The notes under the pieces were generated by a model, which did no database searches, was not told where the DNA came from, and saw nothing but the letters and a program-made list of their open reading frames with translations. A DNA stretch of 64,000 nucleotides, taken from assembly GCA_024635495.1 (NCBI GenBank), contig JAGXIT010000005.1, positions 1 through 64,000 of the forward strand, written 5' to 3'. The DNA is from Candidatus Saccharimonadota bacterium (lineage in GTDB: Bacteria; Patescibacteriota; Saccharimonadia; Saccharimonadales; UBA4665). Positions 1-64,000 of this stretch are shown here, one piece after another. The position numbers and the translations under genes were made by a program. Position 1 is the first letter of the stretch. Each line of letters opens with the position of its first letter.

Positions 1-645
1 AGCAACACCACCGTCTGCACAGAGTGAGAATTGCTCCATCACACGAGCGGTTACGGTAATCGTTTCATTGATGCTCATAGCGACACCACCGTAGTCGACG
101 TAGGTACCGACATCGGCTGCGCTAACATATGGAGTACCTGCGCCGTAGGCAGCGTCAGTATAGGTTGTAATGCGAGCGTAGAAACTTCCAACAACATCAG
201 GGTTTGTGACACCATTTACTTCGAAGCTGACTGCACCAGCACCTTGAGGTGCAGTAGAAGTAAATTTCAATGTAGAGGCAGTAAGCGCACCGAGTGACCA
301 GTTAACTGGCACGGTACCGACTGTGGCTGCTGAGGCGTTAAGGCCAGACACAGCTGTACAGCTGTCTTCAATAAGTGGCGTGTTGCTACAGAAGTCGACC
401 ACGAAGCTTTGCATAGAAGCGCTTGTCGTGAATGTAACAGTATATGAGACAGCGTCACCACTACCGACACCCGTAAAGGCTGTGCCACTAGGGGCTGAGT
501 CGCTCATTTGCACTTCGCGACTTGTTAGTTGAGCTGCCGAAGCCTGACTGGCTCCGAAGAGTGCCGGGGCTGCCGATCCAACTACGAGCGCTAGCGCCGA
601 TAGTGCGGCCGCTGGGCGTCGTAGTGCTTTATAGTTGATACTCAT
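1..645 (-). CDS. Secreted protein of unknown function, C-terminus beyond window
   Basis: The reading frame is open from an ATG at 645 to the window edge (215 codons), so the C-terminus is missing. An AAGGAG ribosome binding site lies 9 nt before the ATG. Residues 1-38 form a signal peptide: basic start (MSINYKALRR), an Ala/Leu/Val core, and AxA-type cleavage around SQASA. The remainder is rich in Thr, Ser, Val and Gly with alternating beta-strand character, and has a Cys pair (FCSN...DSC) that could form a disulfide. It lies downstream of another exported protein gene in the same orientation. No family was recognised; a surface or pilus-like beta-sandwich is inference. Confidence 0.8.
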   Translation of the reverse strand, partial: MSINYKALRRPAAALSALALVVGSAAPALFGASQASAAQLTSREVQMSDSAPSGTAFTGVGSGDAVSYTVTFTTSASMQSFVVDFCSNTPLIEDSCTAVSGLNASAATVGTVPVNWSLGALTASTLKFTSTAPQGAGAVSFEVNGVTNPDVVGSFYARITTYTDAAYGAGTPYVSAADVGTYVDYGGVAMSINETITVTARVMEQFSLCADGGVA

Positions 646-814
646 TTTATGTAGATCTCCTTGTTGTAAGGGTTTGTTTAATATTTACATCACGTAATGT
701 ATCAAGTAATCATAAGCAGTACAAGTGTTTTTGAGCACAAAATGATTGTTTTGTTGTAAATATTAATATTACTGCTTACATTTCTATGCTACGTTATAAT
801 TATCAAATTCGCAC

Positions 815-844
815 AAAACCATGCCAACATCTTGACATGGTTTT
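815..844. terminator. Hairpin between two secreted-protein genes
   Basis: A 9-bp perfect inverted repeat (AAAACCATG/CATGGTTTT) encloses a 12-nt loop. It lies in the 285-bp space between the leftward genes ending at 931 and starting at 645. It could end the upstream transcript. The rest of the gap is AT-rich with no visible gene. Confidence 0.4.
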
Positions 845-930
845 ATGTATAACAGAGGTAAGCTATCACAGCTGTTGTTGTAATTACTATGTGCGATGAC
901 TGCCCTATTTGAAGGAAGACGAACGAGTAT

Positions 931-1713
931 CTAAAATGTCGAGGTAACGACGACTGATTGATTGGCGATGTAAGTACCCGCCGGCGTTACATTCGTGACG
1001 TTCATCATGTAGCTAATGGTGTAGTAGGTGTAGCCAGAGCTCTCCGTGGAGGAGGCAATCGTATCGCCACTGGAGTAGCGGAAGGTGTCTGCGGTGTCGT
1101 AATTCGTCGCGGCTGCGCCAAAACCAAAAGGCAAGCTCGGGTTCTGCGCATCGACATCTTGTGTAACATCTGCACCCACCGTTGGGGACGTATTCGCTAC
1201 GAGGTTCAATCCAAACTGCTCTGTCCCGACTGATGATGCCGCACCAGCCATGGCGGTAATGGCGTGGCCGCCGTAGGTAGGAGTCGTGCCATATATTTGC
1301 ACGACGTAGCCAGAAGCCGGGTATGATTTGACATTAAACGTGGCAGTATCTGCACCAGTAGAAGAAGGATCAATCACACCCAGGTCTACTGCCGATTTTG
1401 TAACATTGACCTCGAGATACTCAGTACGGTTCGTATTGAAACCCGCCTGTGCCTGAAAGGCGGTGCCTTGGGTATTGCCAACCGTAAGCTCTCCAGCTGA
1501 CATATTTGCACAGTAGGCATTGCCACCCTGTGTCGGACAAGTATCAAGCCCACCTGTGCCAAAGAACGATTCGCTCACCCCATAGCTACTCGAACAGGTT
1601 TGGAAATCTGGGTCACAAACTGCATAGGAATGTGGCGCCACGAGAAATAGCATAGCCGTGACGACTACGACCATGAATCCTCGGATAAATTTTGTAAATT
1701 CTGTGTGTCTCAT
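931..1713 (-). CDS. Secreted WxL-like or beta-sandwich surface protein
   Basis: A 260-residue exported protein. Residues 1-32 are a signal peptide (FIRGFMVVVVTAMLFLVAPHSYA). The mature part is Ser/Thr/Gly/Ala rich with several Cys near its N-terminus (CDPDFQTCSS, DTCPTQ, AYC). The C-terminal third alternates hydrophobic and polar residues and ends YIANQSVVVTSTF, a pattern seen at the end of WxL-type and spore-coat-U-like extracellular domains; that resemblance is weak. It shares orientation and general composition with the secreted protein gene at 1-645, so the two may be related surface components. No strong ribosome binding site is visible before the ATG. Confidence 0.6.
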   Translation of the reverse strand: MRHTEFTKFIRGFMVVVVTAMLFLVAPHSYAVCDPDFQTCSSSYGVSESFFGTGGLDTCPTQGGNAYCANMSAGELTVGNTQGTAFQAQAGFNTNRTEYLEVNVTKSAVDLGVIDPSSTGADTATFNVKSYPASGYVVQIYGTTPTYGGHAITAMAGAASSVGTEQFGLNLVANTSPTVGADVTQDVDAQNPSLPFGFGAAATNYDTADTFRYSSGDTIASSTESSGYTYYTISYMMNVTNVTPAGTYIANQSVVVTSTF

Positions 1714-1866
1714 TGTGTGCGAAATTTCTCATGCTTATTTTCTCGCATTTCGTCCCAAGAAGCAAATCAGTACATATCGAGAGCCTCGTGTCATCTATAA
1801 GGACGGAAGTACAGTTTTCATATTATTCACACTCCTGTATGATATATGTAAACGTAAGCATTATAT

Positions 1867-2874
1867 ATGAATCCAGAAGAACAAAAGACGAATGGTGAGG
1901 GTTCGGCAGCACAAGACACAAGCAGTCTTGAGGGCACTAGTTCAAGCTCGCTCGAAAGTGGCAATAACCTCGACAACTCCGCTGCAACTACCGGCAAGAT
2001 AGAAGATAAACTACCCGAACGAAAAGAAAAAGGTTCAATTGTGCGGCGTGTTGCACGCAAGGTTAACCTCTACCTATTGCTATTCATGCTTCTGCTGGTT
2101 GTCTCGGGCGGTATCGTACTCGTCACCTACCTCGCGAATAAAAGAGCTCAGGATGGTAAGATCGAAACGCAAAGCCTAACCTCTGACACGCTCCAGCAGC
2201 TCGCAACCACTGATGTAACCGTCGGGCAGCCGAAACAAGTCCTGAATGTACAGAGTAACGCCGTCTTCGCCGGTAAAGTACTAGTGCGCGATACCCTTGA
2301 GGTTGCTGGCGCAATTAAAGTGGGCGGCAGCCTGACAGTGCCAGGTATCACCGTGTCGGGCAATAGTATCTTTGAACAACTACAGGTCAATAGTGATCTC
2401 GCTGTTCAGGGTAACAGTAGTGTTCAAGGACAGCTCGCGGTGCAAAAGAATTTGACCGTCGCCGGTAGCGGCACCTTCGGTGGTCCATTATCAGCTCCAT
2501 CTATCACGGTAAACGCCCTGCAACTCAACGGTGTACTGACGATTACAAAACACTTTGCAGTCGGTGGATCCACCCCAAGCCGTTCGACCGGAAGTGCGCT
2601 CGGTAGCGGCGGTACGGTAGCTCTCAGTGGCTCCGACACGGCTGGTAGTATCAATATCAATACTGGTAGTAGCCCTGCAGCAGGCTGTTTCTTGACGGTA
2701 AACTTCTCTGATAAATACAACACAACACCAGTCGTATCCGTAACCCCCGTAGGATCTTCGGCTGCGGGCCTCAATTACTACATCACCCGCAATACAAGTA
2801 ACTTCAGTGTATGCACGACTAGTACTCCGCCGGGCAATGCCAGCTTCGGCTTCGATTACTGGATAGTCGAGTAG
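1867..2874 (+). CDS. Membrane-anchored repetitive beta-solenoid protein
   Basis: A 335-residue protein with a hydrophilic Ser/Glu-rich N-terminal 65 residues, one transmembrane helix at about 70-92 (LLLFMLLLVVSGGIVLVTYL), then imperfect repeats of about 15-20 residues between 120 and 230 (VFAGKVLVRDTLEVAGAIKVGGSLTV-like) resembling bactofilin or phage tail-fibre beta-helices. The C-terminal domain (about 250-335) is compact with two Cys and ends FGFDYWIVE. The predicted topology is N-in with an extracellular fibre. It is divergent from the secreted protein gene at 1713, sharing a 153-bp promoter region. A TATGAT -10 box is at about 1837 and there is no Shine-Dalgarno sequence. A function in adhesion or cell shape is inference. 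Confidence 0.65.
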   Translation: MNPEEQKTNGEGSAAQDTSSLEGTSSSSLESGNNLDNSAATTGKIEDKLPERKEKGSIVRRVARKVNLYLLLFMLLLVVSGGIVLVTYLANKRAQDGKIETQSLTSDTLQQLATTDVTVGQPKQVLNVQSNAVFAGKVLVRDTLEVAGAIKVGGSLTVPGITVSGNSIFEQLQVNSDLAVQGNSSVQGQLAVQKNLTVAGSGTFGGPLSAPSITVNALQLNGVLTITKHFAVGGSTPSRSTGSALGSGGTVALSGSDTAGSININTGSSPAAGCFLTVNFSDKYNTTPVVSVTPVGSSAAGLNYYITRNTSNFSVCTTSTPPGNASFGFDYWIVE

Positions 2875-3144
2875 CACATAATGGGACAACCGAGATAGGT
2901 TCTTGCTTCTTCTTGCCGTAATTAAAAAGCCAACCCCTTACTTTTATCGGCACCGTGGAGGCTTCCTGGCCGAAATGTTGTCATGCAGCACAATCTATCA
3001 AGCCATCTCGCGTTCTCTCGAGTGGCGATTGTGCTCATGAGCAACAGTTTCGCCAAGAAGCCGGAAATGTGCCTAGACCTTTTGCTTCTTTTGCGTCATG
3101 GCAAAAGAAGGTATGAAAAACAAATCAAAACTATAGCTTCAGGT

Positions 3145-3462
3145 TTAAACGTCGAGGAAGACGATGATTTTGTCGGCCTTCACGTGCATGATGCCGTTCT
3201 GAATACGAATCTTCTCCTCGTGGGTCGGAGCCCTTACGATGACATCACACGGTACGAGCAAAGTGATAAAGTTGTGGTGTTGCGGAAGGATATCGAAATT
3301 ACCCGTTTGATTTACCGCCGATATACTGTAGGCTTCGCCTTCAAAATAGACATGTGAAGGAGCGTAGACCTTCACGAGGACAGTAGCTTTGCCCTCTACT
3401 TGTTCGCCTTTGTTCGGCGTCGACGTACTGTTGTGCTGCTCGGTGTGCGGCTCGTCGCTCAT
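3145..3462 (-). CDS. atpC: ATP synthase epsilon subunit
   Basis: A 105-residue protein at the end of the F1Fo operon, overlapping the beta-subunit stop by 4 nt (ATGA), as is usual for translational coupling. After a non-conserved, Thr/Asn-rich N-terminal extension of about 25 residues it shows the epsilon beta-sandwich pattern: VKVYAPSHVYFEGEAYSISA, then TGNFDILPQHHNFITLL, the family's G-x-[FL]-x-[IV]LPxH motif. It ends soon after the beta-sandwich, so the C-terminal helical hairpin that inhibits the bacterial enzyme is absent. Epsilon connects the gamma stalk to the c-ring. The gap from 2875 to 3144 holds a small hairpin (CTTTTGC/GCAAAAG near 3092-3111) but no clear gene. Confidence 0.85.
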   Translation of the reverse strand: MSDEPHTEQHNSTSTPNKGEQVEGKATVLVKVYAPSHVYFEGEAYSISAVNQTGNFDILPQHHNFITLLVPCDVIVRAPTHEEKIRIQNGIMHVKADKIIVFLDV

Positions 3463-4763
3463 ATGATGATTTCTTCGATACTCTTGAGTGTTTCTTCTCG
3501 GCTAAAGAATTCTCCAGGGACGCCGTTGTGCTTGGTCATGACATTCATATTTTGCGAAAAGTTTGTTATCAGCTTCTTCGCCTTGGCGTAGTCGGCGCGA
3601 TCGGCTGGGCTCAACTCGTTTTCACCAATAATAGCAATGATGCCCTTCAGTGATTCATATTTCTGCAGCAGTGCCTGCACCTGGACGCTCAGTACGTAAT
3701 GACGCTCTCCGACGATTTCTGGTGTCAGCAGCGATGAGTTCGTCTGGATAAGGTCGACTGCAGGACGCTGCCCTTGCTCGGCGACTTTACGACTCAGTAC
3801 GATAATGGAGTCCATTTCGTGTTGAATAAACTGCACCGCAGGGTCAGAGATGTCATCTGCCGGAACATAAATCGTCTGCACGGAGGTAATTGAGCCATTT
3901 TCATTCGAACTCAAGCGGTCCTGAAGCACCTTCACATCAGAGAAGACTGTCGACTCATACCCACCTTCGTTTGGCACTTGGTCAAGGATAGTCGAGAGCT
4001 CGTTGCGGGCCTGAATATAGCGATACATGTTATCAGCAAAGAAAAGGATATCTTGGTGTTTTTCGTCACGGAAATATTCCGCAGCAGCCGTCGCAGATAT
4101 ACCGACGAGTGAACGCTGTACGGGGTTCTCATTCATCTGCGCGAAGAACATGCAGGTGTTTTTGAGCAGATCGTTTTCGCGCAAGGTGTCCCACAGCTCG
4201 TGGCCTTCACGGATGCGCTCACCGATACCAGAGAAGAACGAAAGGCTTCCATCACCCTTTGCGGTGTTGTTGATGAGCTCCATGGTCGTGACGGTCTTGC
4301 CGACACCAGCACCACCGATAACACCAATCTTGCGACCCTTAACAAACGGCGTCAGGAAATCGATAACCTTGATACCTGTCTCAAGAATCTCAGGCTTGGA
4401 TACCGAGAAGTTATTGCTACGCGGCGGCAATTTTAATATATCTTTGTAGCGCACGTCGTCGCCAGTGATTGGATCCTGGCCATCAAGCGGATCGCCGAGG
4501 GCATTCAGAATGCGACCAATGGTTATTTCACCGACAGGTATCTCAATACCCTTGTGAGTACGCTGCACGCTGTCGCCTTTGAGCAAGCTATGGTCTGAAC
4601 GTACGTTGAGACAAAATGCCATACCACCTGGATTCAAGTGGTCAACGAGTAGCTGTGTCTGTCTCTCGTTATCAGCAACAATTATTTCGTCCACCTCAGG
4701 TGAATCTGAGTCGAACTGAACGAGCACAACCAAGTCCTTGATGGTTGTAACAATTCCAGCCAT
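3459..4763 (-). CDS. atpD: ATP synthase beta subunit
   Basis: The catalytic F1 subunit, 434 residues, somewhat shorter than the usual 460-480. Visible motifs: P-loop GGAGVGKT at 150-157, the catalytic-glutamate segment GIGERIREGHELW, Walker B-like ILFFADNMYRY, and SVQTIYVPADDISDP. The C-terminal DELSEED motif, which contacts gamma, is replaced by ENELSPADR; the helix position is kept but most acids are lost. The ADP-binding core is intact, so the protein should be catalytic. It starts 19 nt after the gamma stop and overlaps epsilon by 4 nt. Confidence 0.95.
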   Translation of the reverse strand: MAGIVTTIKDLVVLVQFDSDSPEVDEIIVADNERQTQLLVDHLNPGGMAFCLNVRSDHSLLKGDSVQRTHKGIEIPVGEITIGRILNALGDPLDGQDPITGDDVRYKDILKLPPRSNNFSVSKPEILETGIKVIDFLTPFVKGRKIGVIGGAGVGKTVTTMELINNTAKGDGSLSFFSGIGERIREGHELWDTLRENDLLKNTCMFFAQMNENPVQRSLVGISATAAAEYFRDEKHQDILFFADNMYRYIQARNELSTILDQVPNEGGYESTVFSDVKVLQDRLSSNENGSITSVQTIYVPADDISDPAVQFIQHEMDSIIVLSRKVAEQGQRPAVDLIQTNSSLLTPEIVGERHYVLSVQVQALLQKYESLKGIIAIIGENELSPADRADYAKAKKLITNFSQNMNVMTKHNGVPGEFFSREETLKSIEEIII

Positions 4764-4782
4764 TAGATGCTTCCTCCGTCTA

Positions 4783-5649
4783 TCATACTGCCGCCTTTTT
4801 TGACTTCTTCATGCCATTGATAATCTCTTTGAGACGTTCGTCCTTCACGCCTCGTTTGGCCCGGTTATACAACATATGCAAATCAGCGGTTTCTTCGTCG
4901 GCTCGTTGGTGCGAGGCACTCATCGCACGGAATCTTGAGGCGTATTGTGCAAGCTTTGACTGCAATATAAGCTGGCTCATGGCAATCTTCATCATAGAGC
5001 GCTCAAGGTGAGCCGCAACCGCAAAGCTTGTAGGCTCAAATATATAGTTTTGCTCACTAATGACTTCGTCGAGTCTTTCATTTCCCGATCCGACTGACTT
5101 AACTGCCATCGAAAGTGATATATGTTTTGGCTCTTGATCCATCAACGACACATACTCCTGGTAGAAAACAGTAGAGCGCCTGTATTGCTGCACTTCCTTG
5201 ATGATAGGTTCGACATTGATATTACGGTCATTGCTCGGCAGTTTGTAGTACTTACGGAAGCTAATGCCGCGCTGGCTCAACTGCATGGCGCCGTGGTGAC
5301 CAATAACGATGATGTCATTTTTCTCAGCATCGTACTGCAGAAGCATCGCCTCGACGGTTTTTTGGTCGATATCACCACTAAATCCACCTTCAGCCGTAAT
5401 GATAATAAATAGTTCTTTATCGATAACGACGCGATTATTTTGACCTTCATCGCGACCGAAGCTAAACAAACTATCAACACGCAGCTGCGTATATATCTTC
5501 CACAGTTCGTCGAAGAACTTCGTCGACTCGAGCACCTGCGTTTTCGTCTGAGAGATACGCATACTCGCGATGCCTTCAAAGACGCTCGTAAGCTCAGCTA
5601 GCGTCGCCATCGAAGCTTCGTCTTTGGCTATTTCATTTGGCCGCCTCAT
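4783..5649 (-). CDS. atpG: ATP synthase gamma subunit
   Basis: A 288-residue central stalk subunit. The N-terminal helix ([20 protein letters not shown]) and the C-terminal helix ([28 protein letters not shown], then LYNRAKRGV) match the two long coiled-coil helices of gamma; the middle is poorly conserved, as is normal for this subunit. The start overlaps the alpha stop by 4 nt (ATGA). A segment near EGGFSGDID corresponds to the conserved GLCG region of the Rossmann-like domain. The identification rests on gene position plus the terminal helices. Confidence 0.85.
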
Positions 5650-7274
5650 GTGTGCTGCTCCTCTTTGGGCTTGTCTTCGCTGCCCTCTTCGTGAGCCTCG
5701 TCTTTGTGCTCTTCATCTCTATGTACTTCAATATGCTCTGGTTCTGGAACGTCTTTTGACTTTTCATCTTCCTTTTTCTGTTTGCCGTGCTTTTCATCTT
5801 TCTTCGAGTCTTCTGTTGGCTTTTTTTCTTCGGCTTTTGACTCTGGCTTTGGTGGAAGCTTGGCGCACTGCTGCTTCAGCATATCGCGAACTTTGTCATA
5901 TTCTTCGTCGCTGGTAACTTTGCCAGCAAAATCGTTGGAGTTGAGCTTCAGCGCATTGATATCAAGTGTGGCCTCATCTTCAAGATTAAGAACGATATCG
6001 AGCATAAGCTGTTGTGCCATCAGCGAGAAGGTGTCGCCTGGCGCCTGGGTGAGTAGCTCGAAGATGCGCTTACCAGTCGCAAGCGCTCGTTTGGCTTCCG
6101 GACCAAGTTCTGAACCGAAGTGAGAAAATTCCTCTGCTTGACGATAATTGGCCAGAATCTTGAGTGTCTGAGCGGCTAAGTTTTTTTGACGTTTATTGTG
6201 GCCAACGCCCCCGGCACGGGTCACGCTAAGCCCCATACTGAGGGCTGGACGGATACCGTTTCGGAATATATCCATGTCGAGGATCCACTGACCGTCGGTA
6301 ATCGACATAATGTTCGTTGGCAGGTACGCGGTAATGTCACCGTTGGCAGCGTGGACTACCGGGATACTAGTAAGTGTCTTGCCATTGTGCTCGAGTCGTC
6401 CGGCGCGCTCCAGCAGACTTGAGTGAGCATAGAACATATCACCAGGGTAGCTGTCCCGGCCCGGGCTCACACCAGAGAGCAAGGCAACCTCTCGGTAAGC
6501 ATGTGCGTGACTCGTAAGGTCGTCGTAGACAATAATCGTGTCTCTATCAAGCTTTTGCCAGAGATACTCAGCTAGCGAACAAGCGACGTACGGCGCGATA
6601 TAGCTCATGATGAGTGATTCAAACATAGTACTCACGACTACGATAGCTTTTTCCATACCACCGTTTTCTTCGAGACGGGTTAGGAGCATATCGACATCAC
6701 TTCGTCGCTTTGCGATAAGACAGTAGACCACAATTTGGTCAGTGTTTTTTTGGTTGATGGCGAGCTGTGTCACCATGGTACTTTTACCAGACTTACTGTC
6801 GCCAAGTAGCGCCATGCGCTGGCCTCGCACAATTGGGAATAAGGCGTCGATGGCGGTCACGCCGCTTTCGAGCTGATCTTCGAGTAGTTTGCGCTCAAAT
6901 AGTGGCCGAGCCGTATTGAACACTGGCCAAACATCGTCTGCTGGGATTGGTCCTTTACCATCAAGTGGTTCACCGGTGACTGATACAACGCGACCGATAA
7001 AGTCCTTGCCCACCTTCGAGACGAGTTTGTCGTGCTGCAATACAGCGACCATGCCGATCTTGAGTGATTCAGAACCAAGATGCAAGACAAGCACATCATC
7101 GGTATTTATCTGGTTAATAAAGCCCTTGCTACCGTCTTCAAACATGACAAGCGAATGGAGTGCTGAGGGCTGCAAACCTCGAACATGGATGAGAAACTTC
7201 TCGACGCCGATTACCTCACCGACCGGCTTACCGGATTCGACAAGTTTTGCAAAATGTTTATTATCAAAACTCAT
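5646..7274 (-). CDS. atpA: ATP synthase alpha subunit with long charged C-terminal tail
   Basis: A 542-residue F1 regulatory subunit. The P-loop is GDSKSGKST (158-166), a variant of the usual GDRQTGKT. The arginine finger lies in [10 protein letters not shown] (canonical GLSVSRVGG) and is present. [14 protein letters not shown] matches the conserved C-terminal domain. After about residue 470 there is an unusual extension of roughly 70 residues made almost only of Lys, Glu, Asp, Pro, Gln and His. Such a tail is not part of ordinary alpha subunits and is likely disordered. The start overlaps the delta-like gene stop by 4 nt and the stop overlaps gamma by 4 nt. Confidence 0.95.
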
Positions 7275-7840
7275 ACGGCGGCTCCTTCCGTAGGGGAAGC
7301 TACTGGCTCGGTTGGTGGTGCTACTACCTCGTTTTGCCCAGCGGAAGCTTCGGGACCATGGAGATATTCCATCAATATTCCTCGACTGTCTGCGAAGGAC
7401 TTCACGAGCGACATATCGAAATACTTATTGGTTGTACGTAGCACACTCCCGGCACCGATACCTGGCTGGAGACCGATAGCTATCAATACCTGCGGATGAA
7501 TGTTTTGACGCATCCAAAACGTCAGTTTTTGCAAAAATTGTGCTGACGGATTAGCACTGAAGCTCATATGTACTTTTGGTGCAGTCTGACGAACATCACG
7601 CAGAAATTCATGTGCACGCTTACGATCACCCTCATTACGCATATCAAGTTTATTTTGCTCAACAAATTGATCGAGTAATAGCGAGAATTTCGGCAATTGA
7701 ATCTCAGCGCCCTGCTCGGCCTTGATGGTTTGCTGCTGGACGTTCGACTCGAGCTTATCGAGTTCACGAATGAGCCGTCCGACGTCGATGAGTCCGACAA
7801 CCACAACGGGTAGTGTCAACGCGGTGCTATCAGGCGCCAT
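7271..7840 (-). CDS. atpH: Putative ATP synthase delta subunit
   Basis: A 189-residue protein at the usual delta position between b and alpha, overlapping the b stop by 11 nt and alpha by 4 nt. The C-terminal half has a segment ([28 protein letters not shown]) comparable to the delta C-terminal strand region, where a surface-exposed beta element of the form G-x-R-x-x-x-x-D-x-S is expected. The N-terminal half is helical ([21 protein letters not shown]). A Pro/Ala/Glu tail follows residue 165. Sequence similarity alone is weak; the assignment relies mainly on operon position. Delta would fix the peripheral stalk to the top of F1. Confidence 0.6.
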
Positions 7841-8450
7841 GCATTACGTCCTCAACGATTGCTTCACGATTCGCTTCAAGGTCCGCTAGAATATATTCGA
7901 GTTGGTCAGTCAGGTCAATCTGGTCGCCAATGGCCGCAAGCACGTAATGATTGACGATATCGGTCATATTCTGCTCAAAACGTTCGACAAGCTGCTTCTT
8001 TTCGGTCACAATCTGCTGCTCAACCTGGTCATGAAGTTGTTGGCGTTGTTCTTCGATAGCGACGTTTGTCTTCTGGATCGAATCAACGGCAAGTTGCTTA
8101 GCATCGTTGATGGATTGCTCGTATTTTGAGAATTCTTCTCGGAGGTTCTTGGTGATTTCCTCCTTCATGAACTCGTTAAGCTGGCTGGTGGTCAAGCGTA
8201 AATCCTGCTGCAAGAACATGGCATTTTCTGAGATGATTTTTTCGAAGTGAAGGCGACCACGATTACGAAGCTCTTCACGGAAGGTGTCGTTGAAGATATG
8301 CTCGACGTCTTCTTCGGCGCCCTTTTGTACATCAGCTTGGCCAGGCTTCTTCTGCGCTGTGCCATTACCGAGTCGAATCGCAAGCCAGATAAATGCCACC
8401 GTTGTAGCGAAGAGGCTTCCGATTATGAGTGCTAGCCACCAAATTGTCAT
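7830..8450 (-). CDS. atpF: ATP synthase b subunit (peripheral stalk)
   Basis: A 206-residue protein with the canonical b architecture: one N-terminal membrane helix (MTIWWLALIIGSLFATTVAFIWLAI) followed by a long charged helix, mostly coiled coil, rich in Glu, Gln, Lys and Arg up to about residue 165. No other motif is expected in this family. It is the second gene of the leftward operon, 28 bp after the exported c-like protein, and overlaps the delta-like gene. It is longer than the E. coli protein (156), like the b subunits of some other CPR bacteria. Confidence 0.8.
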   Translation of the reverse strand: MTIWWLALIIGSLFATTVAFIWLAIRLGNGTAQKKPGQADVQKGAEEDVEHIFNDTFREELRNRGRLHFEKIISENAMFLQQDLRLTTSQLNEFMKEEITKNLREEFSKYEQSINDAKQLAVDSIQKTNVAIEEQRQQLHDQVEQQIVTEKKQLVERFEQNMTDIVNHYVLAAIGDQIDLTDQLEYILADLEANREAIVEDVMHGA

Positions 8451-8478
8451 GTTTGTCCCACCCCTATCACACTTGTGC

Positions 8479-9327
8479 TTATAACTTTAATAATAAGTAT
8501 ATCGCGAGTAGCCCAATAACGAAAACGATTAATCCGAGCACGACCACTTGAACGAGGCCTCTCAATATTGATTTCTTGGCGAGCGGGTTGCGGCCAATCG
8601 ATACCAAACTGCTGCGCACGCCCCCGTAGAGTAAACTCGAAGTCATAAATAAAGTGATGAAGAGTATACCCGCGCCGACATACAATCGGATAGTGCTGAC
8701 TGGTTTGCCAGCGATGAACTCGCCCGAATTTTGTAAAAACGAAGGCACTGGTGGGCCTTCGACTGATGCGGCCAGTGGGTTGTGCGAAATACTGATGTCA
8801 ATCTGGATGAAACCGATTGAAACCTTTTTCGTCCCGTTATTGGTCGAGAGGCTGGCTGTACCATTGACGTTCGTGACCCCATCGAAGGCGGTTAATGCCT
8901 TACCAAGAATGACGGTCTGTTTGGTATCTGCTTTCATGCCAATGCCATCGAGTGCTGAGATACCTATGACGTCGCCAACTTCGATTGAACCGTTTTGAGT
9001 ACTGACAAGCGCATCGTATTTGCCGGTCGACGCAACATAGACTTCAAAATCATTGTCAGAGCCGCCGCCAAGCGACACGACCGTATCATTTGCCGCCACG
9101 ACGACACCCTGCATTGCGCCATCACTATCGGTACTGAGCGCTTTGACCTTGGTGCTATCCTTCGGGTCAATTCTTACGATCATACCCTTTTGTACATTTC
9201 CGGTAGTGCCGTATCCCTGGGAGACAGTTTGCGCCATCACGGTAGCGAAGATAAACACAGGAGCAAACAGACCGGCTATCATGCCCATCCAACGTATTTG
9301 ACGCTGCCAGGTGTTGGTTCGTCGCAT
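8479..9327 (-). CDS. Exported protein with c-subunit-like hairpin, first gene of ATP synthase operon
   Basis: A 282-residue protein leading the operon where the a and c subunits are normally encoded. It has a signal peptide or anchor (1-32), an extracytoplasmic beta-rich domain (about 35-205, with VSLGGGSDNDFEVYVAS), then two membrane helices (about 215-240 and 255-280) joined by a short basic loop, RSSLVSIGRNPLAKK. The RNP in this loop recalls the polar loop of F-type c subunits, but the second helix has no Asp or Glu, so it cannot carry protons as an ordinary c subunit does. No a subunit is present in the window. A TATACT box sits 9 nt before the ATG, so the operon mRNA is probably leaderless. 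Confidence 0.6.
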   Translation of the reverse strand: MRRTNTWQRQIRWMGMIAGLFAPVFIFATVMAQTVSQGYGTTGNVQKGMIVRIDPKDSTKVKALSTDSDGAMQGVVVAANDTVVSLGGGSDNDFEVYVASTGKYDALVSTQNGSIEVGDVIGISALDGIGMKADTKQTVILGKALTAFDGVTNVNGTASLSTNNGTKKVSIGFIQIDISISHNPLAASVEGPPVPSFLQNSGEFIAGKPVSTIRLYVGAGILFITLFMTSSLLYGGVRSSLVSIGRNPLAKKSILRGLVQVVVLGLIVFVIGLLAIYLLLKL

Positions 9328-9336
9328 TTACCGTAA

Positions 9337-9342
9337 AGTATA
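9337..9342 (-). promoter_or_regulatory. -10 box of the ATP synthase operon, leaderless start
   Basis: TATACT followed by TTACGGTAA and then the ATG at 9327. With the usual 6-8 nt from -10 to the transcription start, the mRNA would begin within a few bases of the start codon. No Shine-Dalgarno sequence fits. Confidence 0.5.
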
Positions 9343-9408
9343 ACCGTTTTGACACAACGACGCCACTACTTTCCGCCAGATGGTCGCCCCCGATACTGCC
9401 CGCCCTAC

Positions 9409-9431
9409 CTATAGGACGGACCTATAGATTT
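9409..9431 (+). repeat. REP-like hairpin, copy 1
   Basis: CTATAGG and CCTATAG flank the 5-nt loop ACGGA, followed by ATTT. The complement of the same element is at 63475-63501 next to a RAYT transposase gene. The copy overlaps the stop codon of the cysteine desulfurase gene and lies upstream of the ATP synthase promoter. Confidence 0.65.
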
Positions 9432-10572
9432 ACGCTCCAGTGCTAGTGAGGGTTTCGAGTGCGGTGATGAATGCTTCGATATCGTCTTTGGTAGTGTGTC
9501 GACCCATCGTGGCTCGCAGGGAACTTCGGGCGGCGTCATCGTCGAGTCCGAGCGCACGAAGAACATGACTTGGCTCTTCATCGCTCGCACTACAAGCCGA
9601 GCCGGCGGCCGCGAGGATACCGCGCTGCTCGAGTTCGATGAGCAGACGCTCATTGTCTTGGCCTGGTAGGGTGAGGTGAACATTGTTTGGTAATCGGGCT
9701 GAAGTGCTACCGTTCACCATTGCTTGTGGTAATCGAGTTTTAATCATGTGGAACATATCGTGTTGCAGCTCAGCCAGACGCTTCGATTCGTCTACCCGCA
9801 TCGTCTGGGCGATCGCCAACGCCTCGGCAAAACCAATGCTCGCCGCGACGTTTTCGGTGCCGCTGCGCAAACCTCGTTCTTGTCCACCGCCAGTGATAAT
9901 TGGCTCGAGCTGCACGTGGCTGGCTACATACAGCACGCCGGATTGTTTCGGCCCGTACAGTTTGCCACCATTGAGCGTCATCATGTCGACACCGAGTCGG
10001 GCTACGTGCAAATCGAGATAATTGCCCGCCTGACAAGCATCGGTATGAAAATACAGTGGTAAATCATTGCCTGCTTCCCGCCGTTCAGTGCGAATTTCCT
10101 CGAGAATAGTGGCAATCTGACGCAACGGCTGGAGGGTGCCAATCTCGTTATTGGCGTACATAACGCTCACGAGCACAGTATCGTCATGAATCTTGGCCCG
10201 TAGATCGTCCAGGTCTACCCTGCCCTTCCCTGTAGTAAGCGCAACGAAGCAATTAAATTTTTCAGCTGGAACGAGTACGGATTCATGCTCGAGACCACTC
10301 AGCGTAACGGAGCTATTTGGAAATTTCTTGAGAACCCCCGAAATGGCCAGATTGTTCCCTTCTGTGCCGCCCGCGACGAACAGGACTTCACTACTCCGAG
10401 CACCAAGCCAATGTGCTACTTGCGCCCGCGCTTCGTCCAGAGCCGCCCTCGCCTGCCGAGCTGGCAGGTAGGTTGCGGAAGGGTTATAAAACACTTCACT
10501 GAAGTATGGTTGCATAGCAGCCAGCACCCGCTCGTCCATCGGTGTAGCGGCAGCATTATCGAGATAAATCAT
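9430..10572 (-). CDS. Cysteine desulfurase, IscS/NifS type
   Basis: A 380-residue PLP enzyme that takes sulfur from L-cysteine for tRNA thiolation or Fe-S assembly. It starts MIYLDNAAATPMDERV, the family hallmark; the ATG at 10572 is preferred to a GTG two codons upstream. Visible motifs: GGTEGNNLAI, HTDACQA, the PLP-lysine region LNGGKLYGPKQ, the RSGTEN motif, and the active-site cysteine in GSACSASDEEPSHVLRALG. It is the last gene of the metG-tatD operon, 10 nt after the preceding stop. No scaffold or tRNA thiolase gene is adjacent, so the sulfur acceptor cannot be told from context. Confidence 0.92.
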   Translation of the reverse strand: MIYLDNAAATPMDERVLAAMQPYFSEVFYNPSATYLPARQARAALDEARAQVAHWLGARSSEVLFVAGGTEGNNLAISGVLKKFPNSSVTLSGLEHESVLVPAEKFNCFVALTTGKGRVDLDDLRAKIHDDTVLVSVMYANNEIGTLQPLRQIATILEEIRTERREAGNDLPLYFHTDACQAGNYLDLHVARLGVDMMTLNGGKLYGPKQSGVLYVASHVQLEPIITGGGQERGLRSGTENVAASIGFAEALAIAQTMRVDESKRLAELQHDMFHMIKTRLPQAMVNGSTSARLPNNVHLTLPGQDNERLLIELEQRGILAAAGSACSASDEEPSHVLRALGLDDDAARSSLRATMGRHTTKDDIEAFITALETLTSTGA

Positions 10573-10582
10573 ACTCACTAGT

Positions 10583-10966
10583 TTACACTGCTACAGACGA
10601 AGCGATAGGGTCGAACTTCTCATGCATGCGACGACGGTATTCGTGTACTGCGCCATAGAGTCTCTTGGCTTCTTCGTCAGATACGTGCTTGTACGGATGA
10701 CCATCTTGAACCTTGAAAATACCATGTGGTCGTACATCGTAACGCGTAGTACGAATCTGTTGCACACGTCGCTCATCAGTCCACTCTTCATGCCAAATCC
10801 AGGTGTGCTCGTCGAGACAGAAGAATTCACGGCGCTGACCAGCCGGAATTGGGCCAAAGACCTGCCCGCCAATCTTGGCGGCATCACGCAACATATTGCG
10901 ATAGACAAACACTCCTCGCTGGGTATCATCCTGTCCTAGTAATGGACTAAGCAGCTTTTTGATCAT
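10583..10966 (-). CDS. Conserved small cytoplasmic protein of unknown function
   Basis: A 127-residue protein; the start at 10966 (MIKKLLSPLLGQ) is chosen because AAGGAG lies 7 nt upstream, whereas the longer frame to 11032 lacks one. Its first 20 nt overlap the end of the upstream gene, which suggests coupled translation. It is soluble, aromatic- and Arg-rich, with the segments REFFCLDEHTWIWHEEW and YDVRPHGIFKVQDGHPYKHV. No catalytic motif or named family was recognised. It is cotranscribed with tatD and the cysteine desulfurase gene. Confidence 0.7.
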   Translation of the reverse strand: MIKKLLSPLLGQDDTQRGVFVYRNMLRDAAKIGGQVFGPIPAGQRREFFCLDEHTWIWHEEWTDERRVQQIRTTRYDVRPHGIFKVQDGHPYKHVSDEEAKRLYGAVHEYRRRMHEKFDPIASSVAV

Positions 10967-11336
10967 GATAATCTCCTTGTTGGTACATGGCGGTTGGAAA
11001 TTGCAGTACGTCTGACCCCTGTGAATATGCATTATTCACCTGGGACCTAATTTCTGCTAGGTCATCGTGCTTAGGAGCTTCAACGGCTGCTTGGGCTAGT
11101 TCGTGCACTACATGTGGCTGAACTTCAGGTGACGTAGCTACTGCTTCAGTCGCAACTGAGCCTACCACTTCGGATGTAGTGACGTCGTAGTGACGAACTG
11201 CATTTTCGACATTACCGACCGCCGCTTCTACTGTGAGGAGAAGTTCGGCTGCCTTGCTAGCTTCAAGCGGTGTAAAAACCTCTCGGCGTGCTGGTGCTGT
11301 CTCTGCTGAGGAGAATAATGTGTTGAATATGTTCAT
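10947..11336 (-). CDS. Small acidic protein of unknown function
   Basis: A 129-residue hydrophilic protein, Ala/Val/Glu-rich, largely helical, without membrane segment or cysteine. It begins 6 nt after the tatD stop and overlaps the following gene by 20 nt, so it belongs to the metG-tatD-desulfurase operon. No family recognised. The paired overlap with the downstream gene suggests the two products work together, which is inference. Confidence 0.6.
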   Translation of the reverse strand: MNIFNTLFSSAETAPARREVFTPLEASKAAELLLTVEAAVGNVENAVRHYDVTTSEVVGSVATEAVATSPEVQPHVVHELAQAAVEAPKHDDLAEIRSQVNNAYSQGSDVLQFPTAMYQQGDYHDQKAA

Positions 11337-11342
11337 AGTCGT

Positions 11343-12149
11343 TTATGTGAGATCAAATAACGCCTCGGCGTTTGCAGTCGTGACAGCGGCGAGTGTGTGC
11401 AGGTCTTCACCCCGCAGTTCACTTAGGAACTCTGCCGTATTTGCCACGTGCTTTGGCTCACACACTTTACCACGAAAGGGTACTGGCGTCAAGAAGGGAG
11501 CGTCTGTCTCTAACAGTAGTGAGTGTTGTGGAATTGTGCGATATATCACATGCTGCGGCTCGCTACTGGGAAATGTCGCGATACCGTTCACGCCGATGTA
11601 TAATCCACGCTTAATTCCCTGCTGCAAATTAGCTTCATTGTCGGTAAAACTGTGCAGTACCCCACGAATTCCCTCGTACTCATCAAAAATCGGCCAGAAA
11701 TCGTCGAAGGCGTCGCGCACATGGAAGCTCATCGGCAGTTTGAGCCCCTGCGCAAGCTCTATCTGGAAACGCAGCAGCTCAATTTGTGCCTCACGCGGCG
11801 AGTGATTGTAGTAGTAATCGAGTCCGCATTCACCCACGGCCACCACCTTTGGCTCAGTGGCCAGCGCAGCAAAACGTCGCTTGATGTCATCTGTTTGATG
11901 GCTCTTAGCTTCGTGTGGATGAATGCCGATACTTACCCAGACATTTTCGTGAGCGCGAGCAAACCGTACCGCTTGCTCACTATCTGACAGCGAAGTGCCG
12001 ATGAGCACCATCCGCCGCACGCCAGCAGCGCGAGCAGCGTCCAGCACGGACTCGGCCGTTCGCTCGACCTTGTCAGAGAACCATTTGTCGTGCGAGCCGC
12101 CCGTGCCTTCAAGCTCGTGGACGTGACAGTGGGTATCGATAAAATCCAT
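11343..12149 (-). CDS. tatD: TatD-family metal-dependent deoxyribonuclease
   Basis: A 268-residue TIM-barrel hydrolase. It begins MDFIDTHCHVHE (metal-binding HxH), has SIGIHPHEA, the metal-ligand glutamate in VAVGECGLDYYYNHS, SFHVRDAFDDF, VLHSFTDN, and the terminal strand LLLETDAPFLTPVPFRG whose Asp is a metal ligand. All are TatD signatures. TatD enzymes have 3'-5' exonuclease activity used in DNA repair and turnover. It lies 11 nt after metG, a very common bacterial arrangement, and 6 nt before an unknown gene. Confidence 0.93.
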   Translation of the reverse strand: MDFIDTHCHVHELEGTGGSHDKWFSDKVERTAESVLDAARAAGVRRMVLIGTSLSDSEQAVRFARAHENVWVSIGIHPHEAKSHQTDDIKRRFAALATEPKVVAVGECGLDYYYNHSPREAQIELLRFQIELAQGLKLPMSFHVRDAFDDFWPIFDEYEGIRGVLHSFTDNEANLQQGIKRGLYIGVNGIATFPSSEPQHVIYRTIPQHSLLLETDAPFLTPVPFRGKVCEPKHVANTAEFLSELRGEDLHTLAAVTTANAEALFDLT

Positions 12150-12160
12150 CTGTTTGCGTC

Positions 12161-13606
12161 CTAAAATGTTTCAGCTACTTCGATGCGGGGGAAGAGTGTG
12201 GTTTCTTGTGGATGGATCAGGCCTTCGGCGAAGGTGGTCTGAATCTTTTTGGCAGTCACTGGTAGGAAAGGTGCCAGCATTTCGGCGATTTCGAGCAAAT
12301 CACTCACGAGGTTGGCCAGAATCTCACGGAGGTGGTCTTCGTCGCCCGATTTGGCGATTTGCCACGGCTTTTCGACGTCTATCAGCTGGTTGAGGCCACG
12401 GACTTGCTCCCAGACACTATCAAGTGCCCTGTCGAACTTACAGGCGGCCAGTGCCTCTGCATACGCGCCTTTGTCGTGCTCAGAAGCCGGTATGGCCCCA
12501 ATGACACCACCTTGATACTTTTGCACCATGGCAGCGGTACGTTGTACGGCATTGCCGAGTTCATTGGCGAGTTCATTGTTGTATGCGGTTTCAAATGCAG
12601 CCCAGTTGAAGTCACCGTCGCCGTAGCTTGGAACGTGGCGAAGGAAATAGTAGCGGAAGGCATCGGCACCGTATTTGTCGATAATCTCATGCGGGCTGAC
12701 AGAATTGCCAAGGCTTTTGCTCATCTTTTTGCCATCGACGGTCACATAGCCATGCACGTAGAGCTTTTCGGCGAGTGGTAGGCCGAGTGCGAGCAATATG
12801 CCCGGGAAAATCGCCGCGTGGAAGCGCAAAATTCCCTTGCCGATAACCTGCACATCGGCTGGCCAGAAGGCCTTGAAATCGTCGTGATCGGGGTAGCCAA
12901 GCACAGTGATGTAATTGAGCAGCGCTTCAAACCAGACGTACATAACCTGCGTCTTGTCGCCGGGCACGGGGATACCCCAATCAATCTTGTCTATTGGTCG
13001 GGAAATACTGATGTCATCGAGGCCACTCTCTATCAGTGACATGATTTCGTTGCGGCGAGTGGTAGGCACGATATCGAAGCGATTCTTCTCTATGGCGTCG
13101 CGAATTTGGTCGCCGTAATTGCTCAGGCGGAAGAAATAGTTCTCTTCCTCGATCTTTTCGTATGGGCGGTTGTGGTCTGGGCAGACGCCGGCATTTTCCT
13201 TCACGACGGTTTCGGTGAAAAATTCTTCGTCGCCAGTGCAGTACCAGCCGACGTAACTGTTTTTGTAGATGTCTTTTTCGAGAGCCTTCCAGACGAGTTG
13301 CGAGCGTTTTTCGTGGTCAGCTTCTGTGGTACGGATAAAACGGTCGGGCTCGACCTCGAGTGCTGTGATGAGATCACGGAATTTTTGTGACATTTCATCG
13401 CTCAGGGCGAGCGGAGCGACATTAAGACTAGCGGCCTTTTCGGCGATTTTGCCACCGTGTTCATCAGTACCAGTACTGAAGACGACTTCGTCGCCACGAT
13501 TGCGGGCAGCACGAGCAAGCACGTCTGCCATCACGAATTCCATGGCGTGGCCGAGATGTGGCTCACCGTTTACATAGGGTATAGAGGTTGTTACGAAATA
13601 GTTCAT
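12161..13606 (-). CDS. metG: Methionyl-tRNA synthetase
   Basis: A 481-residue class I aminoacyl-tRNA synthetase. The HIGH motif appears as PHLGHAMEFV near residue 17, and KMSKS in DGKKMSKSLGNSV. The zinc-knuckle region reads YCTGDEEFF then GVCPDHNRP, so one of the four usual ligands (second Cys of the first pair) is replaced by Asp. The protein ends after the anticodon-binding helical domain and lacks the C-terminal tRNA-binding (EMAP/Arc1p-like) domain. It is the first gene of a five-gene operon. TACAAT lies 7 nt upstream of the ATG with no Shine-Dalgarno, so a leaderless mRNA is likely. Confidence 0.95.
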   Translation of the reverse strand: MNYFVTTSIPYVNGEPHLGHAMEFVMADVLARAARNRGDEVVFSTGTDEHGGKIAEKAASLNVAPLALSDEMSQKFRDLITALEVEPDRFIRTTEADHEKRSQLVWKALEKDIYKNSYVGWYCTGDEEFFTETVVKENAGVCPDHNRPYEKIEEENYFFRLSNYGDQIRDAIEKNRFDIVPTTRRNEIMSLIESGLDDISISRPIDKIDWGIPVPGDKTQVMYVWFEALLNYITVLGYPDHDDFKAFWPADVQVIGKGILRFHAAIFPGILLALGLPLAEKLYVHGYVTVDGKKMSKSLGNSVSPHEIIDKYGADAFRYYFLRHVPSYGDGDFNWAAFETAYNNELANELGNAVQRTAAMVQKYQGGVIGAIPASEHDKGAYAEALAACKFDRALDSVWEQVRGLNQLIDVEKPWQIAKSGDEDHLREILANLVSDLLEIAEMLAPFLPVTAKKIQTTFAEGLIHPQETTLFPRIEVAETF

Positions 13607-13923
13607 CTGTACTATTGTACCTCAGTTGCGCTATGTTTTTGCGTCAAAAGCGGAAATTTAGTTGAGGAAGGTGGGACTTGCCTTGTGCCGCATGAGCGAA
13701 AATGCGCCGCAAGCACAACCGGTCTCCCATTGGTCGACCGGTTTCGGGTCCGGGTGAGAACTGTCTGTGACAGTTTGCAAGGTCGGAAACTCGGCGCAGC
13801 AAAAGCATGCCCGAGATGAGGCGGGCTCGCGAGAAATCGTGAGTTGCCACTGGCAAACCCGTTCAAATCCCGGTAGCTCAGCCAAGCATAAGCACTTTGC
13901 GAAAGCAGAGCGTTTTTGTTTGC

Positions 13924-13929
13924 TATACT
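13924..13929 (+). promoter_or_regulatory. -10 box, leaderless start
   Basis: TATACT followed by GAGAAT and then ATG at 13936, so transcription should start at or next to the initiation codon. Confidence 0.45.
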
Positions 13930-13935
13930 GAGAAT

Positions 13936-14148
13936 ATGCAGAAAATTGCAACGAGAGTTTTTATCTATGCGTCTATACTATTTGGGATTATAGGTATTCT
14001 AGTAGTATTGACGGCGTCAGGTGGTCCAAACAAAGAGGACTCGGATATTTTCGAAATTTTAATAAAGCTTCTATTCATAACTGTTTTTATCATACTGCCC
14101 TCATTCGCACTAAGTCTTGCTAGTAAGTACCTCAAAGATAGATCTTAG
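13936..14148 (+). CDS. Small membrane protein in tRNA-Leu cassette
   Basis: A 70-residue protein with two membrane helices (about 5-27 and 40-62) joined by a short acidic loop (GGPNKEDSD), ending in a basic tail (KYLKDRS). The start at 13936 is chosen because a TATACT -10 box lies 6 nt upstream; the longer frame from 13897 would run through the promoter. The gene is AT-rich compared with the surrounding chromosome and lies between copies of the tRNA-Leu 3' end, both signs of transfer. No family recognised. Confidence 0.55.
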   Translation: MQKIATRVFIYASILFGIIGILVVLTASGGPNKEDSDIFEILIKLLFITVFIILPSFALSLASKYLKDRS

Positions 14149-14192
14149 TTCAAGGCTATAACATTCAGATAATTTTTGCATTTACAGGACTA

Positions 14193-14693
14193 GTGGGTAC
14201 TATTGGTGGTGTTTTGATATCGTATTTGACACTAAGGCATAATTTTAATAAAGATAGGCATCGCGTTATGGTTGGCCTAAGTAACAATATCTTGATGAAT
14301 GTTCCAGGTGTTGATTCGAAAAAAGAACAGTTCACGATAATGGCAGCGAATCTTGAACAAGTTCCGTTTATTGTCGCCAATATCAGGATTAGCGTTGGTC
14401 GTAGGTCAGGTGCGTTGTTTATACCTATTCCGACGGGTACACACCAAATACCAGCAACACTAAATAGAGATCAAACATGTAACTTCTGGACTGACTATAA
14501 GGATGCTCTGAAGGCTATAAAAAAACTGGCGAGGCGTAATAAAATTAAAGTCCGCGCTCAAATATCGGATTATGCCTGTAATAAGTTTTATTCGCAATGG
14601 AAATCAATAAGATTCGATGAGACATTTTGGTCAAAAGTAATCACGAAATTTAAGATGTTTGGCAGTCACATACTCAGACTGGTGTCCCCGTAG
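14193..14693 (+). CDS. Membrane-anchored unknown protein in tRNA-Leu cassette
   Basis: A 166-residue protein from a GTG at 14193. The frame is open back to 14142 and encodes IIFAFTGL just before the GTG, so the N-terminal membrane helix probably begins further upstream; no ATG, GTG or TTG is available there, leaving an unusual start (ATT at 14163 preceded by AAGG) or a frameshift from the preceding gene as possibilities. After the helix the protein is basic and soluble (KDALKAIKKLARRNKIKVRAQI). AT-rich; no family recognised. It ends 25 nt before a strong terminator. Confidence 0.55.
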   Translation: MGTIGGVLISYLTLRHNFNKDRHRVMVGLSNNILMNVPGVDSKKEQFTIMAANLEQVPFIVANIRISVGRRSGALFIPIPTGTHQIPATLNRDQTCNFWTDYKDALKAIKKLARRNKIKVRAQISDYACNKFYSQWKSIRFDETFWSKVITKFKMFGSHILRLVSP

Positions 14694-14717
14694 AAGTCTA
14701 GACCTTAACGCTCATGT

Positions 14718-14755
14718 ATAGAAAAACACCGTCACAAAAGACGGTGTTTTTCTAT
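14718..14755. terminator. Bidirectional terminator in tRNA-Leu cassette array
   Basis: A 16-bp perfect stem (ATAGAAAAACACCGTC with its complement) and a 6-nt loop. Leftward it directly follows a displaced tRNA-Leu 3' end with CCA; rightward it ends the gene at 14193-14693. Both arms are flanked by A or T runs. Confidence 0.8.
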
Positions 14756-14925
14756 GGTGGGCGAGGTGGGACTTGCCTCATCGGCCATATGCAAAATGCA
14801 TTGGCACGATGACCCTGCTTCCATTGGTCGCAGTGCAAGGGTCCGGCCAGTGCCACTGGCACTGGCGTTCAAGTCCCGAGCATGGCGACCAACTAAAAAG
14901 ACTACTTTTCAGTAGTCTTTTTAGT
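14755..14925 (-). mobile_element. Mini-cassette without gene downstream of tRNA-Leu
   Basis: Its left end, 14755-14775, is a perfect 21-bp direct repeat of the tRNA-Leu 3' end at 14926-14946 (T-loop position 56 through CCA). Inside are an inverted T-arm copy (CAAGTCCC, 14870-14877), GC-rich palindromes, and an 18-bp-stem terminator that begins at the tRNA CCA. The period is 171 bp. The direct repeat is seen; origin by integration is inference. Confidence 0.6.
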
Positions 14926-14928
14926 TGG
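14889..14928 (-). terminator. Terminator of tRNA-Cys/tRNA-Leu
   Basis: An 18-bp perfect stem around a 4-nt loop. The stem includes the encoded CCA of tRNA-Leu and ends in T5 on the minus strand. Confidence 0.85.
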
Positions 14929-15013
14929 TGGGCGAGGTGGGACTTGAACCCACAAGGCTTATTCAGCCAGCGGATTTTAAGTCCGCCGCGTATACCAATT
15001 CCGCCACTCGCCC
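14926..15013 (-). tRNA. tRNA-Leu(UAA)
   Basis: An 88-nt class II tRNA with acceptor GGGCGAG/CTCGCCC, anticodon loop CTTAAAA (anticodon TAA), a long variable arm, T-loop TTCAAGT and an encoded CCA. It lies 13 bp downstream of tRNA-Cys on the same strand. Confidence 0.95.
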
Positions 15014-15026
15014 GATTGGAATCTAA

Positions 15027-15100
15027 TGGAGGCACCGACCGGGTTCGAACCGGTGTACGAGCTTTTGCAGAGCTCTGCCTAACCACTCGGCCACGGCGCC
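15027..15100 (-). tRNA. tRNA-Cys(GCA)
   Basis: Acceptor GGCGCCG/CGGTGCC, anticodon loop CTGCAAA (anticodon GCA), T-loop TTCGAAC, encoded CCA. It leads the tRNA-Cys/tRNA-Leu unit. Confidence 0.95.
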
Positions 15101-15128
15101 ATTCAGATTGCCCTACTAGAGTAGCACA

Positions 15129-15794
15129 TTATCCTCGGTGGGAGTACGGCATATCAGCCAAAACTAGTTCAGTACCTGGCTCACAAACTTGCGCAAGTAA
15201 TTCTCGACTCAAGCTCTGTGCAATCTTGAAATATCTTGCGGGCGTATAACAGTAGACGTCTTTAGTATGAAATGGAAGTACTGTTTTTGAACCCTCTATG
15301 GCAACTATCGATTCTCGCTCGTTGAGTTGTGCTGGGTCCTCGAGTTCGTCGATAATAAGTCTATCAGTCGGCAGTACGACACTAGACAAGTCTTCCCACT
15401 TAGTTACTCCGAGTAGATCCGGTTTCTCAATCTCTATTTTGATAGTTGCCCCATCACTATGGCTGGCAGTTCTTTCTGACTCAATCTTGATTCTCTTGCC
15501 AAGTAAACCTGAGTCTACAGGGCGCCCTGCGACAGTACGGTAGAGATATGCACGTAATTGCAGCCCCATGGCGTTGTCGTCCATAGGTGCACTGAGTGGA
15601 AATGTATTCCTACCTTCTTGGTAGGCGATAGTACTTATAGCACGAGAAACACCACGAAGAGAGATAGCGAGCTCAGAAGGTGACAGAGGTGCTTCTGGGC
15701 GAAGTTCGCAAAATTCAGCAAGACGGTCTTGTGCCGCATGATACTCGTCTATCTCAATTATAGCCCTGTTGTGGGCATGCTCAAATCCTGCCAT
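15129..15794 (-). CDS. Unknown protein under triple ATACTAGTAT operator
   Basis: A 221-residue soluble protein, acidic in the middle, without membrane segment. The N-terminal 70 residues are helical (HNRAIIEIDEYHAAQDRLAEFCEL), the rest mixed alpha/beta. No family recognised. An AAAGG ribosome binding site lies about 10 nt before the ATG. About 112 bp upstream of the ATG is a three-box palindromic repeat that is also found about 112 bp upstream of a small gene at 58449-58574, so expression is probably controlled by the same regulator. Confidence 0.65.
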   Translation of the reverse strand: MAGFEHAHNRAIIEIDEYHAAQDRLAEFCELRPEAPLSPSELAISLRGVSRAISTIAYQEGRNTFPLSAPMDDNAMGLQLRAYLYRTVAGRPVDSGLLGKRIKIESERTASHSDGATIKIEIEKPDLLGVTKWEDLSSVVLPTDRLIIDELEDPAQLNERESIVAIEGSKTVLPFHTKDVYCYTPARYFKIAQSLSRELLAQVCEPGTELVLADMPYSHRG

Positions 15795-15906
15795 CGTTCA
15801 AAAACCTTTAGATTATGTAACTTAAGCCTATTTTACTATATTTCGGTGTTTTTGCAAGCTCTTTGTCTCTAGCTGTTCAAAATTGCACTACATTATCGCA
15901 CGAGAA

Positions 15907-15940
15907 ATACTAGTTTTTATACTAGTATATATACTAGTAT
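15907..15940 (-). promoter_or_regulatory. Triple ATACTAGTAT operator, copy 1
   Basis: Three 10-bp boxes (ATACTAGTTT, ATACTAGTAT, ATACTAGTAT) are separated by 2 bp, giving a 12-bp period. Each intact box is a perfect palindrome. It lies upstream of the gene starting at 15794; TTGCAA and TAAAAT promoter-like boxes lie between. The remainder of 15795-15986 shows no gene. Confidence 0.65.
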
Positions 15941-15986
15941 TTCGAGAGGGCAGGTGAGTGCGAATCTCCCCTGTTATTTTATAAAT

Positions 15987-16169
15987 CTAGCCGAGGAATT
16001 TGAGTAGGTCATAGACCAAGAAGACTGGCCAGATGATGGCCTTGAGGATGCCCAGCAGCACCATGCCGAATGTACCTGCTGCCTGTATGTAATACACGAG
16101 CGCCCCGATGAGTCCGAGACCGTAGATAGCGCTACCGCTACCACCTTGCATGCTATTTTTGCCTGTCAT
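15987..16169 (-). CDS. Small conserved Gly-rich membrane protein
   Basis: A 60-residue protein: polar start (MTGKNSMQGGSGSAIYGLGL), then two membrane helices (about 16-35 and 38-58) ending LLKFLG. Proteins with the GGSGSAIYGLG...ALVYY...KAIIWPxFLVY pattern are widespread small membrane proteins in Gram-positive bacteria, with no known function. The start ATG follows GGAGCAGGGGTT, a ribosome binding site inside a 33-bp segment repeated at 25361-25393. Confidence 0.7.
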   Translation of the reverse strand: MTGKNSMQGGSGSAIYGLGLIGALVYYIQAAGTFGMVLLGILKAIIWPVFLVYDLLKFLG

Positions 16170-16202
16170 AACCCCTGCTCCAATCGATTAATCTTATACC
16201 CT
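16170..16202 (-). repeat. Repeated promoter/5' leader segment, copy 1
   Basis: 33 bp, 31 identical to 25361-25393. On the minus strand it reads GGGTATAAGATTAATCGATT followed by GGAGCAGGGGTT, combining a possible -10 box with a ribosome binding site, and it directly precedes the ATG at 16169. Confidence 0.6.
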
Positions 16203-16315
16203 TCCATGATACCACTCACCAGAAAGCCATAAATGTAGGCTTCCTTAAGCTTAAGTCTTCGGACTCCCTTTTAATGCAATGGTTTGAATTATTTTAAAGG
16301 CAAGCTTTCTGTTTC

Positions 16316-19300
16316 TCATGTAACAAACTTTTTAATCGTTATATCACCTTCGATCTTTCTGGCTTCTCGGCCTAGAAGATAGACGCCACTAAACTCAAAC
16401 CTACCAGGCCAGTTTTCATCACGGCCTATACTACCTCCAAGACATTGCTTTTCGCCTAGTATGGTCCATACAAGCTCATAGTCATGATTGTTAAGGAATT
16501 CAGCAATATGAGTGTTTGATGCCAACAATGACCTTGGGCCTTTTTCATTAACGTGGGGATCAAGAAGTATAATGTGCCCAGCGTCATTCTTATATTGGCC
16601 TTCTGTAACAGCGCTCCTTGCACCTATCTGTTCATATAAGGGCTTTGCCGGGAGTTTGATGCCGAATCCTTCTTCGATTGAAAGATCATAACCCGAGCCT
16701 TCTTGTGTGTACTCATCGTCTGTGACCATGATATCTACCGGGAGTTTCTCGCCTCTATTTCTAATATACCAATCCTGCTTACCGTAGTAAGGGGTGTACA
16801 TGCGAGTGAAGGCTCGTTGATCAGGAAATTCTCTGTAGAATGCAGTGTAGAACTCATGGGATTCTGGCATCCATCTTCCCATAAAATGTTGATCTCGAGC
16901 CCAGTCTAGAAACTTTTCGAGATCTTTCTTCTTGACAATATATGACTTAATCATGACCCAGAGTTCGCGGTGTTTATAATTATATCTTTTGTCTTCGGGA
17001 ATGTGCTTGAGCGGTTGTTTCCAGTGGAAAAACGATTCTAGGTTCAACCATGATTTACCATGACGATCTTTTACTTGAATTAACTTTTTAAAATCAGGGA
17101 GATCTGTTTCGTTTCTCATCCATTCTGCATCATCAATTTCTGAACGCCAATTTTCGTATTTAAGGTTAAACCACCAACCTCCTTTATCATCCGCGTTTGT
17201 TCTAGATATGGTAATTGAAGGATCGATATCCCTTATATGTAGCTGCCAAGGGCCTTCATAGGGCCCCTCTTCAGGGTCCATTGAAAAGTGATCGCTTGCC
17301 AAAGCGAGAAACTGGTGAAGAGCTTGCCACTGGTATTTTTTTCCTATTCTCTCAGGCTTATTAGCTGATCGCCCGCGATCGTATTGTCGAATTTGCCGAT
17401 CAAATTCACCATGTAATCTAGGGTCCCACCCCAGCTCAATTACTCGCTTGAATATCCATCTTGCAGCTAATTTAGTATCGAACTGAGACCTGTCATCTAT
17501 AGGAAGTCCGTGAGCATAGTCGCTTAATAGACGAAGTTTTGTATTAGAGTAACCTGTTAAGTTGCCTAACAGTTTTTCTAACTTTTGCTCAGCTAGACCC
17601 TCTTCTTTCTTAATTTCTTTTTCATCACCCATGACTGCACGCCACCTAAAACTGCTGAACTGACCTGATAAGGCTTTCAGGGATTTTTGGATGGAAGGTT
17701 TCGTTGCTCTTAGAACCTCGGTAACGATTTCTTTGTCAGATTTAGGAGATGTGCCGTCTAGCCGCCTGTTTGAAAAATTATTCAAGTTACTGTTGATAAC
17801 ATAATGCCCAAAGTCACCTAGTTGAGACATGACAGAACCCCATATAGGGTAATAGTCTTTCTTGACGTCATCGGAGTCTCTATATTTTTTCTCCAACGAT
17901 TTTTCAGTAGGTACTTTTTCAGGAAACTTACTTTTATAAGGCGGTAGGTACTTTGTCGGGTCAAAAGGAGTCTTTGGGTCAAATTTATGATATAACTCAA
18001 CTACACCTCGAGCATAGTCGCGGATTAATACATGATCGTGAGGGCTATTCAAAGAAAACTGTGTCTCGTATATATAACTTGCAAGTTTTTTGATCTTATT
18101 CACGTGCGTTTCTCGCAATGCACACCCGTATGCAACAGCATAAATTCGTTCAATGACGTAAACGTCGTCAATATCTCCGAACCTTTTTAGAAGCTTGAGA
18201 ATAAGATCATACTTGCCATCTAGTAGATTTACTAAAGCCTTGGTGGTTTTATCTCTCACTCTTCTATTTGAACTCGCGAGGAACCATGCCATTGTCACGG
18301 CAGTCAATTCAATTGAATCACTAGATTTTACTTTTTTACTCAACGCACTACTAGCCCAAGTCAGATAACGCTCGATAACAGATCCGTCGTCGTTATAGTA
18401 GTGCAGGAACTCCTGCCAGAATATATCCCTGCGGGGCATCTTATGCCTCAAGAAGAACCCGTGAAGTGTATTCGCGTCGAGGGGGTGCCCAACAATGCAC
18501 GCAACATTAAGTACAGTATCCAGTGTTTTATTAAAACCATCATCACTGTCAAGTACTACGTTATTTATGTAGTCGAGAATCTCCTGCCGGTTGAAGCATC
18601 TCAGTGCACCCTTTTCTTCCTCAAGACTACGCCACTTAAGACTATTTAAAAATGTCTCAATTGCCACGTACGTAGATATAAAATCTTTTGGCGCTACACT
18701 TACTAAATCCTTACCATTTAACCATTCTGGAACCTGTATCGACATGGCTTCAATCAAGCCGTATCGCATATCATAGTGTGGATAATCAGGATCTAGGATA
18801 GCTCCAAGTTTAGTTTTTGGTTTGAAAGATTTTTCGGGGTTCACTTTATCTAGATTCTTACCCAACAAATATCTAGCTATTAGGTGATCACTAAATTTTT
18901 GATATGGAAATTTGTATTCATAGCCACTCAACTTACCATGCCTCGAGTAGTGGGGCGTCTTGCTGAGCAGCCAGTATCTTTGCATTTCTTGTAAAATTTG
19001 CTTTGATTTGCCGGGATAGTGCAGGTCAATAAGCTGACAAGCCTTACGGTCTAGTATTCTTGCTGTGCCATTTTCACCCATCCATTCAGCAAATGGCTTC
19101 ATGATTCTTTTCCAAATGTGATCTCTGTTTTGTGTCTCACCAACATTTCTCAAAACTTGCTTTGTTTGTTTCCTTACATAGTCTTCAAATAAAGTAGTCG
19201 CGCCGACATGACCTCGTACCGTTCTTGTACGCGAGTAAGTTCTACAAAAGATCTTAATAAAAAGAGGATTACTAAATTCCGGAGCGATTAGTGGAACTTC

Positions 19301-20290
19301 CGGCAAGGGAACCTTGTAATGCAAGAAGAACCGGGAAGCATCATTGAAGTCACTCACATCTAGTCCAGGATGAGTGTAAGTTTGAATTGTTCTAGTGAAA
19401 TCATCGCTGAGTATTGCACCCTCATAGCCCGTACGAATACTTATGGCAAACGAGATATTTTTATACTTTTTTAAATCCTTCATTTTTGACCAGTCAACCC
19501 TTACTTTAGCCTCGTTGATTGCATCAATTATGATAACTGCCTTTTTGTTTCGTCTTTTTGCTTCAGCATCAATTTGACGGAGCGTGCTGGTGGTTCCGCC
19601 CAACAATCTGGAGATAGATGTTAGTGGGTTCTTTTCGACCGTAAACTCTTCTCCGAGGAATATGTATACGGGATGATCAAGTTCGAGTGCTTCCTTCGCA
19701 AAATCGCAGAACAAATGTGTTTTTCCTATGCCCGCCTCGCCCTTCATTAGAAGTGATGCTCCATAAAACGCTCTAAAGTTATTGCTGGCAAAATAGCTCT
19801 CAAGTAGACTCGCTTGGTGGGCGAGTTGGTACAACTCATTTGTCTCACCCTTGATCGATGTCGTTGCGTCCTTGGCTACCTTAAGAGTCCCCTCTGCTTC
19901 TGCCTGGTTAAGTTTGTTGATAACCTCATAGGCAGAACCGCTGAGGTCCTTACACTTGGAGATAATTGACGACGGCATGACATTCGTAGAGATATCATTC
20001 TCAACAATTTTGAGCATGTGTCTAAATAGCAATTTTTTGGTGTTTTTTATAGAGTCATAATCCATTGATGCATGATCATAAAACGGGCTACGACCTATGT
20101 ATTCTCCTGCCTCTAGTAGCTGATGAGATTGATCAATGATCTCATCGCAAAATTTATTTGATTTTATTAGGGCGTGCAGAAGAGATCTTATCGGCAATTG
20201 AACATTAACAGTTGTCTCATATCGTAAATCTGCAAGGTTCGCCACCTTCTTAAAACGTTGTTTCTGGTAATTCCTTGATGTGATTGGCAT
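16316..20290 (-). CDS. Large STAND NTPase, Avs-like candidate antiviral sensor
   Basis: A 1324-residue protein. Walker A is MKGEAGIGKTHLFCDFA (P-loop at 184-191) and Walker B is VIIIDAINEA (252-260), typical of STAND P-loop ATPases; the GxAGxGKTHL form recalls Avs (AVAST) defence proteins. The N-terminal 150 residues are helical with no recognisable nuclease motif. The region after about 480 is a long helical repeat-like array, where Avs proteins recognise phage proteins; the last 80 residues form a separate beta-rich domain (YELVWTILGEKQ). Codons and bases are clearly more AT-rich than the flanks, consistent with transfer. A TATACT box lies 11 nt before the ATG. The defence role is inferred from architecture only; no partner effector was seen. 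Confidence 0.65.
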   Translation of the reverse strand: MPITSRNYQKQRFKKVANLADLRYETTVNVQLPIRSLLHALIKSNKFCDEIIDQSHQLLEAGEYIGRSPFYDHASMDYDSIKNTKKLLFRHMLKIVENDISTNVMPSSIISKCKDLSGSAYEVINKLNQAEAEGTLKVAKDATTSIKGETNELYQLAHQASLLESYFASNNFRAFYGASLLMKGEAGIGKTHLFCDFAKEALELDHPVYIFLGEEFTVEKNPLTSISRLLGGTTSTLRQIDAEAKRRNKKAVIIIDAINEAKVRVDWSKMKDLKKYKNISFAISIRTGYEGAILSDDFTRTIQTYTHPGLDVSDFNDASRFFLHYKVPLPEVPLIAPEFSNPLFIKIFCRTYSRTRTVRGHVGATTLFEDYVRKQTKQVLRNVGETQNRDHIWKRIMKPFAEWMGENGTARILDRKACQLIDLHYPGKSKQILQEMQRYWLLSKTPHYSRHGKLSGYEYKFPYQKFSDHLIARYLLGKNLDKVNPEKSFKPKTKLGAILDPDYPHYDMRYGLIEAMSIQVPEWLNGKDLVSVAPKDFISTYVAIETFLNSLKWRSLEEEKGALRCFNRQEILDYINNVVLDSDDGFNKTLDTVLNVACIVGHPLDANTLHGFFLRHKMPRRDIFWQEFLHYYNDDGSVIERYLTWASSALSKKVKSSDSIELTAVTMAWFLASSNRRVRDKTTKALVNLLDGKYDLILKLLKRFGDIDDVYVIERIYAVAYGCALRETHVNKIKKLASYIYETQFSLNSPHDHVLIRDYARGVVELYHKFDPKTPFDPTKYLPPYKSKFPEKVPTEKSLEKKYRDSDDVKKDYYPIWGSVMSQLGDFGHYVINSNLNNFSNRRLDGTSPKSDKEIVTEVLRATKPSIQKSLKALSGQFSSFRWRAVMGDEKEIKKEEGLAEQKLEKLLGNLTGYSNTKLRLLSDYAHGLPIDDRSQFDTKLAARWIFKRVIELGWDPRLHGEFDRQIRQYDRGRSANKPERIGKKYQWQALHQFLALASDHFSMDPEEGPYEGPWQLHIRDIDPSITISRTNADDKGGWWFNLKYENWRSEIDDAEWMRNETDLPDFKKLIQVKDRHGKSWLNLESFFHWKQPLKHIPEDKRYNYKHRELWVMIKSYIVKKKDLEKFLDWARDQHFMGRWMPESHEFYTAFYREFPDQRAFTRMYTPYYGKQDWYIRNRGEKLPVDIMVTDDEYTQEGSGYDLSIEEGFGIKLPAKPLYEQIGARSAVTEGQYKNDAGHIILLDPHVNEKGPRSLLASNTHIAEFLNNHDYELVWTILGEKQCLGGSIGRDENWPGRFEFSGVYLLGREARKIEGDITIKKFVT

Positions 20291-20414
20291 AGTTTGTATT
20301 TAGTATAGCTCTATTCCTGGAAAGAGGCTTCGCCTATGATAGAAAGGTCTAGGATTCAAACAACCAACTTCGTGATCTATATCGCGTAATTTGCCGTAGA
20401 ATGAGCTGCAGATA

Positions 20415-20468
20415 GGAGTTAGAGGTTTTTTTTGGGGGTGGGACGGGTGAGATTGTGCCTACCCTGGC
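20415..20468 (+). repeat. Intergenic repeat A of accessory region
   Basis: About 54 bp similar to repeat B at 21526-21584: GTTAG, a T7-8 run, a G5-6 run, GACGGGTGAGATTGTG, then a CT(A/G)CCCTG motif. It lies in the 309-bp gap 20291-20599, which otherwise shows no gene. Confidence 0.55.
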
Positions 20469-20599
20469 TATTTGCTGCGAGCCTTCACGATGAGCCTGCC
20501 GAGTATCGCAAAGATTGTAACATCCAGTTCGATTAAGACAATGTTCTTCAAAATAGTATAGAGTTTTGGGTTCTGGTTAGCTCGCATCCTGCGAAATGA

Positions 20600-21421
20600 C
20601 TATTTAGTAAACGTAGCTTTTACGCGTTTTGAAAATATCCAATATAAAGGCCACAGGAAAGAGCCTGCAGTAAGGATTGAGCCACCGCTGGTAAGCTCAA
20701 CGCCATATTTTTTACTCAGACTATCTAGCATTGAAAATGTAATAAAACCACCTATTAGAATAAACCCGTGGAATGCTATGGCGACTGGCCGTGTCGCACG
20801 CTTCTTCTGGAAGAATAACGCAGCCAAAACGCCTAAAAATACCAAGCTTACGACATCGTAGAATATATCAAAATTTAGAAGTGATTGAAAATCATTTGCC
20901 ACCACCCGGGTTAAGTTGGTAAGTTCATTCCTAAATTGAGGTACTGAGGAGAATAAATCATAAAGCAAAAGCAAAGGTGAAAGGAAAAACCCAAGTGCGT
21001 ATAGCGCCAGCCAACCTTCTAGCTTTCCGCTAAATTGCTGTGTTTTATCCGTATTTATATCCACAAGACTTACAGCATTACTAGCTTCCCATTTTTCTGC
21101 TGTTTCCGAAACCCAATCCTCATCAGCGTGTTTTAGCTCTGATGCTTTTTTAAGTAAAGAATCTGCCATATCATCATCGCCTTGAGCCAAAAATATTAAT
21201 GCGCGAAATTCCAGAGGCTTAAAGATGTTTTTATCCTTCGGGCCGAATGATGGATCGTTAATATATTTATCGTTAAATTTATTAAACGCTTCTTGATATT
21301 TGCGAAGCATTTCTACAGTGAGCTGGTTTGTGTCAGCGTTATGCTCAAGCGACAAAATTAATTTGTCTAGTTTTTGGAAATCAGTTTCACGCTCATGTTT
21401 AGGTGTATAGTTGCTGTCCAT
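20600..21421 (-). CDS. Membrane protein of unknown function
   Basis: A 273-residue protein. Residues 1-145 are soluble and helical (KLDKLILSLEHNADTNQLTVEM and similar). Four hydrophobic segments follow at about 145-165, 190-210, 215-235 and 240-265 (GWLALYALGFFLSPLLLLYDLF; FYDVVSLVFLGVLAALFF). An AGAGGA ribosome binding site lies 7 nt before the ATG. The gene is AT-rich like the STAND gene and lies between intergenic repeats A and B, so it may have arrived as a unit. No family recognised. Confidence 0.6.
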   Translation of the reverse strand: MDSNYTPKHERETDFQKLDKLILSLEHNADTNQLTVEMLRKYQEAFNKFNDKYINDPSFGPKDKNIFKPLEFRALIFLAQGDDDMADSLLKKASELKHADEDWVSETAEKWEASNAVSLVDINTDKTQQFSGKLEGWLALYALGFFLSPLLLLYDLFSSVPQFRNELTNLTRVVANDFQSLLNFDIFYDVVSLVFLGVLAALFFQKKRATRPVAIAFHGFILIGGFITFSMLDSLSKKYGVELTSGGSILTAGSFLWPLYWIFSKRVKATFTK

Positions 21422-21525
21422 GCGGTTTCCTCTGTTGGGATTGTACTATTTGTTCTAATGCATTGCCAGCTTCCCAGATGAAAGGTTCTTCAAAAAAGCC
21501 TCAAGAATCACCATATCTAGAGTGT

Positions 21526-21584
21526 GGGGTTAGGTTTTTTTGGGGGGTGAAACGGATGAGATTGTGGCTGCCCTGCGCGGTGGG
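21526..21584 (+). repeat. Intergenic repeat B of accessory region
   Basis: Same element as repeat A, here with the full CTGCCCTGCGCGGTGG end, which is also exact in repeat D (22968-23005) and nearly so in C (22019-22044). It lies between divergent genes. Confidence 0.6.
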
Positions 21585-21604
21585 TTTTTAGGTATACTAG
21601 GAGT

Positions 21605-22015
21605 ATGTATAAAGTATTAGTCGAAGTAGCTGCCTCGGATATCGATGGCAAAGGTGTCTTCACAAAAGAACTCGTCTCAAAAGGCACGATTGCTTGGATA
21701 TTTACAGAGGGTCACGACATCAGGATTACCAGAGAGGCACACGATGCCTTAGACCAAGCGTACAAAGATAAGCTCGGGAGAATTGGCTACTTGTCACCAT
21801 GGACGGGCCTTTGGGTATATCCTCCCGATGATGACCCCGCCCAATACACAAACCACAGTGACGACAATAATCTATCTGTCGTATTTGACGAGGCCATATC
21901 CCCAGAACCCTACTTCGTCGCCAACCGCGACATAGCAAAAGGCGAAGAGCTGACGAACAATTATCACGAATTCGACACAATCACCCGAGAAACTAAACCA
22001 ACTTGGGCCACATAG
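21605..22015 (+). CDS. SET-domain protein (putative protein lysine methyltransferase)
   Basis: A 136-residue stand-alone SET domain. Visible family motifs: SDIDGKGVFTKELVSKGT near the N-terminus, QYTNHSDDNNLS (the NHS x x x N SAM and substrate motif) in the middle, and VANRDIAKGEELTNNYHEFD near the C-terminus (the GEELTxxY motif with the catalytic Tyr). Bacterial SET proteins of this size methylate lysines in proteins, with mostly unknown targets. TATACT lies 6 nt before the ATG, so the mRNA should be leaderless despite a chance AGGAG between them. It sits between repeats B and C. Confidence 0.8.
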   Translation: MYKVLVEVAASDIDGKGVFTKELVSKGTIAWIFTEGHDIRITREAHDALDQAYKDKLGRIGYLSPWTGLWVYPPDDDPAQYTNHSDDNNLSVVFDEAISPEPYFVANRDIAKGEELTNNYHEFDTITRETKPTWAT

Positions 22016-22018
22016 AAT

Positions 22019-22044
22019 AAGATTACAGCCTGCCCTGCGCGATG
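22019..22044 (+). repeat. Intergenic repeat C of accessory region
   Basis: AAGATTACAGC followed by CTGCCCTGCGCGATG, a shorter copy of the repeat found at B and D. It begins 4 nt after the SET gene stop. Confidence 0.5.
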
Positions 22045-22136
22045 TACTACAACCACTGACTTATGGTGCTAGAATTTGACGCGAATGCAATATTGATATA
22101 TAAATACCCCATACAAACCGTGAGAGGAGAACACCA

Positions 22137-22931
22137 GTGTCAGAGACAAGCTCAGGAACAGCAGTAACCACAGCAAACCCAACCGAGCAGTTATCCGCCG
22201 CCTGGACAGAGCAAGCTCGACTACGCTCTCAGCACGCCGAATCCTTAAGCCAACAAGCTAGTGACGTTGCCGCAGCTATTGCAAATGGTGCGCCCGCAAG
22301 TCTCGAACAGTTCGTCTATGCATCACTCGGTGCGCACCCGAGCTGGAAGGCTATGCATGAACAAATCGCGACGGTCAATGAAAAGCTACAGCCAAATGTC
22401 CCCCTCGCACTATTTTCTAAAGGTGCTATGCGTTATTTTGGATACCCGGAGAAATCTGGTTCTCGATCGCATCGTGGTGATACATCTCATGACGAGAATG
22501 CTTTTACCTACAGGCTTGAAAATTATGAGCAACGGCACCAACGTCTGTCTAGGGCTGCTCCTATGCTTGGCGACGTGGGGATTGCCGGCGCAGCGCAGTA
22601 TTTCTCGGCACTATCTCTGCCTATGAGAGCAATGTATGACTTTACACCAGGCCTTTGGGCCTTACGCGAAAAACGACAAGAAAATGTCGTCCTCGAGAAT
22701 ATGTTTAGGAGCTCAGTAATCACCGTGCCACGCGTGCACTCGACAAGTGCGGAATATAGGTTTCACATGACCACGCTTGACGATGAAGAGCCAGGTGAAA
22801 AACTAGTTTTAGCCTCTGGTCTGAGTGAAATTGTGGCAGCTACACACAAGAATTCTCACAATATGAATTTGCGTCGACTAGAGTTTGCAATCAAACACAT
22901 GGATGACGACCCGGAAGCGTACATCGACTAG
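22137..22931 (+). CDS. Unknown soluble protein
   Basis: A 264-residue protein with a GTG start at 22137 supported by GAGAGGAG 8 nt upstream. It is helix-rich, with no membrane segment and no recognised motif; a distinctive segment is PMLGDVGIAGAAQYFSALSLPMRAMYDF. The first 60 residues are Ala/Gln/Ser rich. It is flanked by repeats C and D in the accessory region. Confidence 0.65.
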   Translation: MSETSSGTAVTTANPTEQLSAAWTEQARLRSQHAESLSQQASDVAAAIANGAPASLEQFVYASLGAHPSWKAMHEQIATVNEKLQPNVPLALFSKGAMRYFGYPEKSGSRSHRGDTSHDENAFTYRLENYEQRHQRLSRAAPMLGDVGIAGAAQYFSALSLPMRAMYDFTPGLWALREKRQENVVLENMFRSSVITVPRVHSTSAEYRFHMTTLDDEEPGEKLVLASGLSEIVAATHKNSHNMNLRRLEFAIKHMDDDPEAYID

Positions 22932-22967
22932 GCAATAAATCCACCTTTGTGGTGATAGATGTTTAGA

Positions 22968-23005
22968 GTTGGAACGAGCAAAATTATGTCTGCCCTGCGC
23001 GGTGG
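22968..23005 (+). repeat. Intergenic repeat D of accessory region
   Basis: GTTGGAACGAGCAAAATTATGT then CTGCCCTGCGCGGTGG; the last 16 bp are identical to repeat B. It follows the gene ending at 22931. Confidence 0.5.
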
Positions 23006-23045
23006 CTTGGGTCTAGCGAGGGTGTAGATGGGTGCGTTTGTGAGG

Positions 23046-23498
23046 CTATAACTGAGTGACTTCTATGGTGCCGGTCTGTGACGGGTTCAGATGATTGTGG
23101 TAGTGCCAGGTGCCGACTTTTTCAAACGTGTATTCGTAGCTGTCTCCGGGCTCGATTGAAGTCAGGGCATCGAATCCGAGTAGCTCGGTGTGCTCTGGGT
23201 GCACATTGGACGCGACCCACATATTTGTATCTCCCTCATTCACGAATTGCACGGTAGAACCGGGTGCGATAGGACCGAGTGTAGCTGGGTCAAACTTGCC
23301 ATCCGAATACGTCACGACCGCATCGATGACATCGCCCTCCCCCCTGACTACCGTCTCGTCGACGCTCGTCCGGCCAGTGGAAGTGGCATTCACTGTCTTT
23401 GGGTTGGAGCCATTGTGGCTCGCAAAAATCCAGATGCCGATTGCCGCTAGCACAAGTACGAAACCAAGCCCTAGTACTGTTTTCTGTATGATTGTCAT
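23046..23498 (-). CDS. Membrane-anchored cupredoxin-like protein
   Basis: A 150-residue protein starting at MTIIQKTVLG (23498), chosen because AGAGGG lies 7 nt upstream; the longer frame runs through a TACAAT -10 box. An N-terminal helix (residues 5-25) anchors it outside the cell. The rest is a plastocyanin-fold domain: AVVTYSDGKFDPATLGPIAPGSTVQFVNEGDTNMWVASN, then the C-terminal VGTWHYHNHLNPSQTGTIEV. The position of the usual copper-binding Cys is Tyr (WHYHNH), so a classical type 1 site is unlikely; the several His could still bind copper. Confidence 0.8.
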   Translation of the reverse strand: MTIIQKTVLGLGFVLVLAAIGIWIFASHNGSNPKTVNATSTGRTSVDETVVRGEGDVIDAVVTYSDGKFDPATLGPIAPGSTVQFVNEGDTNMWVASNVHPEHTELLGFDALTSIEPGDSYEYTFEKVGTWHYHNHLNPSQTGTIEVTQL

Positions 23499-23548
23499 GG
23501 ATATCCCTCTTGGTACGCTCATTGTACCAGACAATCCGTACGGCGGGG

Positions 23549-24997
23549 CTAGACAGGCTTAGAAACAAGCTCTTGGTTTGCGCGGGCAATAAACCCAAAT
23601 AGGCGCCTGCCTAGTCGCTGATGTGCGTCGTCATGGTCGTCGCTCGCTGGGTTGGGTGAGGCAGATAGAAACTCTCGCCAGGTATCGTCGCTGTAGACCT
23701 GGCCGATGTGGCGGAGTGCCTCGAGCAAGAAGTCTATGCCCTGCTCGGTGATAAGTTGCACGAGAGATTCTCGCGGATTTTGATAGCCCAAAGTCTGCAT
23801 GAGCTGCAATAGCGCGGCCGTCATCTCTGGGGTGATGTGTGGCTTCTCGCCCGTGACTTCGGTGCCACGGCAATCGGGGAGGGCTCGCTCAATTTGCTGC
23901 AATGCTTCTGCGAGCGCCGGTTCGTCTGCGAGCTTTGACTGCTCAGACAAATAGTTTGCCAGTTGAGCGAGGGATTGCTCTGGAGGCTGCTCGGCAGCAT
24001 TTTCTTGAATAAATTTGAGGGCCAATGGCTCATTGTCTCGTGCTAGCACTTCGACCAAGGTCTCAAAGTCCTGAGAGGCAGTAGTCTCGATGGCCGTGAC
24101 GTGCTCGTCGGCTTCAGAAGCTGAGACGGCAGCAAGTAGCTCAGTAATCTCTTCGTACGTCGCAGTAACTTCGCTCTCCGTGATAGTTTCTACCGCTTCG
24201 TTAGTGTGTATTTGGGTCTCTTGGGTCTCTTGGGTCTCTTGGGTCTCATTGCTCACGGCAGTCACCTGAGGCTCTGCTTCGCTTGCTAGCTCGGGCAGGT
24301 CAAGTTCGAGTATCTCGGTGTGCGTGTCTGGCTCGTGACTGGTCGTCTCTGTAGGGAGTGTGATGGGTTGAACCTCGGGCGTAATCTCGTGGGATTGCTT
24401 GGCCGGTTCGCTAGTTGCCACGGCGGATGGTATGTCACTCGTTTCTACCTTTGCCTCGGCGACGACAGGCTTATCTGCTGTCTTGATTGTCTCTGTAGGT
24501 TCAGGAAGAGACTGAGCTTTGGGCTCTTCCTGGATATGCCGGATTTTCTCTTGTGAAGTTCGGTGTATCCCTGCAGACTCAGTCGGCACGGTGGCTTGCA
24601 CCCACCCTGCTTCACGCTCTTCGATAAGCTTGGTAATCGGTGCTGCCTGTTCCTGGCGCAAAGGCTCGGTAGCGCTGGGCTCGGCCGGTTTTTCGGTGCT
24701 TGTAGCTTCTGCTATAGGCTTCATAGTTTGCTGCTCTGCTTTGGGCTGGGCGTCTTTTTGGGTGGTCTCGGCCATCTTCGCCGAGCCGGTGGCGGCTAAA
24801 TCTAATAATAATTGGGCTTTTTCTGGTGATTCGAGCGCCATTTTACCCAGTACCGGGCAAAGACGTATAGCCTCCTCTGCGCTCCTAGCCCGCTCAATCG
24901 TACCATTAGCTCGCTCATAGGCGTAGCCACCGGCTTCTTCCGCCAAACCCTGGTCTGGCATCGGCTCAGTTATAATCCGCGCCTCACCCGCATCCAT
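23549..24997 (-). CDS. Long acidic low-complexity protein
   Basis: A 482-residue protein without membrane segment. Residues 1-80 and 340-482 look folded and helical; the middle (about 85-300) is a Glu/Thr/Pro/Ala-rich, probably disordered linker that includes four ETQ repeats encoded by a 9-bp tandem repeat (24212-24247). It starts 20 nt after the preceding 91-residue gene, in one operon. The ordered C-terminus contains GIDFLLEALRHIGQVY. No family recognised; a scaffold or anti-host surface role would be speculation. Confidence 0.6.
   Translation of the reverse strand: MDAGEARIITEPMPDQGLAEEAGGYAYERANGTIERARSAEEAIRLCPVLGKMALESPEKAQLLLDLAATGSAKMAETTQKDAQPKAEQQTMKPIAEATSTEKPAEPSATEPLRQEQAAPITKLIEEREAGWVQATVPTESAGIHRTSQEKIRHIQEEPKAQSLPEPTETIKTADKPVVAEAKVETSDIPSAVATSEPAKQSHEITPEVQPITLPTETTSHEPDTHTEILELDLPELASEAEPQVTAVSNETQETQETQETQIHTNEAVETITESEVTATYEEITELLAAVSASEADEHVTAIETTASQDFETLVEVLARDNEPLALKFIQENAAEQPPEQSLAQLANYLSEQSKLADEPALAEALQQIERALPDCRGTEVTGEKPHITPEMTAALLQLMQTLGYQNPRESLVQLITEQGIDFLLEALRHIGQVYSDDTWREFLSASPNPASDDHDDAHQRLGRRLFGFIARANQELVSKPV
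24212..24247. repeat. 9-bp tandem repeat, four copies
   Basis: TTGGGTCTC repeated four times without mismatch; on the coding strand it encodes repeated Glu-Thr-Gln. Such a tract can change copy number in frame, altering linker length. Confidence 0.85.
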
Positions 24998-25017
24998 CTA
25001 GTACCCCGCTCTCAAGC

Positions 25018-25293
25018 TCATTCGGCCTGGCCTGGCTCGATGTATTGGCTAATCATACCTCGCAACGCATTCATCGTATCCTCGCGTCGAGGATCGTCTG
25101 ACTCCATAGCTTCAAGACCAACCAGCATTGGTCGGGCATATTGACCACAAACGTCGAGGAAGTTCCTCGTTTCTATCGTCGTCCCATCCTTCAAGGTTAT
25201 GGGCTCATCTGCTTTATTTTCAAGCCCCAGCAAGCGGAGGTATTTTTCGCCCTCGTGCTCTTCGACTGGTTGCCCCTCAAGTTGTTCTGCCAT
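25018..25293 (-). CDS. Small acidic unknown protein
   Basis: A 91-residue soluble protein (MAEQLEGQPVEEHEG...), Glu-rich, with ITLKDGTTIETRNFLDVCGQYARPML in the middle. A GGGGAG ribosome binding site lies about 11 nt upstream. It is the first gene of the operon with the long acidic protein at 23549-24997. No family recognised. Confidence 0.6.
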   Translation of the reverse strand: MAEQLEGQPVEEHEGEKYLRLLGLENKADEPITLKDGTTIETRNFLDVCGQYARPMLVGLEAMESDDPRREDTMNALRGMISQYIEPGQAE

Positions 25294-25360
25294 ATCGTAT
25301 TACTCCCCGGATTATTTATGCATTTTCTCAAGTATACCAAACCAGCCTGAGTTATCCCTG

Positions 25361-25393
25361 AACCCCTGCTCCTATCGATGAATCTTATACCCT
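25361..25393 (-). repeat. Repeated promoter/5' leader segment, copy 2
   Basis: 31 of 33 bp match 16170-16202. Here it lies 68 bp upstream of the gene starting at 25293 and its GGAGCAGGGG is not next to a start codon, so the shared part may be a promoter or a leader. Confidence 0.55.
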
Positions 25394-25418
25394 ACCGCCT
25401 AAACCTCTTCTCTTTGGT

Positions 25419-26093
25419 CTAGAGAGTGGAGGGCTGGTTTGGGAGGTAGGCGATGACTAAGTTGCCTTGTATGCGAGCTTCCTCAGTGGTTTTGGCTATG
25501 TATTCTTCGCTGTCTCGTGACATAGTGATGTCGGTGCGACTATTACCACTGAGGACGCTCAGCATACCCCTGAAAGTCATAGCCACCGTCTCAGCCACCA
25601 TAACAGGCATCGCTACTTCACTCGGGTGACCAGCGATAGGTTGAGAAAATTCTTTTGTGAACAGGCCCTCAGCCTCATCTGGATCATACGGCTCACCATC
25701 GTCCCAAAGAGCCAGACTAATCCCCTCGTCTTCTACGACAATCGCAGAGAAAGCAGCTCGCGCTAGCTTATGACCGGCCGTAAAGATTGATTCGTAAAAG
25801 ATAATATCACCGACCCTGGAACCAAGGTTATCTAACCTTCGGTTAAACATGGTTACGTGTTGAGGGGCGCGCCATTTACTGCGCAATTTTTCCGCCTCGT
25901 AGCTTAGATTACTCAGGTCGTGATAGGCGGGCGCAAAATCTGCGGCAGAAAAGAAATGGTATGAACCCGAGTCAGGATAGGTTACTCCGACTTTTTCAGA
26001 TAGCTCGCGCACCAGCGGAAACTTCGCCACTTCTAGGGCGTGTTCGGCTTGCTCTCTTAGCTGGGGGTTATCCGTGGCCACAGTCTCACTCAT
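25419..26093 (-). CDS. Unknown soluble protein
   Basis: A 224-residue protein from MSETVATDN; this ATG is 8 nt after a TATATT -10 box, while the longer frame would pass through the promoter. It is mixed alpha/beta and acidic, with a GDIIFYESIFTAGHKLARAAF segment and a C-terminal part that reads VIAYLPNQPSTL. No transmembrane helix, no known motif. It is one of several unrelated single-gene units in this accessory region. Confidence 0.55.
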   Translation of the reverse strand: MSETVATDNPQLREQAEHALEVAKFPLVRELSEKVGVTYPDSGSYHFFSAADFAPAYHDLSNLSYEAEKLRSKWRAPQHVTMFNRRLDNLGSRVGDIIFYESIFTAGHKLARAAFSAIVVEDEGISLALWDDGEPYDPDEAEGLFTKEFSQPIAGHPSEVAMPVMVAETVAMTFRGMLSVLSGNSRTDITMSRDSEEYIAKTTEEARIQGNLVIAYLPNQPSTL

Positions 26094-26177
26094 CCACATA
26101 CAATATACTGCTCTGGTCGTCTGGTCAAACGCTCTCAAGATTAAACCGCTCTGGATTGTCTAGAACGTGGCAGGATG

Positions 26178-26738
26178 TTAGCGAGTGAGATACTCGTCGT
26201 GGTTTTGCTGTAGTAATAGTCTTAGATATTTTTTATACAATGGGTTTCGCAATAAGCCTGCTTTCTCTTGGGGGAGTAGCTTTTTGAGGTGATATTCTAG
26301 GTGATGACTCGTTGTACTGGCCCTTTCTGAGCCCGGCTTGATGAGTCTGACGCTTCCACCATCGCTACTGCGTACACTGTCTGGCTCGTATTTTTCAACG
26401 AGGCTAATAATGGTCACAAAGCCGAGACGCCTTGCAACTACCTTCCGTGGTTCACCGTAGACAATGACATCACCTGAATCTGAAGCTTCAACCCACTCTG
26501 GGCTACCCAGTAGAGAAATACTGCCTGAATTTGCGGCTCGAACCCTTTCTGTGTCACCACAGGCAAAGATGCTACCGTGTTCAGATGCGGCAGCTCGTTC
26601 TGTAACTTTACCGGAGATAACTAGCCTACCCGAGTCCGAAGCGATAGCGACTGATGTATCACCATGATGTTCAATAGTCGCGCTATCCTGAGCGTGCAGA
26701 AATTCAGCATTACCGAAAGTATGTTGAAATTGGTTCAC
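26178..26738 (-). CDS. Small beta-repeat protein of unknown function
   Basis: A 186-residue protein from a GTG at 26738. Residues 10-125 contain about six repeats of 18-20 residues centred on a DSG or NSG turn followed by a beta strand (IASDSGRLVISGKV, AANSGSISLLGSP, ASDSGDVIVYGEP), which suggests a right-handed beta-solenoid. The C-terminal 50 residues are basic and helical (YHLKKLLPQEKAGLLRNPLYKKYLRLLL). No family recognised. The repeat style recalls bactofilins, without a membrane anchor. Confidence 0.6.
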   Translation of the reverse strand: MNQFQHTFGNAEFLHAQDSATIEHHGDTSVAIASDSGRLVISGKVTERAAASEHGSIFACGDTERVRAANSGSISLLGSPEWVEASDSGDVIVYGEPRKVVARRLGFVTIISLVEKYEPDSVRSSDGGSVRLIKPGSERASTTSHHLEYHLKKLLPQEKAGLLRNPLYKKYLRLLLQQNHDEYLTR

Positions 26739-26821
26739 CCCATCTAGGCCCGAAGCATGAATACGTATAATGAAAGCACTATAGAATATATACTTTATTG
26801 CGTCAATTATATTATATCTGC

Positions 26822-27460
26822 TTAGCTGAGTTCTGTAGCAAGCAGTGCAAGTAGCTCACTACGACTATCACCCGTGAAGTCGTGATCAGATGCCATATCG
26901 ATATGTTTTGCGCCCGGCACGGTATCGACATTCGTCATGCCGAGCACCTCATCTTGCGTGCAGCGTACGATAGTCGTATCTACAGAACCAGCAATTTTTT
27001 CGTAATGCTCGAGAGGGTTCACGCTCTTGACGCTCTCGATGTACTCCTTGGAAATATGCGTGGTAGTGCCATCGCTCCGCGGTAGTTTCGAGACGCCAGC
27101 TAGATTCACTTCGGCATCTTGCTTATTCATGAGCTTGTCGATGACTCGCTGCATACTCATCTGCACGGGTGGGGCGAGCAGAATGACCTTGCGAACTTTT
27201 TCGAGATCGATAAGCCCGGCGATGACACACCCCTGCGAGTGAGCCACGACGATTACGTCGCCGTCTTGCGCATCGATGACTGATTCTAGCTTAGCTGCTT
27301 GGGCGTCTAGTGGCGCGACCTCGACATCACCATTTTCAAGGATATGATTGTAATCAAACGGCACGAATGTATGCTCGGGAAACGCTGCTGCTATTTGCGT
27401 GAACATACCTCGGGCATCTGCCCGTACGCCAAATCCGTGAGAAAAAACTACTGTCGCCAT
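26822..27460 (-). CDS. Alpha/beta hydrolase
   Basis: A 212-residue serine hydrolase. The N-terminal strand TVVFSHGFGVRADARGMF carries the oxyanion region; the nucleophile elbow is VVAHSQGCVIAG (GxSxG-like AHSQG near residue 94); the acid is probably in RCTQDEVLG and the histidine in MASDHDFTGDS near the C-terminus. The overall layout resembles small YdeN/RBBP9- or dienelactone-hydrolase-like enzymes. Substrate unknown. A promoter-like TACTAT lies 6 nt before the ATG, so the mRNA may be leaderless. Confidence 0.8.
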   Translation of the reverse strand: MATVVFSHGFGVRADARGMFTQIAAAFPEHTFVPFDYNHILENGDVEVAPLDAQAAKLESVIDAQDGDVIVVAHSQGCVIAGLIDLEKVRKVILLAPPVQMSMQRVIDKLMNKQDAEVNLAGVSKLPRSDGTTTHISKEYIESVKSVNPLEHYEKIAGSVDTTIVRCTQDEVLGMTNVDTVPGAKHIDMASDHDFTGDSRSELLALLATELS

Positions 27461-27478
27461 GTGGGTATAGTAGCAAAC

Positions 27479-28024
27479 CTAGCGCTCGTCTGACAGGAAC
27501 TGCCGGACTGCTGCGATGGGTTTGATAGTAGGGTATGTGGCCATATCATCGGCTTCACCCATCTGGGCACGCGTGATGTCGTAGCCCTCTGGGATGAATA
27601 TCGTATCCCAACCAAAACCATTCTCCCCCGCTGGCGCATCGGCGATACGTCCGGCCAATTGCCCGTCGAAAAGCTGAAGTTGCGTGCCGTCGTAGTAGCC
27701 GAATGTACAGCGGGCGATAGCTGACCGCTCCTTGCTATCAAGTAAATTACACAGGCCTTCGTCGCCCATATCTTCTAAAAAGAATTTGATAAATGTGCCC
27801 GGCAAGCGACCAAGCGCCTTGAATTCGAGTGCAACGTCCTCTACGAGTACGGGCGTACCAAGTGCGACGTATGCTTGCTTGGCTTTGTGCGTGACGATTT
27901 CGTGCAAATCGAGCGACTGTATCTCTTCCTGATCTACCTTTTTGTGCGGCAGAGCAAAGCCGAGATGCTTCGCCAGGTAATCGGCCTTGTCTTGATTGCC
28001 CGTAATAAACGTCACGTCTTTCAT
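27479..28024 (-). CDS. RdgB/HAM1-like non-canonical purine NTP pyrophosphatase
   Basis: A 181-residue protein with the ITPase layout: FITGNQDKADYLAKHLG at the N-terminus (canonical TGNxxKxxE), VEDVALEFKALGRLPGTFIKFFLE in the middle (canonical EDSGLxVxALxGxPGxxSAR), and NGFGWDTIFIPEG towards the C-terminus (canonical GFGYDPxFxP). It hydrolyses ITP, dITP or XTP to keep the nucleotide pool clean. The D in VEDV and the GFGWD motif are kept. The ATG at 28024 follows TATAGT by 6 nt. Confidence 0.85.
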   Translation of the reverse strand: MKDVTFITGNQDKADYLAKHLGFALPHKKVDQEEIQSLDLHEIVTHKAKQAYVALGTPVLVEDVALEFKALGRLPGTFIKFFLEDMGDEGLCNLLDSKERSAIARCTFGYYDGTQLQLFDGQLAGRIADAPAGENGFGWDTIFIPEGYDITRAQMGEADDMATYPTIKPIAAVRQFLSDER

Positions 28025-28118
28025 CACCTCACTATACCAAACATGTTTTTCTTGTGGTGCTGCAATTTTATGAAACCGGTATTGCTTTTACTACGAAACT
28101 GCTATGATGAGCTCATAT

Positions 28119-29895
28119 ATGTGGGCACAAATGGCAGACCCCTTTAGTAATCTCACTGTTTCGGCCCTAGTCGCAGCCGTGCCAATACTTGCACTCAGCG
28201 CGATGCTACTCAGCCGGAAGGTTGCTGGTCATATCGCCAGTCTTATTACGCTTGGTATCGCACTCGTCATCGCGATTGTCGCATTTCACATGCCCGTACA
28301 GCTCGCTTCCCTTTCGGCTCTCTACGGCGCGCTGCAGGGGTTATTCCCGATAGGCTGGATTGTACTGAACGCCGTCTTTTTGTATAACATCAGCGTCCGG
28401 GCGGGAAGCTTTGCTATCGTCCGTGACACGATAGAGTCAATCACCGTGGATAGACGCTTGCAAGCGCTCTTGATTGCCTTTTGTTTTGGCGCTTTCCTCG
28501 AGGGTGCAGCTGGATTTGGTGCACCTGTGGCCATCACGGCCGGCATGTTGGTCGGACTTGGTTTTGACAAGCTCTACGCCGCCGGTATCTGCCTGATAGC
28601 AAACACAGCTCCGGTCGCATTTGGCGGCATAGGTATCGCTGTCATTACTGCTGGAACCGTGACTGGAATCGATCCAAATCTTATCAGTCGCATGGTGGCA
28701 CACCAGCTTCCATTCATCGCCGCCATTATACCTATCTGGCTCGTCATGATTATCTCTGGTTGGCGCGGTACCCGAGCTATCTGGCCGGCTCTGCTGGTGA
28801 CGGGCGGGTCCTATGCCATCACGATGTACGCCACTGCTACCTACCTGGGTCCAATGCTTCCCGACATCCTGTCTGCCGTCGTTTCGATAACCGCGCTCGT
28901 CGTGCTGCTTCGCTTCTGGCAGCCAAAAGAAGTCTGGCGATTTCCTCGCGAACGCACCGAAGCGGCGCTGCCAGCCAAGTCAACCCACAGTCATTCTAGG
29001 TCTACTATCATCCGCGCCTGGACACCATTTGTACTGCTCGTGATTTTCGTCGGCAACTGGGGAAGTACCGGCATAAAAGCTTTGCTCGACCACACCAGCA
29101 TCCATATACCATTTGGCGCCCTAAACAATGCCATTCTCATCGGTGATCAAGCCAAGGAGGTTGTCTATGGCTTCGGCTGGCTTTCGGCTGCAGGCACGGC
29201 GATTTTGCTAGCTGCGGTGCTATCGGCGCTCTTACTTCGCATGTCGTGGCGTGACTTTTTGGGGGACAGCCACCCATACCCTGAAAGAATTGAGCAAACC
29301 ACTCCTCACCATTGCCGCCGTGGTCGGGTTTGCCTACCTGGCTAACTTTTCTGGCATATCGACCGCCCTCGGCAATGTTTTGAGCTCAGTCGGTCATTTC
29401 TTCCCATTCTTTGCACCATTCCTGGGCTGGCTTGGCGTGTTCATCACGGGTAGCGACACTTCGTCGAACGCGCTCTTTGCGGGCGTACAGCAGCATACCG
29501 CCCAAACGCTGGGCATCGACCCGACGCTTACAGTATCGGCGAATACGAGCGGTGGTGTGACTGCCAAGATGATTTCGCCGCAAAGCATTGCGGTCGCGAC
29601 TGGCGCATCCGGCCTCACCGGACAAGAAGGCACGCTCTTTCGCTTCACGATTCTACATAGCCTGGCGCTCGTCACGATTATTGGCGTTATGACCTATGTC
29701 CAGGCGTACTACCTGCCCTGGATGATTCCAAAGGTCTCGGCTATCGGCTCAGTCGTAGCAGGCGGGCGACTTGGTGGTGGTGAAATCGCTATGATACTAC
29801 TTTCTGTCGGATTGATTATCGCGGTTGCAGCCGTCGCCCTTCGCAAGCGCTTGCCAGTACCACAAGTAAGAACCGTTTCTCACATCGCAGAATAG
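28119..29895 (+). pseudogene. lctP: L-lactate permease (LctP family) broken by a one-base frameshift
   Basis: Two overlapping frames together make one LctP transporter of about 590 residues with 12 or more membrane helices. The first (to 29345) contains GAFLEGAAGFGAPVAI and NTAPVAFGGIG, both LctP signatures; the second (29251-29895) contains GSDTSSNALFAGVQQHTA and ANTSGGVTAKMISPQSIAVA. The break is at a run of five T (29256-29260) followed by five G: with four T the frame continues as WRDFWGTATHTLKE. It could be a recent mutation, a sequencing error or programmed slippage at this run. The start is 10 nt after a TATGAT box. The protein would import lactate, a plausible nutrient for a fermenting epibiont. 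Confidence 0.85.
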
Positions 29896-30009
29896 TCTTC
29901 TCGGAATGGATTAGAACATGTATCACCATACGATTATGGAGGAATGTAATTTGACGCTTATGCTTATATGTGACTTTACAAGTTTGGTCAGAATTGGTTA
30001 ACTTACGTG

Positions 30010-30507
30010 ATGAGCGAGCAAATGCCCGAATCAGCCCTATTCGCCGAGCTTGAGCAAGGTACAAGCCCGGTTGACGTAGCCACAGCCGTTTTCTTTGAAA
30101 GCACCGAGGATTTCCTGAGGGCTATAAGTTACGGTCTGGAAGCGCGCGATTCTAAACATACCCATGCGGTTGAGACAATACGTGAACGTGCCGATTCTAT
30201 GGGCACGGCGGCACAATCACTTGCGACGGAATTATACGATGAAGACTCAGAGCAAGCCCGACAAAAGCTTGCAGGATCTATCAGCGCTCAAGATCGTATG
30301 TTCGATGGTCTATTGAGGCCATACCTACCTGGAGTACCTGCTAGAGCAATAGGGTACGAGAGTGAGGAAGCATTTTATAAAAAACTCAGCGAAGGCATGA
30401 TGATATACAGATTCCGCCAGTTCGATACGCCTACTGCCCTGCGATCAGCCGCAAAAGATGTCGTACTGATGAATGCCAGGGAGTGGGTAGGTACTTTAGC
30501 CCGTTAA
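30010..30507 (+). CDS. Unknown helical protein
   Basis: A 165-residue acidic protein, all-helical by composition, from the ATG at 30010 (a GTG sits one codon upstream). It has no membrane segment or Cys. Segments such as PVDVATAVFFESTEDFLRAISYGLEARDS and YESEEAFYKKLSEGMMIYRFRQF show no family match. The 29896-30006 gap has a TTGACG box but no clear -10. Confidence 0.6.
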   Translation: MSEQMPESALFAELEQGTSPVDVATAVFFESTEDFLRAISYGLEARDSKHTHAVETIRERADSMGTAAQSLATELYDEDSEQARQKLAGSISAQDRMFDGLLRPYLPGVPARAIGYESEEAFYKKLSEGMMIYRFRQFDTPTALRSAAKDVVLMNAREWVGTLAR

Positions 30508-30544
30508 GATACAATTGGCCTCACGGTTCGCTGTATTTGAAATA

Positions 30545-30573
30545 TTGCATCGGTGCGCAGAAACAGGTATAAT
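30545..30573 (+). promoter_or_regulatory. Strong sigma70-type promoter upstream of tRNA-Gly
   Basis: TTGCAT (30545-30550), 17-bp spacer, TATAAT (30568-30573). Transcription should start near 30580, almost 200 nt before the tRNA. Confidence 0.75.
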
Positions 30574-30579
30574 CTTCCT

Positions 30580-30773
30580 CTGTTAGCCCTGTTCCTCACA
30601 GGAAAAGAGCAGCCAGCCAAAATGTATTCCATTTTGCCTGCACAGATTAAAATCCAAAACTTCAATCCAAGGAGCCTCAAGGCGACTGAATGAAGTTTTG
30701 AAAGGAGAAGTATAGGTTTAGGCCGAAGCTTTTGTCTTCAGACAAAACGAGGCTTTACCGTAAACTTCGACGC
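30580..30773 (+). ncRNA. Structured leader or unknown ncRNA upstream of tRNA-Gly(GCC)
   Basis: Between the promoter and the tRNA are at least four hairpins: CCTGT/ACAGG, GCCAAAATG/CATTTTG, a 9-bp AAAACTTCA/TGAAGTTTT stem, and TTTTGTC/GACAAAA inside a GTTTA/TAAAC stem. No coding frame is evident. It does not show the conserved cores of RNase P RNA, tmRNA, SRP RNA or a T-box. It may be a separate ncRNA processed from the tRNA precursor. Confidence 0.4.
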
Positions 30774-30850
30774 GCGGGTGTAGCTCAGTTGTTTAGAGCG
30801 CGTCCTTGCCAAGGACGAGGCCAGGGGTTAGAGTCCCCTCACCCGCACCA
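30774..30850 (+). tRNA. tRNA-Gly(GCC)
   Basis: Acceptor GCGGGTG/CACCCGC, anticodon loop TTGCCAA (GCC), T-loop TTAGAGT (an unusual A at position 56), encoded CCA. Its 3' end is duplicated at 31921-31940. Confidence 0.95.
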
Positions 30851-30890
30851 ATGAAAGGACCCAGATGAAAGTCTGGGTTTTTTCATTGGT
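30848..30890 (+). terminator. tRNA-Gly terminator built on the CCA end
   Basis: CCAATGAAA ... CCCAG/CTGGG ... TTTCATTGG: nested stems with a T6 run at 30879-30883 region. The outer stem uses the encoded CCA of the tRNA. Confidence 0.75.
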
Positions 30891-30955
30891 CTGAGGCGGG
30901 CTCTAACTATCAGATTGTATGAAAATATAGGTTAGCTCTAAATATATATTTGTTG

Positions 30956-30961
30956 TATAGT
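30956..30961 (+). promoter_or_regulatory. -10 box of cassette gene, leaderless start
   Basis: TATAGT, 7 nt before the ATG at 30969, with TTAGCT 18 bp upstream. No Shine-Dalgarno sequence. The promoter lies inside the cassette, so the cargo brings its own. Confidence 0.55.
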
Positions 30962-30968
30962 ATTGCTT

Positions 30969-31808
30969 ATGAGTACAGGTGAAAGCGTAAGGTCGCAATT
31001 TGGGCTAGTAGAAACTCGTAATCTTATCGTGAAAGCGGTTGGTAATGGCGACCATGCTAGAGCGGTGTTCCATCAAGTTTTTTTCCCTAAAGAATATGAA
31101 CACATACAAACAGAGTTTGCTACACCAGCTTTTTGGAGTAGTCTCAGCGAAATAACACCTAAGAGACGAAACGATGGTTATATAAATTTTTTACAGGGTA
31201 TTAGCGACTACAACGGAGTTGATATGGCCGGTGTCGCTGTGCGCAGCAAAAGAGAGGGTCGTCGGGCTCAAAAGGCTATGCAAGAGACCCTTGGTAATTT
31301 TTTCAGCTCTGAAAATGTTGAAATTTTAGGTGACGGCTCGGGTACAGCAGAAAGGCTGACAGACCTTAGTGGTGAACGGGCGGTTGGCATGCTGAGTTCT
31401 GAGCCTGCGAATATCGCGCTTTATGCTCTACTTAAGGCCAGCCGAAAAAGAGTAGTCAAAGAAGGTAATCCGTATCCGATTGTCATAGCTGGACTGGCTC
31501 GTAATAAATCAACCGATCCTATTGAAGATTTTCTTACAAAAGCTCCTCATCTAATTGATAGTCATCTTAGGGGTGGAAGTTACGTTAACTATAGTCAGTC
31601 AGAATTACCTATTGGCACATCGCAAACAGATGCAAGAGTAGCTAGTGCTGCACGCTCTGGCACTTCTGATATTCCTTTCAACATTCAAGTAGTTGAACTA
31701 CCTGAATACTCAGAACAGGCTGGTGCTGCCTTAGCTGATTACCTCAGCAAGATTGCATTTCAGCACTATGAGGCTCCCGAGAATCAGATAATTAGACATG
31801 TTGGCTAA
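30969..31808 (+). CDS. Cargo gene of tRNA-Gly cassette, unknown function
   Basis: A 279-residue soluble protein from the ATG at 30969 (a TTG two codons upstream is possible). It is mixed alpha/beta with no membrane segment; segments such as YPIVIAGLARNKSTDPIEDF and GVDMAGVAVRSKREGRRAQKAM suggest a nucleotide- or nucleic-acid-related fold, but no motif is decisive. It is more AT-rich than flanking genes and is enclosed by the tRNA-Gly direct repeats, so it is probably recently acquired. Function not recognised. Confidence 0.6.
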   Translation: MSTGESVRSQFGLVETRNLIVKAVGNGDHARAVFHQVFFPKEYEHIQTEFATPAFWSSLSEITPKRRNDGYINFLQGISDYNGVDMAGVAVRSKREGRRAQKAMQETLGNFFSSENVEILGDGSGTAERLTDLSGERAVGMLSSEPANIALYALLKASRKRVVKEGNPYPIVIAGLARNKSTDPIEDFLTKAPHLIDSHLRGGSYVNYSQSELPIGTSQTDARVASAARSGTSDIPFNIQVVELPEYSEQAGAALADYLSKIAFQHYEAPENQIIRHVG

Positions 31809-31993
31809 AATTTAGTCTATGTATAAAATCGATCACAAGAGAGCACTGGACTGGACTCTGCACCTACAGAAGTAGATACTTCGGAATCCTACTCTATCAC
31901 CGGATAATTGATTCAGGAATAGTCCCCTCACCCGCACCAAAGCTTTCTGATGATACGTTTACTTATGTACGCTTACTCAGGTAGTATTGGTCT

Positions 31994-33223
31994 ATGCATA
32001 GCTATACTCCGAAAATTCGTCGTATCCTGATAATCATTGGTGTATTCATCGGCGTACTCGTGCTGACGTACGGCGTACTGTTTGCTCTGACCGGGCGCTC
32101 GCAGTTTGCTCGCGCGGTTGTCTGGTTCGACGCAGACGTCGGTGACATCAACAGGTTCCCTTCGCGTAACATCGAGGCATCGACCCCATCAGAGCTGCCG
32201 GTCGCACCCGATGACAAGACCTCAGAGGCATTCAAACGGATCGACCCTGCAAGTGGCGGAGGGCTCGACCCCGCACTCGGTGCCGGAGGCGATCTCGATA
32301 CCTTTCTTGCTAAGACCGATACCACTGCCTTCTTGGTGGTCAAAGATGGTGTGCTCGTGAAGGAATGGTACGGTGAAGACATCGGGCGAGAGACGCTCCA
32401 GACGAGTTTTTCGGTGTCCAAGTCATTCTTGTCGACACTCGTCGGCATCGCCATCAACCAGGGTTATATTAGCTCACTCGACGACCCGATCACCGACTAC
32501 ATCCCCGAGCTACTCGACCGCAACCCACAGTTTAGCTCTATCACGCTCAAGAATCTCATCACGATGTCATCGGGTCTCGCCTACGAAGATAAGAAGACGC
32601 CGTGGGGCGACCCCGCGAAGACATACTACTCTCCCGATCTGCGGGCGACGGCACTTTCTGCGGTCATCGACGAGGCGTCAGGCAAAACCTTTCTGTATAA
32701 CAATTACAATCCACTGCTGCTCGGGATGGCGCTCGAGCGAGCGACCGGACAGCGCGTCTCTGATTATATGAGTAAAGTCTTATGGAGCCCACTTGGAGCC
32801 GAAGCGAATGCCTCCTGGAGTATGGATAGCACTTCTAATGGCTTCGAGAAAATGGAGAGTGGCGTCAATGCACGCGCTATCGACTTCGCGCGGTTCGGCC
32901 TCATGTTTGCAAACGATGGCGTCGTTGCTGGCAAGCAGATTGTTCCGCAGCAGTGGGTGCACGATGCGACCGCCGTCGACACGACAGGCGATCCGGCCGA
33001 GAACTACCAGTACTTCTGGTGGGTATACCCGACTGGCCCACAGGGCAGCACCGCCGACTTCGCCGCTCAAGGCAACCTAGGCCAGTATATCTACGTAGCC
33101 CCTAGTGAGGATACCGTCATAGTGCGGTTGGGTAGCGACGAGGGAGATGTCGCGTGGCCATGGCTCATGGGCATACTTGCTCACCAAATCGATGGCCCGC
33201 CTGGGGCACTAGCCACGCCGTAA
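31994..33223 (+). CDS. Membrane-anchored beta-lactamase-fold serine hydrolase
   Basis: A 409-residue protein. An N-terminal helix (residues 12-32) anchors it outside. The catalytic domain carries the class C/EstB motifs: SFSVSKSFLST (SxxK), KNLITMSSGLAYED, and YNNYNPLLLGMALE (YxN). The C-terminal KTG box is not clear. Family members are D-aminopeptidases, DD-peptidases or esterases; here peptidoglycan or host-derived ester substrates are possible. A 13-bp-stem terminator follows at 33248-33285. It is GC-richer than the adjacent cassette gene. Confidence 0.85.
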   Translation: MHSYTPKIRRILIIIGVFIGVLVLTYGVLFALTGRSQFARAVVWFDADVGDINRFPSRNIEASTPSELPVAPDDKTSEAFKRIDPASGGGLDPALGAGGDLDTFLAKTDTTAFLVVKDGVLVKEWYGEDIGRETLQTSFSVSKSFLSTLVGIAINQGYISSLDDPITDYIPELLDRNPQFSSITLKNLITMSSGLAYEDKKTPWGDPAKTYYSPDLRATALSAVIDEASGKTFLYNNYNPLLLGMALERATGQRVSDYMSKVLWSPLGAEANASWSMDSTSNGFEKMESGVNARAIDFARFGLMFANDGVVAGKQIVPQQWVHDATAVDTTGDPAENYQYFWWVYPTGPQGSTADFAAQGNLGQYIYVAPSEDTVIVRLGSDEGDVAWPWLMGILAHQIDGPPGALATP

Positions 33224-33247
33224 TCCTATACTCAAGAGTTTCATCCA

Positions 33248-33285
33248 CTCCAAAACAGCCCCACTGACGTGAGGCTGTTTTGGAG
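33248..33285 (+). terminator. Rho-independent terminator
   Basis: A 13-bp perfect stem CTCCAAAACAGCC/GGCTGTTTTGGAG with a 12-nt loop, 25 nt after the hydrolase gene stop. Confidence 0.75.
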
Positions 33286-33360
33286 TCTTGCAAGCACCGC
33301 CACTTCTACTCGCGTTGACTCGGGGAGTATTATAAAGATATACAAAGGAGGAATTGTGTG

Positions 33361-34188
33361 ATGAGCGAGGACACAAAATCAACCATCGAGGAACCAGAAA
33401 CGGACGAGTCGAGTCCAGACTCTGTTGAACTCGAAAAACCAATAGCGAAACACAAGCACCGCACGCTCAAAATCACCAGTATAGTTATCGCTTCCTTTTT
33501 GGTCGTGGTTTTGCTGATTGCAGGTTGGTTTGGGTTTGTACCCGGACTATCGAATGTGCTCGGCGCGCGTACTCCTAAAGACCTTGGCGTCAGCTGGACG
33601 CAAGCCGATTTAGTGAGCTACGAGAAAAAGACCGGCACTACCTTCAACAGCTTCGAAACAGCCCCACCTAACCCGCTCAAACCGGGTAAAAAGACTATCT
33701 TCGCCGACCCAAAGAGCGTGCAAGGTCTCGAGCTGACGCAGTCAGAGATAACCGCCGCGATCAATTCGCTGGACTGGGAGTTGCAGCCGCTCACCAATGT
33801 ACAAGTGCGCCTCACCCCTGGCGGCGTGGAAGTATCTGGCAATCTCAAGCTAGACCGTGTGGCTGATTTTGTAAGCTTCATCGGTGGCGTCGGGTATAGT
33901 AGCAGCGATGTCGATAAAGCCGTTGGTTTAGGTGATTTCCTGAACGGCGCGGCTTTTTATGCCAAGGGGCAAGCATCGGTCACCAACAATACGCTCGCAT
34001 TTTCGCTGGGCCAAATCCAGATCGGTCGCTTTTCTCCACCTGCAGACATCGCGAGCAAAGTAATATTCACCGGCGGTAGTAACGGCATAGACAATACCAA
34101 ATATCTAGACGTCAAGTCGGCTACGCCCGGCGACGGCAAGCTCAACTTCACCGGCACCTACCCGACGACTATCTACGTCAAACATTAA
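33361..34188 (+). CDS. Membrane-anchored extracytoplasmic protein of unknown function
   Basis: A 275-residue protein; the ATG at 33361 is supported by AAGGAGG 11 nt upstream. It has a Glu/Ser-rich cytoplasmic start (1-35), one membrane helix (about 40-62, ITSIVIASFLVVVLLIAGWF), then an extracellular beta-rich domain with NVQVRLTPGGVEVSGNLKLDRVADFV and a terminal FTGTYPTTIYVKH. No family recognised. It follows the beta-lactamase-fold hydrolase gene, from which it is separated by a terminator. Confidence 0.65.
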   Translation: MSEDTKSTIEEPETDESSPDSVELEKPIAKHKHRTLKITSIVIASFLVVVLLIAGWFGFVPGLSNVLGARTPKDLGVSWTQADLVSYEKKTGTTFNSFETAPPNPLKPGKKTIFADPKSVQGLELTQSEITAAINSLDWELQPLTNVQVRLTPGGVEVSGNLKLDRVADFVSFIGGVGYSSSDVDKAVGLGDFLNGAAFYAKGQASVTNNTLAFSLGQIQIGRFSPPADIASKVIFTGGSNGIDNTKYLDVKSATPGDGKLNFTGTYPTTIYVKH

Positions 34189-34265
34189 ACTCTGTAGGCT
34201 CTAGCCCGAATTAGCCTGTCTACCCGCTATCTCAGTCTCATCCAACTCGAGTTTGGCTTCTTCAA

Positions 34266-34301
34266 GCCAAAGAAAATACCCCAGCTTTCGCTTGGGGTAT
34301 T
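34266..34301. repeat. Displaced copy of tRNA-Phe terminator module
   Basis: 35 of 36 bp match 36373-36408, in the same orientation, 2107 bp away. The preceding bases (CTCGAGTTTGG at about 34248) resemble the inverted T-arm that accompanies the tRNA-Phe terminator. The 34189-34509 gap has no gene. Confidence 0.7.
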
Positions 34302-34509
34302 AATCAATCCCAAACATCGCCCGCACAAAAGAAAGGGTCGAGAAGATTGGATAGGTAAATATTTTATTAATACACCAAGTACAATCCCAACAACCATTTC
34401 TGCCACAATCATATACGCGAACTGATTTGGATTATTTAATCTCTGATAGGTTCTAACACTAGCAATCTAGGTCAGATTCACCATGTGCAACTTGTTGTGT
34501 TCGTAGTCA

Positions 34510-36171
34510 CTAGTGAAGCTTTATGTTACCAGCTGTAAGTGTTCCGTTTGCACTGTAGCCAGACTGTGTCACGATAGAGAACGTATCATCGCCAGCGCCT
34601 GGTTTTGCTATATCTTGGACATCTATACGATAGATTGTTGCCTCGCCATTGACTGTTGCGTTACCAAATATGGTCGCGTTATTACCATCCACTGTCACAA
34701 TAGTTGCATCACTACAATGAATCTTAGTATCTGCAGATGGATCAACCAGCGAACAGCTACCGCTCACGCTATTACTATCGCTTTTTGCGACAAAGCCAAA
34801 AGCTATATCATTCGCTAAACTACCAGCGATATGGCCACCACCGGTAATCTGACCTTCTGTTGTCGTAGGCAGCAGCCAAGCCTGCGTTGACGTTGTTGCG
34901 GGTTCAGCTGGATCTTTCACTGTGTTTATATTTGTATCAACGAAAGCATCAACAACATCAGCACCCGGTAATTGTGGACCATTATAGGTGAACGTACAGA
35001 CTCCCGTGCTATCAGTTTCGCACGTCCCCGATGCGATTGTTGAGCCACTCACCGTAAAGCGAATGATTGCTCCTTCTACCGGAAAACCTACGGAGTTGGT
35101 AGCGGTCGCCTGAAATACAGCAGTTGATCCAACAACGTTTGTGCCATTAGTTGGGTTTACTGTAAGTGTACTCGCTTCTGCCATTTCAAATCGTCCAATG
35201 AGATTTGCCCCCGGATTAGTAAACCACAGTGCGCCATCAGGGCCATCCAACATAGTTAATAGACTAGAGTTATAGGGCACATTATATTCTGCCATGAATG
35301 TGCCATCAGTGGTCATGTTCCCTATTATTCTTGAACTTGATTCGACAAACCATAGTGTACCGTCTGCTCTTGTCGTGATAAATGTGGGCGTCGCGTTTGC
35401 ATGAGGTATTGGGTATTGCGTAATCACACCAGACGTTGTGATACGCCCAATAGAGTTAGTGCCATACTCGGTAAACCACAGCGCACCATCTGGGCCAGCC
35501 GTAATCCCTTTAGCGACCGCACCCGTAGGTAATGCATAGCTAGAGAAAGCCCCCGAGGTTGTCATTCGACTAATGTAGTCACCGCTGCTCGAGGCCCTTG
35601 TCATCCATAACGCATTATCTGAACCAAATGTCATACGAGTAATATCACCATATTGTTGTGTCGTCGGGAAAGCAGTCATAGTACCATCCGTCGAGATGCG
35701 GCCAATATTATACTGCGCGCCGACAGACCAATTACTGAACCACAATGCGCCATCAGGGCCAGCGATTATTTTAGACCATGTAAGAGAACCGTTTGGTACC
35801 GGGTATTGCGTCACTGTGCCGTCGGTTGTCATACGGTAGACGCTATGGCCCAATACACTTGTGAACCACAACGCACCGTCTGAGCCCGCGGCAATAGAAA
35901 CCGGATAGTTCTGGGCATAGCCATCCTCAGGTGTTGGAAACTCTGTGATAGTACCGCTCGGTGTAATTCTGCCGATATTTAGGTCATATTGTTCTGTAAA
36001 CCACAGGTTACCATCAGAATTTGCAACTATTTCACCCGGATAGGCACTTACATTCGAGAGTGGGTAGCTCGTAAAATATTGTTCACCAGTTGCATATGTA
36101 TTAAGCGTAAGGACACACACCAAAACAATAGCACTAAAGATCATTAGTAGCTTCGTAACACCTCGCTTCAT
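34510..36171 (-). CDS. Secreted Vgb-like beta-propeller protein with Ig-like domain
   Basis: A 553-residue exported protein with a signal peptide (1-27, LLMIFSAIVLVCVLTLNTYA). Residues 30-330 contain about seven repeats of roughly 42 residues with the core GPDGALWFT, G(R/N)(I/M)TTxGxxxxYP, as in virginiamycin B lyase (Vgb) and other NHL-like propellers. The catalytic His pair of true Vgb was not located, so lyase activity is doubtful. An Ig-like (Big_1-type) domain spans about 335-420 (LTVNPTNGTNVVGSTAVFQATATN), followed by a Cys-containing C-terminal domain. A surface-binding role is likely. Confidence 0.8.
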   Translation of the reverse strand: MKRGVTKLLMIFSAIVLVCVLTLNTYATGEQYFTSYPLSNVSAYPGEIVANSDGNLWFTEQYDLNIGRITPSGTITEFPTPEDGYAQNYPVSIAAGSDGALWFTSVLGHSVYRMTTDGTVTQYPVPNGSLTWSKIIAGPDGALWFSNWSVGAQYNIGRISTDGTMTAFPTTQQYGDITRMTFGSDNALWMTRASSSGDYISRMTTSGAFSSYALPTGAVAKGITAGPDGALWFTEYGTNSIGRITTSGVITQYPIPHANATPTFITTRADGTLWFVESSSRIIGNMTTDGTFMAEYNVPYNSSLLTMLDGPDGALWFTNPGANLIGRFEMAEASTLTVNPTNGTNVVGSTAVFQATATNSVGFPVEGAIIRFTVSGSTIASGTCETDSTGVCTFTYNGPQLPGADVVDAFVDTNINTVKDPAEPATTSTQAWLLPTTTEGQITGGGHIAGSLANDIAFGFVAKSDSNSVSGSCSLVDPSADTKIHCSDATIVTVDGNNATIFGNATVNGEATIYRIDVQDIAKPGAGDDTFSIVTQSGYSANGTLTAGNIKLH

Positions 36172-36258
36172 ACCACCCCCATTTTTTATTAATTATCACG
36201 TCCTCTTTCATGCTAGCCCTGCGAACGAAGCTCGTCAAATATAATCGCCAACAAATAA

Positions 36259-36413
36259 TGGCTCCTCCTAGACAGCGGGCATCGCCCTTCTCCGCTGTGG
36301 CATGCTCGGAGTAAACTCCCGTGCGTGTCATCGCTCCGCCGAACTTCCAGTTCGAGCCCCGGACAACGTCCGGCCAAAGAAAATACCCCAGCTTGCGCTT
36401 GGGGTATTTTCTT
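36259..36413 (-). mobile_element. Mini-cassette downstream of tRNA-Phe
   Basis: The left end (TGGCTCCTCCTAGAC, 36259-36273) matches 14 of 15 bp of the tRNA-Phe 3' end at 36417-36431. Inside is a 77-bp palindrome-rich core (36271-36347) that is 67/77 identical to one at tRNA-Pro, then an inverted T-arm relic and the tRNA terminator. Confidence 0.6.
36271..36347. repeat. 77-bp core repeat, copy 1
   Basis: It matches 54839-54915 with 10 substitutions and no gap. It can fold into AGCGG/CCGCT with an inner GGC/GCC, and CATGC/GCGTG around GGAG/CTCC hairpins. Confidence 0.8.
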
Positions 36414-36416
36414 TGG
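36374..36416 (-). terminator. tRNA-Phe terminator
   Basis: A 17-bp perfect stem (CCAAAGAAAATACCCCA and its complement) with a 9-nt loop. It includes the encoded CCA of tRNA-Phe. Confidence 0.85.
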
Positions 36417-36489
36417 TGGCTCCTCCCAGACTCGAACTGGGGACACAAGGCTCTTCAAGCCTCTGCTCTACCAACTGAGCTAAAGAGCC
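36414..36489 (-). tRNA. tRNA-Phe(GAA)
   Basis: Acceptor GGCTCTT/AGGAGCC, anticodon loop TTGAAGA (GAA), T-loop TTCGAGT, encoded CCA. Confidence 0.95.
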
Positions 36490-36543
36490 ACATAGAACAG
36501 AGGTATTTTACTAGAGAAATGCCGCTACTACAAGAGTATCGGT

Positions 36544-37251
36544 TTAGCTAATGGCAGAACCGAAGAGATAACCAATGGCATACGTCACGGCCATGGCGAT
36601 GACACCGCCCACGATGACGCGGATGATTGCCGCCCGCTTGTTGGCGCCACCGAACTTCGCGCTGTAGTAGCCAGTCAAGAGTAATGCAAATACAACCGCG
36701 ATAAGCGTAAATTTGATGCGATACTCATCTGGTGATAGCACGGCAGCTAGTAGTGGTACGAGTGCGCCGGCCGTAAAAGAGAAGAACGACGACATGCCAG
36801 CAGTAACTGGGCTCGTCAGATCATTTTCGTCGAGCTTGAGTTCGGCATCGAGGTGCGCCTTGATAGGATCGTCAGCCGTCAGTTCCTTTGCAAATTGCAA
36901 TGCCGTTGCCCGTGAGACACCCTTTTTTTCGTAGAATTTAGCGAGGTCATCAAGCTGACCATCTGGGTCGTCGCGCAGCAACTGCTTCTCGCGGGCAATG
37001 AAGGCACGTTCGCTGTCGCGCTGCGTGCTAACTGATACGTATTCACCGACGGCCATACTGATAGCGCCAGCCACGAGTCCAGCAAGTCCTGCGGTGAAAA
37101 TAGTGCCTCGGTCGTTCACCGCGCCAGCCACGCCGAAGATAAGTCCGGCCGTGCTGACAATGCCGTCATTCGCGCCAAGCACTGCAGCACGCAGGCTATT
37201 GAGCTTGTTGTTTTGGGTAAGTTTGAATGTATCTTTTAGTTTATCCTGCAT
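36544..37251 (-). CDS. VIT/CCC1-family iron or manganese transporter
   Basis: A 235-residue membrane protein. It has the VIT1 layout: first helix with RAAVLGANDGIVSTAGLIFGVAGA, second helix GLVAGAISMAVGEYVSVSTQRDSE (canonical G-A-x-S-M-x-x-G-E-Y-x-S), a charged cytoplasmic metal-binding region rich in Glu and Asp (about 80-135), and three C-terminal helices. The family moves Fe2+ or Mn2+ out of the cytosol. It is the last gene of an operon with a SPFH protein and a Nudix hydrolase, 6 nt after the Nudix stop. Confidence 0.9.
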   Translation of the reverse strand: MQDKLKDTFKLTQNNKLNSLRAAVLGANDGIVSTAGLIFGVAGAVNDRGTIFTAGLAGLVAGAISMAVGEYVSVSTQRDSERAFIAREKQLLRDDPDGQLDDLAKFYEKKGVSRATALQFAKELTADDPIKAHLDAELKLDENDLTSPVTAGMSSFFSFTAGALVPLLAAVLSPDEYRIKFTLIAVVFALLLTGYYSAKFGGANKRAAIIRVIVGGVIAMAVTYAIGYLFGSAIS

Positions 37252-37257
37252 AGTTGC

Positions 37258-37695
37258 CTATCTTTCCTGCCAGTGTGTACGTATAAATGGTATCAATTCT
37301 CTATCTTTTTGGGTAAATTTGACGGTATCTAGCTCATCACGAGTCACTGTCAGCACAGCTTGCATATCATCGCCCGGATGAAACTCTTCGGAAGTAAGCT
37401 TGGCTAGCACAATCAGTCGGCAAACCGCCCAGCCATGTCGATCACTCTTACTCGTCTGTACATGGAGCACGCCAGAAGCCAGCTCAGCGGCGACGCCCGT
37501 CTCTTCCATGACTTCTCGGTGGAGACAATCTTCGAAAGATTCATCTTCTTCGAGCCCACCACCGGGCAATTCAACTTTACCATCGACATGTTGTACGAGC
37601 ACTAGACGATTCTTACTATCGAAGATGATTGCCTTCACACCCACACGGAAAAAGGGCGCGTGAAGCTCAGATAGTTGCTCGAAAGAAAGTGACAT
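37258..37695 (-). CDS. Nudix hydrolase
   Basis: A 145-residue protein. The Nudix box reads GGGLEEDESFEDCLHREVMEETGVAAEL, matching GX5EX7REUXEEXGU. Substrate unknown; such enzymes hydrolyse nucleoside diphosphate derivatives. Its start is 6 nt after the SPFH gene stop, and it is followed closely by the VIT transporter, so the three are cotranscribed. Confidence 0.9.
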   Translation of the reverse strand: MSLSFEQLSELHAPFFRVGVKAIIFDSKNRLVLVQHVDGKVELPGGGLEEDESFEDCLHREVMEETGVAAELASGVLHVQTSKSDRHGWAVCRLIVLAKLTSEEFHPGDDMQAVLTVTRDELDTVKFTQKDRELIPFIRTHWQER

Positions 37696-37701
37696 CGGGA
37701 C

Positions 37702-38460
37702 TTAAGCTTTTTCTTTTGCCATAAATTCTTTGACGCTGCTGACGGTGTCGAGGAATGCGCTCGGGAAGACGATGGTGCTGTTTTTCTCGGCTGCAATGTC
37801 GTTGAGAACCTGCAAGTTTCGAAGCTGGAGGGCAATTGGGTGTGCCGCGATGATATCGGCTGCTTCACCAAGCTTAGTAGCACTGAGTTGCTCGCCTTCG
37901 GCTACGATAATCTTAGCTCGCTTCTCTCGTTCTGCTTCTGCCTGTCGAGCCATCGCCCGTTTCATATCTTGCGGCAATTCGATGCTCTGAATCTTCACGT
38001 TTTCGACGTCGATGCCCCAGGCATCGGTTTCTTCATCGACAATTTCTTTTATTTGTTTACTGATCTGATCACGCTTGCTGAGGAGCTCATCGAGATCAGC
38101 ATTACCAGTGACGTCACGAAGGGCTGCCTGGGCAAACTGACTTGTTGCGTAGGTGTAATTGACCGTTTCGAGTACTGCCTTCTCGGCATCGACGACGCGG
38201 AAATAAACTACGGCATCGACATTTACTGTCACGTTGTCACGCGTGATGATTTCTTGGCGCGCAACATCGATAGGCGTCGAGCGAACGTCAACCTTACGGA
38301 TGGTCTGGAATATTGGTACCACGATGCGAAGACCCGGCTGACGAATGCCAGTGAACTTGCCGAGAGTCAGTACGACGCCGCGCTCATATTGATTGACAAC
38401 TTTTATGCCACTCAAGATGAAAAAGACTGCAATGATGATTAGCCACACTAGTAAACTCAT
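37702..38460 (-). CDS. SPFH/stomatin-like membrane protein
   Basis: A 252-residue slipin. N-terminal membrane segment ([16 protein letters not shown]), then the SPFH domain starting [32 protein letters not shown], with [41 protein letters not shown], the stomatin signature. It probably forms an oligomeric membrane microdomain scaffold; the NfeD partner often found beside it is absent. First gene of an operon with Nudix and VIT; a TATACT box and an AGGAGG ribosome binding site 8 nt before the ATG are clear. Confidence 0.93.
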   Translation of the reverse strand: [252 protein letters not shown]

Positions 38461-38496
38461 GTTGTTCTCCTCCTAAATTACTACCTATAGTATACG

Positions 38497-38679
38497 CTAA
38501 TCCTTCGGGGATGACGACAGGTGCCAGAGCCCGCAATGTCGGCATTTATAGGCGTGCGGACGCGTACCGTACCAATATTCACTGGTAGTTGCAGTCGCGG
38601 TCGCTTGCTTCTCGCTATCAAACGCCAGCTTCTCAGCGCAAGGCAGCGCTACTTCCGAGAGTTCATCATCGAGGCTCAT
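38497..38679 (-). CDS. Small zinc-ribbon protein
   Basis: A 60-residue protein with one Cys in LPCAEKLAFDSEKQA and a C-terminal YKCRHCGLWHLSS. The C...CxxC..H pattern and WHL ending are typical of a conserved small zinc-ribbon family of unknown function. It overlaps the end of the GH13 gene by 4 nt and is translated from the same message. Confidence 0.7.
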   Translation of the reverse strand: MSLDDELSEVALPCAEKLAFDSEKQATATATTSEYWYGTRPHAYKCRHCGLWHLSSSPKD

Positions 38680-40331
38680 AATCTTACAATTCGAGGTTCT
38701 TTGAGCTGGTGTTTACTACATTCGACGATGACGGCGTCGAACGGCTTGAGCTTGAGTGTGCCATCGGCTTTGAATCTCGGTGGGCGTGCCGGGTGGGCGC
38801 TCGCGAGAATACGACCGTTGTGAGGCAACTCGAAGTTTTGTGATTTTTTTGACATATTTAGCACTACAAATATATGCTCTTCACCAAATCTTCGAGAAAA
38901 CACATAGACATTTTTATCGGCTTCACCAAATGTTTCATAGTCGCCCTCGCGAAAAATGCGATAACGCCGACGCAGACCAAGCAACTGCTGGTAGAGGGTA
39001 AAGTATGAGTCATCGTCTGAACGCTCTGCTATGGCGTTGTGTGTGCTGGCAGTCGAGGTTACTGGCAACCACGGCTTTACGGTGCTGAATCCGGCATATT
39101 GAGATGTATCCCACTGCATCGGGGTACGCTCTGGGTCTCTTCCCTGCCCAAGCCCGGGTTTGCGCAGCTCGACGGGATCTTGGAGCTCTGATTTTTTGAT
39201 TTTGCCATCTTTCATACCAAGCTCATCACCGTAGTAGATAACCGGTAGTCCAGGCAGTGCAAATTGCATCATCGCGACAACTCTGGCTTGTTCTTCACCG
39301 ACCCGACTCACTAAGCGTGATTGGTCATGATTGCCAAACGTATAAACGGGCATATGCTCTTCCTGGTTGAGCATACCCTGGAACTCGGTGATAAAACGAC
39401 GATAGCTTTCGGCGTTAAATGGCGTACCAATGCCTTCAAAATTAAACGGCATACTTACCTTCGGATTGACACCATAAAAGCCGAGATATTGGTCGCGGGT
39501 CGTGAAGACATCGTCTGGGTAATCCTCGAAAATCATAATGCGACCCGGGTATTCTTCGACGACGTCAGTCATTTCACGAAGGTAATCAAAGAGCTTCGGC
39601 CCGAACCGACTATGAACGTGAATGAGTTTACCAAACTCGTCGGCGTGCGGACCTGTTACAAACCCAGGATTGCGTGGGTCATCGCGCATATGTACGTCCT
39701 TCGACATCCACCGCACCGCGTCGGCGCGGATACCATCGACACCGAGCTCAAACCAGAAATGCAAAATGTCCTGCATCTCTTTTCGTACTGCTGGATTTTC
39801 CCAATTGAGATCTGGTTGTTCCTTCAGGAACGTATGGAGATAATATTGACCGCTGGTTTCGTCCCATTGCCAGGCTGAACCACCAAATATACTGAGCCAG
39901 TTATTCGGCAAAGAGCCATCCGCTTTAGGGTCTGCCCAGGTATAATAATCACGTTTTGGGTTGTCACGAGACGACTTAGATTCGACGAACCATGGATGTT
40001 CGTCAGATGAGTGATTTGGCACGAAATCAAGCATCACCTTGATATGCAATTGGTGGGCTTTCTTGATAAGGTCACGAAAATCGTCGAGCGTCCCGAAGAG
40101 TGGGTGGATATCGCGGTAATCGCTGACATCGTAACCGAAATCTGCCATCGGCGAAGAATATATCGGTGAAAACCAAATTGCATCGATTCCGAGTGATCCT
40201 GGAGAGCCCTTGAAGTAATCCAGCTTCTCGATAACACCACGCAAATCACCCACGCCATCAGCGTTGCTGTCCATGAAACTTCGTGGATATATCTGGTATA
40301 TCGCGTTGACGTCAGCCCATCGTGTAGTCAT
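38676..40331 (-). CDS. GH13 alpha-glucosidase (oligo-1,6-glucosidase-like)
   Basis: A 551-residue glycoside hydrolase starting at MTTRWADVNAIYQIYPRSF; AAGGG lies 9 nt before the ATG at 40331. Conserved GH13 regions: VMLDFVPNHSSDEHPW (region I), GVDGIRADAVRW (region II, nucleophile Asp), MIFEDYP (region III, acid Glu), and TFGNHDQSR (region IV). The QPDLNWENPAV motif is typical of alpha-1,6- and alpha-1,4-glucosidases acting on short oligosaccharides, or of trehalose-6-phosphate hydrolases. No signal peptide, so it acts in the cytoplasm. The neighbouring trehalase-like enzyme suggests use of host alpha-glucosides. Confidence 0.9.
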   Translation of the reverse strand: MTTRWADVNAIYQIYPRSFMDSNADGVGDLRGVIEKLDYFKGSPGSLGIDAIWFSPIYSSPMADFGYDVSDYRDIHPLFGTLDDFRDLIKKAHQLHIKVMLDFVPNHSSDEHPWFVESKSSRDNPKRDYYTWADPKADGSLPNNWLSIFGGSAWQWDETSGQYYLHTFLKEQPDLNWENPAVRKEMQDILHFWFELGVDGIRADAVRWMSKDVHMRDDPRNPGFVTGPHADEFGKLIHVHSRFGPKLFDYLREMTDVVEEYPGRIMIFEDYPDDVFTTRDQYLGFYGVNPKVSMPFNFEGIGTPFNAESYRRFITEFQGMLNQEEHMPVYTFGNHDQSRLVSRVGEEQARVVAMMQFALPGLPVIYYGDELGMKDGKIKKSELQDPVELRKPGLGQGRDPERTPMQWDTSQYAGFSTVKPWLPVTSTASTHNAIAERSDDDSYFTLYQQLLGLRRRYRIFREGDYETFGEADKNVYVFSRRFGEEHIFVVLNMSKKSQNFELPHNGRILASAHPARPPRFKADGTLKLKPFDAVIVECSKHQLKEPRIVRL

Positions 40332-40379
40332 GCGAGTGCCCTTCAATTATTTGTGTTCGTACTATACACCCGCAGTATA

Positions 40380-40443
40380 CAAGATGGAATACAGCCAGAG
40401 CAATGGCCCTAGCTGGTTCACAGCCACTGTACTATTCCATCTC
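40380..40443. other. Inverted repeat between two glycosidase genes
   Basis: AGATGGAATA and TATTCCATCT, 10-bp perfect arms about 42 bp apart, in the gap 40332-40509. They could form a long-range hairpin acting as terminator for the upstream gene or as an operator. Confidence 0.4.
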
Positions 40444-40509
40444 AAAAATCCACCTATACAAGAAGTGTACGGATTGATGCTGAGTGGTTACTGAATGAGA
40501 AGGACTAAG

Positions 40510-41790
40510 TTACGGATTGTTTGGATCAAGGAATTGTTGACACATGCGTTCAAACACTGCATTTGTCCAACCAAAGCCAGTCTGTGATGGATAGACGCCC
40601 TTCTGAGGTGGTTTGTCGGGACTAATCACGTTATATTTCTCAAGGAAGACACCGTGAAGGTTAAACCAATCAAGGTTTGTCTTGAGCCATTTGCGAGCAA
40701 TTCGGTCGGCATCTGCCTGATAGCCGTATTTCAGAAGCCCTTCGATAACCATAAAATGCAATGGCGCCCAACCATTTGGAAACGCCCACTGTACCGGCAT
40801 GTTGCCGGGCAGAAACTGGCCAATTGGGAGCGCATCTGTCGTGGCGAGGCCACCCTTATTCTCAAACTTCCTGAGCGACTTTACGAGCGCGGCTGCCTGC
40901 TTTTCGTTTACCATACCGGCCCAGAGCGGGAAATACGCCGCCAAGCTACTGACGGTACCTCGTTTGGCCTTCTTGTAGTCATAGTCAAAGTAGAGCCCCT
41001 TCACCTGGTCGTACATGAGAGTGTTCATGGTCGTCTGGCGCTTATGTGATGCCTCTTCCCACTTTTCGGCTGCTTTTGTATCTTCAAGTAATCGGGCGGC
41101 ACGGGCAAAATCTACTTCATATTTATAGAGCAACGCATTGAGGTCTACTGGCAGAAAGTTCAGCGCTTTTCGCCCAAAACGCGGCGTCATATCCCAGCCA
41201 CTTTCTGCTTCAGCGAGGTCGTGGAGATAATTGATATCGTAGTAACGACTGAGGCCCTTGTGGACTAAGCGCTCGTTTGGCTTCTTGGTACCGAGCCAAA
41301 CTGTTTTGTATTCAGCCTCTGCGATAGTGATAGCACGGCGGAGCCACTCCTTATCCATGTCGTACGCATTGTAGACATCAAAAATGAAGCTCGTGAGGAA
41401 TGGGGGTTGCGAACGACCCATCAAGTAGGTCCTGGAGGCGTTCGGGATGACCTGATACCGCTCAAATAAGTAAAGAAAATCCTCGAGGATGCCGATGACG
41501 AGGTCTTTGTGCTCAGCATCAAGCATACCCTGAACCATGAAGTAACTATCCCAATAATACAGCTCGTTGTAGTCGAAGCTTGCCGTTTCGTCGTAGCTTG
41601 GAACTAGGTATGGGCGTGGCACTCCGATGAGGCTATCTTCGTCGACAGGGTGCGAACGAACTAGCTTTCCCCAATAATCTGCAATGTACTCCCTAGCTTT
41701 TTCGGTATCTTGCGCTGAAATACCGGCCCTCTTGGGTGGGATGATGATACGAGCTGCTTTACCTGCGACGTTGCGCGCTTTTTTGAGCAT
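40510..41790 (-). CDS. Trehalase-like (GH37) glycosidase
   Basis: A 426-residue protein. It matches trehalase around both signatures: FDYNELYYWDSYFM (canonical PGGRFxExYxWDxY) and VQWAFPNGWAPLHF (canonical QWDxPxGWAP; here the Asp is Ala). The proposed catalytic acid in ESGWDMTPRF and base in FLEKYNVISP are present. There is no signal peptide, only a basic N-terminus (KKARNVAGKAARIIIPPK). It would split trehalose or a related alpha-glucoside in the cytoplasm; the altered signature leaves substrate uncertain. Same strand as the GH13 gene downstream. Confidence 0.8.
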   Translation of the reverse strand: MLKKARNVAGKAARIIIPPKRAGISAQDTEKAREYIADYWGKLVRSHPVDEDSLIGVPRPYLVPSYDETASFDYNELYYWDSYFMVQGMLDAEHKDLVIGILEDFLYLFERYQVIPNASRTYLMGRSQPPFLTSFIFDVYNAYDMDKEWLRRAITIAEAEYKTVWLGTKKPNERLVHKGLSRYYDINYLHDLAEAESGWDMTPRFGRKALNFLPVDLNALLYKYEVDFARAARLLEDTKAAEKWEEASHKRQTTMNTLMYDQVKGLYFDYDYKKAKRGTVSSLAAYFPLWAGMVNEKQAAALVKSLRKFENKGGLATTDALPIGQFLPGNMPVQWAFPNGWAPLHFMVIEGLLKYGYQADADRIARKWLKTNLDWFNLHGVFLEKYNVISPDKPPQKGVYPSQTGFGWTNAVFERMCQQFLDPNNP

Positions 41791-41849
41791 ATACTATAGC
41801 GTAAAGAAAAAAGCGATACTTCGTCAACGATTATCTATACAGATTGTGG

Positions 41850-42410
41850 TTATTTCGGATCTTTTTCGGGTCCGCCCTCGAGGCGACGGGTATTTCCGGG
41901 GTTTTCACGATTATACAACACTTGGTGCAATACACCCATGACCGCCTTGGCCTGATCGTGGCTCATACCAATTCGAGAAATCGTTAGTGGGCCAGTCTCT
42001 TGACCGGCAATTTGTGAGAAGCTCATGACAACACCTTGTTGGTTGGCGGTAACCTCGACACTATCGCTGTACATAATCCGTGGGTCAATCATGACCATCA
42101 TCTGTTGAGGGCGTTGCTTGAAGTCAGCTTCGCCACGAGTTGGGTCGCTATCCTCTTCTAGGCGATTTTCATAGCCGGCGAGGTGCCACAGCTCTGCAGC
42201 CCGGTCTTCCTCGATGCCAAAATGGCTAATGAGCAGGAGTAAGATATCTTGACTTGGGCGAACTTTGCCAGATTCGATATGCGAGAGATCATTTTCTTCT
42301 ATTTCAACTGCTCCTGAGACTTCAGCGGTACTTTCAAGGTGCTGTTCGCGTAAGCGACGGAGCATACCACCAAGCTGTTTGTACGGGATTGAGGTATTTG
42401 CATCATTCAT
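41850..42410 (-). CDS. XRE-family transcriptional regulator
   Basis: A 186-residue protein from MNDANTSIPYKQL; the ATG at 42410 lies 10 nt after TATAAA and there is no Shine-Dalgarno sequence. Residues 10-70 form an HTH_3 domain (LGGMLRRLREQHLESTAEVSGAVEIEENDLSHIESGKVRPSQDILLLLISHFG). The C-terminal part (100-186) is a separate beta-rich region of unknown ligand. It is transcribed divergently from murB across 74 bp, so it may control murB and itself. Confidence 0.8.
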   Translation of the reverse strand: MNDANTSIPYKQLGGMLRRLREQHLESTAEVSGAVEIEENDLSHIESGKVRPSQDILLLLISHFGIEEDRAAELWHLAGYENRLEEDSDPTRGEADFKQRPQQMMVMIDPRIMYSDSVEVTANQQGVVMSFSQIAGQETGPLTISRIGMSHDQAKAVMGVLHQVLYNRENPGNTRRLEGGPEKDPK

Positions 42411-42472
42411 AAAAGTCCATTTTATAGCTCTCGTCGACAAGACGCAAGCACAGCAGTATGACATATGTGGTT

Positions 42473-42478
42473 TATACT
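42473..42478 (+). promoter_or_regulatory. -10 box of murB, leaderless start
   Basis: TATACT, 6 nt (GGAGTT) before the ATG at 42485; +1 should fall on or next to the A of the start codon. The GGAG is therefore probably not transcribed. Confidence 0.5.
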
Positions 42479-42484
42479 GGAGTT

Positions 42485-43525
42485 ATGAACATTATTGAGA
42501 ACACATCACTCGGTGAATATTCCACTATGCGTCTCGGTGGTGCAGCCCGCTACCTCGTGGAAATTCACACTCGACAAGAATTGAAAGAAGCCTACGCATG
42601 GGCAACCGAAAACCAGCTTCCATTTATCATGATTGGTGGGGGTAGTAACATCATCTGGCAGGACAGCGGGTTTGAAGGCCTGGTCATGGTCAACCGTATC
42701 CATGGGTATGAAGATTATGTCGAGTCACCCGAAAGCCATTTCGTAACAGTTGGTGCTGGAGAAATTTGGGACACGGTCGTAGCCCGCTCGGTTGCTACTG
42801 GCCTGACCGGTATCGAGGCACTGAGCTTGATACCGGGAACTGCCGGCGCTACGCCTGTGCAAAATGTCGGAGCCTACGGGCAAGAAATTGCACAAACTAT
42901 CTCATCCATAGAAGTATTTGACACCCAGACCGGACAACTCACGAACGTCCCTACGGAAGCTTGTGGTTTTGGCTATCGCTCTAGTAAGTTTCAGACTGAG
43001 TATCGAGGGCGCTTCTACATTACCGCTATTACATTGCACCTTACTGTCGGCAACCCATATCCACCGTTCTACAAAACAGTAGAGCAGTATCTTGCAGAAA
43101 ATCCTCCGGGTGGACCAGTAACGCCACGAGTTATTCGAGACGCCGTGATTGCAATTCGCCAGTCTAAACTGCCCGACCCAGCAGAAGTAGCAAATACCGG
43201 CTCATTTTTCGCAAATCCGATTATCAATGCAGACACGCTCGCTGAACTTCGCATGAAGTATCCAGACGCACCCCACTGGCTCGTCGATAATGGCGGAGCA
43301 AAAATCCCCGCCGCGTGGCTAATCGAGCAAGCAGGGTTCAAGGACTACCACGACGAAGAAACCGGTATGGGCACATGGCCGGCGCAGCCGCTTGTACTTA
43401 TCAATGAACACGCCAAGTCGACAAAAGACCTGCTCGCATTCAAAGCAAAAATTGTCGCTGCTGTAGAAGCAAAGTTCGGTATCACGCTCGTCCAAGAGCC
43501 CGAGTTACTTCCTAAAGCTCAGTAA
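42485..43525 (+). CDS. murB: UDP-N-acetylenolpyruvoylglucosamine reductase
   Basis: A 346-residue FAD enzyme of peptidoglycan precursor synthesis, reducing the MurA product to UDP-MurNAc. It starts MNIIENTSLGEYSTMRLGG, followed by FAD-binding MIGGGSNIIWQDSGFEG, GIEALSLIPGTAGATPVQNVGAYGQEI, and FGYRSSKFQ. The catalytic serine is in NTGSFFANPII, as in type I MurB (E. coli Ser229), and a Glu near the C-terminus (VQEPELLP) fits the proton donor. Its partner MurA is encoded 2 kb away. Confidence 0.95.
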   Translation: MNIIENTSLGEYSTMRLGGAARYLVEIHTRQELKEAYAWATENQLPFIMIGGGSNIIWQDSGFEGLVMVNRIHGYEDYVESPESHFVTVGAGEIWDTVVARSVATGLTGIEALSLIPGTAGATPVQNVGAYGQEIAQTISSIEVFDTQTGQLTNVPTEACGFGYRSSKFQTEYRGRFYITAITLHLTVGNPYPPFYKTVEQYLAENPPGGPVTPRVIRDAVIAIRQSKLPDPAEVANTGSFFANPIINADTLAELRMKYPDAPHWLVDNGGAKIPAAWLIEQAGFKDYHDEETGMGTWPAQPLVLINEHAKSTKDLLAFKAKIVAAVEAKFGITLVQEPELLPKAQ

Positions 43526-43527
43526 GC

Positions 43528-44016
43528 CTAGCCCTTCATACTAAATGGTTCACCCATCAGCGCCTCATAGGCAGCGGTGTCTATATACGTCCCGGCTCCA
43601 TTGAATGAGAAGTTTTGCTGGGCAAGCGTTCTAACGGCAAGACTGCATTTTTCTGGCAAATCATCGACAGCAAAAAACCGCAGGTCAGTACACTTGTGCG
43701 GTTCGCCAATCTTCGGCGTGCCCTGCCACTTAGTAGCCTCAAAAATAACATTAATGTAGGACTGGTCGAGATTATTGATACCAAGATAGACCAGCTCAAG
43801 ATCAGACGGGTTAACTTCGAGACAGGCCTCTTCCGCAACTTCGCGGGCAGCCGCTTCGATGAACGACTCGCCAAACTCGACATGGCCGCTTGGGAAGTCA
43901 TAGTACCCTGACAAGAAATTGGTGCCAGCCCGCTGGTGCAACAAAATACGGCCGTCGCCGTCCCGCAACAGTACGAAGACTGCGACCCGAAAGGATGGGC
44001 GCATCTCGTCGCTCAT
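43528..44016 (-). CDS. Nudix hydrolase
   Basis: A 162-residue protein with the Nudix box in GHVEFGESFIEAAAREVAEEACLEV. It starts inside the glyA stop (TAATG), so the two genes are translationally coupled. Substrate unknown; it may act as a house-cleaning pyrophosphatase. It is convergent with murB, with only 2 bp between stops. Confidence 0.88.
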   Translation of the reverse strand: MSDEMRPSFRVAVFVLLRDGDGRILLHQRAGTNFLSGYYDFPSGHVEFGESFIEAAAREVAEEACLEVNPSDLELVYLGINNLDQSYINVIFEATKWQGTPKIGEPHKCTDLRFFAVDDLPEKCSLAVRTLAQQNFSFNGAGTYIDTAAYEALMGEPFSMKG

Positions 44017-45305
44017 TAACTTACCTTGTCGCTTGGCAATGGAAACTTCAGCGCAAAGCTGCGGACTTCGTCGTGCAACTGATTGAGTTTTTCTTCATCG
44101 TCACGGGCGTCAATTGCCTGCTTCATCCACGAAGCGATCGTGGGCATATCTTTTTCAGTGAGACCACGAGTCGTTATCGCTGGAGTACCAAGTCGGATAC
44201 CACTCGGGCTAAATGGCGGCAATGTATCATCAGGGATGGCATTTTTATTAAGATTGAGCCCGATCTTATCAAGTGCTCCTTCGGCAACCTTGCCGTTGAT
44301 ACCAAAGCTCGTATAGACATCTGCCAAAATCAGGTGATTGCTGGTACCGCCGGTTACAAGCTTGAAGCCTTCTGCTTGCATGGCATCTGCCAGTGCTACA
44401 GCGTTCTTTAGCACTTGCTGCGCATACGTTTTGAATTCTGGCCGTAATGCTTCTGCAAAGGCAACTGCCTTGGCAGCAATGACGTGTTCGTGTGGGCCGC
44501 CCTGCGTACCCGGGAAGATTGCACGGTCGATGAGTGTCGGAAGATTTTCCAGCGTTTTTTCGGGAGCTCTCAACGGCGTCGAGACCGTACCCTTGCTGAG
44601 GATAAGTCCACCGCGTGGGCCTCGCAAAGTTTTATGGGTTGTCGTCGTAATCACGTGGAATCCATAGTCAAAGGGGTTCTTGGCCACGCCACCAGCGATA
44701 AGCCCTGCAATGTGCGCCATATCGGCCATAAGCATACACTCGTCGCCGACTTCACGGGCAATAGCTGCAAATTTCTCATAGTCGAGCTCGCGTGGGTAGG
44801 CACTGAAGCCAGCCAGCAGTATCTTTGGCTTGTGTTTGAGTGCAAGTTCACGAAGCTCGTCGTAATCTATCTCGCCGGTCTCGATGTTTTTCATTTTGTA
44901 GGACACGAAATTGTAGATGTGCGCCGAGCGCGTCATCGGATTACCATGGCTCAGGTGACCCCCGTGGCCAAGGTCCATCGCCAGGACCGTATCACCAGGC
45001 TCAAGCCATGCAAAATAGACTGCCTCATTGGCTGGCACACCAGAGTGCGGCTGCACATTTGCGTGGTCCGCGCCAAAGAGCTGTTTAGCTCGCTCTATGG
45101 CTAGTGTTTCAAGTGGGTCGGTACATTCCTGGCCGCCGTAATAGCGTTTGCCCGGATAGCCCTCACTATATTTATTTGTGAAGATACTCCCAAGTGCCTC
45201 AAGCACGTCTCGACTCACATAGTTCTCACTAGGGATGAGCTCCAGACCTTGTCTCTCTCGCTCTTCTTCAGCGGCAATCAAATCAGCTACAGCAGTATCT
45301 TTCAT
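44016..45305 (-). CDS. glyA: Serine hydroxymethyltransferase
   Basis: A 429-residue PLP enzyme interconverting serine and glycine with tetrahydrofolate. It begins with EEERERQGLELIPSENYVS, contains YSEGYPGKRYYGG, MDLGHGGHLSHG, DMAHIAGLIAGG and the PLP-lysine motif TTTTHKTLRGPRGG. All are canonical. A strong GAGGAGGT ribosome binding site precedes the ATG. In a CPR bacterium it supplies one-carbon units for nucleotides and formyl-Met. The 45306-45509 gap is the shared promoter region with the divergent HTH-MurA gene. Confidence 0.96.
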   Translation of the reverse strand: MKDTAVADLIAAEEERERQGLELIPSENYVSRDVLEALGSIFTNKYSEGYPGKRYYGGQECTDPLETLAIERAKQLFGADHANVQPHSGVPANEAVYFAWLEPGDTVLAMDLGHGGHLSHGNPMTRSAHIYNFVSYKMKNIETGEIDYDELRELALKHKPKILLAGFSAYPRELDYEKFAAIAREVGDECMLMADMAHIAGLIAGGVAKNPFDYGFHVITTTTHKTLRGPRGGLILSKGTVSTPLRAPEKTLENLPTLIDRAIFPGTQGGPHEHVIAAKAVAFAEALRPEFKTYAQQVLKNAVALADAMQAEGFKLVTGGTSNHLILADVYTSFGINGKVAEGALDKIGLNLNKNAIPDDTLPPFSPSGIRLGTPAITTRGLTEKDMPTIASWMKQAIDARDDEEKLNQLHDEVRSFALKFPLPSDKVS

Positions 45306-45480
45306 AGGGGAACCTCCTCACAATCTTTAGCTACAGTATACTCAGGTTCACGTATACGTCATAGAGTGATTTTGTCTGGGCTACTTGAGAAAATACTAAG
45401 CCCCAGCTCATAAAGATCGTCTACTTTGACCATATAAATTGTTGTTATTTCTGCGAATTTTAGGTTGTTTTGTGATTTTC

Positions 45481-45498
45481 TATATCATGGGTGATATA
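45481..45498 (+). promoter_or_regulatory. Palindromic operator over the HTH-MurA promoter
   Basis: TATATCA and TGATATA form 7-bp arms around TGGG, overlapping the TATAAT -10 box at 45495-45500. The position fits autorepression by the N-terminal HTH of the gene it precedes. Confidence 0.5.
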
Positions 45499-45509
45499 AT
45501 ATTTTTCAT

Positions 45510-47033
45510 ATGACAACGAAAACGAATGAACGAATTGGTGATTTTGTGGCGCGCGTACGCCAAGAACGAGGTATTACACAGGCAGAACTGGCCGAACGAC
45601 TTGGCACAAGTCAGTCAGCGGTAAATCGGATAGAAAAAGGCAAACAAAACCTGAGTATCGAAACATTGACTCGCCTCAGCGATGCTCTAAACAAGCCTAT
45701 AGTGTCGCTTGGCAGTGGCTCGGTGAATCTCCGCATTGAAGGTGGCCATGAATTGAGTGGCTCAATCCGACTCAAAACGAGCAAGAATGCCGCCGTGGCA
45801 TTACTTTGCGCAAGCTTACTCAATCACGGTACAACAAAATTTGTAAATTTCCCTCGCATAGAAGAGGTGTTCCGTATCATCGAGGTACTTGAGAGTATTG
45901 GCGTTCAGGCAAGATGGTCCAACGGTAACGACCTAGAATTGAAGCAACCAGCTGAGTTGCAGCTTTCAAAGATTAACGCCGATGCCGCTCGCAAAACTCG
46001 CTCGGTATTGATGCTCATCGGCTCACTCATGCACGACTACTCTGATTTCAAGATACCTTATGCCGGCGGTTGCAAATTAGGTCAACGAACTGTCGAGCCA
46101 CACCTGTTTGCCTTGGAGGAATTTGGTGTAAATATTGTCGCTAAATCTAACGACTATGTCATAAGCGTCCAGAAGAAAAACCCAGAAGAGGTAATCCTCT
46201 ACGAACAAGGTAACACCGTCACAAATAATGTCCTATTAGCTGCTGCCCGCTCAGAAGGCACGACCTACATTCAGTCTGCTAGTGGCGATTACATGGTGCA
46301 AGATTTGAGTTATTTTCTCAAAAAGCTTGGCGTCAAAATAGAAGGACTTGGTACACCATTTTTGCGCGTGACGGGTGTTCCTTATATAAAGAAAAATGTC
46401 GTCTATTCGCCGACAGAGGATCCGATTGAAGCAATGTTTTTCATATCCTCGGCAGTTACAACAGACTCAGAAATAACCGTTGAGCGCGTACCGTATCGCT
46501 GGATTGCACTGGAGCTGCTCAAGCTCGAGAAGATGGGCCTCAAAATGACCTATAGCGAACCGTATAAGGCTGCAAATGGTGAGATTGATTTACGAGATAT
46601 TACGGTTCACAAGCACAACGGCAAGCTCACGGCTTTGACAGACAAGATTCATCCAAACCTCTACCCTGGTCTCAATCCAGATAACCTCCCATACTTTGTC
46701 CCGATTGCTTGCATTGCAAGTGGCCGCACGCTCATCCATGATTGGATGTACGAAAACCGAGCTATCTATTACACAGAGATGACCAAGATTGGTGCACAAG
46801 TTGAGCTAGCCGATCCACACCGGGTATACATCACCGGGCCGACAAAGTTTAGCAAGGCAGATGTAGTTTGTCCGCCAGCCCTTCGACCCGCTAGCTTGCT
46901 CCTCATCGGCATGCTTGCCGCTGAAGGCACGAGTACATTACGAAACATCTACACGATCCAACGTGGGTACGAAGACCTCTCCGAACGGCTCAACAGCCTT
47001 GGCGCCCAGATATCTGTTTTTCAGGACTTATAA
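45510..47033 (+). CDS. murA: XRE helix-turn-helix fused to UDP-GlcNAc enolpyruvyl transferase (MurA)
   Basis: A 507-residue two-domain protein. Residues 8-65 are an HTH_3 DNA-binding domain (ERIGDFVARVRQERGITQAELAERLGTSQSAVNRIEKGKQNLSIETLTRLSDAL). Residues 72-507 are MurA, with KNAAV (Lys92-Asn93), the catalytic-loop cysteine C188 in YAGGCKLGQRTVEPH (R193 kept), the Asp region LYPGLNPDNLPYF, and PPALRPASLLLIG near the end. MurA catalyses the first committed step of peptidoglycan synthesis. TATAAT lies 9 nt before the ATG with no ribosome binding site. A palindrome over the promoter suggests that the enzyme regulates its own gene. Confidence 0.93.
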   Translation: MTTKTNERIGDFVARVRQERGITQAELAERLGTSQSAVNRIEKGKQNLSIETLTRLSDALNKPIVSLGSGSVNLRIEGGHELSGSIRLKTSKNAAVALLCASLLNHGTTKFVNFPRIEEVFRIIEVLESIGVQARWSNGNDLELKQPAELQLSKINADAARKTRSVLMLIGSLMHDYSDFKIPYAGGCKLGQRTVEPHLFALEEFGVNIVAKSNDYVISVQKKNPEEVILYEQGNTVTNNVLLAAARSEGTTYIQSASGDYMVQDLSYFLKKLGVKIEGLGTPFLRVTGVPYIKKNVVYSPTEDPIEAMFFISSAVTTDSEITVERVPYRWIALELLKLEKMGLKMTYSEPYKAANGEIDLRDITVHKHNGKLTALTDKIHPNLYPGLNPDNLPYFVPIACIASGRTLIHDWMYENRAIYYTEMTKIGAQVELADPHRVYITGPTKFSKADVVCPPALRPASLLLIGMLAAEGTSTLRNIYTIQRGYEDLSERLNSLGAQISVFQDL

Positions 47034-47095
47034 GCATAGGTGTATAGTGATTTTCATGAGATATTTATACTAACTTAGATAACTACGGAGTTTTT

Positions 47096-47743
47096 ATGGT
47101 AACCAAGCCAACAATTATAGAGAAGACCGAGCACGTGCCAAAAGGCGAATGGCCTGGTGCATGGAAGCTGTATCAATACTCAAAGCAAGCTGTGCTAATA
47201 AACTGGCAAACAATCCTTGGGTTGCTAGCGGTATCAATTCTGATTTCACTCATGATAGAAGCACTTTTCCCTAAAGAGAGTAATGCTACGAACTTGCTGA
47301 TCAATCTTATCAGCGTTGCGTTTGGCGTGATACTCACCTCCGCCTACCTAGCTAGTTCGCGAGGGAAATCAATCAGTTTTGAAGAATCCTTCTCGGTCCT
47401 CAAGCCGATGCTCTATCTCAAATACCTCGCTGTCACGCTGATTTCAGGCCTACTGTCATTTCTTTCGCTCATCTTATTTATCGTGCCGTTTTTCTTCGTC
47501 TTTCCGAGAATACTGATGGCCCCATACCTCGTAGTTGATAAAGGTACAGATCCCGTGGAAGCCATTCAGGCGAGCTGGAATATGACAAAAGAGCACGTCG
47601 GTAAGATATGGGGTATCATCGGTGCTACGCTTGCGATGTCGCTGCTCGCACTCACTATCATCGGCATCCCGTTTGCGCTCTACTTCTTGTTTATGTACCA
47701 AGTTGCAATGATATTGCTCTATCGCTATATCCAGAAAAAATAA
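47096..47743 (+). CDS. Polytopic membrane protein of unknown function
   Basis: A 215-residue protein with a soluble N-terminus, then about five to six membrane helices (48-66, 76-95, 118-145, 175-195, 195-212). The central AWNMTKEHVGKIWGIIG-like segment and PFFFVFPRILMAPYLVVDKG resemble the DUF975/glycerophosphodiester-phosphodiesterase-associated membrane domain found in many Gram-positives. A GGAG ribosome binding site lies 6 nt before the ATG. It follows the HTH-MurA gene by 62 bp. Confidence 0.7.
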   Translation: MVTKPTIIEKTEHVPKGEWPGAWKLYQYSKQAVLINWQTILGLLAVSILISLMIEALFPKESNATNLLINLISVAFGVILTSAYLASSRGKSISFEESFSVLKPMLYLKYLAVTLISGLLSFLSLILFIVPFFFVFPRILMAPYLVVDKGTDPVEAIQASWNMTKEHVGKIWGIIGATLAMSLLALTIIGIPFALYFLFMYQVAMILLYRYIQKK

Positions 47744-47761
47744 CAGGATACATTGTTTTAA

Positions 47762-48301
47762 TTACGATTCGCTGTAGAGCTTTTTGTTCTTTAACGGCGT
47801 AAGTGCAAATACCACTGCATCGGTGTAGTATTTTGTCCTGTCTATAACATTGCCGGCTAGTATACCTACGGCGCCGTTTTGCTGCTTTGAATTTGTCGTA
47901 CCAAAAACGATATCATCAGCCTCGCCAAGTTCCTTTCCTTGCCGGATAAGTTCAGAAATTTTGGGCGGCAAAAAGAACGTACCCGTCTTGCCCTTGCCTA
48001 ACACGTCGTCATGTGACCGGATCACAACCCAAGCGAACGCCATCATATCGGAAGATTCAGCTTCAATGCCACCCTCTATACCTACATAAAAGTCCCCGCC
48101 AGGATGCTGCGTGTATGCATTATTAGCCCGGTTCAATGCACCAGAAAATGTCTCGGAATTGCTTGCGGGCTGTTCGCTAACGTCAGAGGATACGGAAACA
48201 CCAGTAGCTTCAAATTCCTCACCAGGAAACATACTTTCAAAGCCTCGGAGCGAGGCCATGATTTTGACTGGGTTTTTCGATGCGACAATAATTTTTTTCA
48301 T
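47762..48301 (-). CDS. yjjX: Inosine/xanthosine triphosphatase, YjjX family
   Basis: A 179-residue protein. It starts MKKIIVASKNPVKIMASLRGFESMFP and has SDVSEQPASNSETFSGALNRANNA, YVGIEGGIE and TGTFFLPPKISELIRQGKELGEADD, which match the DUF84/YjjX family. These enzymes remove ITP and XTP. It is convergent with the membrane protein gene. It is the second house-cleaning NTPase in the window besides the RdgB-like one. Confidence 0.88.
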   Translation of the reverse strand: MKKIIVASKNPVKIMASLRGFESMFPGEEFEATGVSVSSDVSEQPASNSETFSGALNRANNAYTQHPGGDFYVGIEGGIEAESSDMMAFAWVVIRSHDDVLGKGKTGTFFLPPKISELIRQGKELGEADDIVFGTTNSKQQNGAVGILAGNVIDRTKYYTDAVVFALTPLKNKKLYSES

Positions 48302-48331
48302 AAAATAATGGTATTCGGAAAGCTGTGTAAT

Positions 48332-48406
48332 TGGTGCGGGTGGCGGGAGTCGAACCCGCGTCCCAAGTTTGGAAAACTTGTATACTAACCGTTGTACTAC
48401 ACCCGC
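48332..48406 (-). tRNA. tRNA-Gly(UCC)
   Basis: Acceptor GCGGGTG/CACCCGC, anticodon loop TTTCCAA (TCC), T-loop TTCGACT, encoded CCA. Confidence 0.95.
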
Positions 48407-48504
48407 TCGTCATGCATGAGACAAACCTGCGGTTTTTCTCATCGCGCCGGGCGAAAAGTGTGATTTTCGCCCGGGCTGCTCTTTTCCCTGAAATTGCACA
48501 ATTT
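48407..48504. other. Palindrome-rich spacer between tRNA-Arg and tRNA-Gly
   Basis: Contains hairpins CGGGCGAAAA/TTTTCGCCCG and ATGAGA/TCTCAT with an inner AAACC/GGTTT. It resembles the GC-rich filling of the tRNA-associated mini-cassettes, but no duplicated tRNA end was seen. Confidence 0.45.
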
Positions 48505-48581
48505 TGGTGCCCCGGGCAGGATTCGAACCTGCGACCTTAGGCTTAGAAGTCCTCTGCTCTATCCAGCTGAGCTACCAGGGC
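48505..48581 (-). tRNA. tRNA-Arg(UCU)
   Basis: Acceptor GCCCTGG/CCGGGGC, anticodon loop CTTCTAA (TCT), T-loop TTCGAAT, encoded CCA. Its 5' half is duplicated upstream. Confidence 0.95.
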
Positions 48582-48589
48582 AGACACCA

Positions 48590-48704
48590 TGTGTTATCTA
48601 CAGTGTACATCTGATTTGTAAAAGTTCTGTTTCGGCTGGCTAGAGCAGAGCTGCGATTGATTTCAGCTCACGGCTGTCCAGCTGAGCTACCAGGGCAGAC
48701 ACCA
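48590..48704 (-). mobile_element. Mini-unit with duplicated 5' half of tRNA-Arg
   Basis: A 28-bp perfect direct repeat (48562-48589 and 48677-48704) covers the tRNA-Arg 5' end to the D-loop plus its upstream flank. Between the copies is an inverted D-arm relic (GGCTGGCTAGAGCAGAG, 48634-48650). The period is 115 bp. The upper copy is a tRNA fragment, not a gene. Confidence 0.55.
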
Positions 48705-48788
48705 CACGTAATACTATAACTGCATTATAACAGAGATAACAGGCCATCAAAAGCATACACCACAATTGAAACATGTGTCGTCTTTATA

Positions 48789-48821
48789 GATAAATACCGG
48801 TCATAAAGACCGGTATTTATC
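48789..48821 (-). terminator. tRNA-His terminator
   Basis: A 14-bp perfect stem GATAAATACCGGTC and complement, with a 5-nt loop, immediately after the tRNA CCA. Confidence 0.85.
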
Positions 48822-48822
48822 T

Positions 48823-48899
48823 TGGGGCGAACGACGGGGCTTGAACCCGCGACTTTCGGAACCACAACCCGACGCTCTACCAACTGAGCTACGTCCGCC
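48823..48899 (-). tRNA. tRNA-His(GUG)
   Basis: Acceptor GCGGACG/CGTTCGC plus the histidine-specific G-1 and C73, anticodon loop TTGTGGT (GTG), encoded CCA. No duplicated end was seen here. Confidence 0.95.
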
Positions 48900-49006
48900 G
48901 TATGAGTAACGGGGGTGATTATAGCGTATATCTTGCATATATTCAAACGATTGGGAAAGTTTCTTATACAATCCCAACCGTTTAAGAGTATGTGTTGCGC
49001 ACTTTC

Positions 49007-52000
49007 CTACTCGCGAGGAGCTACTTCATCGAAGCGACGACGTTGCAACATCGCTAAGACTGCGAGGCCGAGCAAGCCGGTGCTCAAGAAAAGTGGTGCA
49101 GTAATGTTCGTGCCAGTATCCTCAAGGCCAAGAACCTGTGGGGTGTAAACGATAGTTGTGTGGTCATCTTCTGCGCATACTTCGAGTTCAAGTGCATCGA
49201 TGCCACAGACATCGACAGTATCCTTGATAGAGCCTACCTTGGTGAACTTGTAGTTGGCCGTAAATATCCAGGTCTCATCGAGGTCGAGCATGCCATCTGT
49301 ATTGGTGTCACCAGATACGTAGATGCCTGTTCCAGCGATGTCGTCGAGTACTTTCGTAACGTCGAGTGGTGTATCGCCTGTATTTGTCACCGTGAAGGTA
49401 TAGGTGCCAGTTGTGCCGAGTTGTGCGTTGACCGGACCAGACTTCACGACTACGAGGCTAGGGTGCAACACATCAAGTGTGTGGTCATCTGTGTCACAGC
49501 CATAGTTGAACCCTTCTTGCTGCCGATCGAAACTATCTTCTTCAAAGCCATACGTGTAACAGGCAGTTACCGTATTATACACATCGTCGATTTGGCCTGC
49601 AGGGATGACGTAATCTGCCGTGTAAATCCATGTCTCACCTGGGTCAAGGTAGCCGTCGTCGCTCGTGTCGCCAGATACGTACGTACCAGCTCCTGCGATA
49701 TCATCGTCGACCTGTACCTGTGGAAATGGTACATTGCCAGGGTTTGTTACCGTGAAGGTGTATGTAACAGTGTCGCCTTCGTGTGCCTGGGTTGGACCAG
49801 ACTTCACGACGTTGATTTGTGGATCTTCGATTGCGTAGTTGTAGATGTAGCAATTGTTTTCCTCGCCAATATCGATCGTGCTGTCACATAGGCCTTGCAT
49901 GTACATATCGTAGCCATCGTGGTTACCTTCTGTCACATTGTAGTTACCCACATCGAGAGTAACGGTTGTGCCACTATAGCTACCAGCGAAGCTATCATCA
50001 CTCACATTTGTACCGTCGACTAGCATCGTAAAGTCGCTCGATGTCTTGGTGAGGTTCGTGTAGCCGTTGTCGACGTATTTGTAGACCGTGAGCTTTGGCG
50101 CGATATCGTTATTCACGATTTCACACTCGACGTCGTTGCCATAGGTCAGTGTAAACGTCTCCGTTAAATCAACCTTAAACACGTCGTTTGCAAGCCAGCA
50201 CTTAAGGCTCTTCTGGGTGTAGCCATCGACATTGGCTTTTTCGCTAATATCGTAGCTGGTAGATGTCACAAAAGTCTGAGATACACCACTTGTTACTTTT
50301 GTCTCGTCTACATAGAGGTCGAAGTCGCTCACCTTAGCTTGACCGCCGTGATTATTATTTACGACTTTCGTAACAGTAATGTTCGCGGTGTCGCGAGTGT
50401 TCAAGAATGTGCAGACTACTGCATCACCAGCGCCAACAGTAACGTCGAATGACTCTGCTGAAGTAGCTGTGTATGGTTGCCCATTCTTGGTACAGCTTAC
50501 TGACGTAAAGTGATAGTTTTTTTGCTGGTCTTCGTTTATCGTGTATATATCTGCTGGTACGCCAACAGTATTGGTTGAACTAGCAGTTTCGTTGCTACCG
50601 TCTTGGTAGTCACCATCGTAGTCCCAAGTCCAGCCGTTCACATTGTTGCTGACTTTTCCGAAACCATCGTCGACATTCTTGACGACTGTCAGGCTGCCGC
50701 GCGCTTGGTTACCAAACTTAATTGTGTTTGATTCGCCAGAGATATTGATCGTGCGAGATGAACACTTAGAGGCTGTAGCTGGCGCTGTTTGTGCCCAGCC
50801 AGCCTGCATTACTTCACATATTGTGTAAGTACCTGGCGCGAGATTATCAAAGCTGTAATTACCTTGGCCGTCTGTTATGGTTGACGCTTCATTTGTGTCC
50901 AGTACGTTATCGCCGTCCTTGTCGATGAAGATTGTCCAACCCTGTAGCTTTGGCTCGTCTGATGTCTTCTTACCGTCACCATTCAAGTCATTCCATTTGA
51001 ACCCGTGTATATCGCCGTTCTTGAAGTTGCCAAAGTCGTTGCTAGTAGATTCACCGCCAAGGCCTAAGGTTACTGGAATGGGTGCAAATATTTGCGTCCA
51101 GCCATCCATACTGCCACCAAGACTTTCGATTAGACTGTAGGTGCCTAAGCTAAGGTTTGTAAATGAGTATGCACCATTTGGATCAGTTGTAGTTGTTTGC
51201 TCATCATCGTCACATGTCCCGCTGTTGTCTGCGTCCAGACAGATTGTCCAGTTTGGCAAGCCGGTTGCACCAGTGCCGTCTATAGCATCAGCATTTACTT
51301 CGTATTTAACGCCAGAGAGCATGGCTGAGGTGTCACTGTTAGTAACAGTACAAGTCCTTGTCTCGCCAATTTTGATAGTCCCTGAACAGTCGTCAGAGTA
51401 TCTTGCAGAGTAACCGAGTGGGCCACCATGTTCACCGACGCTATAGCTTCCAGCTGCGAGTGAGGTGGTTATACCTGCTTCCGAGCCGGCGAATGAGCTA
51501 TTTGCAACTTTCGTGCCAGTTATATCCATAGTGAATAAATCTGCTGTTGCGGTCCCACCGTACTTATTAACGACGTGCTTTATTACCGTAAGTTGAGGTG
51601 CAATATCACTATTGGTAATAGTACATACTGCACTCTGGCCAAATCCTAGTGTAATAGTGCTGCCACTTTGTGTATCCGTACCAGTACAAGACCAGTCGCT
51701 TGCGCTATAGCCAGCTGGGCCATCTGATTCTGATAGGCTGTACGTACCCACCTTGAAGTTCGCACCGCTTATAACATCGGTATCACCGGCCGCACCAGGT
51801 CCGCTCAATGTACCAGCAGCTGCGCCATCGGCGGTCAGTGTCCATTGGTTTTCTGTTGCTCCACCACCATTGTCAATTTCGACAACCTTATTCAGTGTTA
51901 GTGATGGCGCTTTGTCGTCATTCTTAATCGTACAGGTAATGTTTTGTCCATTCACTGGTGTCACCGTACCACCGAGAGTAGAGGGACAACCATCTCCGGT

Positions 52001-53263
52001 GATTGATACAAAATCATAATTAGCGTTACCTGCTTCATTGATAGCTACCGGCACTCCGCTGGGCAGGGTTAGTGATTGACCACTAGAGACAGAAGTACCT
52101 CTAATCGTAAGACCAAAGTCATCCACACCTAGCTGGCCACCATTATTGTTAATGACTGATTTTACTAGTGTCACGGTTCCGGATTGGCGATCATTAGTGA
52201 AGTTGCAGGTTGCATTTGTTGGATTTTTTGCTGCGGCAACAGTAGCCATCATTGCGCCGGCGGCTAAGCCGATAGAAGATGGGTCGGTTTCACATTGGAC
52301 TCCGCTGCCCTCACTAAACGAATAGCCAGTAGGACCAGACTCAACAATTTTATACTCCCCGCTAGGATATATATTGTCAATTATAACCGAGTTTGTCCCT
52401 GGTGAAATATCAAACACTGACTGACCATTTACTGAAGGAGTAATCGTAAAACTAAAGTCTTCTGCTTTTGCATCACCTCCCTGAACTGTCTTAGTTACGG
52501 TTATGGATGGCCTCTTGAGTAATGAGTTTACTGGTATCGGGATATTCTCCGCCCCAGCTCCTGCCGTGCGAATACTTAGAGATGATCCACTATAGTCTGA
52601 TGCATCTAGGCTTAGTCTCGCGCAAAACGCAACATAAACGGTTTGATTCGACTGGACGTCAGTCAAGTTGATGTTGTAATGCCCAAAAGTACTAGATCCA
52701 TAGACAAACGCGTTGGTGCTAGTTGAGTTGCCACTATAAGGTCCTGTTATATTTGCTGCGGTTGACGATGCGGTACTATTCTTAAAACTACTCACAACAC
52801 TAAGATTTGATTTTGGATAACCTAATTGATTCAAGTTGGTAATGTTATCTACTGGGTTGCCCGTTCCAGAGTAAGTTATCGCTTCAAGATTATCTATACC
52901 TATTGTTGGGGAGTTGAAATGGTCAAACACTGCAGCCAACGAAATATCACCCGCTGAGTTGGACGTGTTTTTAACTTCGAAAACGGTCGGAATACAGGCG
53001 CCCTCAACATATGCTCCTACATTACCATTTTTGAATGAACCTTGTGCTGTAGGAACACCGCCCGGTTCTGAATATGAAGAGCTGTTTTTAATTCCGAATG
53101 GGAAACTTGCTACAGAAATGTCGCTACCGGGTAGTAAAGCAGCACTAGCCACTGGTACGAACGGTCCGATGGCGCTAATCGTATATGCAGTCAAAAAAAG
53201 CAGCGCTGCGGCTGCATTCTTAACCCTTCGTGACAAGTTTATCATTGATAAATTGGTTCTCAT
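49007..53263 (-). CDS. Giant multi-domain surface protein with sortase-like C-terminal signal
   Basis: A 1418-residue exported protein; the ATG at 53263 (MRTNLSMINLSRRVKN) is chosen because AAGGGAG lies 9 nt upstream, and a signal peptide follows (1-42, ending PFVPVASA). Residues about 80-250 form an N-terminal adhesive-like domain. Several prealbumin-like (SpaA/Cna-B type) repeats follow, with the pattern VTKTV...CxFTNDRQ or CTIKNDD. Two SdrD B-like domains (about 690-860) carry Ca-binding-like DADNSGTCDDDEQ and DKDGDNVLDTNE. Two DUF11-like repeats (about 1170-1380) start INVVKSGPTQAHEGDTVTYTFTVTN. The C-terminus is LEDTG, a hydrophobic helix and RRR, a variant LPxTG signal. It probably serves host-surface attachment. 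Confidence 0.88.
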   Translation of the reverse strand: MRTNLSMINLSRRVKNAAAALLFLTAYTISAIGPFVPVASAALLPGSDISVASFPFGIKNSSSYSEPGGVPTAQGSFKNGNVGAYVEGACIPTVFEVKNTSNSAGDISLAAVFDHFNSPTIGIDNLEAITYSGTGNPVDNITNLNQLGYPKSNLSVVSSFKNSTASSTAANITGPYSGNSTSTNAFVYGSSTFGHYNINLTDVQSNQTVYVAFCARLSLDASDYSGSSLSIRTAGAGAENIPIPVNSLLKRPSITVTKTVQGGDAKAEDFSFTITPSVNGQSVFDISPGTNSVIIDNIYPSGEYKIVESGPTGYSFSEGSGVQCETDPSSIGLAAGAMMATVAAAKNPTNATCNFTNDRQSGTVTLVKSVINNNGGQLGVDDFGLTIRGTSVSSGQSLTLPSGVPVAINEAGNANYDFVSITGDGCPSTLGGTVTPVNGQNITCTIKNDDKAPSLTLNKVVEIDNGGGATENQWTLTADGAAAGTLSGPGAAGDTDVISGANFKVGTYSLSESDGPAGYSASDWSCTGTDTQSGSTITLGFGQSAVCTITNSDIAPQLTVIKHVVNKYGGTATADLFTMDITGTKVANSSFAGSEAGITTSLAAGSYSVGEHGGPLGYSARYSDDCSGTIKIGETRTCTVTNSDTSAMLSGVKYEVNADAIDGTGATGLPNWTICLDADNSGTCDDDEQTTTTDPNGAYSFTNLSLGTYSLIESLGGSMDGWTQIFAPIPVTLGLGGESTSNDFGNFKNGDIHGFKWNDLNGDGKKTSDEPKLQGWTIFIDKDGDNVLDTNEASTITDGQGNYSFDNLAPGTYTICEVMQAGWAQTAPATASKCSSRTINISGESNTIKFGNQARGSLTVVKNVDDGFGKVSNNVNGWTWDYDGDYQDGSNETASSTNTVGVPADIYTINEDQQKNYHFTSVSCTKNGQPYTATSAESFDVTVGAGDAVVCTFLNTRDTANITVTKVVNNNHGGQAKVSDFDLYVDETKVTSGVSQTFVTSTSYDISEKANVDGYTQKSLKCWLANDVFKVDLTETFTLTYGNDVECEIVNNDIAPKLTVYKYVDNGYTNLTKTSSDFTMLVDGTNVSDDSFAGSYSGTTVTLDVGNYNVTEGNHDGYDMYMQGLCDSTIDIGEENNCYIYNYAIEDPQINVVKSGPTQAHEGDTVTYTFTVTNPGNVPFPQVQVDDDIAGAGTYVSGDTSDDGYLDPGETWIYTADYVIPAGQIDDVYNTVTACYTYGFEEDSFDRQQEGFNYGCDTDDHTLDVLHPSLVVVKSGPVNAQLGTTGTYTFTVTNTGDTPLDVTKVLDDIAGTGIYVSGDTNTDGMLDLDETWIFTANYKFTKVGSIKDTVDVCGIDALELEVCAEDDHTTIVYTPQVLGLEDTGTNITAPLFLSTGLLGLAVLAMLQRRRFDEVAPRE

Positions 53264-53518
53264 TACTGGCGTCTCCCTTGGGTTATCGATAATTCCTACC
53301 GTATGTATTCGTATAAAAATGTCTATTTTTCTGCTATACAGCCTTGCTAGCATGCCGAAAAGGCATACCTCTCACCGAAGAACATCGTGCTTTTGCCACC
53401 CGAACTTTTTTATTATGTCATATTTATGCGCTTAATCTCTTAAAAACGCTGTGAGATATCTTACAAAATAATAATTATGCCATCTATTATGCTTATAGTA
53501 AAGCGAGGCGTAGGCAGT

Positions 53519-54157
53519 CTAGTAGACGAGCGTGAGAAGCATGCCGACGCCAATAGGGACGAGTAGGTTATCAAAGCCAAGCGCCGCGAGGTTTTCGATG
53601 AGTGTTGCGCCGAGCGTCGCCGCAAGAACGTACTCCCAGGCAAGCCCTGCATTCGAGAAAAGGCTATAGCCTATAAGTAGCGCCAGTGAGATGAAAAAGA
53701 ATGTAGCCGTTCCCGCCCAGCTCTTCGTACGACTAAAGAGGTGGTACTTGTTCTCTCTGCCCCAATAGGTGCCAACTATTGCGGCGAACCCATCGGCCAG
53801 TGCCATCATGAGAATCGCGACTGCGTAAATACTGTCTACGTTGGTGATAATGGTCAGTGCGCCCACACTTAGGGCAAAGAAGAGCTCGCCGTACGTTGGT
53901 CGCTGCACGCTGCCAAGACTATGAAAAAGTTTGAGCTTCATCGCCACGAGCACCACGATGAAGAAAGATAAGCTCAGTATGCGTATCTCTGTCCAGCCCA
54001 TAAAAAACGGCCAAAATGCCACAAATGTGCCGACGGTGATGTGTACAAATTTGCGACCAATTTCACCGTTTAGCCAATGCTTTCGCCAGCCCCACTCCGC
54101 GAAGAGCAAGATGGCGAGCACGACGATAACAGCAATTGCCATAGCAAGTAAATCCAT
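53519..54157 (-). CDS. Dolichol/phytol kinase-like membrane protein
   Basis: A 212-residue protein with about seven membrane helices. It has the COG0170 pattern: GRKFVHITVGTFVAFWPFF in the second helix, ALADGFAAIVGTYWGRENK, and SWAGTATFFFISLALL, then ENLAALGFDNLLVPIGVGMLL at the end. Family members phosphorylate isoprenoid alcohols with CTP or make CDP-lipids. It may recycle a polyprenol carrier for cell-wall synthesis, which is inference. TACAAT lies 7 nt before the ATG. Confidence 0.8.
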   Translation of the reverse strand: MDLLAMAIAVIVVLAILLFAEWGWRKHWLNGEIGRKFVHITVGTFVAFWPFFMGWTEIRILSLSFFIVVLVAMKLKLFHSLGSVQRPTYGELFFALSVGALTIITNVDSIYAVAILMMALADGFAAIVGTYWGRENKYHLFSRTKSWAGTATFFFISLALLIGYSLFSNAGLAWEYVLAATLGATLIENLAALGFDNLLVPIGVGMLLTLVY

Positions 54158-54226
54158 TAACAGTATTGTACGCCCTGTCGGTCGTTGGTTGAAATTGAAA
54201 TTACCTTACGAAAACGTAGCCATCGA

Positions 54227-54775
54227 TTAAAATATCGGCTCAGCATTTTTTATCAATGACAATACACCTCGGACTTCATGTTCTGATACAAAGTTTAATC
54301 CAAGCATAGCCTCTTCGGAGCGTGCTTTTTGTACTTCGGCAATAGCCGCAAGGTCAGCCATGGCGGACGAGTTTGGGCTAGCGTCGATAGAATGTGAAGG
54401 GATAGTTCTGGCGCCTATATCCATTCTTTCGTGTTTATGTATATGCAAGTCACCTGAGTTATGAGTAATGAAATAATTTGTCACAATCCTACCAGCCTCT
54501 CCGCCTAAGCGCCTACCGAAACAGAGTCTTCCGACTCGTATTGGATCATCTAGGCTTGCGCCCTTCCGTATACGATATGCGGCCAGTTCCTGAGAATGAT
54601 GTCGTAGCTCTGTACCAACACTGCCGTCACCATACTCTCGGCCAAATCTTACTTTTTCATTGATCGCATGTATAAGTGCGCCAAGCGTAAATTGGCCTGG
54701 TGTTTGAGCCCCTAGGCCGGCCTCAAAAAATTCTGGATGAGGGCGGTTTTGATGGTTTTGATTTTCAAAAGTCAT
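54227..54775 (-). CDS. Unknown soluble protein
   Basis: A 182-residue protein, His- and Asn-rich at the N-terminus (MTFENQNHQNRPHPEFFEAG), with HNSGDLHIHKHERMD in the middle and no membrane segment. No family recognised. It starts 51 bp left of the leftmost displaced tRNA-Pro end, so it might be outside the cassette array. CTATAT lies a few bases before the ATG. Confidence 0.5.
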   Translation of the reverse strand: MTFENQNHQNRPHPEFFEAGLGAQTPGQFTLGALIHAINEKVRFGREYGDGSVGTELRHHSQELAAYRIRKGASLDDPIRVGRLCFGRRLGGEAGRIVTNYFITHNSGDLHIHKHERMDIGARTIPSHSIDASPNSSAMADLAAIAEVQKARSEEAMLGLNFVSEHEVRGVLSLIKNAEPIF

Positions 54776-54825
54776 TATTCATATAGTGACATAGGCTCAT
54801 TCGACCGTCAAATAGGAGTCAAGCG

Positions 54826-54966
54826 GGTCGGGGTGAAAGACAGCGGGCTTCGCCCTTCTCCACTCAGCCATGCTCGGAGCAAGCTCCTGTGCGTGGCATC
54901 GCTCCGCCGAACCTCTGCTACGCTAGTACGGTTCTTCGTCCTTACCATATAAAAAACCCATCTTTT
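54826..54966 (-). mobile_element. Mini-cassette 2 downstream of tRNA-Pro
   Basis: Its left end GGTCGGGGTGAAAG (54826-54839) is identical to the tRNA-Pro 3' end at 55153-55166. It holds the second 77-bp core (54839-54915), then a T-arm-like relic (CGGTTCTTCGTCCTTACC, near 54929-54946) and a weak terminator. No gene. Confidence 0.55.
54839..54915. repeat. 77-bp core repeat, copy 2
   Basis: 67 of 77 bp identical to 36271-36347 at the tRNA-Phe locus, without gaps. Confidence 0.8.
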
Positions 54967-55151
54967 CGGGTGAAAGGACTCGGTCACGTTCCGCGACCCC
55001 GAAATTTCTCGATTGAAAGCATAGCTTTCATCCGAAAGTTTCCTTGCGAATTGCCACCGGCAATTCTCACCTTCGACCTCATGAGGTCGTAACTTCGATT
55101 CCCTCAGCCAAGACCAATGAAAAAGCCGTCCTATTCGGACGGCACTTTCAT
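54967..55151 (-). mobile_element. Mini-cassette 1 downstream of tRNA-Pro
   Basis: The left end GGGTGAAAGGACTCG (54968-54982) repeats the tRNA-Pro T-arm and acceptor end (55158-55172). Inside are palindromes, an inverted T-arm relic (CGACCTCATGAGGTCG region to 55111), and the tRNA terminator at 55112-55156. Confidence 0.55.
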
Positions 55152-55156
55152 TGGTC
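55112..55156 (-). terminator. tRNA-Pro terminator
   Basis: GACCAATGAAA and GCCGTCC stems around a 4-nt loop with a T5 run on the minus strand. The outer stem contains the tRNA CCA. Confidence 0.85.
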
Positions 55157-55228
55157 GGGGTGAAAGGACTCGAACCTTCGACCTCACGGTCCCAAACCGC
55201 GCGCGCTAGCCAACTGCGCCACACCCCG
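55152..55228 (-). tRNA. tRNA-Pro(UGG)
   Basis: Acceptor CGGGGTG/CACCCCG, anticodon loop TTTGGGA (TGG), T-loop TTCGAGT, encoded CCA. Confidence 0.95.
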
Positions 55229-55304
55229 ATACTTTTCCCTTGGGAAGAACACTACTTAACAGCGGTGATTATACTGGAAATCTTACCGTTTTGCCAGTGC
55301 AAGA

Positions 55305-55928
55305 TTAGTTTGTTTGATTTGCGCGTACGTGCCAGCGTCTAATCAGCCATGTCTGCACGAGAAATACAAGCAGTGCAATCAAGGCAAATAATCCCTGAAG
55401 AGCGATCGCGGTCTGCTCTGAGACACCTCGATACTCATCACGTAAGATAATGGGCAATAGCATGGCCGGCGTCAGCGCAAGAATCACTTTCGTCCAGAAC
55501 ATTACTCGCCGGCTGAGAACCATTCTTCTTTTTGACGACAGTTCTTTCGTAGGTTTATGTGCGATAATCGGTACCGCTCGCTTCGCGGTACTGCGCACTA
55601 CTCTTGCGCCGGTATCACTGATAGCTTTTGTATAACGGAAAACTACAAGGTAAAAAATAAATCCTAGTGCGACAACCGCGATTGCCGTCACGAGGAATAC
55701 TGTCACGAAATCCGGCTCGGAGCTTGCCCCAGATATACCTACGATATCAGGCTGAGGCTGTATCTCCGCCTGCTGCCGCGGAAACACGATTTTCCCAAAT
55801 GATGTATCGTAAAACCGCAGCAAGAATGCCAACAGCAAAAATAACCACTCAAATGCAACCGTCAAATAACCAAACCCACCCAGGAAATTTACTAGTTGCC
55901 GTTCTGTTGGTTTATTCACTGACCTCAT
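55305..55928 (-). CDS. Polytopic membrane protein of unknown function
   Basis: A 207-residue protein starting at MRSVNKPTERQLVNFLGGFGYL; this start overlaps the ymdB stop by 17 nt, while the longer frame would overlap it by 140 nt. Helices at about 12-38, 66-90, 140-160 and 170-195; the loop between the second and third is strongly basic (RSTAKRAVPIIAHKPTKELSSKRR). No family recognised. It lies at the end of the rny-ymdB operon. Confidence 0.65.
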   Translation of the reverse strand: MRSVNKPTERQLVNFLGGFGYLTVAFEWLFLLLAFLLRFYDTSFGKIVFPRQQAEIQPQPDIVGISGASSEPDFVTVFLVTAIAVVALGFIFYLVVFRYTKAISDTGARVVRSTAKRAVPIIAHKPTKELSSKRRMVLSRRVMFWTKVILALTPAMLLPIILRDEYRGVSEQTAIALQGLFALIALLVFLVQTWLIRRWHVRANQTN

Positions 55929-56721
55929 CCAAAATCCTACGGATATGCTCAACGCTAGTAGCGTGGCCAGTTTTTTCGTCAATATCAGCGAGTAGTGCAT
56001 TGAACTGCATGCGTCCGTGCGTTTCGAGCTCATTCTTGGTCTGGTAGCCATCTCGCCAGCGCGGGATGATAGAGCTATAGCTCACGCCAAGTGAAGAATC
56101 GAGCGAGCCGCACATGCCCACGTCCGACATATAGGCGGAGCCTTTTGGTAGCGTCCGTGCATCGGCCGTCGGAACATGCCAGTGATCGCCGACCACTATA
56201 CTAACTCGACCATCTACGTACTGCCCAAATACGACTTTTTCACTGCTAAAGTCTCCGTGGAAATTCACTACTGTTGCAACTCTGTCTTCAAGCTCTTGGT
56301 TAGTAATGATGGCGTCAATCGTTTTCAGCGGGTTCTCGGTCGGCACGTCGGCTTGTCGCCCAACGATACCTCCGAGGATACTCACAATAAGTACGTTACC
56401 TTTAGGTGTTGGTACCAGCTTGTAGCCCGGACCAGGACAGCCAATCATATTCGCAGGTCCGATGACAGGCGCATCGCGATCTTCAAGCAGCGCTGTCAAT
56501 TCGTCACGACTTGGTGTGTGATTGCCACCACTAAAAGCATGGACACCGGCAGCACGCAGACGTTCGTAGTCGGCAATGGTCATTCCCTTGCCATCACTGA
56601 CATTTTCGGCCTGAGCGACGACGAAATCGATAGCTTTAGCTCGAACGATTTCTGGCAGTAGCTTTTCGACTACTTTAATGCCTGATTCGGCCATCACATC
56701 TCCGATGTATAGAATTTGCAC
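55912..56721 (-). CDS. ymdB: YmdB-family metallophosphoesterase
   Basis: A 269-residue protein from a GTG with AGGAGG 7 nt upstream. It starts MQILYIGDVMAESG (metal-binding GDV), has AENVSDGKGMT, SGGNHTPSRDEL (GNH motif), NFHGDFSSEKVVFGQYVDGRVSIVVGDHWHVPTAD and SDVGMCG, all YmdB hallmarks. Family members hydrolyse 2',3'-cAMP and other cyclic nucleotides. It lies directly downstream of rny, the usual arrangement, suggesting linked roles in RNA turnover. Confidence 0.93.
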   Translation of the reverse strand: MQILYIGDVMAESGIKVVEKLLPEIVRAKAIDFVVAQAENVSDGKGMTIADYERLRAAGVHAFSGGNHTPSRDELTALLEDRDAPVIGPANMIGCPGPGYKLVPTPKGNVLIVSILGGIVGRQADVPTENPLKTIDAIITNQELEDRVATVVNFHGDFSSEKVVFGQYVDGRVSIVVGDHWHVPTADARTLPKGSAYMSDVGMCGSLDSSLGVSYSSIIPRWRDGYQTKNELETHGRMQFNALLADIDEKTGHATSVEHIRRILDEVSE

Positions 56722-56738
56722 CAGAGGCCTCCTGCCTA

Positions 56739-58253
56739 TTATTTTGCGTATTCGATAGCACGAGTTTCACGAATCACGTTCACCTTGATGGTACCTGGGT
56801 AATTCATGCTCGATTCAATCTTGGTGGCAATATCGCGGGCCAGACGGATAGCAGTCAGGTCATCGATTTGCTTTGGTTGGACGAAGACTCGGACTTCGCG
56901 ACCAGCGCTAATTGCGTACGATTTCTCGATACCAGTAAAGCCATTGGCGATGTTCTCAAGCTCTTTCATTCGCTCTACGAAGTTCTCGGCAGATATATTG
57001 CGAGCACCCGGGCGAGCTGCACTGATGGCGTCACAGACTCGGACGATGAGTGCCTCGACGCTTGTCGCCTCGACATCATCATGGTGCTGCTCAGCTGCAA
57101 GCGCGACTTCTTCTGGCGCACCGTACTTACGTAGCATCTCGCCAGAGATATGGTGGTGTTTGCCTTCCATCTTGTGCGTCAGAGCTTTGCCTATATCGTG
57201 GAATAGGGTTGCGTACTTCGTGACGGTCACATTAGCGCCGAGCTCTTCAGCAAGCATACCAGCCATGTGTGTCATTTCAGTTGAGTGTTTGAGCACGTTT
57301 TGACCGAAGCTAGTACGGAAACGCAGCTCCCCAAGAAGGTGAAGTAGTTCTTTCGGTACGCCGATCACACCGACTTCACGGGCGGCATCTTCGCCGGCAC
57401 GGACGACGTCTTTTTCGACAGTCTTTTGTGCCTTTTCGACGACTTCTTCGATACGGCCTGGATGAACGCGACCATCCTTGAGTAGCATCTCAAGTGCGAC
57501 TCGTGCTACTTCACGACGGACTGGGTCAAAACAGCTCAGTACGATGTAGCCAGGTGTGTCGTCGACCATGATATCGACGCCAGTTGCTCGTTGCAGGGCT
57601 TGAATATTGCGCCCTTCCTTACCGATGATACGACCCTTCATTTCTTCGTCTTCGAGTTTCACACTCGTAAGGGTGCGTTCGGTAGTGACTTCACTCGCCA
57701 TTCGCTCCATTGCGGTTACTATGAGTGTCGCCGCTTCATCCTCTGCCGATTCCTTGGCTTCGTTTTGCATTTTTGCGACAAGACCGGTGAGGTCATTGCG
57801 CACATCACGCTCGGTCATCTGCATAAGTTTTTCGGCAGCTTCTTCTTTCTTAAGCTTGGCAATCTTCTCAAGCTTTTCTTGCTGCTTGACGCGAATATCT
57901 CGGATTTCATTTTTGAGTGCTTCGATTTCATCCTCGGCACCACGTACTCTTTCGGTACGCTTATCGAGCTCATCGAGCTTCTTGTCGAGCGATGTCTCAC
58001 GCTGGACGAGTCGGCTCTCTAGATCTTTTAACTCACTTCGGCGAGTCTGCTCTTCTTTGCGAGCGGCATCACTGATTTTGTGCGCTTCTGAGCGCGCATC
58101 ATCTATGAGACGATCCGCTTCCTTTTTTGCCTTCGCCAGTTCCTTCTCTACCTTATTTTCAGCCTCTGCAGACTTCTTTTTACCCAAATACGTGCTGGTA
58201 CCATAACCAACACCAAGCCCAGCTATGCCGAGCAATATGGCAATTACTTCCAT
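56739..58253 (-). CDS. rny: Ribonuclease Y
   Basis: A 504-residue membrane-anchored endoribonuclease that initiates mRNA decay. N-terminal helix (1-20), long coiled coil (about 25-185), KH domain with GRIIGKEGRNIQALQRATGVDIMVDDTP (about 205-265), and HD domain with LKHSTEMTHMAGML and TLFHDIGKALTHKMEGKHH, then EQHHDDVE. All expected motifs are present and the length is normal. An AAAGGA ribosome binding site lies near the ATG. First gene of the rny-ymdB operon. Confidence 0.96.
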   Translation of the reverse strand: MEVIAILLGIAGLGVGYGTSTYLGKKKSAEAENKVEKELAKAKKEADRLIDDARSEAHKISDAARKEEQTRRSELKDLESRLVQRETSLDKKLDELDKRTERVRGAEDEIEALKNEIRDIRVKQQEKLEKIAKLKKEEAAEKLMQMTERDVRNDLTGLVAKMQNEAKESAEDEAATLIVTAMERMASEVTTERTLTSVKLEDEEMKGRIIGKEGRNIQALQRATGVDIMVDDTPGYIVLSCFDPVRREVARVALEMLLKDGRVHPGRIEEVVEKAQKTVEKDVVRAGEDAAREVGVIGVPKELLHLLGELRFRTSFGQNVLKHSTEMTHMAGMLAEELGANVTVTKYATLFHDIGKALTHKMEGKHHHISGEMLRKYGAPEEVALAAEQHHDDVEATSVEALIVRVCDAISAARPGARNISAENFVERMKELENIANGFTGIEKSYAISAGREVRVFVQPKQIDDLTAIRLARDIATKIESSMNYPGTIKVNVIRETRAIEYAK

Positions 58254-58448
58254 GATTTTTCCTTTCGTTCAGTAGGTCGCTACCGTAGCAATCGCTATCA
58301 CTTCTCTAGCTACAAATTTCAAGACCCACTAGTATGCATAAAAATTAACAATAATCGGCAATCCCATCTAACTCCAAGAATGCCTAATATAAATAATACG
58401 CCGTAATCTTCATGAACGTCAATTATTTACTTTTGTGGTGCAATGCGG

Positions 58449-58574
58449 CTAGGGCGCAATTGCATGCGCGATATTGGTATAACTTAGGCTCAAGAGGAGG
58501 GAGAGTAGTACTACCGCCACGGATGTACTGGAGAATATCGAGCTGATATAGTTTTTGATTTGTGTTGTTTTCAT
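58449..58574 (-). CDS. Small signal-peptide-like protein under the triple ATACTAGTAT operator
   Basis: A 41-residue frame: basic start (MKTTQIKNYISS), a hydrophobic core (VAVVLLSLLLSLSY) and an AHA signal-peptidase-like site two or three residues before the stop. TATAAT lies 14 nt upstream of the ATG with TTGTGT 17 bp further up, but there is no Shine-Dalgarno sequence. The triple ATACTAGTAT operator lies about 112 bp upstream, as for the unrelated gene at 15129-15794. It may be a membrane peptide or a fragment of a longer exported protein. The remainder of 58254-58768 has no other gene. Confidence 0.45.
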   Translation of the reverse strand: MKTTQIKNYISSIFSSTSVAVVLLSLLLSLSYTNIAHAIAP

Positions 58575-58686
58575 TTTTTGGTTCGTCAACTTCCAATTAT
58601 ACCATTCATCTTCTAAAAACACAAGCATTTCCGAGATTTGCTGCTATCTTCGTTGAGCTGAATGGTTACAATTATTATTGCCTGAA

Positions 58687-58720
58687 ATACTAGTATATAT
58701 ACTAGATTTTATACTAGTAT
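58687..58720 (-). promoter_or_regulatory. Triple ATACTAGTAT operator, copy 2
   Basis: Boxes ATACTAGTAT, ATACTAGATT, ATACTAGTAT at a 12-bp period, as at 15907-15940. It lies upstream of the small gene starting at 58574. Confidence 0.65.
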
Positions 58721-58768
58721 TCTTTATCTGTTAATATGTTGTTTTTAGCTGACATTTTGTCGAGAAAG

Positions 58769-59161
58769 TTACTTTTTCTGTGCCGTAATATGCACTGGTG
58801 CGCCATATTCTGGTAGCGCCGGATAGTCAGTCTCACCTGCCAGTATTCTGCTGATGCCACCCTCTATCCACTCGGGGTTCTGCGTCGCCACAATCGGCAC
58901 TTCGAGACTCATCGCTAGTGCGTTTGCTACTGTTAGGCCAATCCTGAGACCAGTGAAACTGCCTGGGCCTTGAAAGCAGATAATCCCGACGACGTCCGTC
59001 AACTGCTTACCTTGCGATGCGACTAGATCGGCAATCTTACGATGCAGTGTCTCGGCAAGCTGCCGGTGGGCCTCCCACACCGCATACGTTAGCTGGGTTG
59101 AGCTATCGTAGAGCCCAATCTCGGCTTCTGGCTTGTCGGTACGTAGGGTGAGTATAAGCAA
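58769..59161 (-). CDS. tsaB: TsaB-like protein (short)
   Basis: A 130-residue protein, about half the usual TsaB length (about 220). It keeps the first ASKHA subdomain: ILTLRTDKPEAEIGLYDSS, AETLHRKIADLVASQGKQLTD and IICFQGPGSFTGLRIGLTVANALAMSL (the GPGSFTGxRxG motif), but lacks the second subdomain. TsaB works with TsaD and TsaE in making t6A37 of tRNAs. The likely start is TTG. It follows tsaE by 60 bp. Short TsaB forms could still bind TsaD through this half. Confidence 0.8.
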   Translation of the reverse strand: MLILTLRTDKPEAEIGLYDSSTQLTYAVWEAHRQLAETLHRKIADLVASQGKQLTDVVGIICFQGPGSFTGLRIGLTVANALAMSLEVPIVATQNPEWIEGGISRILAGETDYPALPEYGAPVHITAQKK

Positions 59162-59220
59162 AATTATTCTTTCGAGTTAGCTAGTACATCTATTGTAGTG
59201 GTGGCGACTACCTTACGCAA

Positions 59221-59691
59221 TTATTCGCTCCTGATTAAATACGCAGTTTTGGCTGTACAGCAACAGCTGATGTCTCGTGCCGACTCATCATCAGCTGTAC
59301 GTTTGAAGGTGATACTCAATCTATCCCGTGGCAAGACATCTTGTACGATGTCGCCCCACTCCACCACGACCACATAGGCTGGATCGCCGATATACTCAGC
59401 TAGTTCATCGTCCATGATGCCAGCCTCGGCTAGGCGATAAAAATCGAAATGCACAATGGTAAATTTAGGCGCATTGTACTCGCGACTAATTGTGAACGTC
59501 GGGCTGGCAACCCTATCGGTGCTGCCTGTACCGCTGACAAGCCCGCGCACGAAGGTTGTTTTGCCGCCGCCGAGATCACTCTGTAGCTCTATAAGCTCAC
59601 CACCCCGAAGCTTCGCACCTATCTCAGCGCCGAAGGCCTCAGTGTTTTCTGAGCTTGTGGAGTGCATTTGCCAAGTCGTGTCGGTATTCAT
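59221..59691 (-). CDS. tsaE: tRNA t6A synthesis ATPase TsaE
   Basis: A 156-residue P-loop ATPase. Walker A is SDLGGGKTTFVRGL; the next conserved block is VASPTFTISREYN; then HFDFYRLAEAG and VVVEWGD, all TsaE signatures. The ATG at 59691 is preferred because AGGA lies 9 nt upstream. The N-terminus overlaps the preceding lamin-tail gene by about 53 nt. It cycles the TsaB-TsaD complex that makes t6A. Confidence 0.9.
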   Translation of the reverse strand: MNTDTTWQMHSTSSENTEAFGAEIGAKLRGGELIELQSDLGGGKTTFVRGLVSGTGSTDRVASPTFTISREYNAPKFTIVHFDFYRLAEAGIMDDELAEYIGDPAYVVVVEWGDIVQDVLPRDRLSITFKRTADDESARDISCCCTAKTAYLIRSE

Positions 59692-61030
59692 ATATGCCAT
59701 ATCCTATCGCGAGTAGTGCGACTCCAGCAAGTATAAGCGGGTGAATAAATGGCGTCGGCTTCGTATTCGAAGCAAAAGTGGAGTTGGTAGCAGTGGCCGT
59801 AGGAGTACTTTTTGTGCCGCTGGTGGTAGTTGTAGTGCCAGCAACTTTTGGCTTTGTAGTCAGGCTTCTGCTACTCGTGGCAGATTTCACGATAGGAGCC
59901 GATATATAATTCGTGGCTCCTGGAGTTAGCTTTGTGGTCCAGTACCAGGAACCGCTCGCCAGTGCCCATGCTTGGCCATCTGGTGCTTTGGTGTAAGCGT
60001 CGGTTTGAGCCACCACCTTACCGGTCACGTCATAGAGTGCAGCTGCACCGCCAGAGTTACTGAGCGACAAGCCAGATTCTGGCGCATAAAAAACCTTGAA
60101 GCCCTTAGCGGGGATGGTCACCCCGACAGGGATTTGCCATTCGTGTGTGCTCGAGGTGCCAGTCTGGAGGATGAAGCTCGACAGGTTGAATGGCTTGTCG
60201 TTTGAATTGTACAGCTCTATAAATTCTTTGACGTCATCAGTACCCGTGCCCATTGGGTTCGGTAGGATTTCGGTGATAAGTGGCGGTGCAAGCCCGGGAT
60301 TGAGATTCGAGGTGACCACTGTCGTAGCGCCGGCCGAGACAACCCTAGGTGCTTCAATAATTGCGGGCGGCTCTATAGCAGCTACCGTCCAATCTATAGT
60401 CTCAATTGGATCGTCTGGTAATGCTAACTCAAGTGGCATAAGTGTCAGCGCACAACCCGTCTTATCGCCCAGACGCCAGCTGGCGCCTACAACGGCTGGA
60501 TCGTGATACCAAACAGGGTAGTTCATGTCACTGGCTTCAAGCCTGAGATCGAGCTGCGCAGTTGTCGGCGTCGATGAGGTTGATTTCGCCCAATTCACAC
60601 TGTCAATCGTCGTAAAGGTGCTCGTGAAGCCACTACTCTGAAGCTCTCGGATGACAAATACCCCTTTGGTATTGCTCAGGCTGGCAGATAATTTCGTCGT
60701 CGCTACAGCATCGCAGACCATCGCACCGTCGCTGGTCATCAGTACTGCTTGGCCAGCATCGAGTGTATACGCGGGCAAACGCTGGTCTGGGACAATCGTA
60801 TTTGGATTCGCGCTATCACTACTGTCGTAGCCCGTCCAGTACACACTGAGGTCGTCTATGGGTTGGGTCGCTTGCAAGACGACAAATTCTTCGTCGCCAG
60901 TTATTTTCATCTCTCTCACGACGAGGCTTGGCAGGTCAGTTGGCGCGACGCCCTCAGCAAAAGCGGTGGCGGGCGCGTAGCAAAACAAGATAGCTAATCC
61001 CACCCGCCAGACTTGTCTGCGGCGCCACAT
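59639..61030 (-). CDS. Surface protein with lamin-tail domain
   Basis: A 463-residue exported protein. Signal peptide 1-25 (LAILFCYAPATAFA); a first beta domain (35-200, REMKITGDEEFVVLQATQPIDDLSVYWTGY), a linker, then a second with the lamin-tail (LTD) pattern PPLITEILPNPMGTGTDDVKEFIELYNSNDKPFNLSSFIL. A Thr/Ser-rich stalk precedes a C-terminal membrane helix (about 435-452) and a basic tail. LTD domains are common in bacterial surface proteins and nucleases, but no nuclease motif is present here. Cotranscribed with tsaE by overlap. Confidence 0.8.
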   Translation of the reverse strand: MWRRRQVWRVGLAILFCYAPATAFAEGVAPTDLPSLVVREMKITGDEEFVVLQATQPIDDLSVYWTGYDSSDSANPNTIVPDQRLPAYTLDAGQAVLMTSDGAMVCDAVATTKLSASLSNTKGVFVIRELQSSGFTSTFTTIDSVNWAKSTSSTPTTAQLDLRLEASDMNYPVWYHDPAVVGASWRLGDKTGCALTLMPLELALPDDPIETIDWTVAAIEPPAIIEAPRVVSAGATTVVTSNLNPGLAPPLITEILPNPMGTGTDDVKEFIELYNSNDKPFNLSSFILQTGTSSTHEWQIPVGVTIPAKGFKVFYAPESGLSLSNSGGAAALYDVTGKVVAQTDAYTKAPDGQAWALASGSWYWTTKLTPGATNYISAPIVKSATSSRSLTTKPKVAGTTTTTSGTKSTPTATATNSTFASNTKPTPFIHPLILAGVALLAIGYGIYEYRHDLANALHKLRKH

Positions 61031-61148
61031 AATGCCCTACACTGTAATTCGACTTTTGCAATCAATGCAAGCAGTAGCACAATTGATTATTGTGTAGTTT
61101 TTACAATGGGTAGCTTTTTTGTGTTGCGGGATGTTTGGCATAATTCGG

Positions 61149-61154
61149 TATACT
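61149..61154 (+). promoter_or_regulatory. -10 box, leaderless start
   Basis: TATACT, then ATGGCT and the ATG at 61161: 6 nt, as at murB and the SET gene. This supports the second of the two ATGs as the start. Confidence 0.45.
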
Positions 61155-61160
61155 ATGGCT

Positions 61161-61676
61161 ATGCTTAAATTAAGTGAGAGCCTGCTTGGGCAACCAGTCA
61201 TGAGTCTACAGACTGGCCAGCAAGTGGCCACGACGACCCGACCTATCATCAACCCAAACAATCTGAAGATTGAGGGGTTTTACTGTATGAGCAAGCTACA
61301 CCGCAAGGAGATGGTCCTGCTCTACCAAGATATCCGCGATATCATCGCCCAGGGGTTTGTCATTAATGAAGCCGAAGTGCTGGCGGAGGCCGAAGACCTT
61401 GTACGGCTCAAGAAAATCCTTGATTTGAATTTCGAAATCAGCGGCAAACAGGTTGTCACACTTGGCAATAAACGGCTCGGCAAGGTGAGCGATTTCGCCA
61501 CCGAGATAGAAACGATGTATATCCAGAAAATATATGTTTCACAAGGTATGATAAAAGGCCTCGCCAAGGGAAACCTCGGTGTTGAGCGCAATCAGATAAA
61601 TGAAATAACCGACAAGAAAATCATCATCAACGATCCACTCGAGGGTGGAGCGATTCGTGCGAATGCACTCGCCTAG
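61161..61676 (+). CDS. PRC-barrel domain protein
   Basis: A 171-residue protein from MLKLSESLLGQPVMSL. The N-terminal 75 residues are a PRC-barrel (SLLGQPVMSLQTGQQVATTTRPIINPNNLKIEGFYCMS), and a second barrel-like unit is at about 80-160 (ISGKQVVTLGNKRLGKVSDFATEIETMYIQKIYVS). The related RimM/PRC families bind RNA or proteins, but no RimM domain is seen. It is convergent with recX, the stops overlapping by 4 nt. Function in this genome unknown. Confidence 0.8.
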   Translation: MLKLSESLLGQPVMSLQTGQQVATTTRPIINPNNLKIEGFYCMSKLHRKEMVLLYQDIRDIIAQGFVINEAEVLAEAEDLVRLKKILDLNFEISGKQVVTLGNKRLGKVSDFATEIETMYIQKIYVSQGMIKGLAKGNLGVERNQINEITDKKIIINDPLEGGAIRANALA

Positions 61677-62275
61677 TCTTCTTCGCTCAAAACACTTTTG
61701 ATATCGTCGTACTTGAAGCCTTGTCTTGCGAGATAAGCAATGAGTTTCTGGCTGTCTTGGTAGCGTGATTGCTTTTGTTTCTTCTCAATAAGTTCACGAA
61801 GCACTTGACGCTCATCGGTTTCGTCTTCTGTAAGCACCATCTGGATGATGTCATTACTGACCTTTTTCTGCTGCAACTCGAGCTTCAGGCGACGAGTACT
61901 TGTTGCCTTGAGCAATCGCCTGTTTTCAACCCAACGCGTCGCAAACTCATAATCATCAACAAAATGTGCCAGCTTGAGGCGGGCAAGCAATGCCTCAGCC
62001 AGTTCGACATCATACTGCTTGCGACGAAAGTAATCACGTAATTCTCCCTCGCTGCGCATTCGCCGAGCAACGTAGGCGAGGGCAAGTCCGTAGGCTTTAT
62101 CCTCGCCTGCTAATTTCTTGTAGTGCGCGACATCGTCGGCCGTCAGTGCTTGACCGTTGATGATTTTTGCGTCAAGCAAGGCTTGCGCGCTAAGGCTGAA
62201 GCTATATTTTCCATCAACAAATATAGAATATCTGTCTGGTATTTTTAGCTGTTGTTTAATGGCGGTTATATTCAT
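61673..62275 (-). CDS. recX: Recombination regulator RecX
   Basis: A 200-residue protein with three RecX three-helix repeats: AYGLALAYVARRMRSEGELRDYFRRKQYD, FVDDYEFATRWVENRRLLKATSTRRLKLELQQKKVS and LIEKKQKQSRYQDSQKLIAYLARQGFKYDDIKSVL. The N-terminal 40 residues (KIPDRYSIFVDGKYSFSLSAQALLDAKI) are typical of Gram-positive RecX. It inhibits and modulates RecA filaments; it is encoded directly after recA. A GGAGTGAGG ribosome binding site precedes the ATG. Confidence 0.9.
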   Translation of the reverse strand: MNITAIKQQLKIPDRYSIFVDGKYSFSLSAQALLDAKIINGQALTADDVAHYKKLAGEDKAYGLALAYVARRMRSEGELRDYFRRKQYDVELAEALLARLKLAHFVDDYEFATRWVENRRLLKATSTRRLKLELQQKKVSNDIIQMVLTEDETDERQVLRELIEKKQKQSRYQDSQKLIAYLARQGFKYDDIKSVLSEED

Positions 62276-62321
62276 GGCGATGCCCTCACTCCTGGATTAG
62301 ACTGGAAGGAGCTAAGAGGAA

Positions 62322-63365
62322 CTATTCCTTCGTAGCGGCTACGAGTACTTTGGCGGCGATTTCTTCTTGAATCTTAGGGTTTTCTTCGAGGTACGTTTTG
62401 GCAGCTTCTCGTCCTTGGCCAATTTTGCTACCACCGTAGGCAAACCATGCGCCAGCCTTCTCGACGATTTCGTGGGTCACTGCAAGGTCAAGCGTATCCC
62501 CGGCTTTACTAATACCTTGGTTGTACATGATGTCGAACTCGGCCTCACGGAATGGTGGCGCAATCTTATTCTTTACAACCTTAACCCTGGTTCGGTTGCC
62601 AACGACACTATCACCCGTTTTGATTTGTGATATACGGCGAATGTCCATGCGTACGCTGGCATAGAATTTGAGCGCATTACCACCTGTAGTCGTCTCTGGG
62701 TTACCGAACATAACACCAATCTTCATACGAATTTGGTTGATGAAAATGACGGTCGTCTTACTGCGACTAATCACACCTGTTAGCTTACGGAGCGCCTGAC
62801 TCATGAGTCGTGCCTGCAAGCCCATATGACTGTCGCCCATGTCGCCTTCGATTTCAGCACGTGGAACGAGCGCAGCGACAGAATCTACGACGACAAGGTC
62901 AACAGCGTTTGAACGTACGAGCGTCTCGGTGATTTCAAGAGCTTGCTCGCCGTTATCTGGCTGGCTGAGTAGTAAGTTCTCGATGTCGACACCGATGCGC
63001 TTAGCATAGGCCGGGTCGAGTGCATGCTCGGCGTCGATGAATGCTGCTGTACCGCCACGTCGTTGCACCTCGGCGATCGCATGAAGCGCGAGCGTGGTCT
63101 TACCGCTTGATTCTGGTCCGTAAATTTCAACAATTCGGCCACGTGGAATGCCGCCCCCGAGCGCCAAGTCGAGCGAAAGGCTACCAGTTGGAGTACATTC
63201 TACTTCTACGCTATGGTTTTCGCCCAGCTTCATGATTGAGCCCTTGCCGAATTGCTTTTCTATCGACTCAAGTGCGAGCCCCAGTGCTTTTGATTTACCC
63301 TCTGTCGCTGCTTCAGTTGCTTTGCTTGGGGCTTTGTCTGTTGTTTTGTCTGTGGCTTTTGCCAT
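62322..63365 (-). CDS. recA: Recombinase RecA
   Basis: A 347-residue protein from [15 protein letters not shown]; the ATG at 63365 has AAGGTG 8 nt upstream, and upstream in-frame codons give an implausible N-terminus. Motifs: [13 protein letters not shown], Walker [91 protein letters not shown] Lys/Thr-rich 30-residue N-terminal extension is unusual, and the acidic C-terminal tail is short (ending LV AATKE). It is the only recombinase in the window and could serve cassette exchange only by homology. Confidence 0.97.
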
Positions 63366-63474
63366 TATTAGCACCTTCATCCTTTCGTCTACGGCCATCT
63401 CGGCGATGACCTGAACCATTAGTGTTGTAGCACCATGTATACCTACCTGTTCTTCCATTTGCAAACTAAAATAT

Positions 63475-63501
63475 AAATCTATGGGTCCGTCCTATAGATT
63501 T
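63475..63501. repeat. REP-like hairpin, copy 2, beside the RAYT gene
   Basis: AAATCTAT and ATAGATTT arms enclose GGGTCCGTCCT, in which GG/CC can pair to leave the 5-nt loop TCCGT. The reverse complement shares CTATAGGACGGACC and ATAGATTT with the copy at 9409-9431. Confidence 0.7.
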
Positions 63502-63510
63502 GAAAACTAC

Positions 63511-64000
63511 TTAATTTGTGGCGGCTAATTCGAGTTTGAGAATGTCCATCATCTCTTTAGCATCCTCATAATCTTCAACAAATTGCAAGTACTCAGCCGG
63601 ACTCTCAAAGAGCTCAAGTATTCGTTTTGGCACAATCCATTCATCTGAGATTTGATGCAAATAATACGGCAGACTCGAGTATTCATAATCTCGCCATTGC
63701 TTAGGATTGAGGTGAATGTAACGGCTAATGTGCTGCAAGTAGGCATCATTACTAATATGTGAAGCCTTGTAGCGCGATTCAAAGAGAGGGCCCGAGCGTT
63801 TATATTTCTTATTGAAGTACATACTGTAGCTTGTGAGTAAGCTTCGCATCAACTCCGTCATATCACCCTGATTGTGCTGATACAACAGCAGGTGTACGTG
63901 ATTGGGCATAAGACAAAACGAGAGTAACTCGATTTTGTTTGAATAATTAGGGAATGAAACACCGGCTGAATTCTTCTCTTCCTTAAGTGATAAGTAGCGA
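63511..64000 (-). CDS. REP-associated tyrosine transposase (RAYT/Y1_Tnp), N-terminus beyond window
   Basis: The frame is open from the stop at 63511 to the window edge (codons from 63999). It contains the HUH motif FCLMPNHVHLLLYQ, GDMTELMRSLLTSYSMYFNKKYKRSGPLFESRYK (with the catalytic Tyr region TSYSMYFNKKYKRSG), YLQHISRYIHLNPKQW and YEYSSLPYYL, the signatures of Y1 single-strand transposases of the RAYT class. These proteins mobilise REP hairpins. A REP-like hairpin lies 9 nt beyond its stop. Confidence 0.92.
   Translation of the reverse strand, partial: RYLSLKEEKNSAGVSFPNYSNKIELLSFCLMPNHVHLLLYQHNQGDMTELMRSLLTSYSMYFNKKYKRSGPLFESRYKASHISNDAYLQHISRYIHLNPKQWRDYEYSSLPYYLHQISDEWIVPKRILELFESPAEYLQFVEDYEDAKEMMDILKLELAATN

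Follow-up and report, generated by a model that had tools for sequence, protein, structure and literature searches.

Introduction

Integron integrases are thought to have originated from housekeeping Xer recombinases working on folded DNA, and the core of the attC site is defined by two boxes, R'' (RYYYAAC) and R' (GTTRRRY). Overall, attC sites are built from outer complementary boxes, an unmatched spacer (the acceptor region), and a variable terminal structure (PMC2727003). CTXphi uses a related arrangement—a forked hairpin of about 150 nt formed from two inverted sites, with a host recombinase acting in trans (PMC3089051). Genomic islands in tRNA genes are a third point of reference; programs that find islands require an integrase gene, and according to Islander no serine integrase is known that acts at tRNA genes (PMC4383910).

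Here we describe a single-gene cassette behind tRNA-Gly(GCC) in a 64-kb stretch of DNA (the window) from a Ca. Saccharibacteria genome, together with similar units behind other tRNA genes of this genome and six congeners. Saccharibacteria are tiny epibionts for which few gene-capture routes are known. Our preferred reading, held tentatively at a probability of roughly 0.45, counts the Gly cassette among a family of Saccharibacteria cassettes that have no integrase, are anchored at tRNA 3' ends, and are mobilised in trans. No prior description of such units was found in a literature search whose coverage left out subscription papers and preprints, and the wider system appears to be undescribed within the libraries searched.

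The Cassette at tRNA-Gly

The features of the Gly cassette are as follows.

30774-30850, + strand: tRNA-Gly(GCC), intact anchor and target (ARAGORN; Rfam RF00005, 70.8 bits)
30832-30851, + strand: direct repeat copy 1, spanning the 3' strands of the T-stem and acceptor of tRNA-Gly, its CCA, and the base that follows (exact match)
30847-30890, + strand: terminator hairpin, read from the sequence, with its stem beginning within the CCA end (ACCAATGAAA...TTTCATTGGT)
30886-30907, + strand: degenerate copy of the 3' end of tRNA-Gly in inverted orientation (TTGGT..GGGCTCTAAC; shuffle test and tRNA comparison)
30969-31808, + strand: cargo gene P0001, an AT-rich orphan protein (279 aa if counted from ATG 30969, 281 aa if counted from TTG 30963)
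31921-31940, + strand: direct repeat copy 2, the displaced tRNA-Gly 3' end and right cassette boundary (exact match)

The first-pass annotation had reported that the last 20 bp of the tRNA recur unchanged 1,089 bp downstream, and this is exactly what we find; the repeat, AGTCCCCTCACCCGCACCAA, has two exact plus-strand copies at that spacing, no third copy within 2 mismatches, and no match in 100 dinucleotide shuffles. The terminator, inverted T-arm relic, and single AT-rich gene that it had placed between the repeats are likewise all there. Out of 5,000 shuffles, one equals the local score of the relic, TTGGTCTGAGGCGGGCTCTAAC, whose top match among the genome's 42 tRNAs is tRNA-Gly(GCC); folded together, terminator and relic reach -25.3 kcal/mol. 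The cassette has a GC content of 42% (48.5% for the whole window), P0001 is its sole ORF, and it carries no integrase. We keep the earlier description of a discrete cassette that carries one gene, is inserted at tRNA-Gly, and is smaller than any normal integrative element would be.

P0001 has a stop-free stretch of 288 codons, compared with a maximum of 183 in shuffles, and a third-position GC of 0.32, compared with 0.45-0.66 in its neighbours. As to the leaderless promoter proposed earlier, a TATAGT box 7 bp 5' of the ATG suits a leaderless start by eye, but it is absent from the promoter scan list. No family match worth naming was obtained in Pfam, NCBIfam, or PHROG, and a structure predicted from the single sequence was unusable (pLDDT 33). 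No relative of P0001 turned up in 98 related genomes, in 393 genomes of the class, or among plasmids, phages, and viral contigs, and on the latter four absences we reject it as a vertically shared gene. The gene upstream of the tRNA (30007-30507, 166 aa) is also an orphan, with no Pfam or PHROG family.

The first-pass annotation had raised two ways in which the cassette might dissolve. The gene could have sat at the same place in all relatives, with diverged repeats; it is in none of them, and congeners carry different DNA behind tRNA-Gly(GCC), in three cases with a large serine recombinase gene (loci L007, L009, and L010 of genomes G001, G002, and G004). The second repeat could have belonged to an ancient tRNA duplication; it consists of the 3' 20 nt alone. 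A lactate-permease-like gene upstream of the tRNA is common to the window genome and G001.

Units Behind Other tRNA Genes

The survey covered stretches around the tRNAs of the window genome (G000) and a tRNA sample from the six congeners (G001-G006); with tRNAs masked, we searched within 10 kb for exact matches, 12 bp or longer, to the final 23 bases of each tRNA. Over the seven genomes, a tRNA's own displaced 3' end lies downstream at 39 of 230 tRNAs and upstream at 4. From G000 to G006 the downstream counts are 8/42, 7/28, 0/28, 6/27, 4/33, 13/36, and 1/36; among the shortest matches, a few (Ala-CGC and Gln-CTG in G005, for example) probably arose by chance. Displaced copies mostly lie 85-185 bp behind the tRNA and end a unit without an ORF, and most units are ORF-less and about 120-190 bp long. 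Besides the Gly cassette, the window has displaced ends at tRNA-Leu(UAA) and tRNA-Pro(UGG) and a degenerate one at tRNA-Phe, with typical ORF-less units of about 150 bp at all three.

14926-15013, - strand: tRNA-Leu(UAA), anchor of a two-unit array
14755-14775, - strand: 21-bp displaced 3' end of tRNA-Leu, the far end of unit 1 (14755-14925), which has no ORF
13669-14754, - strand: second Leu unit, which has hairpins, two ORFs on the opposite strand (14193-14693 and 13897-14148), and a displaced copy of 12 bp (13669-13680)
55152-55228, - strand: tRNA-Pro(UGG), anchor of a two-unit array
54968-54982, - strand: displaced copy ending Pro unit 1
54864-54899, - strand: conserved hairpin module of Pro unit 2 (46.5 bits, E 6.5e-13)
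54826-54839, - strand: displaced copy ending Pro unit 2
54227-54775, - strand: orphan gene, AT-rich, separating Pro unit 2 from the conserved next gene (the spacer is just 216 bp in G002)
36296-36331, - strand: conserved hairpin module behind tRNA-Phe(GAA) (36414-36489)
36259-36273, - strand: degenerate displaced tRNA-Phe 3' end

The first 20 nt of tRNA-Arg(TCT) (48505-48581) are also duplicated, 115 bp upstream (48676-48695, - strand)—the sole 5'-end tRNA duplication seen in the window.

In the ORF-less units the tRNA is followed by a terminator, an inverted cognate T-arm, hairpins, and the displaced T-stem/acceptor end. Where X denotes the tRNA part from variable loop to CCA, the full order begins with X as part of the tRNA and continues with terminator, inverted X, loop, X5', hairpins, and X3'; here X5' comprises the variable loop and T-stem 5' strand, and X3' the T-loop edge, T-stem 3' strand, acceptor, and CCA. 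The hairpins thus occupy the T-loop position of the displaced copy. Repeats always begin at the T-loop edge or T-stem and extend to the CCA or near it. The inverted arm is specific for its tRNA: the mean local score is 27.8 against the unit's own tRNA, 20.6 against other tRNAs, and 18.1 against shuffles, and the cognate tRNA ranks within the top 10% in 37 of 57 units. Among the paired blocks, the match is best in the T-stem and T-loop (0.69-0.78), 0.70 in the CCA, and worst in the acceptor (0.53). We rejected a reverse-transcriptase or tRNA-primed origin, as a reverse transcriptase is missing in 6 of 7 congeners and the acceptor matches poorly.

A second unit type (Leu, Val-UAC, Ile, Lys, Ala, and Pro unit 1) has different hairpins, missed by the covariance model discussed below. 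We also observed a third, shorter type with the displaced copy 86-91 bp downstream and a common CAGTCTTCGA junction.

L102, 4183-4268: third-type unit (Tyr)
L128, 11195-11271: third-type unit (Arg-CCG)
L148, 11000-11075: third-type unit (Trp)

Units are present or absent at syntenic tRNAs with conserved flanks, which identifies them as insertions. At tRNA-Val(UAC), with conserved neighbours, G005 and G006 have a unit and G000, G001, G002, and G003 have none; at tRNA-Val(GAC), G003, G004, and G005 carry one, G006 shows no displaced copy, and G000 has nothing beyond a module match. The distance from tRNA-Leu(UAA) to the next gene is 211 bp in G006, which has no unit, and 1.3 kb in the window; for tRNA-Pro(UGG) it is 216 bp in G002 and about 1 kb in the window, where two units and an orphan gene intervene.

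Arrays contain 2-3 units, and in six arrays distal repeats never exceed proximal repeats in length. At one contig start (L105, G003:C73, 34-324), ORF-less units stand in tandem, with three hairpin modules spaced at about 127 bp. Other intervals bear genes: the tRNA-Gln array has three small genes inside, one with DUF5679; the tRNA-Asp interval of G001 encodes a 257-aa protein with a weak transglutaminase-like match; and the tRNA-Asp interval of L164 is also gene-bearing. It counts against our preferred reading that the Gly gene lies between inverted arm and repeat, whereas the genes of the Leu array come before the hairpins.

The Conserved Hairpin Module

Type I units have a common hairpin, GC(A/G)CAG-stem-CTTG-stem-CGAGCA. 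A 27-nt pattern of this hairpin matches 44 stretches in 84,980 genomes, labelled nearly all as Saccharibacteria, Saccharimonadia, or unnamed CPR bins (two as Parcubacteria); among 2.9 million viral contigs it has no match. For 32 of the 44 there is a tRNA upstream in the locus, and 27 of these 32 hairpins lie 82-115 bp behind it, with many isoacceptors represented. The fold covaries—free stem positions are Watson-Crick in 130 of 132 cases, with one G-T pair—and the wobble count for a functional strand is one G-T against one A-C. A shorter pattern matches 32 of 295 order genomes, and its reversed control matches none of the 295. The pattern is nearly missing from f35, a large Saccharibacteria family (about 200 genomes), and common in other families, which makes for a patchy distribution of the system.

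Across the whole window genome, a covariance model of the hairpin has exactly 13 matches, all tied to a tRNA; 12 lie behind it, ten of them within 82-114 bp. The exception has tRNA-Asn-like arms and sits 16 kb from tRNA-Asn, behind an inserted large serine recombinase gene. Matches to the model occur in 17 of 117 class genomes. Against Rfam, gathering scores were reached by tRNAs alone, with nothing credible below.

The hairpins are 88-95% identical over about 65-75 nt behind different tRNAs and in different species, with arms that fit each host tRNA; in the window, a near-identical pair lies behind tRNA-Pro and tRNA-Phe. Such homology bears on local duplication, in which replication fold-back at the tRNA/terminator hairpin would give X, inverted X, and X, with no mobile element and the gene as a passenger. 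The order of tRNA end, terminator, inverted end, and direct end is what template switching would be expected to leave, and in some units (Asp in G003, Val-UAC in G004) the terminator is duplicated too; however, fold-back does not account for homologous hairpins behind different tRNAs and cannot make 1-kb single-gene inserts. The common hairpins disfavour it as the sole cause, and we regard it as highly unlikely. Fold-back terminators were also considered as a unit marker and rejected, being common at empty tRNAs too.

A second alternative is that the units are structured RNA genes, or antisense or decoy RNAs of the preceding tRNA, retained by selection—gene conversion or template switching would keep the 3' end identical, and the Gly gene would be an unrelated insertion. 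Strong base-pair covariation, class-wide conservation, complementarity to the cognate T-arm, common hairpins behind different tRNAs, and the terminator that often follows the displaced end are all consistent with RNA genes; in contrast, presence or absence at syntenic tRNAs, different units arrayed behind one tRNA, 19-23 bp repeats ending at the T-loop edge, and gene-bearing intervals whose cargo is unrelated argue against them. We consider this explanation unlikely, though it deserves more weight than fold-back.

The Gly cassette has no recognisable family hairpin; a right-end candidate seen by eye is not significant, and a second inverted arm at the same end is plausible by eye and also not significant. 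The first-pass annotation had held up Gly as the clearest case, and here we differ: it has the cleanest repeat pair, yet it is an atypical or eroded member of a family whose typical member is an ORF-less unit of about 150 bp. Its link to the family rests on repeat boundaries, position, and the inverted arm.

Candidate Recombinases

No integrase lies within the units. PF00589 finds one gene per genome, the chromosomal Xer near tRNA-Arg(CCU), and none in G002. The window genome's only PF00589 protein passes a single model, the XerA-type NF040815 (230.6, cut-off 220); it falls below the IntI cut-offs, with 131 bits for TIGR02249 (cut-off 265) and 75 for NF011946 (cut-off 435). G002 is 96% complete and has no PF00589 tyrosine recombinase, seven large serine recombinases, and no unit at the 28 tRNAs sampled. 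Because G002 lacks both Xer and units despite its seven serine recombinases, Xer is the best candidate enzyme. Co-occurrence over 295 order genomes is uninformative—Xer is in 281, and one of the 14 with no detectable Xer (G162) has a hairpin-pattern match.

Large serine recombinases bear on a further alternative, in which the units are miniature remnants or satellites of larger tRNA-targeted islands, moved by the islands' own serine recombinases or by a lost integrase. Genes of this kind lie directly behind tRNA 3' ends in the genus, including tRNA-Gly(GCC) in the three congeners above, and at four loci a large insert, three of them with such a gene, separates tRNA and unit. The window genome has one, adjoining tRNA-Asn (L052, G000:C5:168646), and another lies behind tRNA-Trp in G003 (L074). 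The Trp island sits between the tRNA and its units—beside them, not inside—and its repeat at the CCA end, CCCCTGCCA, is different and shorter; from this position and repeat we treat it as a separate system. The distribution also runs against remnants, in that G002 is richest in large serine recombinases and has no units, whereas G006 has none by PF07508 and yet has units. Random remnants would not be expected to share a conserved hairpin and cognate arms, and we judge this origin improbable, if somewhat less so than fold-back.

A Proposed Mechanism

In the mobile-cassette reading, each cassette would bring its own tRNA segment (T-loop edge to CCA) and terminator. Insertion would occur at the T-loop/T-stem-3' boundary, keeping the tRNA whole and moving the original 3' end downstream as a direct repeat; newcomers would enter adjacent to the tRNA, and arrays would accumulate. 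A typical cassette may be seen as a tRNA-tail palindrome (inverted T-arm, loop, direct T-arm) broken at the T-loop by conserved hairpins, and some carry one to three small genes, such as P0001. A trans-acting recombinase, most likely the chromosomal Xer, would work on the folded single-stranded cassette, possibly through a circular form, in the way that IntI uses attC or XerC the hairpin of CTXphi; no circular form or excision was seen. The insertions, their boundaries, the arrays, the covariation of the fold, and the specificity for the tRNA are observed; the enzyme, the folded intermediate, and the circle are inferred. What suggests a folded substrate is that the arms are palindromic and the hairpins covary, as a parallel to attC (PMC2727003) and the CTXphi hairpin (PMC3089051).

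A near-identical hairpin behind different tRNAs with cognate arms is unexplained by plain site-specific insertion; gene conversion of the module, strong sequence selection, or arm copying from the target could account for it. A bolder version, which we find doubtful but worth stating, is a retargetable system in which one folded module moves among tRNAs, with arms copied from each target and the recombinase in trans, making tRNA tails dozens of parallel integron-like sites. Should the units prove to be cassettes, as many as about 40% of the window genome's tRNA genes would be landing pads for orphan genes with no element-borne integrase. Standard tools would miss them: island finders need an integrase, integron finders need IntI or attC, and Rfam has no family. 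With such units, it could be tested cleanly whether folded DNA is a substrate for a housekeeping Xer.

Comparison with Known Systems

Like MITE and REP-like elements, the units are short, non-coding, palindromic, present in many copies per genome, and would be mobilised in trans; unlike them, they lie strictly at tRNA 3' ends with arms derived from the host tRNA, and no relation to a transposase was found.

Islands in tRNA genes (Islander type and tycheposons) insert in the 3' part, restore the tRNA, and have a displaced 3' fragment marking their end (PMC4383910). The units share the intact tRNA and direct displaced 3' fragment; however, they measure 0.12-1.4 kb instead of tens of kb, have no tyrosine integrase or any other integrase of their own, and add an inverted cognate T-arm, conserved hairpins, and arrays of bare units.

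The CTXphi type is similar in its hairpin of about 150 nt made of inverted sites and would also be so in a host recombinase supplied in trans, for which Xer is no more than a candidate here. The units differ in having no phage genes and in their target, which is the T-arm at tRNA 3' ends and not dif.

The first-pass annotation had likened the Gly cassette to an integron-type one. The units are not integron cassettes, with neither IntI nor an attC consensus: by eye there is no GTTRRRY at unit boundaries, where repeats begin [AG]TCC after CGCT/GATA. They are anchored at tRNAs instead of an attI beside intI, with many anchors per genome; their arms copy the anchor tRNA; and genes may sit inside the folded site. 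In logic, however, integrons are the closest analogy—their cassettes too are integrase-less, often hold one small orphan gene or no ORF, and form arrays with the newest insert closest to the anchor, an arrangement of anchor-end insertion that the units also display, and the putative folded sites of the units resemble attC in their order of outer box, mismatched spacer, and inner box.
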